DNA of 32,910 bases from a virus: IMG/VR virus record IMGVR_UViG_3300037193_002217, positions 1 to 32,910 of that record; one strand, given 5' to 3'. The notes under the pieces were generated by a model, which saw only the letters and a program-made list of their open reading frames with translations, was not told the DNA's origin and ran no database searches. Within the stretch, counting starts at the first letter, position 1; the number at the start of each line of letters is the position of its first letter. This document shows, piece by piece, positions 1 to 32,910 of the stretch. Position numbers and translations under genes: made by a program.

Positions 1-135
1 GATGTGGGCGGCGGGAAGCGAGAGCGCGTGGCGGTGACGCTGTGCCCGCCGGGGCGCGCCGAGGGATCCTCGCCGGAGCCGCCGCGGCGCAAGCCGCCCA
101 AGCGCGGCCGCGGGCACCTGCGCCGGCACGCCTGA
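1..135 (+). CDS. C-terminal end of a basic protein, 5' end outside window
   Basis: An open frame runs from the first base and stops at TGA 133-135, giving 44 residues with no start codon needed. The tail is rich in Pro, Arg and Lys (it ends PKRGRGHLRRHA). Codon usage is GC-rich like the genes that follow, so this is probably the real 3' end of a gene that begins upstream. Function cannot be inferred from this fragment; a basic tail would suit nucleic-acid binding, but that is only a guess. Confidence 0.45.
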   Translation, partial: DVGGGKRERVAVTLCPPGRAEGSSPEPPRRKPPKRGRGHLRRHA

Positions 136-253
136 GTGAGGGTGTTTGACTCATGTACAGCGTGTGAAGGTCGTGGTAGAAGCTGCAAGAAGCGGTGTAC
201 GTTTGCGGTCTGGCTGTGAGAAACGCGAGCGGCTGAGCCAAGGGGGGCGCGGG

Positions 254-664
254 GTGAGCTGGGAGACGAGCGACGGGGCGGCGTTCGGGATTACGCCGGA
301 GCGGGCGCTGGCGACGATCTTGGGGGGCGAGCCCTCGCCGCCGCAGAGTGAGTGGCTCTCGATGCCGCAGCTGCGCGCCTGGATCGAGGCGGTGCCGGCG
401 GGGCCTGCGCGGAGCTACGACGACGCGGCGCGGATCGTGGCAGGCGCCATGTTCGCGCTGCTCGAGCAGCACCCCGAGGTCGCGCCGCTTTCGGCGGATG
501 CGCTGGGGCCGCGCTGGCGGGCGCTGGACCCGGCCGGGTGGAAGGCGCTGGACGCGCGCGCGGTGGGCCCGACAGCGTTTCAGTTCGGGTGGGCGTGGAA
601 CGCGGTGCGCGCGATCCGGGGGCTGCCGACCGGGAAGAATCCGGCGCTGCTGGAGGTCGGCTGA
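254..664 (+). CDS. Hypothetical phage protein, 136 aa
   Basis: The frame is open from a TTG at 146, but I prefer the GTG at 254 because a purine-rich Shine-Dalgarno-like run (AAGGGGGG) lies just before it and the extra N-terminal residues look like non-coding translation. The product has a mixed alpha-helical composition, with a conserved-looking core around SYDDAARIVAGAMFALLEQH and a Trp-rich C-terminal third. I recognise no family. It is the first complete gene of the rightward run of small genes and lies three bases before the next one, so it is probably co-transcribed with it. The start is uncertain. Confidence 0.6.
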   Translation: MSWETSDGAAFGITPERALATILGGEPSPPQSEWLSMPQLRAWIEAVPAGPARSYDDAARIVAGAMFALLEQHPEVAPLSADALGPRWRALDPAGWKALDARAVGPTAFQFGWAWNAVRAIRGLPTGKNPALLEVG

Positions 665-667
665 GTC

Positions 668-940
668 ATGGAAGACTCGGAGCGGGCGAGGCTGATCCGG
701 GAGGGCCTGGCCCGGTACTCGCGGCTGGTGCGGGAGCTGGCGGTGGCGGGGGCGCAGACGGTGGGGCCGACTGCGACTGCGTCGACGCTGGCGTTTGCGG
801 CGAGGGCAGTGGAGGCGAAGGCGCGGCGGGAGGGTGCCTGGAGCGAGCCGCAGGCGGCGATCCACGCCGAGGCGCACGAGAAGGCGCTGGTGGAGCTGGA
901 GCGGCGGGCGGCGGCGCGCGCGGCGGGGATCAAGCTGTGA
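668..940 (+). CDS. Small helical protein, first of two tandem paralogues
   Basis: ATG start at 668 with GGAGGT about 10 bases upstream. The 90-residue product is Ala/Arg/Glu-rich and predicted almost wholly helical. Its residues from about 17 to 80 (YSRLVREL, the VGPTATAS region, the GAWSE motif) align without gaps to the product of the next gene, at about 45% identity by eye. The two are therefore paralogues from a tandem duplication. The stop overlaps the next GTG start in a GTGA arrangement, implying translational coupling. Function is unknown; small coupled helical pairs can form heterodimers, but nothing here proves that. Confidence 0.75.
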   Translation: MEDSERARLIREGLARYSRLVRELAVAGAQTVGPTATASTLAFAARAVEAKARREGAWSEPQAAIHAEAHEKALVELERRAAARAAGIKL

Positions 941-1194
941 GTGCGGGGCAGCGCTCGCAGCGGGAGGTGATGGCGGCCTACGCGCGGGTGGTGCGCGAGC
1001 TCACGATCCAGGGCGTCGAGTCGATCGGGCCGGAGGCGACGGCGGCGTTGCTGGAGTTCTCGGCGAAGGCGCTGGAGCAGCGGGCGCGGGCGGACGGGGT
1101 CTGGAGCGAGGAGCACGCGCAGGAGTACCGGCTGCTGCACGCGCAGGCGCTGGCGACGCTGGCCCGGCAGCGGGCGGGGCTGCGGCCCTCGTGA
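937..1194 (+). CDS. Small helical protein, second of two tandem paralogues
   Basis: The GTG at 937 overlaps the previous stop by four bases (GTGA); no better start lies between that stop and the conserved block. The 85-residue product shares YxRxVREL, an (I/V)GPxATA segment, a GxWSE motif and a His/Ala-Leu-rich helical end with the preceding gene product. No known domain is recognised. It sits in the overlapping run of small genes and its own stop overlaps the next GTG start in the same way. The conserved Trp and Gly positions in both copies suggest that both remain folded and functional. Confidence 0.75.
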   Translation: MSAGQRSQREVMAAYARVVRELTIQGVESIGPEATAALLEFSAKALEQRARADGVWSEEHAQEYRLLHAQALATLARQRAGLRPS

Positions 1195-1418
1195 CCACGC
1201 GCGTGACGCTGGACTACACGCACACGCCGGACGACCGCGTGCGCGCCCGGGTGTTCTGCTCGGGCCAGCTCGCGGGCGAGCTGCTGCTGCAGGTCGGCGA
1301 GGCGCAGCTTCTCGCGGCCGCACTCGCGCTCGGCGCGGGCCAGATGCAGGGCCATCTTCTGGTGGAGGTTCGCGGGTACCTGAGCGAGCAGTGGGCGCGC
1401 GAGCAGGAGGGGCGGTGA
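1191..1418 (+). CDS. Hypothetical protein, 75 aa
   Basis: GTG start at 1191 sits in a GTGA overlap with the preceding stop. The first half (VTLDYTHTPDDRVRARVFCS) has alternating hydrophobic residues expected of beta strands; the second half (EAQLLAAALALGAGQM) is a helix. This looks like a small alpha+beta protein. Its stop overlaps the next GTG. I do not recognise a family, and the evidence for the gene is frame continuity, coupling and protein-like composition. Confidence 0.6.
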   Translation: MTTRVTLDYTHTPDDRVRARVFCSGQLAGELLLQVGEAQLLAAALALGAGQMQGHLLVEVRGYLSEQWAREQEGR

Positions 1419-1660
1419 CGGAGCCCGCGATCATCGAGGCGCTGCGGCGGATCCCGCGCACGCTGGACGAGTGGAAGGAGTCGGGTCGGATCACCGGCTG
1501 GCTCTGCGAGCTCGACGCGCAGCTCGGCATCGCCGTGGAAATCTGGCAGCACCCGCACCGCAACTTGAGCGCCGGCATCTCCTGGGAGCTGCTCGCGGAC
1601 GGCGCGCACCCGGCGGTGGATCGGCTGTTCGGGTACCTCGAGAAGGGGCTGCGCTCATGA
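1415..1660 (+). CDS. Hypothetical protein, 81 aa
   Basis: I place the start at GTG 1415, overlapping the previous stop, rather than at an upstream in-frame codon at 1391. The product begins VTEPAIIEALRRIPRTLDEW and contains several Trp residues (DEWKESGRITGWLCELD, EIWQHPH). Length and composition are those of a compact soluble domain. No function is assigned. An ATGA overlap with the following gene continues the chain of coupled starts. Confidence 0.65.
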   Translation: MTEPAIIEALRRIPRTLDEWKESGRITGWLCELDAQLGIAVEIWQHPHRNLSAGISWELLADGAHPAVDRLFGYLEKGLRS

Positions 1661-1995
1661 GCGACGCCGCCGCGCTGCTGCGCAAGCTCGAGCACGTCCG
1701 CGACTGGCTCAAGTTCCACGCCAACAGCAAGGGCGGCCTGCTCTCCGAGCTCGCCGACGTGCTGGGCGAGCCGGCGCAGGTGAGTCCCGCCGACGTGGTG
1801 CAGCTCGACCCCTCGCGCGGCGACTGGGCGGCGGGGCTGCTGCTGGTGGTGACTGAGGTTCTGCCGTGGGGCGTGAAGGGCTTCGTGCCCTGGAGCGAAG
1901 CGGACCAGGCGTCGCAGGTGTGGCTGCGCGTCTCGCACGGCGGCTACCAGCGGGTCGGCGCGCTTGCGTGGCCTGCTGCGCTGGAGGGCAAGTGA
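1657..1995 (+). CDS. Hypothetical protein, 112 aa
   Basis: ATG at 1657 overlaps the preceding TGA by four bases. The N-terminal half (LLRKLEHVRDWLKFH and following) is helical and acidic. The second half contains hydrophobic and Trp-rich stretches (LLLVVTEVLPWGVKGFVPW) but no convincing transmembrane helix. No catalytic motif is visible. It belongs to the same run of small genes; function unknown. Confidence 0.65.
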   Translation: MSDAAALLRKLEHVRDWLKFHANSKGGLLSELADVLGEPAQVSPADVVQLDPSRGDWAAGLLLVVTEVLPWGVKGFVPWSEADQASQVWLRVSHGGYQRVGALAWPAALEGK

Positions 1996-1996
1996 G

Positions 1997-2206
1997 ATGG
2001 ACGGAGCTTGCTGCGTGGAGGACTGGCACCAGGCGGTCGAGCGAGTGCAGGCCGGCGCGCCGCTGGTCTACGTGCGCCGGCCGCCCGGCGAGCGCACGGC
2101 GGTCTACCGCGACGGGGCCGACCGGATCGCGGCGGCGATGTGGCTCGAGGCGCAACAGGGCGACGAGCTGCCGGAGGCGATCCGGCTCGCGAAGGCGCCG
2201 CGATGA
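1997..2206 (+). CDS. Small hypothetical protein, 69 aa
   Basis: ATG at 1997 has GGAGGG about nine bases upstream and follows the previous stop at once. The product (MDGACCVEDWHQAVERV...) carries two adjacent Cys near its start and a beta-hairpin-like centre (PLVYVRRPPGERTAVYRDG), then a short helix. No zinc-binding pattern is complete. The end overlaps the next gene by ATGA. I do not recognise the family. Confidence 0.6.
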   Translation: MDGACCVEDWHQAVERVQAGAPLVYVRRPPGERTAVYRDGADRIAAAMWLEAQQGDELPEAIRLAKAPR

Positions 2207-2670
2207 GCGGGAGGAGGAGTGACCCGATGGGACTGATCTGCTCGCACGGCTTTTGGAACGGCCCCTACACGATGTTTCACCGCTGGCGCTGCGAGCTCGC
2301 GCGCGTCGCGGGCTACGGCGTGGCGCCCTGGGACTTTGGCGATGGCGTGATCGCGGATGCGCCCGTGCTCCCGTATGAGCAGCTCACGATCGAGCAGCAC
2401 GAGGGGCAGTGGGAGCGCACGCCCGACGACCCGCTGCTGGTGCTCCTGGCGCACTCGGACTGCAGCGGCGAGATCGCTCCCGAGCAGGCCGCGCCGCTCG
2501 CGGCCCGCCTGGAGGAGCTGCTGCCGCAGGTCCGGCAGATCCCGATGGCGGACGCGGAAGAAGCCTACGACGGCGTGCCGAAGATCGACTGGCACCCGGA
2601 GTGGACGCAGCGGGCCATCGACGCGCTACGCACCGCCGCCGCGCGCGGCGAATCAGTGAGGTTCTTCTGA
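2203..2670 (+). CDS. Conserved phage-type protein with HSDCSGEI motif
   Basis: The start is either ATG 2203 (ATGA overlap) or ATG 2227, which has its own GGAGG upstream; 2227 gives a protein starting MGLICSHGFWNGPYTMFHRW. The combination of a CSHGFW-like opening, a YxxFHRWR block and a later LLAHSDCSGEI motif resembles a family of uncharacterised proteins in actinobacteria and phages that I recall from memory. Conserved His, Asp, Cys and Glu could bind metal, but no enzyme activity is established. The 155-residue length (from 2203) is consistent with a complete domain. Confidence 0.7.
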   Translation: MSGRRSDPMGLICSHGFWNGPYTMFHRWRCELARVAGYGVAPWDFGDGVIADAPVLPYEQLTIEQHEGQWERTPDDPLLVLLAHSDCSGEIAPEQAAPLAARLEELLPQVRQIPMADAEEAYDGVPKIDWHPEWTQRAIDALRTAAARGESVRFF

Positions 2671-3563
2671 TGATCGGACCCGCAGAGCAACGAAGGATCG
2701 AGGGTTTCGCGCAGGTGCTCGCGCAGGCCATCGCGGCGTCGCTGAAGGAGGAGTTCGGCGGCACGCACGTGCAGTTCGTGGTGCTGCTCTCGACCGACAA
2801 GGATCGCGAGCCCGGCGGGCAGGGCTTCTCGACCTACGTCGCCGGCACGAAGGACCGCGAGTCCATGGTGCAGATGCTCCGCGAGATGGCGGCGAAGGTG
2901 GAGGCCGACCCGCGCACGGGCACGAAGGCCTACTTGCGCGCGAAGGATGCTCCGCAGCGCTTCGACGTGCAGCGCGTGGAGGACGTGGCCGCAGCCCTGG
3001 GGACCCAGCGGATTCAAATCCCCGAGGTTCCCGGCGGCGCGAGCCTGCTGATCTCTGCGAACGGGCGGTTTTCGGGCGTGCTGGTGCTTTCCGCCGAGGA
3101 GGAGCGCGCGCTGAAGGAGCGGCTGTTCGGCGAAGAGGGCCCGCGCAAGCCGGAGCCCACGAAGCTGCGCCTGGCGCGTGTGCTGCGCGAGCACGGGCTG
3201 GAGCAGATGGCGGAGGCAGCAGAGCACGGCCGCTACGACGACTACCAGTCCGAGAGCGCGACGCCGTGCATCGACCTCGTGAATCACCTGCACGCGGCCG
3301 GCGCGCACGAGCTCGCGGAGCGGGCGAAGCGCGGCGAGTGGGATGCCACGAAGGAGGAGGCGGACGCTTGGGCGGCCTCGCCGGATGGCCACGCGGCGTT
3401 CGCCCAGCTCATCGGCGCGCAGTCGGAGCAGATGCGGGCCGCCGAGGAGAAGCGCCGCCGCCGGGCGGAGAAGCTGCGGGCGCAAGTGCAAAAACGCGAC
3501 GAGCCGCCGGAGGGTCCGAACCAACCCACACAGGAGAGAGTCGATGCCGATTCAGATGGATAA
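2670..3563 (+). CDS. Hypothetical protein with coiled-coil C-terminus, 297 aa
   Basis: ATG 2670 overlaps the previous TGA by one base (TGATG). Residues 1-90 form an alpha/beta segment, including a hydrophobic strand (HVQFVVLLSTD). The C-terminal third has a long charged helix (EQMRAAEEKRRRRAEKLRAQVQKR) and a Pro/Gln tail. No enzyme motif is visible. The last 20 bases overlap the next gene, whose ribosome-binding site lies inside this coding sequence. It is the largest gene of the left-hand cluster; function unknown. Confidence 0.65.
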   Translation: MIGPAEQRRIEGFAQVLAQAIAASLKEEFGGTHVQFVVLLSTDKDREPGGQGFSTYVAGTKDRESMVQMLREMAAKVEADPRTGTKAYLRAKDAPQRFDVQRVEDVAAALGTQRIQIPEVPGGASLLISANGRFSGVLVLSAEEERALKERLFGEEGPRKPEPTKLRLARVLREHGLEQMAEAAEHGRYDDYQSESATPCIDLVNHLHAAGAHELAERAKRGEWDATKEEADAWAASPDGHAAFAQLIGAQSEQMRAAEEKRRRRAEKLRAQVQKRDEPPEGPNQPTQERVDADSDG

Positions 3564-3786
3564 CCCGCTCGGGACGCCGGGCGGAGGCAAGTTCGACAAG
3601 GAAGCGGAGGCACTGCTGAAAAAGTACGGCGCGATGGGCGTGCTGGTGGTGATCCTGGGCCAGACTCCGGCGACCAGCGGCATGAGCTTTTCCGGTGTCG
3701 GGGCAGCGATCTCGTTGATGCCCGACATCCTCGAGGGCTGCGCCGGGCACATCCGCAGTGCGCAGCGCGCGGGGAAGCATCCGTGA
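3544..3786 (+). CDS. Small hydrophobic-core hypothetical protein, 80 aa
   Basis: ATG 3544 follows a clear AGGAGAG site. The product has a Gly/Lys-rich N-terminus, then an aliphatic segment at residues 30-40 (AMGVLVVILGQ) and a Gly/Ser-rich stretch. The hydrophobic segment is too short for a confident membrane span and looks more like a buried strand. It closely resembles small phage proteins of unknown function. Its stop overlaps the next start (GTGA). Confidence 0.65.
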   Translation: MPIQMDNPLGTPGGGKFDKEAEALLKKYGAMGVLVVILGQTPATSGMSFSGVGAAISLMPDILEGCAGHIRSAQRAGKHP

Positions 3787-4085
3787 GCGTGCGAAACCCG
3801 AAGGTGTCGCTGGAGGGCCACGACGACCTCACGCGGCTGGCCGGCCGCATGCTCGAGGCGCTAACCGAGCGCTTCCCGGAGGAGTGCGAGAAGCTGAGCG
3901 TGTTCCTCACGATCGAGAGCGAGACGCAGGCCGGCACGGCCGCGCAGACGGGATCCACCGATGCTCGCGAGGTACTCTCCTCGGTGGTGGCCATGCACGT
4001 CCGCGGCCTGCAGGCCATGGCGAACATGAATCCCGCGCTGATCGCCCCGATCCGCGAGTGGCTCATGGAGACGTTCGGCCACTGA
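3783..4085 (+). CDS. Hypothetical protein, 100 aa
   Basis: GTG 3783 overlaps the preceding stop by four bases. The product (start VRNPKVSLEGHDDLTRLAGR) is predicted helical, with an acidic middle and Met-rich C-terminal half (AMHVRGLQAMANMNPALIAP). No family is recognised. Co-transcription with its neighbours is likely from the overlap. Confidence 0.6.
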   Translation: MSVRNPKVSLEGHDDLTRLAGRMLEALTERFPEECEKLSVFLTIESETQAGTAAQTGSTDAREVLSSVVAMHVRGLQAMANMNPALIAPIREWLMETFGH

Positions 4086-4087
4086 TT

Positions 4088-4372
4088 ATGCCGCGCGACA
4101 ACCGGCGGCCGATGGACCGACGCCGGCGCCACATCGGCGTGAACATCGATCCGGCGACGTGGCGCCGCTTTCGGGCGCTCGCGCGCGCGCAGGGGACCAG
4201 CGGCGCGGCGCTGCTCGAGCTCCAGATGCGGCGAGAGATCGAGCTCGCGGAGTGCGACCCGCTGCTGCGCCGGCGCATGGACGAGATCGAGCCGCACTTG
4301 CTCGCGACGGAGCGCAAGGGCTACAGGACGCGGATGGCGCGCACGCGCCCGGACAGGAGGTGGGCACCGTGA
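4088..4372 (+). CDS. Possible ribbon-helix-helix DNA-binding protein, 94 aa
   Basis: ATG 4088 lies two bases after the previous stop. After a very basic N-terminus (residues 1-14), a short strand (HIGVNI, 15-20), a first helix (PATWRRFRALARAQG) and a second helix (SGAALLELQMRREIE) match the order expected of an Arc/MetJ-type ribbon-helix-helix fold. The C-terminal 40 residues are charged. If correct it would dimerise and bind DNA, perhaps controlling this gene cluster. The assignment rests on secondary-structure pattern, not on a recognised homologue. Confidence 0.55.
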   Translation: MPRDNRRPMDRRRRHIGVNIDPATWRRFRALARAQGTSGAALLELQMRREIELAECDPLLRRRMDEIEPHLLATERKGYRTRMARTRPDRRWAP

Positions 4373-4578
4373 AGATCGGAGCGACGGGGCGGTTCCCCGA
4401 AGGCAAGATCACGCCCGAGGACGAGGGAGAGCTGCAGCTCGCGATCGGCGCCAGCGGCAGCAACGTGGAGATTCACTTCGGCACGCCGGTTTCGTGGCTC
4501 GCTTTCCCGCCGTCGACGGCGCGCAGCCTGGCCGCGGGGCTCATCGCCGCGGCCGACCGCATCGAGCGCGGCCAGTGA
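4369..4578 (+). CDS. Small beta-rich hypothetical protein, 69 aa
   Basis: GTG 4369 is preceded by AGGAGGTG about seven bases upstream and overlaps the previous stop (GTGA). The product alternates strand-like segments (ELQLAIGASGSNVEIHFG) and ends in a helix (TARSLAAGLIAAADRIERG), a common layout for small phage alpha/beta proteins. Function unknown. Its stop again overlaps the following start. Confidence 0.6.
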   Translation: MKIGATGRFPEGKITPEDEGELQLAIGASGSNVEIHFGTPVSWLAFPPSTARSLAAGLIAAADRIERGQ

Positions 4579-4982
4579 CGGCGACTGAGCGCCGCCGCCG
4601 CCGCAAGCGGCGGGCGCGGCTCGCCCAGATGCGTGCGAGCGAGGGCTTCGGCGGGGGCTTCGGCGGGTACATCGAGAAGCGCGATGGCCGGGTGATCCCG
4701 GCGGCGAACATGCTCGACTGGGCCGTGTGGATGGGGCGCGCAGACCGCCGCGTGGCGCGCGACCAGGTCGAGGACATCATGGTGTCGACGGTGTTTCTCG
4801 GCCTGGACCACGGCAGCGGCTTTTCGCCTGTGCCGATCCTGTACGAGACGATGACCTGCGACTCCGCCGAGAAGTGGGGCGGCCCGTGGCGCTACGCGAC
4901 GCGCGCGGCAGCGCTCGAGGGTCACGCTCGCATTCTGGCGCTGGTCGAGTCGGGCGTGCCGCCCGAGGGGATCGAGGACTGA
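4575..4982 (+). CDS. Conserved phage protein, VSTVFLGLDH / FETM-type family
   Basis: GTG 4575 overlaps the previous TGA. After a basic, Gly-rich N-terminus, residues 69-120 carry VSTVFLGLDH, then LYETMTCD, then WRYATRAAALEGH. This order matches a widespread family of small uncharacterised phage proteins that I recall as VSTVFLGLDH...ETMVFGG...RYATWEEAEAGH. No biochemical role is established for that family to my knowledge. The gene is the last of the rightward run and is followed at once by the hairpin at 4990-5011. Confidence 0.75.
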   Translation: MTATERRRRRKRRARLAQMRASEGFGGGFGGYIEKRDGRVIPAANMLDWAVWMGRADRRVARDQVEDIMVSTVFLGLDHGSGFSPVPILYETMTCDSAEKWGGPWRYATRAAALEGHARILALVESGVPPEGIED

Positions 4983-4989
4983 GCGCGCC

Positions 4990-5011
4990 GCCCCCGGCCA
5001 GCGCCGGGGGC
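4990..5011. terminator. Hairpin between convergent genes
   Basis: GCCCCCGGC (4990-4998), loop CAGC, then GCCGGGGGC (5003-5011): a perfect 9-bp GC stem with a four-base loop. It lies eight bases after the stop of the rightward gene and 43 bases from the end of the leftward HTH gene, so it could stop transcription from both sides. There is no U-tract on either side, so it is not a classical intrinsic terminator; in high-GC hosts such stems can still act. Confidence 0.6.
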
Positions 5012-5053
5012 ACCTAGGCGCAGGCGAACGCCCGCGCCCCCGCCCACCACCCC

Positions 5054-5389
5054 TCAGCGCGCGACGGCCCGCTGGGGCAGCGTGGTGGGTGCCCGCCGCT
5101 TCTGCTCGGCTTCCGCTGCGGCTGCGGCGAGCCTGGCGGACAAGGGCACTCCTGTGTACGCCCGTCCGATGGCAATTCGCCACAGTGCATTGATACTGCA
5201 AACGGGCCACAGCTGGGAGCGGATCTGCTTCAGGGAGATTCCGTCCAGGAGGTAGGATTCGCGGATCCAGTTCACCTGCTCGTCGCTGTAGCGGCCCCTT
5301 TCCGGCCGAATCCCGCGCAGCGCCTTTTCCATCGGACCTGTCTTTGGACGCGCTTGCGGAGACACCATCCGCTCCTTTCTGTCTGACAT
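5054..5389 (-). CDS. Small HTH protein, probable regulator
   Basis: The 111-residue product starts at ATG 5389 (MSDRKERMVS) with AGGGA about five bases upstream. Residues 33-80 carry YSDEQVNWIRESYLLDGI, then LKQIRSQL and LWRIAIGRAYTG. This is the pattern of Hin/Psq-like helix-turn-helix segments in which a helix precedes a G-turn and an IxxL recognition pair and ends in IxxGxxW/Y. It is alone on this strand, between the early cluster and terminase, and has its own promoter. It resembles in pattern the leftward HTH gene at 29782-30054. Base composition is lower in GC than its neighbours, consistent with separate acquisition. Confidence 0.65.
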   Translation of the reverse strand: MSDRKERMVSPQARPKTGPMEKALRGIRPERGRYSDEQVNWIRESYLLDGISLKQIRSQLWPVCSINALWRIAIGRAYTGVPLSARLAAAAAEAEQKRRAPTTLPQRAVAR

Positions 5390-5413
5390 CCGTTTCCCTG
5401 CTTTGACCGTTCA

Positions 5414-5443
5414 ATTGTACAGCCGCCAATAACCGGTTGACAA
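5414..5443 (-). promoter_or_regulatory. Sigma70-like promoter for the leftward HTH gene
   Basis: On the minus strand TTGTCA (5443-5438), an 18-base spacer and TACAAT (5419-5414) match both consensus hexamers well. Transcription would begin near 5407 and give a leader of about 18 bases that includes the AGGGA site of the 5389 start. The same bases also read TTGACA (5437-5442) on the plus strand, so two promoters may be packed back to back; the rightward one has no convincing -10. Confidence 0.65.
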
Positions 5444-5474
5444 TGAGACCCGGCGCGTTTTCAACTAGTTGCGC

Positions 5475-6023
5475 ATGGCAGCTGCACGAAAGACGCGCGA
5501 CTGGAAGGCGCTCGAGCGGAAAGTGGTTCCCCCTGAAGGGTGGGAAGACTGGACGCCTACAGAGAAAAATCTCTTCCTGCTCGTGCGCGCCGTTTCCCCT
5601 CCGCTTGCGATCAAAGACATCGCCGACGAGCTCGATCTGTCGCTCTCCGAGACGGTGTCGATGCTCGACCGTCGCGAGATGCGGACGTCCGTTCCAGCTG
5701 CGCGAGTTCCAGTAGGGGAGTTCCTGAAACTCCTGGAGACGGCGTGCAAGCGCGTGCTCGTCGCGATGGACGCCGCGAAGATCGAGCAGGCCGATCTGAA
5801 GGGCCTTTCGGCCACGTTCCGCGACCTGATGAACACGCGCGCGCTCTTGCTCGGCGAGCCCACGCAGATCATCTCGTCCGATCACCGCCGTTCGATGGCT
5901 GACGCGCTGCAGGTGCTCGTCGCTGAGGCGACTCGCCGCGGAATCGCCATCCAAACGGACCAGCAGGGCGGCATCACCGTGCGGCGCCCCGTCACGATCG
6001 ACGCGCAAGGCCGGCCGGTATGA
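5475..6023 (+). CDS. Putative terminase small subunit
   Basis: The 182-residue product lies directly upstream of the large terminase and overlaps it by ATGA. Residues 44-66 (LAIKDIADELDLSLSETV) look like a helix-turn-helix, as expected for the DNA-recognition domain of small terminases. The middle (EFLKLLETACKRVL...DLKGLSATFRDLMNTRALL) is helical like their oligomerisation core. I choose ATG 5475; a TTG at 5469 is also in frame. There is no Shine-Dalgarno before either, though TTGACA lies at 5437-5442. The role is inferred from position and fold pattern; no specific family is recognised. Confidence 0.7.
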   Translation: MAAARKTRDWKALERKVVPPEGWEDWTPTEKNLFLLVRAVSPPLAIKDIADELDLSLSETVSMLDRREMRTSVPAARVPVGEFLKLLETACKRVLVAMDAAKIEQADLKGLSATFRDLMNTRALLLGEPTQIISSDHRRSMADALQVLVAEATRRGIAIQTDQQGGITVRRPVTIDAQGRPV

Positions 6024-7720
6024 ACACCGCCGACCTGCAGGCGATCACGCCGGAGCGGCTGCGCCGGCTCTCCGAGGACGAGCTGCGCGCGCTCGTGGTC
6101 GACGTCTCGGTCGCGCAGCAGATCGACCGCAAAGAGAACCAGCTTTACTACTACCGCCCCGCGTCGGACGGCGTGATCCCGATCCACCAGTCGCGCGGCC
6201 GCATCACCGGCATCGGCGGCGGTAACGGCTCGTCCAAGACGAGCAGCGCGCTCGTCGAGCTCGCCATACACGCAACCGGCGTCGTCCCCTTCGCGCTGCG
6301 CGGCGTGACCGACTGGTCCAAGAAGCTGCGCGGCCCGGTGCGCATCCGCGTGGTCTGCGAAAACCTCACGACGGTGCTCGGGCCGATCCTGCTCCCGATG
6401 CTCAAATGGAACCACTGGACCGGCGTCGATGCACCGGGAGGCGACCGCGGGCACTGGGGCTGGATCCCGCGCGATTGCCTGATCGATGGCGACTGGGATC
6501 GGTCCTGGACCGAGAAAAGCCGCATGCTGCGCACGCTCTACCGCCACCCGGAAAACCCGGACGAAGTGGTGGGCGAGTCGATCTGGGTCTTCAACTCCTA
6601 CGACCAGGATCCCAAGGACTTCGCGTCCGGCGACTACCACTTCGTGCTGCTCGACGAGCCGCCGCCGCTGCCGATCTTCAGGGAAAACCAGGCCAGAACC
6701 ATGAGAGTGAACGGCAGGATTCTCATGGCCATGACCTGGCCGGACGATCCGACGATCAATGTCGACTGGATCTTCGACGAGGTCTACGAGCCGGGCCGGC
6801 CCGGCCCCAAGCGCGACGAGACGATCGACTGGATCGAGATCAGCTCGCTCGAGAACCGCAACCTGATGACCGAAGCGGTCACCGCGCAGGCCGAGCGCTG
6901 GGACAAGCGCACGCGCGACGTGCGCATCCACGGCCGCCCGATCCGCTTCACGAACCGCGTGCACCCGCTCTTCTCCGAGGAGCAGGAGTTCTACTGCTTC
7001 GCGTGCGGCGACCGCGTGCTGGTCACGACTGCGGGCCGCTGCCGCCAGTGCGACGGCACCGACGTGGAGGCCTTCCAGCACGTCGAGGAGTTCGACCACT
7101 CGCCGAGCTGGCCGGTGATCTGGGTGGTGGATCCCCACCCCAGAAAGCCGCACATGAGCATCTACGTGGCGGTCACGCCAAGCAACGAACTCTGGCAGGT
7201 TGCCGAGCTGCAGGCGGCGGTGGATCCTTCCGCGTTGCGCGTGCAGTGCGACGAGCTCGAGCAGGAGCTGCAGCTCGACGTGCGGCTGCGGCTCATGGAC
7301 CCGCGCATGGGCGGCCAGCCCGCAGGCGCGAACCGCGAGCGAAACTGGCTCCAGGAGTTCGCCCACGCGGGGCTCCCGTGCGACCCGGCCGATCCCTCCG
7401 ACGTCGGCCGCGGCCTGCTCGACGAGTACCTGCGACCCGACTTCGACACGCGCCGCCCGCGCGCGCGCGTGCACGCACGCTGCCCCAACACGATCCAGCA
7501 GATGAAGCGCTTCATGTGGGACGACTGGCGCCACAACCTGGACAAGTCGCAGAAGCAGCGGCCCAAGGACAAGTGGGACGACTACCCGGCGTGCTGGCGC
7601 TACGTGATGAATGCGAAGCCCGATCACGAGGGTCTCACCTACGGACACCGCGTGCTGCGCGGCAGTCGGCGCGCCGCCCCCACGGGCAGCAAGCGCCGCC
7701 GCCGCGGGCGACGTCGGTAG
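6020..7720 (+). CDS. terL: Terminase large subunit
   Basis: This is the ATPase-nuclease motor that packages DNA into the prohead. Residues 64-75 (GIGGGNGSSKTS) form a Walker A loop; residues 208-213 (FVLLDE) are Walker B with Asp212 and catalytic Glu213; residues 235-240 (LMAMTW) fit the coupling motif. A C-terminal RNase H-like nuclease is marked by Asp371 (VIWVVDPH), Asp427 (LRLMDPR) and Asp520/521. Between ATPase and nuclease, Cys326, Cys329, Cys341 and Cys344 form a CxxC-x11-CxxC zinc-ribbon-like insert that I do not expect in most large terminases. The C-terminus is a basic tail (SKRRRRGRRR). Length 566 is normal. It overlaps the small subunit gene. Confidence 0.93.
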   Translation: MNTADLQAITPERLRRLSEDELRALVVDVSVAQQIDRKENQLYYYRPASDGVIPIHQSRGRITGIGGGNGSSKTSSALVELAIHATGVVPFALRGVTDWSKKLRGPVRIRVVCENLTTVLGPILLPMLKWNHWTGVDAPGGDRGHWGWIPRDCLIDGDWDRSWTEKSRMLRTLYRHPENPDEVVGESIWVFNSYDQDPKDFASGDYHFVLLDEPPPLPIFRENQARTMRVNGRILMAMTWPDDPTINVDWIFDEVYEPGRPGPKRDETIDWIEISSLENRNLMTEAVTAQAERWDKRTRDVRIHGRPIRFTNRVHPLFSEEQEFYCFACGDRVLVTTAGRCRQCDGTDVEAFQHVEEFDHSPSWPVIWVVDPHPRKPHMSIYVAVTPSNELWQVAELQAAVDPSALRVQCDELEQELQLDVRLRLMDPRMGGQPAGANRERNWLQEFAHAGLPCDPADPSDVGRGLLDEYLRPDFDTRRPRARVHARCPNTIQQMKRFMWDDWRHNLDKSQKQRPKDKWDDYPACWRYVMNAKPDHEGLTYGHRVLRGSRRAAPTGSKRRRRGRRR

Positions 7721-7752
7721 CGGAGTAACACACAAGTGCGAGGTGACTCACA

Positions 7753-7857
7753 GTGACAAAGAAGAAGGGGCCGCTGGCGAAGGGCACGAAGTCGGGCGCG
7801 ACCAAGCGCAAGATCGTCGGCGGCACGATGAAGAAGAAGAACGGGGCGGCCTGGTAG
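7753..7857 (+). CDS. Lysine-rich 34-residue protein
   Basis: GTG 7753 has GAGGTGA about seven bases upstream, a strong ribosome-binding site. The product (VTKKKGPLAKGTKSGATKRK, then IVGGTMKKKNGAAW) is extremely basic and ends at TAG 7855-7857. It fits between terminase and portal with no gene in the other frames that explains this site. A small cationic protein here could bind packaged or portal-associated DNA, but that is inference. The final G of its stop is the first base of the next GTG. Confidence 0.55.
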   Translation: MTKKKGPLAKGTKSGATKRKIVGGTMKKKNGAAW

Positions 7858-8027
7858 TGGCCACCACCAGGCGCAGCATGCCCGCGCGCCGCAAAGAGCG
7901 GCAGCGGGAGATCGAGGAGCCGGTGGTCGCGCCGCCTCCCAAGCGCAAGGGCCGCGGGGCCCCGGTCGAGAAGGTCCGGCGCACGAAGGAGCCGCTGCGC
8001 GCCGGGCGCAAGGTAAAAGGAGCCTGA
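7857..8027 (+). CDS. Small basic Pro/Arg-rich protein, 56 aa
   Basis: The frame begins at GTG 7857, sharing one base with the previous stop, or at ATG 7878 (MPARRKERQREIEE). The product is basic and disordered in appearance, with VVAPPPKRKGRG and a Lys/Arg tail. It ends three bases before the portal start. It may be a short DNA-binding or portal-associated peptide; no family is recognised and the start is uncertain. Confidence 0.5.
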   Translation: MATTRRSMPARRKERQREIEEPVVAPPPKRKGRGAPVEKVRRTKEPLRAGRKVKGA

Positions 8028-8030
8028 GAG

Positions 8031-10460
8031 ATGGCCGCGCCTCTGCTGGTCGATCCCGTCCCCATCGACGAGGGCACGCTCTCCCCGGAGCAGCCGCTTC
8101 GCCGGACCCGCACCCGCCCCGACCCCCTCAAGCTCTCCGAGGACGAGCGGATCCGCGTGGTGAATCGGGTAAAGCGCTTCGCGAGTGAGGACGAAGAGGC
8201 GCGGCATCTCGACATCGAGCTGCGCGAGCAGCGCTACGCCAAGCTGATGCAATGGACCGAGGAGCGTGAAGGGCCCTGGGAAAACTGCACGAACGTGACG
8301 CTGCCGGACATCCTCACGGCCTGCCTGCGCACCGAGGACACGCTCACCAACGCGGTGCTCACCAGCCGCCCCATGGTGAACGCGCGCGCGCTGGACAACG
8401 CGAACTCCGAGAAGGAGCGCAAGATCGACCAGCTCCACGACACGCAGTTCTTCGTGGAGCAGGACGGCGAAGGCCTGCTCGAGGCCATGGTCTCCAACTT
8501 TGTCCGCGACGGGACCGCGCGCACCTACACGCGCTGGGTCACCGAGCACCGCGAGATTGTGCAGGTGGCCGACTTCGACCCGATCCCGCTGACTCAGATC
8601 CCGGTGCGCTACTTCCGGCGGCTGCTGGATTACCGCTTCCGGGTCGAGCCCGACAAGATCCGCCAGCTCGACGAGGAGGGGTGGGACTGGTCGGTGAAGA
8701 GCCTGGACGGCGACGACCTGGAGGTGCGCTTCTACACGCGCGAGAGCGACGAGCGCGTGGAGATGGAGATCCGCGGCGAGGTGACGGTCTTCGACGGGCC
8801 CTGCGTTCTCGTCGTGCCCTACGAGGGACTGCTGCACCCCTACTGGTGCCAGAACCTGCAGGCGCCCTCCGCGAGTAACCCGAACGGGGCCACGCACGTC
8901 ATTCTGGTCGACCGGCCGACGATCGACGAGGTGGGCCGCCTGATCGACGAGGGCGTCTACGATCTCATCACGCGCGCCGACCTGGAGCGCACCGTGCCCA
9001 CGGTCCCCTTCGACCAGCCGGAGGATCGACTCAGCCGGCAGAAGGACGAGATGCGCGGCTTCGCTTCGGGCCGCGTGGAGCCGCAGACCGAAGCGCGCAA
9101 CCACGCGCAGACGAAGCGCTACATCTGCTTCGACGTCTGGAGCCAGGACGGCCTGGGCAAGACGATGGACGTCGTCTGGACGGTGCTGCCCGAGCTCGAC
9201 CTGCTCGCGCGCGCCCGCCCCCTCTCCGAGATGGTGCCGGGCAACCCGCCTCGTCGCCCGTTCTCCGAGTCCGTCTTCGTGCCGGTGCAGGACCGCTGCA
9301 TCGGGATGGGCCTGCCCGAGATCATGGAGGGCTTGCACGACTTCAAGACCGAGGTTTTCAACGTGATGGGCGATGCGGCTGCGATCGAGATCCAGCCGTT
9401 CTTCACGTACCGGCCGGGCGGCTCGATCAACCCAGAGAAGTACGAGATTTTCCCGGGCGCTGGCCTGCCGCAGCAAAATCCGGGCGACGTCACCTTCGGC
9501 CGCGTGCAGCCCACCGCCACCGCGATCGCGATCAACGAGATCACTCTCGCCGACCAGATGGCGGAGAAACTCACAGCGATCGGTGACCTCCAATTCGGGC
9601 GCATTCCGACGGGCAAGAGCTCGGCGCTGCGCACGGCAGGAGGTGTGACGCAGCTGCTCGCGCAGGGCGAAGCGCGGCCGGAGCGCATCCTGCGGCGGCT
9701 TTTCCGCATGCTGCGCGACCTACACTCGCTCATGTACCAGCTGAATCGTACCTTCCTGGACGACAAAAAGCGCTTCCGCGTGATCGGCGTCGAGAGCCCG
9801 GAGAAGGACCCCTTCGTCTCGGTCGACAAGTATCAGGACCTGTCCGGGCAGTGCACGTTCGACTTCACCGCGAACGTGTTGAACACCTCGAAAGCCGCGC
9901 TGCAGCAGTCGCTCGGCGAGATCGTGACGCTGGTGCTCAACCCGCTGATGCTGCAGCTCGGCGTCGCCGACGCGGATGGCCTGTACCGGCTGCTGTGCGA
10001 CTACCTGCGCGCGCTGGGGCAGTCGCCGGAGAAGTACCTGCACGCGCCCTCGCCCGAGGCGCGGATGCCGCGGCTGCTCGCCTCCGAGGCGATGAGCTCG
10101 ATCCTGCGTGGCGAGTTCCCGGTCGGGATCCCGGCCGAGGAGAGCGCCGAGGAGCACCAGGCCGGCATGCAGGAGCTGCTCGCCCGCGAGGACGCCGAGG
10201 GAATCACGCTGCAGCAGACGCTGGAGCCGTACCACCTGCAGCTTCTCACGGGCTACATGCAGGCGCTCGGCCAGCGCGTGCAGATCGAGAAGGAGATGGA
10301 GCAGCGGCAGCAGCTCATGGAGCAGATGCGGCAGCAGCGGCAGTCCGAGCAGCAAGACAACCCGATGGCAAACGCCCGCCCGATGGGGGGAACGGGCTTC
10401 GTGCAAAGGAATGAGCCGATGGACGAAGGAATGCTTGCCGGGACCGGGACGCCAGCATGA
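8031..10460 (+). CDS. Portal protein
   Basis: ATG 8031 follows an AGGAG-like site (AAAAGGAGCC). At 809 residues this is in the size range of portals of short-tailed phages such as P22 gp1 and N4 gp59. The N-terminal third holds a segment (GPWENCTNVTLPDILTACLR) typical of such portals; the middle has mixed alpha/beta wing-like regions; the C-terminus from about residue 730 is a Gln/Glu-rich helix (EKEMEQRQQLMEQMRQQRQ) expected of a barrel or crown helix. The order terminase, portal, scaffold, capsid supports the assignment. It forms the dodecameric DNA channel at one vertex. Its stop overlaps the next start (ATGA). Confidence 0.88.
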   Translation: MAAPLLVDPVPIDEGTLSPEQPLRRTRTRPDPLKLSEDERIRVVNRVKRFASEDEEARHLDIELREQRYAKLMQWTEEREGPWENCTNVTLPDILTACLRTEDTLTNAVLTSRPMVNARALDNANSEKERKIDQLHDTQFFVEQDGEGLLEAMVSNFVRDGTARTYTRWVTEHREIVQVADFDPIPLTQIPVRYFRRLLDYRFRVEPDKIRQLDEEGWDWSVKSLDGDDLEVRFYTRESDERVEMEIRGEVTVFDGPCVLVVPYEGLLHPYWCQNLQAPSASNPNGATHVILVDRPTIDEVGRLIDEGVYDLITRADLERTVPTVPFDQPEDRLSRQKDEMRGFASGRVEPQTEARNHAQTKRYICFDVWSQDGLGKTMDVVWTVLPELDLLARARPLSEMVPGNPPRRPFSESVFVPVQDRCIGMGLPEIMEGLHDFKTEVFNVMGDAAAIEIQPFFTYRPGGSINPEKYEIFPGAGLPQQNPGDVTFGRVQPTATAIAINEITLADQMAEKLTAIGDLQFGRIPTGKSSALRTAGGVTQLLAQGEARPERILRRLFRMLRDLHSLMYQLNRTFLDDKKRFRVIGVESPEKDPFVSVDKYQDLSGQCTFDFTANVLNTSKAALQQSLGEIVTLVLNPLMLQLGVADADGLYRLLCDYLRALGQSPEKYLHAPSPEARMPRLLASEAMSSILRGEFPVGIPAEESAEEHQAGMQELLAREDAEGITLQQTLEPYHLQLLTGYMQALGQRVQIEKEMEQRQQLMEQMRQQRQSEQQDNPMANARPMGGTGFVQRNEPMDEGMLAGTGTPA

Positions 10461-10675
10461 GCAAGCGCCACCGCTACGAGGAGTGCGGGAGCTGCCTGGA
10501 CTGCTTGGACTGCGGGATGCCGCTGCGCACGGCGCTGGAGGTCCACGAGCGCACGCAGCGCAAGGTGCCGTGCATTCCCAAGCCGGGCCGCAGCCGGCGG
10601 CACCGGCACGTCGAGCCGCAGAACGAATCGCTGTACGTGCCCAGCTGGGCGGAGCCGCTCGGCGCGGTTTCCTGA
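10457..10675 (+). CDS. Small Cys-rich, possible zinc-binding protein
   Basis: ATG 10457 overlaps the portal stop (ATGA). The 72-residue product carries four close cysteines near its start (ECGSCLDCLDCGMP) and a fifth in KVPCIP, with a His-rich patch (RRHRHVEP) between the Cys-rich and C-terminal parts. The spacing could form a zinc or other metal site but matches no family I know. Position between portal and head genes suggests a head-assembly or host-takeover accessory; that is inference. Confidence 0.6.
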   Translation: MSKRHRYEECGSCLDCLDCGMPLRTALEVHERTQRKVPCIPKPGRSRRHRHVEPQNESLYVPSWAEPLGAVS

Positions 10676-10684
10676 GGGGACTGA

Positions 10685-11053
10685 ATGGCCATCGACCGCC
10701 AGCGCTGGCAGCGCGAGAACGCCGCCGCGCAGCGCCGCCACGATCGGGACCGCGAAGTCGCGCAGGCGCTCCACCGCCTGCGCCAGGTCGCGGTTCCCCT
10801 CGAGCAGCTCACCGGCTCCGAGCAGTGGGACCGCTTCCTGCGCTACGGCGAGGCGCTGCAGGAGGCAGACCGCGCCGACCTGCGCGCAACGCAGGAGGCG
10901 CTCGCCACGTCGCAGTGGATCGCACCGGAGACAGTCGCGTCGCTGCGGCACCGCGCCCTGGTGCTCCAGGTAGCGATTGATGCGCGCAAACAGGTGTTGG
11001 ATCTTCCTAAATCAATCGTCGATTCTGCTCAAAAACTCACTGCCGCAGAGTGA
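10685..11053 (+). CDS. Helical hypothetical protein, 122 aa
   Basis: ATG 10685 is preceded by GAGGGGACTG. The product is strongly helical with heptad-like spacing (RQRWQRENAAAQRRHDRDRE, later a QWDRFLRYGEALQEADR segment). Proteins of this style occur near portals and scaffolds in phages, but the family is not recognised. Base composition falls towards AT near its 3' end, where the inverted-repeat cluster at 11014-11143 begins. Confidence 0.65.
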   Translation: MAIDRQRWQRENAAAQRRHDRDREVAQALHRLRQVAVPLEQLTGSEQWDRFLRYGEALQEADRADLRATQEALATSQWIAPETVASLRHRALVLQVAIDARKQVLDLPKSIVDSAQKLTAAE

Positions 11054-11143
11054 GACATGCGGGTAAACCCGCTCAAATGCTGCGAGTTTCACTTGTGAGT
11101 CTTTGAGGCCGCGTTGTACTCCTCTCCTCAACCACGAGGAGAG
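11014..11143. repeat. Cluster of four short inverted repeats before the scaffold gene
   Basis: Four perfect inverted repeats lie within 130 bases. AATCG-T-CGATT is at 11014-11024, CTCACT-N7-AGTGAG at 11036-11054, GCGGGT-AA-ACCCGC at 11059-11072 and CTCTCCTC-N6-GAGGAGAG at 11122-11143. The last stem ends within the purine-rich ribosome-binding site of the scaffold start (11141-11148), so it could hide that site in RNA. The third is a tight GC hairpin. The 99 bases from 11054 to 11152 hold no gene that I can support. Confidence 0.6.
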
Positions 11144-11152
11144 AGAGGACAA

Positions 11153-11962
11153 GTGGCAGACTCGACACCCGAAAGCGGCGGCGAGAACAAGGACGGCGGC
11201 GGCCCGGACCGCCAGCTCGAGCTCTTCGAAAAGACCGCGCAGATCGCCGAGAAGCTCGAGGCGACCACGCAGCAGGTCGCCTCGATCGCGCAGACGGTGG
11301 CCGATCGGCCGGCACCCGCGGCCCCCGCCGCGCCGCAGCAGCAGATCCAGCACCTCTCCGAGGAGCAGGTCTTCGCCGCGATCGAGCGCGGCGACATCAC
11401 GCAGGCGGCCGGCATGGCCTACCTGCTCAAGCGCGCCAAGGAAGAGGCGAAGGCCGAGGGCCGCCGCGAGGCGCAGCAGACGCTGGTCGAGGTCGGCCGC
11501 GCTGCCAGCGAGCACGACATTGCGGGCAAGATCGCCGCTTACCGCCACGCCGTGCCGGCACTGGGCGTGCGGGGCTCCCCGGAGTGGAACGAGGTCGCCG
11601 CGCGCTTCCACGAACTCGTCGCCGAGGGCCACCCGCGCGACTCCATCCGTACCGAGCTGGTGGCGCTGCGCGACATCTTCGGCCGCGACCCGAGCAAGGC
11701 CGGCAGCGACCACGCTCCCGTGCGCGAGCGCACAAAGGAGCGCGTGACGCGCGGCGAGTCGCCCTCCAGCGCCTCCGGCCGCGGCAGCGCGCCGCGGCGC
11801 CAGCGCGGCAACGAGCCCGACTCGGAGCTGCCGCAGGACGCGCGCGACTACGTCGACAAGATGATCCGCATCGGCCAGTACAAGAGCTGGGACGACCCGC
11901 GGGTCGCCAAGTACGCCGAGCGCTTCAAGGCCAGCGCGGCCCGGCGGGCAGCTCGCGCGTGA
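11153..11962 (+). CDS. Putative scaffolding protein
   Basis: GTG 11153 follows GAGAGAGG; an upstream in-frame TTG at 11114 would run through the hairpin and is less likely. The 269-residue product is acidic and helical. It has a Gln/Glu-rich coiled-coil N-terminus (LELFEKTAQIAEKLEATTQQ), an Ala/Pro linker, an Ala-Glu-Lys-rich helix and a disordered basic stretch. It ends in a helix with a basic C-terminus (KYAERFKASAARRAARA), the part by which scaffolds commonly contact capsid protein. Location between portal and capsid supports a scaffold role. No family match is claimed. Confidence 0.7.
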   Translation: MADSTPESGGENKDGGGPDRQLELFEKTAQIAEKLEATTQQVASIAQTVADRPAPAAPAAPQQQIQHLSEEQVFAAIERGDITQAAGMAYLLKRAKEEAKAEGRREAQQTLVEVGRAASEHDIAGKIAAYRHAVPALGVRGSPEWNEVAARFHELVAEGHPRDSIRTELVALRDIFGRDPSKAGSDHAPVRERTKERVTRGESPSSASGRGSAPRRQRGNEPDSELPQDARDYVDKMIRIGQYKSWDDPRVAKYAERFKASAARRAARA

Positions 11963-12324
11963 CCAGCTACCGGATCCCCCTGATCGGCATCCGCCAGTCG
12001 ATGGTGGATTGCGCGCGCGAGTTCTTCGCGACCATTCGCCGGCAGCGGCACTACGTCGCGGGGCTGGTGAGCAAGGGGCGTCCGGTCGGCAAGGTCGAGG
12101 GTACCTGGGTCACGGACTGCGCAGAGATTCGCCAGTGCGTGATGCTCTGCTCGTTCTGTGACCACAAGTTCAAGCCGGCGCACAAGCGCTACGGCTACCA
12201 CCGAGACACGCGCTTTGCGCGCGGCGTCGGCGGTGACTGCGACGGCTGCCGGGTCCACCGCGACGAGGGCCTGCAGCTCTACGTCCACGAAGCCCATCTC
12301 GGGCAGGGCTACATGCCCCGCTAA
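11959..12324 (+). CDS. Zinc-ribbon-like protein, 121 aa
   Basis: GTG 11959 overlaps the scaffold stop (GTGA). The central part has CSFCDHKF and, about 30 residues later, GDCDGCRVH: two CxxC pairs typical of a zinc ribbon, plus extra Cys and several His residues (AHKRYGYHRD). The N-terminal part (MVDCAREFFATIRRQRHYVA) is helical. Small proteins of this kind often occur beside phage capsid genes, but their function is not known to me. TAAGGAG of the next gene overlaps its stop. Confidence 0.65.
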   Translation: MTSYRIPLIGIRQSMVDCAREFFATIRRQRHYVAGLVSKGRPVGKVEGTWVTDCAEIRQCVMLCSFCDHKFKPAHKRYGYHRDTRFARGVGGDCDGCRVHRDEGLQLYVHEAHLGQGYMPR

Positions 12325-12334
12325 GGAGCCCTCC

Positions 12335-13039
12335 ATGTACGTCCACGGTCATCTGTTCGCCGGCACCCCGATCCTGCAGAAGGTGCAGATCGGCGAAGCT
12401 CTTCCGCTCGCGGGCGTGCCGCTCATCGCTTCGGCGCTCGCCGACGCAGATGGCGTGATGCGCGCATCGACCACGGCGGCCGCCGAAGCGATCGGCATCA
12501 GCTACGACGCGCAGCCGACGCGGAACACCGCGCAGCAGACCGGCGACGCGGACCCGGCCGTCTACGTGACCGTGAACGTACGCCCCGACCAGATCGTGCG
12601 CGGCCGACTCTCGGGCGGCGCAACCGCGGGCACGGCGCTGCCCGAGTTCACGAACACCGTCGCGAGCACGAACGGCCTGCTCATCACCGCGGCCTTCGGC
12701 ACCGCGTACGACGACGGCTACGCCTACGGCGCGACCGGCGCGAACGCGGGGCGGCTGCGCAAGATCCAGGGCGCCGTGAACACCACCGCGACGCCGATCG
12801 TGGCGTTCCCGAGCGACATCGCGGTGGGCGACATCTTCTACGCGCTCACCTTCGGTCATCTCGAGGATGCAGGCGTGCAGCTCACGACTGGGGTCACTGA
12901 GATCGACGCGACCGGCGACAACCAGAGCGGCACCAACTTCCGGTGCCGCGCGCTCGCGCTGCTCCCGAAGGCGCAGGGCGGCGCGCTCAATAGCTACGCC
13001 GACCTCGTCTTCGTGGACCACCTCTTCATCCAGCAGTAA
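12335..13039 (+). CDS. Putative capsid decoration / minor head protein
   Basis: ATG 12335 is preceded by AAGGAG. The 234-residue product is beta-rich, with many Thr, Gly and Ala, and a pattern like phage head-decoration proteins (ILQKVQIGEALPLAGVPLIA, a VYVTVNVRPDQIV strand pair, a TAAFGTAYDDGYAYGATG turn). It lies between scaffold and major capsid, the usual site for such genes. It probably sits on the outer capsid surface. The assignment is from context and composition; it could instead be another minor structural protein. Confidence 0.6.
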   Translation: MYVHGHLFAGTPILQKVQIGEALPLAGVPLIASALADADGVMRASTTAAAEAIGISYDAQPTRNTAQQTGDADPAVYVTVNVRPDQIVRGRLSGGATAGTALPEFTNTVASTNGLLITAAFGTAYDDGYAYGATGANAGRLRKIQGAVNTTATPIVAFPSDIAVGDIFYALTFGHLEDAGVQLTTGVTEIDATGDNQSGTNFRCRALALLPKAQGGALNSYADLVFVDHLFIQQ

Positions 13040-13075
13040 GAGCGCCGTCGATCGGCGAGTAAGGAGACTCTCGAA

Positions 13076-13996
13076 ATGTCCAACGTTCCGGCGACAGGCG
13101 TTCACTTCGGTGATCTGCTGGATCCGCGCTTCCAAGAGATTTGGGACGCGGAGTACCCGCAGCACCAAGACATGATCTCGACGTTCTTCCGCGACGAGCC
13201 GACGAACGGGCGCGATGAGATGAAGTTCTCCTCGGTCGGCACCATGGTCGACTTCGAGGAGTGGACCGGCACTGTGCCGTACAATGCCCAGTTCCAGGGC
13301 TACGACACGCGGCTGATCCCGCTCGAGTACGCCAACGGCTTCCAGATCGAGCGCAAGCTCTACGACGACGACCAGTACCATGTGATGGATCAGAAGCCGC
13401 GCGGCCTTCGCGCGAGCGCGTTCCGCACGCGGCAGAAGCACGCAGCCCGCATCTTCAATCTGGCGTTCGTGAACGACCAGTATTTCTACGTGAACAGCGA
13501 AGGCGTGGCGCTGTGCAGTGACTCGCACACGACCACCTCCAACGCGCCGACGAACGCCGGCTTCGACAACCGGCTCACTGGCGCGCTCACGGCGACCGCG
13601 GTGGCGACCGCGCGCCGGCAGATGGTGCAGTTCCGCGGTGACCAGGCCGAGATCATCTCGGTGACGCCCGACACGCTGCTCTACCCGGTCGATCTGTACG
13701 AGCAGGCCTACGAGATCATCAGCAGCGCAGGCAAGCTCGACACCGCGAACAATAACCCGAACGTGCACCAGGGCCGGTACGAGGGCATCGAGTGGAACTA
13801 CCTCACCTCGCCGACCAATTGGTTCATGATCGACTCGGTGCTGATGAAGCAGTTCCTCGTGTGGACTGATCGCATCGAGCTCGAGTTCGGCTCGGCGGAA
13901 GAGTTCGATACCTATGTCGCGAAGTGGCGCGCGTACATGCGCTACGGCAACGCCTGGACCAACTGGCGCTGGATCATTGGGTCCGAGGTGAGCTGA
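13076..13996 (+). CDS. Major capsid protein, HK97 fold, Mu gpT-like
   Basis: ATG 13076 has AAGGAG about nine bases upstream, the strong site expected of the most abundant virion protein. The 306-residue length is close to Mu gpT (about 305). Typical features include DPRFQEIWDAEYPQ at the N-terminus, an E-loop/P-domain region with FEEWTGTVPYNAQFQGYD, a long helix with RTRQKHAARIFNLAFV, and the EGVALCSDSH motif seen in gpT-like proteins. A short GC hairpin (CGCCG-N5-CGGCG, 13043-13057) precedes the ribosome-binding site. It builds the icosahedral shell. Confidence 0.88.
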   Translation: MSNVPATGVHFGDLLDPRFQEIWDAEYPQHQDMISTFFRDEPTNGRDEMKFSSVGTMVDFEEWTGTVPYNAQFQGYDTRLIPLEYANGFQIERKLYDDDQYHVMDQKPRGLRASAFRTRQKHAARIFNLAFVNDQYFYVNSEGVALCSDSHTTTSNAPTNAGFDNRLTGALTATAVATARRQMVQFRGDQAEIISVTPDTLLYPVDLYEQAYEIISSAGKLDTANNNPNVHQGRYEGIEWNYLTSPTNWFMIDSVLMKQFLVWTDRIELEFGSAEEFDTYVAKWRAYMRYGNAWTNWRWIIGSEVS

Positions 13997-13998
13997 GC

Positions 13999-14208
13999 GT
14001 GGGCAAGCCGACGAGTCACCGGCCGAACAAGCGCGCTCTGCAGAAGGCGCTGCCGAACAAGGGCGCGGCGCCCCCGGCGAAGGGCGGCGGCCTGCCGAAC
14101 GGTCCTGAGAAGACGGTCAACTGGCCGACGCCGGATCGGCTCGGCAACTCGAGCAAGCGCCTCAACGGCGTGGAGCGCGTGAAGACGCGCATGTGGGAGA
14201 GGGGATGA
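13999..14208 (+). CDS. Small basic protein, 69 aa
   Basis: GTG 13999 lies two bases past the capsid stop, with GAGGTGAG inside the capsid 3' end as ribosome-binding site. The product is Lys/Asn/Pro-rich and disordered-looking (VGKPTSHRPNKRALQKALPN), with a Gly-rich middle. It overlaps the next gene (ATGA). No function recognised; small basic proteins after capsid genes can be head-associated. Confidence 0.55.
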   Translation: MGKPTSHRPNKRALQKALPNKGAAPPAKGGGLPNGPEKTVNWPTPDRLGNSSKRLNGVERVKTRMWERG

Positions 14209-15134
14209 CCACTTCGCTGAATCTGTCGGGTGCCGTGCGCCTGAATGGCTGGCTGCCGATCTTCCCGACGCTGGGCAGCGTATTCTTCGTCGACTCGACG
14301 AGCGCGAACAAGGCGGACGACCCGGGGCACGGTGACCGGGCGAGCAACCCCTTCGCGACGATCGACTACGCGGTCGGCCGCTGCACGGCGAACAAGGGCG
14401 ACGTGATCGTGGTGGCGCCGGGGCACACCGAGACGGTGAGCACCGCGGGCGGTCTCGCGCTGGACGTCGCCGGCATCACCGTGCTCGGCCTGGGCGTCGG
14501 CGCCTCGCGGCCCACGGTGAACATCACCGCGACGGGCGCGCGCGTCACGATCAGCGCCGCCAGCATCACGGCGCGGAACCTGATCTTCGTCGGCACGATC
14601 GACGCGATCACAAATCCGATCGCGATCTCGGCCGCCGACGTCTCGCTGCTCGACATCGAGACGCGCGACGCGAGCGCGACGCAGGCGGTGGACTTCATCG
14701 TGACCACCGCGGCGGCGGACCGGCTGCGCATCAGCGGCTGGACGCACCGCGGCGACGCGGCGGCCGGCGCGGACACCGCGCTCTCCATCGTGGGCGGCGC
14801 GGGGATCACGGTCGAGGACTTCTGGATCGACGGCAACTTCGCAGTGGCCGCCATCGAGAACGTCACCACCGCCGCTACGAACCTCACGATCGGCGGCGGC
14901 ACGCGGTCGAACTACATCCGCACGCGCAACGCCGCGGACGTGGCGATCACGCTGGTGGCGACCACCACCGGCAACATCGGGCCGGACATCTTCATCCGCA
15001 TCCAGGACGACGCCGCGAACATCACCGAGGCGCTGGTCGGCGCCGCCGCGCAGTTCTTCCAGCCTCTGCTCATCGCGAACGCGAACAACGAGCAGGGCCT
15101 CGCCTGGAACGGCGCCACCAGCGCAGACGCCTGA
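14205..15134 (+). CDS. Right-handed beta-helix structural protein
   Basis: I start at ATG 14205 (ATGA overlap with the preceding gene); a GTG at 14193 is in frame. The 309-residue protein begins with a block (ASNPFATIDYAVGRCTANKG, then DVIVVAPGHTETV) typical of phage beta-helix proteins. About ten short repeats of hydrophobic/Gly-Asn-Thr strands follow (ITVLGLGVGASRPTVNI, ITVEDFWIDGNFAVAAI, TNLTIGGGTRSNYIRTR). This is the coil pattern of pectate-lyase-like solenoids. Position just after the major capsid suggests a head fibre or capsid-surface protein. No catalytic triad is clear. Confidence 0.7.
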   Translation: MTTSLNLSGAVRLNGWLPIFPTLGSVFFVDSTSANKADDPGHGDRASNPFATIDYAVGRCTANKGDVIVVAPGHTETVSTAGGLALDVAGITVLGLGVGASRPTVNITATGARVTISAASITARNLIFVGTIDAITNPIAISAADVSLLDIETRDASATQAVDFIVTTAAADRLRISGWTHRGDAAAGADTALSIVGGAGITVEDFWIDGNFAVAAIENVTTAATNLTIGGGTRSNYIRTRNAADVAITLVATTTGNIGPDIFIRIQDDAANITEALVGAAAQFFQPLLIANANNEQGLAWNGATSADA

Positions 15135-15148
15135 GAGGGAGAGAGCTC

Positions 15149-15871
15149 ATGGCACGCGACCCGCGAACGAAGAAGGCTCGGCGGCTTTTCCGGCCCTGGG
15201 AGGCCGCCGAGATCGCCGACAACAAGGCGCATCTGCAAAAGGCGCTCGAGTCCCCGCACGTCGAGGACAAGAGCGCCGTTCGCGACGCGCACAAGCGGCT
15301 GTGCGCGATGGAGAAAGAGCACGGCGTCCCCGACTTCAACTCGGCCGAGCGCGACGCCGCGGCGAAGGAGGTGAAGGAGCTCGAGCAGCAGATGCGGGTG
15401 GGCATGCTCTCCGCCGAGGAGATGCGGCGCAACCCGCCCGGCGCGGTCGATCAGAACGTGTGGTGGGAGCGCAAGAACAAGTGGCGGGTGAACCGCTGGC
15501 GCGCGCTGCAGACGGCGCTGCACAAGGGGATCGCCGGGGATCAGTCGCGCTCGCTGCTCGACATCGAGCGATTCCGCCCGCGCGCCTCGCAGATGAACAT
15601 GGACAACGCGCAGATTCCCGCTGCGCGCACGTTCTCGTTCCCGAGCGAGGAGTTCAAGGAAGGCTGGGAGCGGATCTACGGCACGAAGAAGGCCGAGGGC
15701 GCGCCGGAAGAGCCCGCTTCCGAGGGCGTGGACGAGCCGGAGCAGATCGAGGAGCCGCTGGTGGACACCGCGGCCTTGGAGGCGGAGGAGGCCGCGGCTG
15801 CACCCTCGGCGCGCGCAGCGCTCGGCAAGCTCGCGCGCAACCGCGCTGCTGTGCCGCCGCCGGCCCCCTGA
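15149..15871 (+). CDS. Hypothetical structural-region protein, 240 aa
   Basis: ATG 15149 follows GAGAGGGAGAG. The product has a basic, helical N-terminal region (RDPRTKKARRLFRPWEAAEI), a coiled-coil-like middle (RDAAAKEVKELEQQMRVGM) and a Trp-rich segment (NVWWERKNKWRVNRWRAL). A long acidic, Pro/Ala-rich disordered tail follows. The pattern is typical of a conserved virion-associated protein but I do not recognise its family. It lies between a beta-helix gene and a lectin-like gene in the same operon. Confidence 0.65.
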   Translation: MARDPRTKKARRLFRPWEAAEIADNKAHLQKALESPHVEDKSAVRDAHKRLCAMEKEHGVPDFNSAERDAAAKEVKELEQQMRVGMLSAEEMRRNPPGAVDQNVWWERKNKWRVNRWRALQTALHKGIAGDQSRSLLDIERFRPRASQMNMDNAQIPAARTFSFPSEEFKEGWERIYGTKKAEGAPEEPASEGVDEPEQIEEPLVDTAALEAEEAAAAPSARAALGKLARNRAAVPPPAP

Positions 15872-15885
15872 TCGGGAGACGCTGA

Positions 15886-16908
15886 ATGGCCTTCCCCTGG
15901 CTGAGTGAGACCGGATTCGAAGACGGCACCCGCGGCCACTTCGACGCGGAGACCGACACCGAAAACCGGCTCGACTTCCCGCACTACAGCGAGCTCGCGC
16001 GCGTGGGCGGGCCTGAGATGCCGTGGCGCGGCGCCTACTGCATGCGTGTGAACCTGGCGAACGACGGCTCGCCGGCGGACGCCTACGTGCAGGAGACGGG
16101 CTCCTGGGATCTCGCGGCCACGGGCGTGATCTTCCTGCGGCTGATGTTCTACGTGAGCCGCGACCTGGTGATGGGGAACACGGACGAGTTCGCGCTCTTT
16201 CAGCTCTGGAGCTCGACGAACACCGTCGAGGGCGGCGCCTACATCAACTTCACCACCGCGAACGGGCTGCGGCTCGGGATCGGCGAGGCGAGCGCCACCA
16301 GCTTCACGCCGCTTACGCAGGGCGTCTGGCACTGCCTCGAGCTGGGCTACGTGATCGACTCGGGCGCGGGCAACGACGGGACGTTGGACGCCTGGCTGGA
16401 CGGCGCGGCGCTCACGCAGGTGACCGGGCTCGACCAGGGCGCGATCACCTCGGGCGTGCTGGGCGTGCTCGGCCAGGACGCGACCACGACGCGCGGCACG
16501 ATCCTCTTCGACGACATCGTTGCGGACGACGCGCGGATCTACCCGCCGAGCGAGCGCTTCCCGGACCAGCTCATCCTCACGACGAGTGGCCACGTCTTTG
16601 TGGGCGGCGGCGAGCTCGCGCAGGTGGAGCTGTACTCGGGCGGGGCGACCGACAACGTGCTCGCGGTCTACGACACCGATCGCGGCGCCACGAACGACGC
16701 GAGCAACTCCAAGCTCGAGCTCAAGAACACGGCGAACAACGAGCGAGTGCCCGGGGATGACCCGGTGCGCGTCCACCGCGGCGCGTACGTCGCGCTTTCG
16801 GGGACGAATCCGCGGGCTCTCGCCAAGATCGGCTGGGCGAACTCTTACTCGGCGGGCGCGATGCGCCAGCAGGGTCTGCGGCGCACGCCGAATCCGACGG
16901 GGGCGTAG
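15886..16908 (+). CDS. Concanavalin/LamG-like jelly-roll virion protein
   Basis: ATG 15886 follows GGGAGACGCTGA. Residues 1-215 show the ConA/LamG pattern: a strand with FEDGTRGHF, a second with YCMRVNLAND, strands FLRLMFYVS and FALFQLW, LRLGIGEAS, and a closing strand with DDIVADDARIY. Such domains bind carbohydrate or proteins. The C-terminal part (about 225-340) is a separate beta-rich domain (LTTSGHVFVGGGELAQVELY). At 340 residues it may be an external head or tail adhesion protein that meets host surface sugars. Substrate is unknown. Confidence 0.7.
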   Translation: MAFPWLSETGFEDGTRGHFDAETDTENRLDFPHYSELARVGGPEMPWRGAYCMRVNLANDGSPADAYVQETGSWDLAATGVIFLRLMFYVSRDLVMGNTDEFALFQLWSSTNTVEGGAYINFTTANGLRLGIGEASATSFTPLTQGVWHCLELGYVIDSGAGNDGTLDAWLDGAALTQVTGLDQGAITSGVLGVLGQDATTTRGTILFDDIVADDARIYPPSERFPDQLILTTSGHVFVGGGELAQVELYSGGATDNVLAVYDTDRGATNDASNSKLELKNTANNERVPGDDPVRVHRGAYVALSGTNPRALAKIGWANSYSAGAMRQQGLRRTPNPTGA

Positions 16909-16911
16909 ACG

Positions 16912-17424
16912 ATGGCCAAGGTGCAGATCCCGCCCCCGGCGGGCTACTGGGACGTGATCGCTCTCCTGCGCGTGCTCGCCGAGCCCGAGGTCTACCAGGG
17001 CAAGCTCGAGGAGCTCGAGGCGCTGCGCGCGGAGATCGAGGAGCGCTCCGAGTGCGAGGAGACCTGGGAGCGCGTGAAGGCGCTGGAGGCCGACGCCAAG
17101 GCGAAGCTGGCCGAGTCGGTGAAGGCGCTGGACGCCGCGCGACTGGAAGCGACCAAGATCCGCACGCAGGCCGAGGCTGACGCTGTCTCCTCGCGAGAGA
17201 GCCTGAAGGCCTCGCGCGAGGAGTGGGCGAAGGCGCGCGCGAAGGAAGCGGACGACCTTGCCGCGCGCGGCAAGGCGATCGACGAGCGCGAGCGGGCCGC
17301 CCGCGAGGCGACCGAGAAGGCGAAGACGGCGCTCTCTCGCGGCGAGTACCTGATGCGCGAGGCGATGCAGCTGCAGACTGAGTACACCGCCAAGGTGGAC
17401 AAGCTGAAGGGCATCGTCTCGTAA
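16912..17424 (+). CDS. Coiled-coil protein, 170 aa
   Basis: ATG 16912 lies three bases after the preceding stop. After about 25 residues the protein is an unbroken charged helix with Leu/Ala heptads (KLEELEALRAEIEERSE, AKLAESVKALDAARLEATK, ending with a SRGEYLMREAMQLQTEY segment). This is a parallel or antiparallel coiled coil, perhaps an assembly rod or chaperone for the fibre/lectin genes on either side. No specific family is recognised. Confidence 0.7.
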   Translation: MAKVQIPPPAGYWDVIALLRVLAEPEVYQGKLEELEALRAEIEERSECEETWERVKALEADAKAKLAESVKALDAARLEATKIRTQAEADAVSSRESLKASREEWAKARAKEADDLAARGKAIDERERAAREATEKAKTALSRGEYLMREAMQLQTEYTAKVDKLKGIVS

Positions 17425-17433
17425 GGGGGCCCT

Positions 17434-18234
17434 TTGGCTGGTACGACCTCCAGCAACCAGGGTGCGCGTGAGGTCTACGGTGCGATCGCTGCGCGGCTTG
17501 AGACGGCCGCCGGCGATAGCGCCATGGACGAGGCGAACGACGCCGTCCGCGTGAACGTGGTGGCCGGCAGTGCCGGCGGCGACGGGGGCACGCAGTACGC
17601 CGAAGACACGGCGTCGGCCGCCGGAGACGAGCTCACCATGGCCGGCGTGGTGCGCCGCGACAGCGCCGGCACGCTCGTCGACACCGACGGCGACCGGACG
17701 CAGATGCAGGTCGACGCGAACGGCCTGCTGCGGGTGAACGCATCGGGTGTGGCCGTACCGATCACTGACAACGGATCCACGCTCTCCATCGACGACGGGG
17801 CGGGCTCGCTCACGGTGGACGGCACCGTCGCGGCCACGCAGTCCGGCGCTTGGACGGTCACGATCCAGGACGGCGGCAACGTCATCTCGGTGGATGACGG
17901 TGCAGGCTCGCTCACGGTCGATGGCACCGTGGCGATCTCGAGCCTGGCGGGATCCACCACGGCGAGCGGACCCGCGACGGTCACGATCGGGACGACGTCG
18001 GCCACGGTCATTGCGAGCAACGCGAATCGCAAGGGACTCGCACTCACGAACACGAGCACAGGCAGCCAGCGGGTCTCGCTGCACATGGCGAACGGCAGCG
18101 CGGTGCTCGATTCGGGCCGGACACTCTGGCCGGGCGACATCTTCGAGATGGACCCGTGGAGCTTCACCACGGCACAGATCAACGGCATCGCGAGCGCAGC
18201 CGGCGCGACCATCGGCATCCAGGAGATGACCTGA
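17434..18234 (+). CDS. Beta-rich virion protein with internal repeat
   Basis: The start is TTG 17434 with AAGGGGGC upstream. The 266-residue product has a short repeat at about residues 120-170: DDGAGSLTVDGTVA occurs twice, separated by a spacer that includes AATQSGAWTVTIQDGG. The C-terminal part (NRKGLALTNTSTGSQRVSLH) resembles a common beta-sandwich at the end of phage structural proteins. It is likely a virion-surface or tail-associated protein. Its stop shares one base with the next start (TGATG). Confidence 0.65.
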   Translation: MAGTTSSNQGAREVYGAIAARLETAAGDSAMDEANDAVRVNVVAGSAGGDGGTQYAEDTASAAGDELTMAGVVRRDSAGTLVDTDGDRTQMQVDANGLLRVNASGVAVPITDNGSTLSIDDGAGSLTVDGTVAATQSGAWTVTIQDGGNVISVDDGAGSLTVDGTVAISSLAGSTTASGPATVTIGTTSATVIASNANRKGLALTNTSTGSQRVSLHMANGSAVLDSGRTLWPGDIFEMDPWSFTTAQINGIASAAGATIGIQEMT

Positions 18235-19343
18235 TGGCAACGCGCAGGGCGCCCCGCATCGAGCTGCGCAACGAGGGGTCGCTCCTCGGTTACGTGCGCT
18301 CGCTCGACATCGTCGGCACGGCGATCGCGGGCTCGGTCTCGGGCAGCGCGGGAACGATCACACTCTCGCCGAGGTGGGTCGAGCTCGAGGACTTTGGCGG
18401 CGCCGCAGACGGGACCACGAACAACACGACTGCTCTCAATTCTGCGGTCACCGCGATGGCAAGCGCGTCGGTTACGCGGCTCCTCCTGCGCCCTGGTACG
18501 TACCGCTTCACGAGCAAGCCGAGCAACTTCACGACTGCCGTCGAGATCATCGGATCAGGGATCTCGCAGACGACACTGGTGCGCGACTACACCGAAGCCG
18601 GATCGGCCGCGACCGGGTTTTTGAGCTGGGTCGGCTCGGGCAGCAACGGCAGCGGCATCCGGGACTGCCAGGTAGCGGCGGCGACCGGCACGACCGGCGG
18701 CAACCTGCTCGCGTTCAAGACGAACACCGACCAGGCAGCGTCCTTCCACTTCGTGGACAACGTGGCATGCTCGTTCCAGGGCACGGGCACGTACGTGTAC
18801 GCGCTGTACTGCGACGGCCGTAACAACGACGTGAGCGGAAGTCAGGGGCTGCGCGACTTCCGCATCACGCGCTCCTTCCTGTTCCTCGGTAGCGCTGGCA
18901 CTGAGTGCGCTCAATTCGACAACTGCACGAACCTGTACGGCAGCGGTCTCTGGGCGAACGGTGACGTCAACTTCGTCGGCGGCGGGACGGCGCTGCAGAA
19001 CTCGACCGACTGCAATATGAATCTGATCTGCCTCGGTCAGCTATTCGTCTCAAACACGCTGCGCCTGAATGCGACCGGAATCACGAACACGTTGATATTT
19101 TCGACTGGCAGCCAGCAGTGCCAGTACACGGGGATCATCACGACCACGTCGGGCGGCTATGGCGACACCGGCACGACTAATCGCGCGTTCACCGCATACG
19201 AGATCCAAAGGTTTTTGATCGACGGCGTGACGGCGCCGTCGACGGTGAGTGGCTTCGGGCAGCTCTACATCGACACCGCGGACGGCGACCTCAAGGTGAA
19301 GTTCGGCGATGGCACCGTGAAGACCATCACCACGGATACCTGA
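18234..19343 (+). CDS. Pectate-lyase-like beta-helix protein, possible tailspike
   Basis: ATG 18234 shares one base with the previous stop. After an N-terminal adaptor-like strand region, residues 45-80 (RWVELEDFGGAADGTTNNTT) carry the DFGAxADGxTDDT-like signature that opens pectate-lyase-3/tailspike beta-helices. A solenoid with Asn/Thr/Gly-rich turns follows to about residue 340, then a short C-terminal domain (FGQLYIDTADGDLKVKFGDG). At 369 residues it is a compact tailspike or receptor-binding protein. The stretch around 19020-19140 is clearly less GC-rich than neighbouring genes (near 53% by eye), fitting horizontal exchange of a receptor-binding module. Confidence 0.7.
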   Translation: MATRRAPRIELRNEGSLLGYVRSLDIVGTAIAGSVSGSAGTITLSPRWVELEDFGGAADGTTNNTTALNSAVTAMASASVTRLLLRPGTYRFTSKPSNFTTAVEIIGSGISQTTLVRDYTEAGSAATGFLSWVGSGSNGSGIRDCQVAAATGTTGGNLLAFKTNTDQAASFHFVDNVACSFQGTGTYVYALYCDGRNNDVSGSQGLRDFRITRSFLFLGSAGTECAQFDNCTNLYGSGLWANGDVNFVGGGTALQNSTDCNMNLICLGQLFVSNTLRLNATGITNTLIFSTGSQQCQYTGIITTTSGGYGDTGTTNRAFTAYEIQRFLIDGVTAPSTVSGFGQLYIDTADGDLKVKFGDGTVKTITTDT

Positions 19344-19347
19344 TTAC

Positions 19348-20376
19348 ATGAGCAGTACGTCGCAGCTGACCACGTTTTTGGACCTGTACACGGATCTCAT
19401 CAACCGGGTGCGCGAGCAGACCGGCACGACCGCGGTCGCCACGATCGCCAAGCGCTACATCAACGTTGCGAATCAGGATCTTTACCTGGCCGGCGCCGAG
19501 AAGCTGCCGTGGGCGGAGCGGCGGGCGACGATTGCGACGCACGAGCGCTACACGACGGGCACGCTCACGGCGACCCGCGGCTCGACGGCGATCACGGGCT
19601 CTGGGACGGCCTGGAACACGGCGAACGACGATGGCGTGCCGAACATGCGCGCCGGCGGCAAACTCACCGTGGCGGGCCACCAGGAGGTCTACGCGGTCGT
19701 TTCCGTGGGCGGCGACACCGCGGCGGTGATCGCGCCGGCCTTCGTCGGGGACACCGAGAGCGACCTCTCCTACGTCTACTTCGAAGACGAGTACGCGCTC
19801 GCCAGCGACTTCTCGCGGCCGCTGGACCTGCGCGCCTTCGACGTGGGCCGCGAGATCAAGCTGCTCGGCCGGCAGGACTTCCGCCGGCTGTACCCGCGCA
19901 ACCGGATCCCCTCGGTGCGGCTGCGGCACGCGACGATCCTGGACCTGCCCTTCAGCGGCAGCACGACGCCGGTGCGCAAGGTCCAGTTCGCGCCGCCACC
20001 CTCGGGCGTGCAGCTCGTGCACTACGACTACGTGACCACGCTGGTGGCGGTGAGCGCGGCGGGCGTGGCGCAGGTGAACCTCGTAGAGGACACCGACGAG
20101 CCGACGCTGCCGCTGCGCTGGCGGCACATGATCGTCTATCACGCGCTCTACAACTGGTACCGCGACCGCAAGGACGACCCGCGCAGCCAGGAGACCAAGC
20201 TGGAGTACGAGCAGCTCAAGCAGCGGCTGCTCGGCGACCACGAGATCGGCCAGCAAAGGCCGCAGATCACGCCGCGCATGGCGCCCTACAAGGCGCGCGC
20301 GAAGCGGCCCTATCGCGGCCGCGGCCGGCGCTACGACACGAACGGCGAATTCGACCGGATGGAAGGCGACTTCTGA
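19348..20376 (+). CDS. Putative head-tail adaptor protein
   Basis: ATG 19348 lies four bases past the previous stop. The 342-residue product begins with a helical domain (FLDLYTDLINRVREQ) and contains a small beta module (GTLTATRGSTAITGSGTAWN) common in phage adaptor and tail proteins. Its second half (LRWRHMIVYHALYNWYRD, EYEQLKQRL) resembles the helical ending of portal-bound adaptors such as P22 gp4. The C-terminal 30 residues are Arg-rich. Position directly before the nozzle gene supports a connector role. Confidence 0.65.
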   Translation: MSSTSQLTTFLDLYTDLINRVREQTGTTAVATIAKRYINVANQDLYLAGAEKLPWAERRATIATHERYTTGTLTATRGSTAITGSGTAWNTANDDGVPNMRAGGKLTVAGHQEVYAVVSVGGDTAAVIAPAFVGDTESDLSYVYFEDEYALASDFSRPLDLRAFDVGREIKLLGRQDFRRLYPRNRIPSVRLRHATILDLPFSGSTTPVRKVQFAPPPSGVQLVHYDYVTTLVAVSAAGVAQVNLVEDTDEPTLPLRWRHMIVYHALYNWYRDRKDDPRSQETKLEYEQLKQRLLGDHEIGQQRPQITPRMAPYKARAKRPYRGRGRRYDTNGEFDRMEGDF

Positions 20377-21938
20377 TGCCGGCGCCCGATCTCGATCTGC
20401 GGCATCGCTGGGGCGGCGGCCTCGCGACGGACCTGGGCTCGGTCGCCGACGTGCAGGCGAGCAGTCTCGTCGAGTTGCCGTACCTCCTCACGCTGGACAA
20501 CGCCTTCTTCGAGTTCAACGGCTCCGTGCGCAAGGTAGGCGGGACGAGCAAGTGGAACTCGGCGGCGATCGACTCGGGTCAAGAGATCCGCGGCATGATC
20601 GAGTATGTCCGCACGGGAACGCTCGGAACGCCTGTGCGTCGCCGCGTCGCGTTCGCCGGCACGAAGATCGTCTCGGATAATAACGACGGCGTCTTCGCTG
20701 AAATCAAGACAGGGCTCACGGACGACGCGATCCCGAATTTTACGGTCTTCACGGACCTCCTGATCCTCGCGAACAACTCGAGCGACGTCCCGATGAAGTG
20801 GGACCAGACGACGTTCGCGAATCTGGGCGGTAGTCCGCCAAACTTCGCCTTCTCGGTCGCGCATGTGAACCGCCTGTGGGCGGCCGGGGCTGCTGCGAAT
20901 CCATCGCGGCTCTACTACAGCGCGCAGCTCAACCCGGAGGACTGGTCCAGCTTCGACGCCGGGCACATCGACATCGAGCCGGATGATGGTGACGTCATCA
21001 CGGGCCTGATCGCGCACCGTGGCGTGCTCTTCGTGTTCAAGGGGCCCAACTTCGGCTCGATCCACGTCATCAGCGGACGCACGCCGAGTGACTTCGCTCG
21101 AGACCTCTTTTCGCCCGAGGTGGGCGGCGTCGGGCCGAACACGAGCTTCAAGTTCGGCAACGACGTGGGTTTCCTGGCCCTCGACGGCAGCGTACGCAGC
21201 CTCTCGGCAACCGAGAAGTTTGGGAACTTCGAGGAAGCCAATCTCTCGCGCGAAATCTCGGTGTGGATGCTTGAGCACATGGACTCGAGCGCGCTTGCAG
21301 AGTGCTGGGCGGCGAACGACCCCACGCGAGGCTACGTGCTCTTCACGGTGCCGGTCTACGGCAGCGGAAAGCCGAACTCCGTGCTGATGATGGACTACCG
21401 CTTCGGTAAGCCCCGCTGGGGGACGTGGAGCGCGTTCAACGCCTATAGCGTGGCTCGCATGTCGGATCCGACCGGCAAGAACCGGCCGATTCTGTTCCTG
21501 GGCGGTAACGACGGCTTCATTCGAAAGACGCAGCAGCCAGAGCGACTCATCGACGGCAGCGTCTATCGATTCTTCGTGCAGTCGCCGTACCTGCACTACG
21601 GGACGCAGAACCGAGACAAGACGATCAAGGCCGCGGGCGTGAGCTTCCAGGTGCGCGGCAGCACGACCGTGAACCTCACGATGCGCTCGTCGCATGGGCC
21701 GATCCAGACGATCGAGTTCGCGGCGACGGCGGGAGCTCGGCTCGATCTCGAGTTCACGCTCGACGTCTCCGCGCTCTCAGGCACGCAGTACGCCACGAAG
21801 TGGAATACAGACATCGAGATCGGTCAATTCCGGGAAGTGAGCTACGAGCTCGAGAGCTTCGCGGGCGACGTCGAGGTTCACGCGCTGCACATCGTGCCGG
21901 AAGACGCGCAAAACCCGAACTACGACAATAACGAGTGA
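20376..21938 (+). CDS. Tail nozzle / hub-like beta-propeller protein (P22 gp10-like)
   Basis: ATG 20376 shares one base with the preceding stop. The 520-residue product has repeated blades with the patterns typical of phage tail nozzle/stabilisation proteins: NRLWAAGAAANPSRLYYSA, LNPEDWSSFDAG, then DGDVITGLIAHRGVLFVFKG and a late RFGKPRWGTWSAFNAYSVAR. In P22 gp10 and T7 gp12 this protein continues the channel below the adaptor. A terminal strand domain (from about residue 400) may contact fibres. GC content is somewhat lower than in the head genes. Confidence 0.75.
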   Translation: MPAPDLDLRHRWGGGLATDLGSVADVQASSLVELPYLLTLDNAFFEFNGSVRKVGGTSKWNSAAIDSGQEIRGMIEYVRTGTLGTPVRRRVAFAGTKIVSDNNDGVFAEIKTGLTDDAIPNFTVFTDLLILANNSSDVPMKWDQTTFANLGGSPPNFAFSVAHVNRLWAAGAAANPSRLYYSAQLNPEDWSSFDAGHIDIEPDDGDVITGLIAHRGVLFVFKGPNFGSIHVISGRTPSDFARDLFSPEVGGVGPNTSFKFGNDVGFLALDGSVRSLSATEKFGNFEEANLSREISVWMLEHMDSSALAECWAANDPTRGYVLFTVPVYGSGKPNSVLMMDYRFGKPRWGTWSAFNAYSVARMSDPTGKNRPILFLGGNDGFIRKTQQPERLIDGSVYRFFVQSPYLHYGTQNRDKTIKAAGVSFQVRGSTTVNLTMRSSHGPIQTIEFAATAGARLDLEFTLDVSALSGTQYATKWNTDIEIGQFREVSYELESFAGDVEVHALHIVPEDAQNPNYDNNE

Positions 21939-21941
21939 GAG

Positions 21942-23198
21942 ATGTCAGTCTCAAAGTACAAGACGTGGCTGCAGAACGAGGTGCTCACCTCGGCGGACCT
22001 GAACGCGAGCTTCGATCAGGTCTTCAATAACCAGCAGGATCTCGGTTTCCCACGGACGTCTTCGGCTGACTTCAACGGCGTAGAGATCATCATCGACGCC
22101 GATGGGGACACATCTCTGCGCGAGACGAGCGACGACGTGCTCGTGCTCAAGATGGCGGGCCAGGACCTCTTCATCTTCGACGGTGATGGCGCGAGCGCGG
22201 TGAACGGCCTGCGCTTTACGGCTGGCGCGACGATCGTGACGGTTGGCGCGCAGGGCACTAGCGCGAACGTCGACCTCACGCTCGCGGCAAAGGGCACTGG
22301 CAACATCAACTTCACCACGGACCTCGTCGACCTCAACGGCGCCTGGCTGGTGCTCGACGCCGACGGGGACAGCTCGCTGCGCGAGGTCAGCGACGACGTC
22401 ATCTATCTCAAGCTGCAGAACCAGGACGTCTTCATCTTCGATGGGGATGCCGCGTCTGCGGTGAACGGGCTCACGTTCCGCTCGGCGGCGGCGGGCTCGG
22501 ACGTGCAGATCGAGGGCCAGGGCGCGAGCGCGGACGTGAACGTGGCGATCGTGCCCAAGGGCGCCGGCGTGGTGAAGCTGGGAACTGCCACGGTCACGGC
22601 GACGCCGACGGCTGGCGCGGTGCCGGTGGCGAACGGCTCGGGAAAGCTCGCCGTGGGCTGGATCGCGGGCGGCGCGGTGCTGCTCGCGACCTACACGCCC
22701 TCCGGTGCGGCGAGCGTCGACATCACCAGCGTGATTAGCGCGACCTACGGGAAGTACCGAATCGACATCGACGGGCTCACTCCCGCGACCGATGGCGCGT
22801 TGATGCTGCTGCGCACAGACCAAGCCAATGGAGCGTCGTTCGACGCGGGCGCCTCGGACTACGCGAGCCACGTCGTGGTGAGCTCGGGCACGTCGACGCT
22901 CACCGGCGTGGGCAGCAACGCGGCCGCGTCGATCGGCATCTCGGCGGAGGCGAGCGGTCTCGGGAACTCGACGGCCGAGGGAATCAGCGGCTCGATCTGG
23001 ATCGACGCGGTAGGCTCTGCCTCGCGCCTCCCGAGTTTCTCGTGGAACGTGAGCGTTGTGAACCCGTCGACCGCGCACCTAGCGGTCTCGGGTTCGGGGG
23101 TGCGCCTCACTACGGCGGCGATCAACGCAGTGCAGCTGCTTATGAGCGCGGGGAACCTCACGGGCACCGTTCGCGTGTACGGAATCGCGGTGGCATAG
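21942..23198 (+). CDS. Tail fibre-like protein with two 86-residue repeats
   Basis: ATG 21942 lies three bases after the nozzle stop. The N-terminal 40 residues (SKYKTWLQNEVLTSADLNAS) are typical of fibre attachment regions. Residues 44-123 and 130-212 are two copies of one module: DADGDxSLRExSDDV, then QD(L/V)FIFDGDxASAVNGL, then a KGxG-containing end. The C-terminal 170 residues form a beta-sandwich-like domain (YGKYRIDIDGLTPATDGALM) likely to be a receptor-binding or trimerisation head. The tandem DxDxD motifs could bind divalent cations. Confidence 0.75.
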   Translation: MSVSKYKTWLQNEVLTSADLNASFDQVFNNQQDLGFPRTSSADFNGVEIIIDADGDTSLRETSDDVLVLKMAGQDLFIFDGDGASAVNGLRFTAGATIVTVGAQGTSANVDLTLAAKGTGNINFTTDLVDLNGAWLVLDADGDSSLREVSDDVIYLKLQNQDVFIFDGDAASAVNGLTFRSAAAGSDVQIEGQGASADVNVAIVPKGAGVVKLGTATVTATPTAGAVPVANGSGKLAVGWIAGGAVLLATYTPSGAASVDITSVISATYGKYRIDIDGLTPATDGALMLLRTDQANGASFDAGASDYASHVVVSSGTSTLTGVGSNAAASIGISAEASGLGNSTAEGISGSIWIDAVGSASRLPSFSWNVSVVNPSTAHLAVSGSGVRLTTAAINAVQLLMSAGNLTGTVRVYGIAVA

Positions 23199-23213
23199 GG
23201 AGGGGGCCTCAAC

Positions 23214-24098
23214 TTGGGATTCCTCGACTTTTTCAGCGGCGGCAGCTCGGCGAAGACCAGCGCGCGCGCTCCGTCCAAGGCCGAAAAGACGATCAGCAAG
23301 AACATCGCCGCGCAGTCGACGCAGGCGATGCCGCTCTTCGAGCAGCTGCTGGCGCAGTCGCGCGGGCAGCAGGGCTTCAACGACCAGCTTTTCTCGCAGT
23401 TTCAGCGCGAGCTGGCGGGCGAGAGCGCGGCGCTGCCGCCGGAGCTGCAGGGGCTCATGGCGGCGCAGCAGCAGCTCGAGGCCTTCGGGCTTGGCGGGGA
23501 CGATGCGGCGCTGATCCAGCAGGCGCTCGGGCTGGCGGGCCGGGGCACGGGCGCGACGCCGGAGCAGCTCGCGCAGATCCAGCAGGCGACCGACCTGGCG
23601 ATCCAGGGCGGCCTCTCCGACCTGGGCCGATTCCGGGACGACACGCTGCAGACGATCGCGCAGAACAGCGCGGCGCGCGGGCTGCGGCCGACCGACACGC
23701 CGATCTGGAATCAGAGCGGGCAGTTCGGCCTCGAGATGAACCGGCAGGCGGAGCAGATGGTGCGGGGGCTGCGGCAGCAGCAGGCGCAGCAGATCCTGCA
23801 GTTTCCGCTGCAGGCGGGCGCGTTCGAGATGCAGCAGCTCGGCGGGGCCTCGGACATGGCGAACCGGCGCGCGGCGTTCCTGCAGAACCTGGATGCGTCG
23901 AACCAGGAAGCGCGGATGAACTTCGGGCGCGGGCTCACGGCGACGGGGCTGGGGATCGCGCAGGGCTTCTCGGGCGCGGACTCGCTGGGCCCGCTGATCT
24001 CGCAGCGCAACTTCCAGAGCGGCAAGGTTTCGCAGGCGAACCAGCCGAGCGGCGCTCAGCTCCTCTCGAGCTTGCTGCCCAAGACCGGGGCGATGTAA
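23214..24098 (+). CDS. Putative internal virion / ejection protein 1
   Basis: Start is TTG 23214 behind AGGGAGGGGG. The product (MGFLDFFSGGSSAKTSARAP) has a short hydrophobic N-terminus and is otherwise helical, rich in Gln, Leu and Ala (QSRGQQGFNDQLFSQFQREL). Its Gly-Leu-Gly segments resemble phage DNA-ejection proteins such as the P22 gp7/gp16/gp20 group in position and composition. At 294 residues it is of typical size. It heads a run of five such genes after the fibre. The functional call is from context. Confidence 0.6.
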   Translation: MGFLDFFSGGSSAKTSARAPSKAEKTISKNIAAQSTQAMPLFEQLLAQSRGQQGFNDQLFSQFQRELAGESAALPPELQGLMAAQQQLEAFGLGGDDAALIQQALGLAGRGTGATPEQLAQIQQATDLAIQGGLSDLGRFRDDTLQTIAQNSAARGLRPTDTPIWNQSGQFGLEMNRQAEQMVRGLRQQQAQQILQFPLQAGAFEMQQLGGASDMANRRAAFLQNLDASNQEARMNFGRGLTATGLGIAQGFSGADSLGPLISQRNFQSGKVSQANQPSGAQLLSSLLPKTGAM

Positions 24099-24111
24099 GG
24101 GAGCCGGAAAG

Positions 24112-24783
24112 ATGGCAGAGAAGAAGGGCCTTGGGATTGCGGCACCACGGCCGGCCGAGGGGGCGGATAGCGGCGGCGGCGGGCTGGTGGCGGACCTCAT
24201 GCGCGTGCTGAGTGCGCTCACTTCACCCTCGAAGAGCCCGCCTGAGCAGCTCCCTGGCCTGGGCCGGCCGGACGAATTCTCGGGCTGGATGAGTCCGCCC
24301 ACCTGGCGCGGCCCGCACCAGCTATCCCAGGGCGAAGCGCGCGGCCAGGTGTTCGACATGGCGGACAAGGGCGTGGGCCGCTTCCGCATGATGGATCCCG
24401 GCCCTCGAGACGCGGCCGGTCCCGTGGGTGGCGAGCTCGGCCCGCCGATCGAACCGAGTGCCTCGCATCAGCTGCAGATCCTGCTGCGGGCCTTGAGCGG
24501 CGCTTTGGGCGGCGGCGGAGAAATGGACTCGCCGCCGCCGCGGCAGTTGCCTGGACTCGGCGCTGACAACGGCGGGGTATTTGGCTGGCCGGGGCCTGGA
24601 GACTCCCGGGGGCGGCTGAATCCCGAAGAGGTGTACGCCCAGGTCTTTGGGTCCGGGAATCGCCCTGTGGCGGACTACTGGCCGGCGCCTGGGCCTGTGG
24701 GCGGCCGCCTGGGCCAGCCAGTCCCTCCAAGCGCTTCGCACGAGCTGCAGATCCTCCTGCGAGCGCTGGGCGGCGGGAACTAG
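24112..24783 (+). CDS. Internal-duplication protein, probable virion component
   Basis: ATG 24112 follows AAGGGAGCC. The 223-residue product consists of two similar modules, residues 44-134 and 143-223. Each contains QLPGLG, a GWxxP-like turn, a xxAQVF or RGQVF strand, PGPVGGxLG and a shared ending SASHxLQILLRAL. A third partial copy (residues 24-51, with LVADLMRVLSAL and QLPGLG) precedes them. The repetition implies duplication of a 90-residue unit whose end is an amphipathic helix that could lie on a membrane or pack against its copies. No family recognised. Located between internal virion genes. Confidence 0.7.
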   Translation: MAEKKGLGIAAPRPAEGADSGGGGLVADLMRVLSALTSPSKSPPEQLPGLGRPDEFSGWMSPPTWRGPHQLSQGEARGQVFDMADKGVGRFRMMDPGPRDAAGPVGGELGPPIEPSASHQLQILLRALSGALGGGGEMDSPPPRQLPGLGADNGGVFGWPGPGDSRGRLNPEEVYAQVFGSGNRPVADYWPAPGPVGGRLGQPVPPSASHELQILLRALGGGN

Positions 24784-24791
24784 GAGGCGCC

Positions 24792-25550
24792 ATGTTTCAG
24801 GCACTCGGAAGCGTTCTCTCGGCGCTGGGCAGCGCGGCGAGCTCGGTGGGCTCGGCGGCCGGCAGCGCGGCGAGTTCGGTCGGCAGCGCAGGCACGGGAG
24901 CAGCGAGCGCGCTGGGCACGGGGGCGACGACCGCGCTGGGCGGCGCAGGCTCGGCGCTCGGCAGCGCAGGCACGGGGGCGACGACCGCGCTGGGCGGCGC
25001 AGGCTCGGCGCTCGGCAGCGGCGCGCTCGGGAGCGTGGCCACCGGCGCGGGCGGCGGGCTCGCCAAGAACTTCGGGCAGATCCTGCAGGGGCTCGGGGGG
25101 CTCTTCAAGGGCGGCGGCGGCGCGAGCGGCGGCGGGCTCGGCATGGCGAGCGCGGCGGGGCCGCTGGAGGGCCTGGGCGGCGCGGGCGCCATGCCGACGA
25201 TGGCCTCGAACTTCTCGAAGATTTTCCCGGCGGCGACGAGCGCGGGGGCGCCGGGGCCGATGGCGGGGCTGGGCGGCGCGGGGCCGATGCCGTCGATGGC
25301 GGGCAACTTCGCGCAGGTGTTCCCCGCGGCGCAGCAGGGCTTCGGGCTCGGGATGGCGGGCGGCGGCGGCGCGGGCCCGGGCGGCGGCCAGTTCGACTTC
25401 CAGAAGCTGCTCGAGTATGCGCGGCAGGTGAGCTCGATGGGCGGCGGCGGCGGGGGCGGGCAGCAGCAACAGCAGCAGCAGCAGGCGCCGCCGGCGCACC
25501 CCGGTCTGGACCCGGTGCTGCTGCAGCTGCTGCTCGGGCAGCGGGTGTAG
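24792..25550 (+). CDS. Gly/Ala/Ser-rich repetitive virion protein
   Basis: ATG 24792 is preceded by AGGAGGCGCC. The first 90 residues are Ala/Gly/Ser low-complexity sequence with two 18-residue copies of GTGATTALGGAGSALGS. A hydrophobic stretch and repeated FxKIFPAA / FAQVFPAA blocks follow, about 33 residues apart. The C-terminus has eight Gln residues in a row and a final hydrophobic helix (LDPVLLQLLLGQ). Sequences like this form amyloid-like or glycine-zipper membrane structures in phage ejection proteins. It lies among the internal virion genes; function is inferred. Confidence 0.6.
   Translation: MFQALGSVLSALGSAASSVGSAAGSAASSVGSAGTGAASALGTGATTALGGAGSALGSAGTGATTALGGAGSALGSGALGSVATGAGGGLAKNFGQILQGLGGLFKGGGGASGGGLGMASAAGPLEGLGGAGAMPTMASNFSKIFPAATSAGAPGPMAGLGGAGPMPSMAGNFAQVFPAAQQGFGLGMAGGGGAGPGGGQFDFQKLLEYARQVSSMGGGGGGGQQQQQQQQAPPAHPGLDPVLLQLLLGQRV
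24916..25023 (+). repeat. 54-bp tandem repeat, two copies
   Basis: Two adjacent copies of a 54-base unit (24916-24969 and 24970-25023), identical for about the first 51 bases. They encode the doubled 18-residue unit GTGATTALGGAGSALGSA/G of the host gene. Because the period is a multiple of three, copy-number change would keep the frame, so this is a likely site of phage-to-phage length variation. The almost perfect identity implies a recent duplication, or gene conversion. Confidence 0.75.
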
Positions 25551-25561
25551 GAGGCCGCGCA

Positions 25562-27079
25562 GTGGCGGACTGGCTGAGCACGATCGGCGGGGCGCTGCAG
25601 CAGGCGGGCGGGCTCGGGCTCGCCGGCGCGCAGGGGCTCGCGAAGGGCCTGGGCCTGGTGCAGGAGCGCCGGGAGCCCGGGCTCTTCGGCGTGCCGCAGC
25701 ACCGGCCGGAGGATCTGTCGGACCTGAATCCGGTGCAGCGCCTGGTGTCGCGCCTCCATGACAGCGTCGCTTCCCTCGAGGGCACGCCGGACGCGATGCT
25801 CCCGAGCGCGCAGGCGCGGCAGCAGCGCGCGCAGCAGAACTCGCAGCGGATGGGCGCCTACAAGCAGGGCATCGAGATGCTCGAGCAGTTCGACGGGATT
25901 CGCGATCGCGCTCGCCCGTCGGACTACGACCGCATCGACGCGCTGCTGAAGAGGCGCTTCGGCGAGCTTGCGGGCGGGAAGGCGGGGGAGGCCGACGAGT
26001 TCTACGACACGTTCATGTCCAGTCGCGGGCTCACGCCAGCGCTGCTCGAGCTTGCGCAGGCAGACCCCGGCGCGCAGCAGCTCTTGGCGGCGGGCGGCAC
26101 GATGGGCGACCTGCGCAAGTACCTCACGGCGCCGGAGCGGTTGGTGGGAGCGTTTCAGCGTGCCGACGCGCGCCACCTGGCGCCGGGCCGGAACAAGCTG
26201 GAAGCGATCACGAACACGAAGGACCCGGAGCTGCGCCGGGAGCTCGCCGCACGGATCCAGAAGGCCGGCGGCCGCCCGACGCTGCAGATGATCCGCGACA
26301 TGGCGGAGGCGGGGCTCGTGCCCGACGGGATGCTGCCCACCACGAACGAGTGGGAGGCGCTGCAGCGCAACGAGGAGGGCCTGGCGGAGGCGGGCTTCCA
26401 GGCATCGCCCGAAGTGCTCAAGCGGCGGGAGCAGGGCTACACCTCCGACCTGAAGCAGAAAGAGGACGCGAACCGCATCTCGCTCGAGCACAAGGCGCGC
26501 ATGGAGCAGATCGAGCTCGAGGCGTTTCTGGATCCGAAGGACCGCGGGATCACCCCCGGCAAAGAGCTCGAGTTCACGAAGTGGATCGAGACGAAGCGGC
26601 AGCCGTTCTTCCGCGCAGAGGCGGAGATCCAGAAGGCGATGCGCGCGCCGATGAACGGTTATGGCGACATCCAGGCGCTCTTCGCGTTCATGCACCAGCA
26701 GGACGATTCGGCCGTGAAGGAGGGCGAGTACGCGGTGGCGCGCGCAGCGCAGAGCGCGCTCGCCCGCCTCGAGACGGCGGCCTCTGGGATCACCGAGGGC
26801 CGGCAGCTCGGCGACGAGGCGCGCAAGCAGATCCGCGGGATCATGGTCGACTTCCTGGACTCGGTGCGCGGGCAGCACAAGGGCTTCCTGAAGCGGATGA
26901 TCCAGGCTTCGGGGAAGCAGGGGCTCGACACGGACTCGGTGATGCCGGGTGCAGTGGACTTCGTGAACCAGCCCGACGTCGCGCCGGTGGGCCCGCCGCA
27001 GGTGAAGGTGCTGCCGGGCGGCGAGCAGGTGCTGGTGCAGGAGCTGGAGGACGGCTCCTTCGTCGAGGTGGTGCAGTAG
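25562..27079 (+). CDS. Putative large internal virion protein, 505 aa
   Basis: I start at GTG 25562, which has TAGGAGG upstream and follows the previous stop by 11 bases. Upstream in-frame sequence as far as 24647 overlaps two other genes and is not protein-like. The product opens with a Gly/Ala-rich helix (GGALQQAGGLGLAGAQGLAK), then is a long helical protein with charged heptads (ISLEHKARMEQIELEAF, EGEYAVARAAQSALARL). The C-terminus is strand-rich. Composition and position resemble internal virion/DNA-ejection proteins. No transglycosylase signature is seen. Confidence 0.65.
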   Translation: MADWLSTIGGALQQAGGLGLAGAQGLAKGLGLVQERREPGLFGVPQHRPEDLSDLNPVQRLVSRLHDSVASLEGTPDAMLPSAQARQQRAQQNSQRMGAYKQGIEMLEQFDGIRDRARPSDYDRIDALLKRRFGELAGGKAGEADEFYDTFMSSRGLTPALLELAQADPGAQQLLAAGGTMGDLRKYLTAPERLVGAFQRADARHLAPGRNKLEAITNTKDPELRRELAARIQKAGGRPTLQMIRDMAEAGLVPDGMLPTTNEWEALQRNEEGLAEAGFQASPEVLKRREQGYTSDLKQKEDANRISLEHKARMEQIELEAFLDPKDRGITPGKELEFTKWIETKRQPFFRAEAEIQKAMRAPMNGYGDIQALFAFMHQQDDSAVKEGEYAVARAAQSALARLETAASGITEGRQLGDEARKQIRGIMVDFLDSVRGQHKGFLKRMIQASGKQGLDTDSVMPGAVDFVNQPDVAPVGPPQVKVLPGGEQVLVQELEDGSFVEVVQ

Positions 27080-28555
27080 ATGGCGGAGGAGCCGAAGCCG
27101 CGCGCGCCGCGACGCTTCTCGCCGGGGGACTTCGCGGCGTCGCCGCCGGCGGAGCCTGCCGCCGCGCCCGCCCCCGCTGCACCTCCGCCGGTGCCCGTCG
27201 AGCAGCAGCAGCAGCGCGCGCCGCGGACCTTCTCGGGATCCGACTTCGTGGGTGGGCAGCAGGAGAAGAAGGAGAGCGGTGCGCGGCGGCCCCCTCTCGC
27301 AGGATTCCCCGGTGCGCCTGTGGAGCCCATCGGCGCGGAGCTGAAGTACAAGACGCCCGAGGAGCAGGCGCGCGCGAAGCGTCTACTCCTCGAGATCGGC
27401 GTGCCGACCGTCGCAGGGCTGTTCATGGGCCCGGAGATGGCCGTGCCGACGCGCCTCGCGATCATGGCGGCCCTGGGCGGCGGGGCGAGCGCTGGCGGCC
27501 TGCTCGTGGAGCCACCGAAGGACGCAACCGAGGGTGCGACGCGCGTCGGTGTCGGGGCGCTGTCGGGCGCCGGCGGCGAGGCCCTGGGGCTCGGGCTGGC
27601 CGCGGGTGCGCGCGCCGCGGCGCCGCCGCTGCGGCGGTTCGCGGAGAATCAGGGGATGCGTGCGCTCGGCCTGATGTACTCCAACCTGCGGCGCCTCGGC
27701 TCGGACTTCATGAACAGCGGGCGCAGGACCGCGCGCGCCGCGCTCGACGAGGGCGTGCTCTCTCCGCTCGCCAACTCGGAGACGATGGCCGGCCGGGCGC
27801 AGGCGGTGGCCGATCGCACCGGCGCATCGGTCCGCGCGACGCGCGACGCGATCGACGCCTCGGGCGCACCCGGCGTGGATGCGGGCCGCATCATGGGCGA
27901 GATCGATCAGCTGCTGAACAACTGGCGGCCGGGGATCAGCGACGAGGCGGTGCTCAATCGGCACCTGGGCGACACACTGCAGGACGTGCTGGCGCACTCG
28001 GACTCGCAGGCGACGCTCAGCATGGCCGACATCGCGGCTCTCAAGCAGCTACTCGCCCGGCGCGCGAACTTCCACGCGGCGCCGAATCCCAGCTCGCGCG
28101 GCGCAGACCTGGCGGGCCAGAGCGAGCTCGCGCGCGGCGTGGCGCAGGGCTTCGAGGAAGCGCAGGCGGCTTCGAACCTCACGCTCGAGGAGTTCGAGCA
28201 GTTCATCCGCGACAAGCAGCTCCACGGCGCGATGCAGGAGCTGATCGACCCGGCCTACGGCGCGCTCACCGCCCGGGTGGCCCGCGACGCAGGGAACAGC
28301 CAAGCGGGCCTGCTGCCCACCGTGGCCGCCGCTGGGCGTGACCCGGTGTCGGCGCTCGGGACGCTTCTCGCCGCGCGCACGCTCTCACAGCGGGGAAACC
28401 AGGTCGCTGCCGTGGGCGCGGACCGCTTGGCCGAGAAGCTACTCACGCCGGAGCTGCAGGCGGCGCTCATCGCCCTGATGCAGAGCGGCGCCCAGGCCGC
28501 TACGCAAGGCTCGCGCTCCCCGGAAGGCGGCCTGGGGATCGCTACAGCCCGTTGA
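27080..28555 (+). CDS. Putative internal virion protein with glycine-zipper segment
   Basis: ATG 27080 starts directly after the preceding stop. The N-terminus has two copies of a short motif, APRRFSPGDF at residues 9-18 and APRTFSGSDF at about 47-56, separated by an Ala/Pro-rich linker. Residues 150-175 (GVGALSGAGGEALGLGLAAG) form a small-residue helix with Gly spacing typical of glycine zippers that insert in membranes. The rest is helical. It probably takes part in DNA ejection across the cell envelope, like the large internal proteins of short-tailed phages. It is the last rightward structural gene. Confidence 0.65.
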   Translation: MAEEPKPRAPRRFSPGDFAASPPAEPAAAPAPAAPPPVPVEQQQQRAPRTFSGSDFVGGQQEKKESGARRPPLAGFPGAPVEPIGAELKYKTPEEQARAKRLLLEIGVPTVAGLFMGPEMAVPTRLAIMAALGGGASAGGLLVEPPKDATEGATRVGVGALSGAGGEALGLGLAAGARAAAPPLRRFAENQGMRALGLMYSNLRRLGSDFMNSGRRTARAALDEGVLSPLANSETMAGRAQAVADRTGASVRATRDAIDASGAPGVDAGRIMGEIDQLLNNWRPGISDEAVLNRHLGDTLQDVLAHSDSQATLSMADIAALKQLLARRANFHAAPNPSSRGADLAGQSELARGVAQGFEEAQAASNLTLEEFEQFIRDKQLHGAMQELIDPAYGALTARVARDAGNSQAGLLPTVAAAGRDPVSALGTLLAARTLSQRGNQVAAVGADRLAEKLLTPELQAALIALMQSGAQAATQGSRSPEGGLGIATAR

Positions 28556-28619
28556 TCTTGCGCGTCAGGATGTAGTGGAGCGCGGCGATGCCGACGAGAG
28601 CGAGCACGATTGTTTTCAT
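28542..28619 (-). CDS. Possible 25-residue membrane peptide, antisense
   Basis: On the minus strand ATG 28619 opens a frame encoding MKTIVLALVGIAALHYILTR plus KINGL before TAG. Residues 3-18 are an uninterrupted hydrophobic helix, with Lys residues at the ends, which is a clean single-pass design. The gene overlaps the end of the rightward virion gene by 14 bases and otherwise fills the gap before 28634. CACAAT sits six bases before the ATG, like the -10 elements of other apparently leaderless genes here. There is no Shine-Dalgarno and no convincing -35, so translation is not certain. Confidence 0.4.
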   Translation of the reverse strand: MKTIVLALVGIAALHYILTRKINGL

Positions 28620-28633
28620 GTGGGGATTGTGCC

Positions 28634-28981
28634 ATGGACGCCGACCGATCGCTCTTTGAGGAGGCGCAGCGGGTGCGCAAGGAGCGCGCGCTGCGCAAGC
28701 GCTGGGCCGGCAAGTGCTACGTGTGCCGCAAGCGGCCGATGCGCAACGGCGGCAGTAAGTGCCGGGAGTGCCACGCTGCGCGCGAGCGCAAGACGCAGCC
28801 GCGGCGGGAGAAGCGCCGGACGGCGCGCGCGCGCGCTGCCCGCGCGGCGGCTGCACAGGCCGCCACGGTGGCCGGGCTCACGGCTCTGCGCCAGAAGAAG
28901 AGCGCCAGGGCGCCCAAGCCGCCGCGCACCAAGCCGCGGCGGGGCGAGAATCCCGCCTACGACCTGGAGCTACAGGGGTAG
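28634..28981 (+). CDS. Zinc-finger basic protein, 115 aa
   Basis: ATG 28634 is preferred (MDADRSLFEEAQRVRKERAL); upstream in-frame codons exist from 28610. Residues 30-50 include CYVCRKRPMRNGGSKCRECH, a CxxC-x12-CxxC arrangement followed by His, typical of a small zinc ribbon. The C-terminal half is Arg/Lys/Ala-rich and likely disordered or nucleic-acid binding. It lies between the virion operon and the toxin-antitoxin pair, with no obvious partner. Function unknown; an RNA- or DNA-binding role is likely from composition. Confidence 0.6.
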   Translation: MDADRSLFEEAQRVRKERALRKRWAGKCYVCRKRPMRNGGSKCRECHAARERKTQPRREKRRTARARAARAAAAQAATVAGLTALRQKKSARAPKPPRTKPRRGENPAYDLELQG

Positions 28982-28994
28982 CGGCCCCCAGGAC

Positions 28995-29024
28995 AGTTGA
29001 CTTTACGTCAACTCCTGCTAAGCT
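28995..29024 (+). promoter_or_regulatory. Toxin-antitoxin promoter with palindromic operator
   Basis: AGTTGAC (28995-29001), spacer TTTAC, and GTCAACT (29007-29013) form a perfect 7-bp inverted repeat. It overlaps a -35 hexamer TTGACT (28997-29002); with a 16-base spacer the -10 would be TAAGCT (29019-29024), and the toxin ATG follows after six bases. The predicted transcript start falls on the start codon, so the mRNA would be leaderless; no ribosome-binding site is present. The palindrome is a natural operator for the antitoxin, as in MqsRA and related systems. Confidence 0.7.
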
Positions 29025-29030
29025 GCTCCT

Positions 29031-29312
29031 ATGACTGGAGCGCCACTCGGGCCTGCGGATGCGAAGGCTCTCATTCGCGAGGCCCTCGAGTGCGGCGAAT
29101 TCCGCTGGAGCCGGCATGCCCTGGAGGAGCTCGCGAAAGACGAGCTCGGCACGCCGGACGCCCTCAATGTCCTGCGCGCCGGCGTGGTGGAGCCGGCGGA
29201 GTGGGAGGGCGGCGAGTGGCGCTACCGGGTGCGCACGGCGCGGATGGTGGTGGTGATCGCCTTCGTCGAGGGCGGCCTGCGCATCGTGACGGCGTGGAGG
29301 ATCAGGCCATGA
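29031..29312 (+). CDS. DUF4258-type toxin (MqsR/RelE-like fold)
   Basis: ATG 29031 has no Shine-Dalgarno; see the promoter entry. The 93-residue protein matches the DUF4258 layout: FRWSRHALEELAKDEL (helix with Arg28-His29), GVVEPAEW, strands WRYRVRTARMVVVIAFVEG and a final LRIVTAWRIRP. Proteins of this type paired with a YgiT-type zinc finger/Xre antitoxin are MqsR-like toxins; MqsR cuts mRNA. Here the neighbour is exactly such an antitoxin. The ATGA overlap with it gives coupled translation. Toxicity of this protein is inferred, not shown. Confidence 0.8.
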   Translation: MTGAPLGPADAKALIREALECGEFRWSRHALEELAKDELGTPDALNVLRAGVVEPAEWEGGEWRYRVRTARMVVVIAFVEGGLRIVTAWRIRP

Positions 29313-29797
29313 AGTGCAACCAGTGCGGTGCGGCGCAGATGCGCGAGCAGGTGGAGACGGTGCGCTACGAGGGCTGCGGGCTCGACGGCATCCACCTCGA
29401 GAACGTGCGGGTCTGGCGCTGCCCGCAGTGCGGCGAGTGGGAGGTCGCGATCCCGCGGATCGAGAGCTTGCACCGCTCGATCGCGATGCACCTGGCGGAG
29501 CGCCCGGAGCGACTCGGTCCGAAGGAGGTCCGGTTCCTGCGCAAGTACCTCGGGCTCTCCAGCACGGACTTCGCCGCTCGGGTGGGCGTCGACAAGGCGA
29601 CGGTGTCGCGCTGGGAGAGAGTGGACGCGCCGATGGCGATGGGCCCGCAGATGGAGCGGCTGCTGCGGGTGCTCGTGCTGAGCGAGAAGCCCGTCGAGAG
29701 CTACCCGCTCAGCGCGATGGCCGCGCAGGAGGCGGCCGCGTCGGCGATGCGCTGGGCGCTCGACTCGCGTGGCTGGAGGCGTCAGGGCGCGGCGTGA
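29309..29797 (+). CDS. MqsA-like antitoxin with zinc finger and Xre HTH
   Basis: ATG 29309 overlaps the toxin stop (ATGA). The N-terminal domain has Cys3, Cys6, Cys38 and Cys41 (CNQC ... CPQC), the YgiT/MqsA-type zinc site that binds the toxin. The C-terminal half has an Xre helix-turn-helix at about residues 72-104 (EVRFLRKYLGLSSTDFAARV, then DKATVSRWER), matching MqsA. A 50-residue C-terminal extension beyond the HTH is longer than in E. coli MqsA. It would neutralise the toxin and bind the 28995-29013 palindrome. The gene ends convergent with, and overlapping by 16 bases, the leftward operon. Confidence 0.85.
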   Translation: MKCNQCGAAQMREQVETVRYEGCGLDGIHLENVRVWRCPQCGEWEVAIPRIESLHRSIAMHLAERPERLGPKEVRFLRKYLGLSSTDFAARVGVDKATVSRWERVDAPMAMGPQMERLLRVLVLSEKPVESYPLSAMAAQEAAASAMRWALDSRGWRRQGAA

Positions 29798-30054
29798 AGT
29801 CCCGCACCTAGCTGCTGCCGCGTGCGGGGCCGCATGCACTCCGGCCACGACTTGCCGCGATCGATGCGGTGCACGAGCTCGTACTTCAGGCCGAGCTGGC
29901 GGGCGATCTCGGTGCGCGGCACACCCTCGGCGAGCAGCTTGCGCACCGCGGTCACCGTCTCCCAGGTCACCTTGGCACGCTTGTTGCGCTCGCCCGAGGT
30001 GTCGTACTTGGGCACGGCGAAGCGCGTGAACTCGCGCAGCTGCCCGCGGGACAC
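29782..30054 (-). CDS. Small HTH protein at the end of the leftward operon
   Basis: GTG 30054 lies one base after the stop of the preceding leftward gene. The 90-residue product has a helix-turn-helix of the Hin/Psq style at about residues 28-70 (TWETVTAVRKLLAEGVPRTE, then IARQLGLKYELVHRIDRGKSW). The layout resembles that of the leftward HTH protein at 5054-5389, but identity is low. The remaining residues are basic and disordered. It may be a DNA-binding regulator or a recombination accessory. Its 3' end overlaps the convergent antitoxin gene by 16 bases. Confidence 0.7.
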   Translation of the reverse strand: MSRGQLREFTRFAVPKYDTSGERNKRAKVTWETVTAVRKLLAEGVPRTEIARQLGLKYELVHRIDRGKSWPECMRPRTRQQLGAGLHAAP

Positions 30055-30055
30055 G

Positions 30056-30295
30056 TCAGCCGCCGATCACCCAGCGGCGCCAGGCCATGCCGAGCGCGCC
30101 AGTCGCGAGCCCGATTGCGCCTGCGATCAGCTCCGCGCCGCCGTCGATCATGTCGTCGGGCACGTCGATGATCCCATTGTGGCTGAGTACTCGCACTGCA
30201 ATGTAGGAGACCAGGCCGGCGAGCGAGCTGTGCCGGGTGAAGCTGCCGCCGGGGGTGTCCTCGCGCGGGCTGAGCTGGCGTAGCACTACGGGCAT
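30056..30295 (-). CDS. Small two-helix membrane protein, holin candidate
   Basis: I start at ATG 30295 because AGGAGG is five bases upstream; the GTG at 30298 is too close to that site. The 79-residue product has a moderately hydrophobic helix at 22-38 (SSLAGLVSYIAVRVL) and a clearer one at 53-70 (GAELIAGAIGLATGALGMAW) followed by Arg-Arg-Trp. Small phage proteins with two such helices near lysis or replication genes are often holin-like, but no endolysin is next to it, so the role is open. It lies in the leftward operon. Confidence 0.5.
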   Translation of the reverse strand: MPVVLRQLSPREDTPGGSFTRHSSLAGLVSYIAVRVLSHNGIIDVPDDMIDGGAELIAGAIGLATGALGMAWRRWVIGG

Positions 30296-30304
30296 CACGT
30301 CCTC

Positions 30305-30781
30305 CTAGTTGGTGCTGCGGACAAGCGTGCGGCGAGCGGCCTCGGCGATGAGCAGCGCCGCCGCGCGCCCTGAATGCTTTGCCAGCGGCAGCTCCGCTTG
30401 CGGGAAGAGCTCCCGCGCGCGAGCGAGCGCGGCGGGCTCGCCCTTCTCCGCGCCGACGATGGCCTGCCAGTACTTGGGCGGCACCCGCTCGAGCGGGACG
30501 CCCAGGGCGACGGCCGCCATCTCCCAGAGCATCGCGGCGCGCCCGAGCCCGAGCGCTGTGTGCTTCGTGATCTTGGGCGTGACCTGCAGCCGCTCGACCA
30601 CGATCAGCTCGAGCCCCTCGCCCAGCGACCGCACCAGGTCCCAGCAGGCGCGCAGGTCGTATTCGCGGCGGTCGCCCTTGCCCGTGCGGTAGGCCGGCAT
30701 ATCCCACACGCCGCTCGCTGCGCCGGCGGGGGAGAGCAGCGCGAGGCCGCCCTTCAGGCCGGGGTCGATGCCGAGGATCAC
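30305..30781 (-). CDS. RuvC-like Holliday junction resolvase, degenerate C-terminal site
   Basis: I place the start at GTG 30781, overlapping the previous stop in GTGA; a GTG at 30796 is in frame too. The 158-residue product begins with ILGIDPGLKGGLALL, the first RuvC-fold strand with Asp6, and has IVVER with Glu63 as the second catalytic acid. The helix that normally carries two acidic residues reads KHSGRAAALLIAEA (135-148): the expected GRADAL/GRAEAL acid is Ala, and no Asp precedes it. Fold and size fit phage RuvC-like resolvases, but the missing acids may reduce or abolish cleavage. Confidence 0.8.
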   Translation of the reverse strand: MILGIDPGLKGGLALLSPAGAASGVWDMPAYRTGKGDRREYDLRACWDLVRSLGEGLELIVVERLQVTPKITKHTALGLGRAAMLWEMAAVALGVPLERVPPKYWQAIVGAEKGEPAALARARELFPQAELPLAKHSGRAAALLIAEAARRTLVRSTN

Positions 30782-30993
30782 CGCGCGTCGTCCCACAGGA
30801 TGCGCCCCTCGGCGTCGACCGGCAGCGGCTCGCGGCGCAGCGCCTCGTCGAAGCGCGCCTGATTCATGTCGAGCCAGCAGTCGTGCGGCCCGAACCAGAT
30901 GCGGATCCAGCCCTCGTTCGGCGAGCGCTCCACGCGCAGGTAGGGCCCCACCAGCTCGGTGATGCGCTTGGAGGTCGCCTCGGCGGGTGTCAC
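30778..30993 (-). CDS. Small hypothetical protein, 71 aa
   Basis: GTG 30993 overlaps the previous stop by four bases (GTGA). The product (VTPAEATSKRITELVGPYLR) has a helical N-terminus and a beta segment (EGWIRIWFGPHDCWLDM), then a charged end that reads LPVDAEGRILWDDAR. It fits between replication genes in the leftward operon and overlaps the resolvase start. Function unrecognised. Confidence 0.65.
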   Translation of the reverse strand: MTPAEATSKRITELVGPYLRVERSPNEGWIRIWFGPHDCWLDMNQARFDEALRREPLPVDAEGRILWDDAR

Positions 30994-31394
30994 GCGCGCT
31001 CCGCGAGCTGCAGCGGCGGGGGAGGGGCGCTCGCGCGCTCGCCCGGCCCCAGCGCGAAGGCGGCGTGCGCCCACGGCTGCCCCGGGCGCGGGCCCGCGCG
31101 CAGGTACTTCTCCGCGTCGATCTCGACCGGCGGGCACACCGGGTTGTAGTCGGTGACCTCGCGCCCCTCGCTGCGCGCGCGCGCCTCCCGCAGCACCTTC
31201 GCGCACTCGCGGCGGATCTCGTAGATCACCGGCAAAAAGTCGCCCTTGCGCGTGAACACCAGCCGGCGGAAGGCGTGGCCCAGCACTGTCGTGTGTATGT
31301 CGGCCAAGGCCGCGCGATAGGAGTGCATCTTGAACTTCTGCCCCTCCTTCGTCGGGCTCACCGGCGGGTAGTAGCTGAAGAAGCGCCCGAGCAT
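30990..31394 (-). CDS. Putative replication-associated / helicase-loader-like protein
   Basis: The clear start is ATG 31394, 25 bases after the preceding stop; an upstream in-frame ATG would overlap the previous gene by over 120 bases. The 134-residue product opens MLGRFFSYYPPVSPTKEGQK and continues with a SYRAALADIHTTVLGHAFRR segment, then TRKGDFLPVIYEIRREC. This pattern (FxxYYP, a YxxAL-x-D helix, a (K/R)xxFxPxxxEIR end) is shared with short phage replication proteins that act as helicase loaders. It then has a Pro/Ala-rich tail. Gene order (repressor, initiator, loader) supports the call. Confidence 0.6.
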   Translation of the reverse strand: MLGRFFSYYPPVSPTKEGQKFKMHSYRAALADIHTTVLGHAFRRLVFTRKGDFLPVIYEIRRECAKVLREARARSEGREVTDYNPVCPPVEIDAEKYLRAGPRPGQPWAHAAFALGPGERASAPPPPLQLAERA

Positions 31395-31419
31395 CGCCCA
31401 GCGCTGCTCGTCGTCCGCC

Positions 31420-31782
31420 CTAGTCGAACAGCTCGGGGAAGAGGCCGAGCTCGCGGGCGCCGTCGCGCATGGCTTCGACGAGCCCGCCGCGGCCTCCTCC
31501 GCCACGCCCTTGAGGTGTCGTGCGAGCGAATCCATTCCCCCCTCCACCCGTCCTGCGCCGCCACAGGCGCTCGTTTCGGATCCAGGTCCGGCAGGCGGCC
31601 ACCCAGTCCGCCATCTCGTTGCCCACGGCCCTGTGGTGATCGAGGCAGGCCTCCACGAGGTCGCTCAGGCTCATCGCCGCCCACGGCTCCCGCTCGCGCG
31701 CCCAGCGGTCCAGCGCCGCCCACTGCTCCGGGGAGAGATCGTCGGGGGTCTCGGTGCACGGGCGACGACGGCGGCGACTCAC
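31420..31782 (-). CDS. Phage replication initiator-like protein
   Basis: GTG 31782 overlaps the repressor stop by GTGA. The product has a basic N-terminus (VSRRRRRPCTETPDDLSPEQ). Residues 40-70 (SDLVEACLDHHRAVGNEMAD, then WVAACRTWIRNERLW) match the CLDxHRAxGxxxADWxAxxRTWxRNxRR motif seen at the C-terminus of many phage replisome organisers. The remainder is Gly/Arg-rich. At 120 residues it lacks the larger N-terminal winged-helix domain of some homologues, so it may be a split or minimal initiator. Confidence 0.7.
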   Translation of the reverse strand: MSRRRRRPCTETPDDLSPEQWAALDRWAREREPWAAMSLSDLVEACLDHHRAVGNEMADWVAACRTWIRNERLWRRRTGGGGNGFARTTPQGRGGGGRGGLVEAMRDGARELGLFPELFD

Positions 31783-32150
31783 TGCGCGCTGGCCTCCTGC
31801 GGTGGCTGGGGTTGCTCCGGCTGCTGGCGCGGGCGGCCTCGCGGGCGCGGCGTCGGGGCGGGCTCCACCCGTGAGGAGGGATCCGCCCCCGCGAGCGCGC
31901 GGATGATGATCCGCTGAGGCGGGTGTGCGAGGTCCCAGATGGGAATCCCGGACAGCTCGTGGATGCGGATCAGGCGCTCCAAGGGGAGCGGCAGCACGCC
32001 GTTCTCGTACTTCGTGATGCTGCTCTGGTCCCGCAGGCCGAGTATCGTTGCCAGGTCGCGGCGAGAAACGCCGGTAGCCTTGCGCCAGGCCTTCAGTCTG
32101 ACCGGGCCGCGCAGTGCGCCCTGATGGACACTCGCAAGTTTCGCCGCCAC
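31779..32150 (-). CDS. Xre-type repressor with AT-hook-like tail
   Basis: Start is GTG 32150; upstream in-frame sequence crosses the promoter and is not used. The 123-residue product carries an Xre HTH at about residues 18-60 (KAWRKATGVSRRDLATILGL, then DQSSITKYENGVLPLPLERL), with a following helix (IRIHELSGIPIWDL). The tail (PRPRGRPRQQ) has an AT-hook-like RGRP core and is Pro/Gln-rich. It leads the leftward replication operon and faces the divergent gene at 32265. It probably binds the palindromes in the shared intergenic region and may control the lytic-lysogenic choice. There is no cleavage/LexA-type domain. Confidence 0.8.
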   Translation of the reverse strand: MAAKLASVHQGALRGPVRLKAWRKATGVSRRDLATILGLRDQSSITKYENGVLPLPLERLIRIHELSGIPIWDLAHPPQRIIIRALAGADPSSRVEPAPTPRPRGRPRQQPEQPQPPQEASAQ

Positions 32151-32157
32151 ACCGGCA

Positions 32158-32188
32158 AAAATAGTGTGCTTGCATTTCTCATTGCAAG
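32158..32188 (-). promoter_or_regulatory. Leftward repressor promoter with palindromic operator
   Basis: On the minus strand TTGCAA (32187-32182), an 18-base spacer and TATTTT (32163-32158) form a promoter; seven bases follow before GTG 32150, so the transcript would start at the codon itself. CTTGCA (32169-32174) and TGCAAG (32183-32188) form an 8-base-spaced inverted repeat across the -35 and spacer, a good operator for autoregulation. The arrangement recalls lambda PRM, whose cI mRNA is leaderless. Confidence 0.7.
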
Positions 32189-32228
32189 CCCCGCTTTGTA
32201 GGTGCCGGACGGCACTATGGAAATCCGA

Positions 32229-32257
32229 TTGAGCGGGAAATTTTTTCCCGTTATGCT
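32229..32257 (+). promoter_or_regulatory. Rightward promoter with palindrome in the spacer
   Basis: TTGAGC (32229-32234), a 17-base spacer and TATGCT (32252-32257), followed by seven bases and ATG 32265: the transcript would be leaderless. CGGGAAA (32234-32240), TTT, TTTCCCG (32244-32250) is a perfect 7-bp inverted repeat that fills the spacer, where a bound repressor would block RNA polymerase. A further inverted repeat GTGCC-GGAC-GGCAC lies at 32202-32215 between the two promoters. Confidence 0.7.
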
Positions 32258-32264
32258 TCGGGGC

Positions 32265-32910
<646 letters not shown>

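Follow-up and report, generated by a model that had tools for sequence, protein, structure and literature searches.

A putative divergent early-control region with probable leaderless starts and a conserved candidate operator in an uncultured phage lineage

The window analyzed here is an entire IMG/VR virus record of 32,910 bases, derived from a contig that is itself partial. A terminase-like gene (6020–7720), a portal gene (8031–10460) and a head protease gene (13076–13996) run rightward and are followed by more structural genes, while an operon on the (−) strand runs leftward from 32150 to 29782. Across a gap of 114 nt, which has a GC content of 51% against 69% for the whole record, a second gene, P0002, is read in the opposite direction. 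The phage is probably a temperate tailed phage; the window, which comes from a partial contig and lacks the region that carries integrase in the related phage G001 described below, yielded no integrase. Two other features were observed in passing. A DUF4258-like protein encoded at 29031–29312 (+; 22.8 bits, below the cut-off of 25) and an MqsA-like antitoxin with a zinc ribbon and HTH at 29309–29797 (+; 30.0 bits, at the cut-off) overlap by 4 nt and form a possible toxin–antitoxin pair. Perfect inverted repeats are densely clustered at 4501–4700 (four with arms of at least 7 in 114 nt), in GC-rich and probably coding sequence.

The first gene of the leftward operon (P0001, 31779–32150, −) encodes an Xre-family HTH protein of 123 amino acids, which matched Pfam HTH_31 (3.7e-7, 30.8 bits, cut-off 27) and HTH_3 (2.6e-6, 27.8 bits, cut-off 23). 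Its PHROG matches were repressors, and its predicted fold was nearest, if weakly, to SinR, HigA, HipB and 434 Cro. The HTH was the only part matched, and the C-terminal peptidase or dimerization domain of repressors is absent. The GTG at 32150 is the sole nearby start codon: the frame is open upstream without a near ATG, GTG or TTG, and downstream there is no start codon ahead of the HTH. The Xre gene overlaps the second leftward gene (31420–31782, −) by 4 nt. The product of this second gene is similar to the C-terminal portion of phage primosome/replication-initiation proteins, including a remote similarity to that part of the DUF1376/replication-initiation proteins in L032 and L031. The third gene (30990–31547, −) had no PHROG or Pfam family match and is presumed to be helicase-loader-like from its position. 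A RuvC-like Holliday junction resolvase (30305–30796, −; phrog_1770, 5e-22) is encoded in the same operon.

The most unusual part of the region is the orphan protein encoded by P0002 (32265–32702, +), which heads the rightward operon. Its last few codons are lost in a tail of poly-C, poly-G and poly-A runs (32703–32910), probably an artefact of sequencing or assembly. No family, plasmid, phage or fold match was obtained for P0002, and when phages, plasmids and viral contigs were searched, its counterpart in G001 was the only match. No HTH was detected by Pfam (even at E 10), PHROGs or fold; the AlphaFold model had a mean pLDDT of only 57, and Foldseek gave no usable match. Compared as profiles, P0002 and Xre gave an E value of 0.049 and a probability of 1%, which did not support the idea that P0002 might be a degenerate Xre domain. 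The P0002 start appears uncertain by four codons, between 32265 and 32253, where an in-frame ATG lies inside the −10 element; this alternative start lacks an SD sequence and is also present in G001.

G001 (IMGVR_UViG_3300024323_000010, 48,853 bases) was reached through a portal search and was the sole relative found with both the Xre and P0002 genes. It is collinear with the window across the structural genes (up to 82% identity) and the leftward operon, and its orthologs stand in the same divergent order: Xre is 39% identical, P0002 46%, the second leftward gene 64% and the third, at the same place, 32%, and RuvC is present as well. Xre heads the replication/RuvC operon in both phages, and in each its gene shares 4 nt with the second gene (GTGA in the window, ATGA in G001). 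To the right, G001 carries P0002, a small gene, exonuclease VIII and RecT, with a tyrosine integrase farther on. Six further records that had only the terminase in common with the window (G003–G008) carried neither the Xre nor the P0002 gene. A DNA search of the control region against the phage collection gave no match, and genome contigs searched with P0002 and with the portal yielded no relative. The lineage is an uncultured one, with no cultured member found here.

A sequence-only reading of the window had proposed divergent promoters ending 7 nt before each start codon, with no ribosome-binding site at either start, and these elements are all found where it placed them. The probable P0002 promoter, TTGAGC-N17-TATGCT (32229–32257, +), has its −35 at 32229–32234 and its −10 at 32252–32257, 7 nt before the ATG at 32265. 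The possible Xre promoter, TTGCAA-N18-TATTTT (32158–32187, −), has its −35 at 32187–32182 and its −10 at 32163–32158, again 7 nt before the GTG at 32150. Each matches the consensus at only 8/12 positions, which is weak, and a stock promoter scan with a threshold of 9 found neither. Some promoter with 4/6 matches in each hexamer occurred anywhere in the gap in about 29% of shuffles; with the −10 ending 4–9 nt before the start, such promoters occurred in 2.3% (right) and 2.2% (left). The P0002 −10 and its 7-nt spacing are kept in G001 (TATGAT), while the −35 is not. The Xre-side promoter was not seen in G001, where no −10 precedes the GTG, though the SD-less GTG itself is retained.

The absence of SD sequences was assessed from anti-SD energies, for which the background median was −3.1 and many other genes of the window phage gave −7 to −11. 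The two starts in the window gave +1.7 (Xre) and −2.2 kcal/mol (P0002), and the corresponding pair in G001 gave −1.1 and −2.4. Thus, both starts lack an SD sequence in both phages, whereas many other genes of both carry one. In bacteria, high-GC groups among them, leaderless genes are marked by TANNNT some 12 bp ahead of the start, a motif whose three central bases are poorly informative in the high-GC groups (PMC3160421). The motif is present at this distance as TATTTT (Xre) and TATGCT (P0002) in the window and as TATGAT before P0002 in G001, with none before the G001 Xre gene. As a leaderless start, GUG performs poorly in E. coli but is functional in some actinobacteria (PMC9031893). On these sequence features, the P0002 transcript is probably leaderless. 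The leaderless reading, and with it that of a switch, is strongest for P0002, since the orthologous region of G001 repeats the dyad, the −10 and its 7-nt spacing. It is weaker for Xre, since the G001 counterpart keeps an SD-less GTG without a −10.

Three perfect inverted repeats had also been proposed for the gap. They are present as placed, but two have slightly longer arms than originally described: the Xre-side dyad is GCTTGCA-N8-TGCAAGC (7-N8-7, 32168–32189), overlapping the possible Xre promoter, and the middle dyad is GTGCCG-GA-CGGCAC (6-N2-6 rather than 5-N4-5, 32202–32215), between the promoters. The P0002-side dyad, CGGGAAA-TTT-TTTCCCG (7-N3-7, 32234–32250), lies in the −35/−10 spacer and is a probable operator, with a core of GAAA-N3-TTTC at 32237–32247. 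Dinucleotide shuffling of the gap gave three perfect dyads with arms of at least 6 in 0.17% of cases, but as many were found in 2.5% of the 114-nt windows across the GC-rich record. Taken alone, the pattern of dyads and promoters is suggestive, no more. Neither the Xre-side nor the middle dyad has a second perfect copy in the window or a sequence counterpart in G001, the middle of whose gap holds a different dyad, GTCCACG-N4-CGTGGAC (7-N4-7), at a similar position. The 32168–32189 dyad scores as a terminator-like hairpin; an Rfam search of the window matched no RNA element.

Alignment of the gap between the window and G001, the two sequences from which conservation was judged, gave one clear block, GAAAnnnTTTC-n(3 or 1)-TTATGnTTnGGnnCATG, comprising the dyad, the −10, the 7-nt spacing and the ATG. 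Outside this P0002-side block the gaps diverge. GAAA-N3-TTTC is the only dyad with 4-bp arms common to both gaps, which together hold three copies. Among pairs of shuffled sequences, 0.04% had a shared dyad with at least three copies and 0.12% a shared dyad whose distance to the start matched; none of the 5000 combined the two. The whole window has a single copy, at the P0002 promoter (0.05 expected), and none on the Xre side of the gap. G001 has three in 48.9 kb: two in the gap, of which the Xre-side copy ends 15 nt upstream of the Xre GTG, and one before a third operon (L013:4429–4520, G001 about 34430–34520), about 23 nt before an SD-bearing gene. This third site lies immediately downstream of a promoter-like TTGACG-N17-CATCCT pair; the next gene (MKIEEMV...) has no assigned function. 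No copy was present in the stretches of G003–G008 that were read. Such a distribution is as expected for the operator of one early regulator.

We consider it fairly likely that the region is an early-control (immunity-type) region of the lambda/PY54 type, with one operator that is probably read by Xre and with probable leaderless starts. Two operons would diverge from the 114-nt gap: a leftward replication operon (Xre, primosome-like, loader-like and RuvC genes) and a rightward arm that begins with P0002 and leads, in G001, to the recombination genes for exonuclease VIII and RecT, which may share a transcript with P0002. A dimeric regulator, most likely Xre, would bind GAAA-N3-TTTC between the −35 and −10 of the P0002 promoter and thereby block this promoter. 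In G001, the regulator would have further binding sites at the Xre start and ahead of the third operon, so that it would tune its own operon and keep the remaining early operons silent. The P0002 transcript, and probably the Xre transcript, would begin at the start codon, making both mRNAs leaderless. Xre is favored as the binder because it is the only recognized DNA-binding protein encoded beside the gap in both phages; P0002 could be an alternative binder of the same core. The earlier description of the region as a compact switch thus appears sound for a divergent regulatory region with probable leaderless starts, best supported for P0002, and less so for the Xre side.

The evidence leaves some room for other assignments of the roles. 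The Xre gene overlaps the primosome-like gene and heads the replication operon, and is therefore Cro-like by position, making the label "repressor" questionable; heading a replication operon is unusual for a lysogenic repressor and counts against the explanation that we favor. Conceivably, then, P0002 reads GAAA-N3-TTTC and is the true repressor, in the role of CI, and Xre serves the lytic replication operon as its Cro-like protein. P0002 and Xre diverge from each other as cI and cro do, and the end of the P0002 sequence, by eye, recalls the final helices of an Xre domain. We regard this as unlikely, given that neither the domain, profile nor fold searches described above detected an HTH in P0002 and that the exonuclease and RecT genes downstream of P0002 in G001 serve lytic functions. 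More doubtful still is the proposal that P0002 is the first member of a new phage regulator family whose DNA-binding fold has escaped detection, and that this lineage makes its lysis–lysogeny decision through two leaderless, operator-bearing promoters without any CI-type repressor. Equally improbable is the original suggestion that Xre is the lysogenic repressor and shares the reading of three different operators with a second factor. The window gap does hold three distinct dyads, with each promoter overlapping one, and neither of the phage phi11 repressors binds the full set of three cI–cro operators (PMC3991615). Against this, two of the dyads are not conserved in sequence in G001, as many dyads are seen in 2.5% of the 114-nt windows of this GC-rich record, and GAAA-N3-TTTC is the only one common to both phages. 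Its presence at both divergent starts of G001 and before the third operon points to one factor and one core, and distinct operators for distinct factors, although conceivable for the window taken alone, are not supported by the G001 comparison.

The transcripts might also not be leaderless at all: the promoters could lie farther upstream, with the −10 matches arising by chance, translation proceeding independently of SD on a short leader, and the dyads acting as RNA hairpins. The weak consensus matches, the frequency with which some promoter of this quality arises in shuffled gaps, the terminator-like score of the Xre-side dyad and the in-frame ATG at 32253 are all compatible with such a scheme. 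It is nevertheless an unlikely one in our estimation, since TATGnT recurs with the exact 7-nt spacing at the orthologous site in G001, and a promoter matched in position arises in only about 2% of shuffles per side.

The early-control reading can be compared with several known systems. In the OR region of lambda, cI (from PRM) and cro (from PR) are transcribed divergently, an operator lies inside the promoter, and replication genes belong to the cro operon. The present region shares the divergent transcription, the operator within a promoter and the cro-operon-like replication genes. It differs in that no CI with an autoproteolytic domain was seen, the window has no three homologous operators, and the divergent arm leads to exonuclease and RecT genes in G001. 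Lambdoid CI/Cro regions are recognized by two divergent genes with at least one HTH regulator, here Xre. The likeness may extend to the leaderless cI mRNA of lambda, a case echoed in PMC4488713 and PMC9031893. The closest precedent is the immB cI/cro region of the N15-like phage PY54, for which a divergent switch with a palindromic operator in the gap, leaderless mRNAs for both cI and cro, and a cro promoter still active with the −10 alone are already published (PMC4488713). PY54 has identified CI and Cro proteins and leaderless AUG starts, whereas this region has the orphan P0002 and a GTG start for Xre, and its leaderless mRNAs are predicted; the likeness seen is one of arrangement. The region also resembles the TA-led leaderless genes of high-GC bacteria, with TANNNT about 12 bp before an SD-less start (PMC3160421), which are a sequence class rather than a regulatory system. 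Finally, the phi11 cI–cro region of S. aureus likewise has several palindromes between divergent regulators (P0002 being a putative one here), but its three operators are homologous and the three dyads here are not (PMC3991615).

With PY54 and phi11 as precedents, the region belongs to a known kind, found here in an uncultured lineage. It provides a concrete candidate operator, GAAA-N3-TTTC, and a candidate regulon for a phage lineage that comes from metagenomes, and is probably a further PY54-like example of a phage switch with divergent genes that may be leaderless on both sides. Should the switch proteins depend on leaderless initiation for their translation, host conditions under which 70S initiation changes could act directly on the decision.
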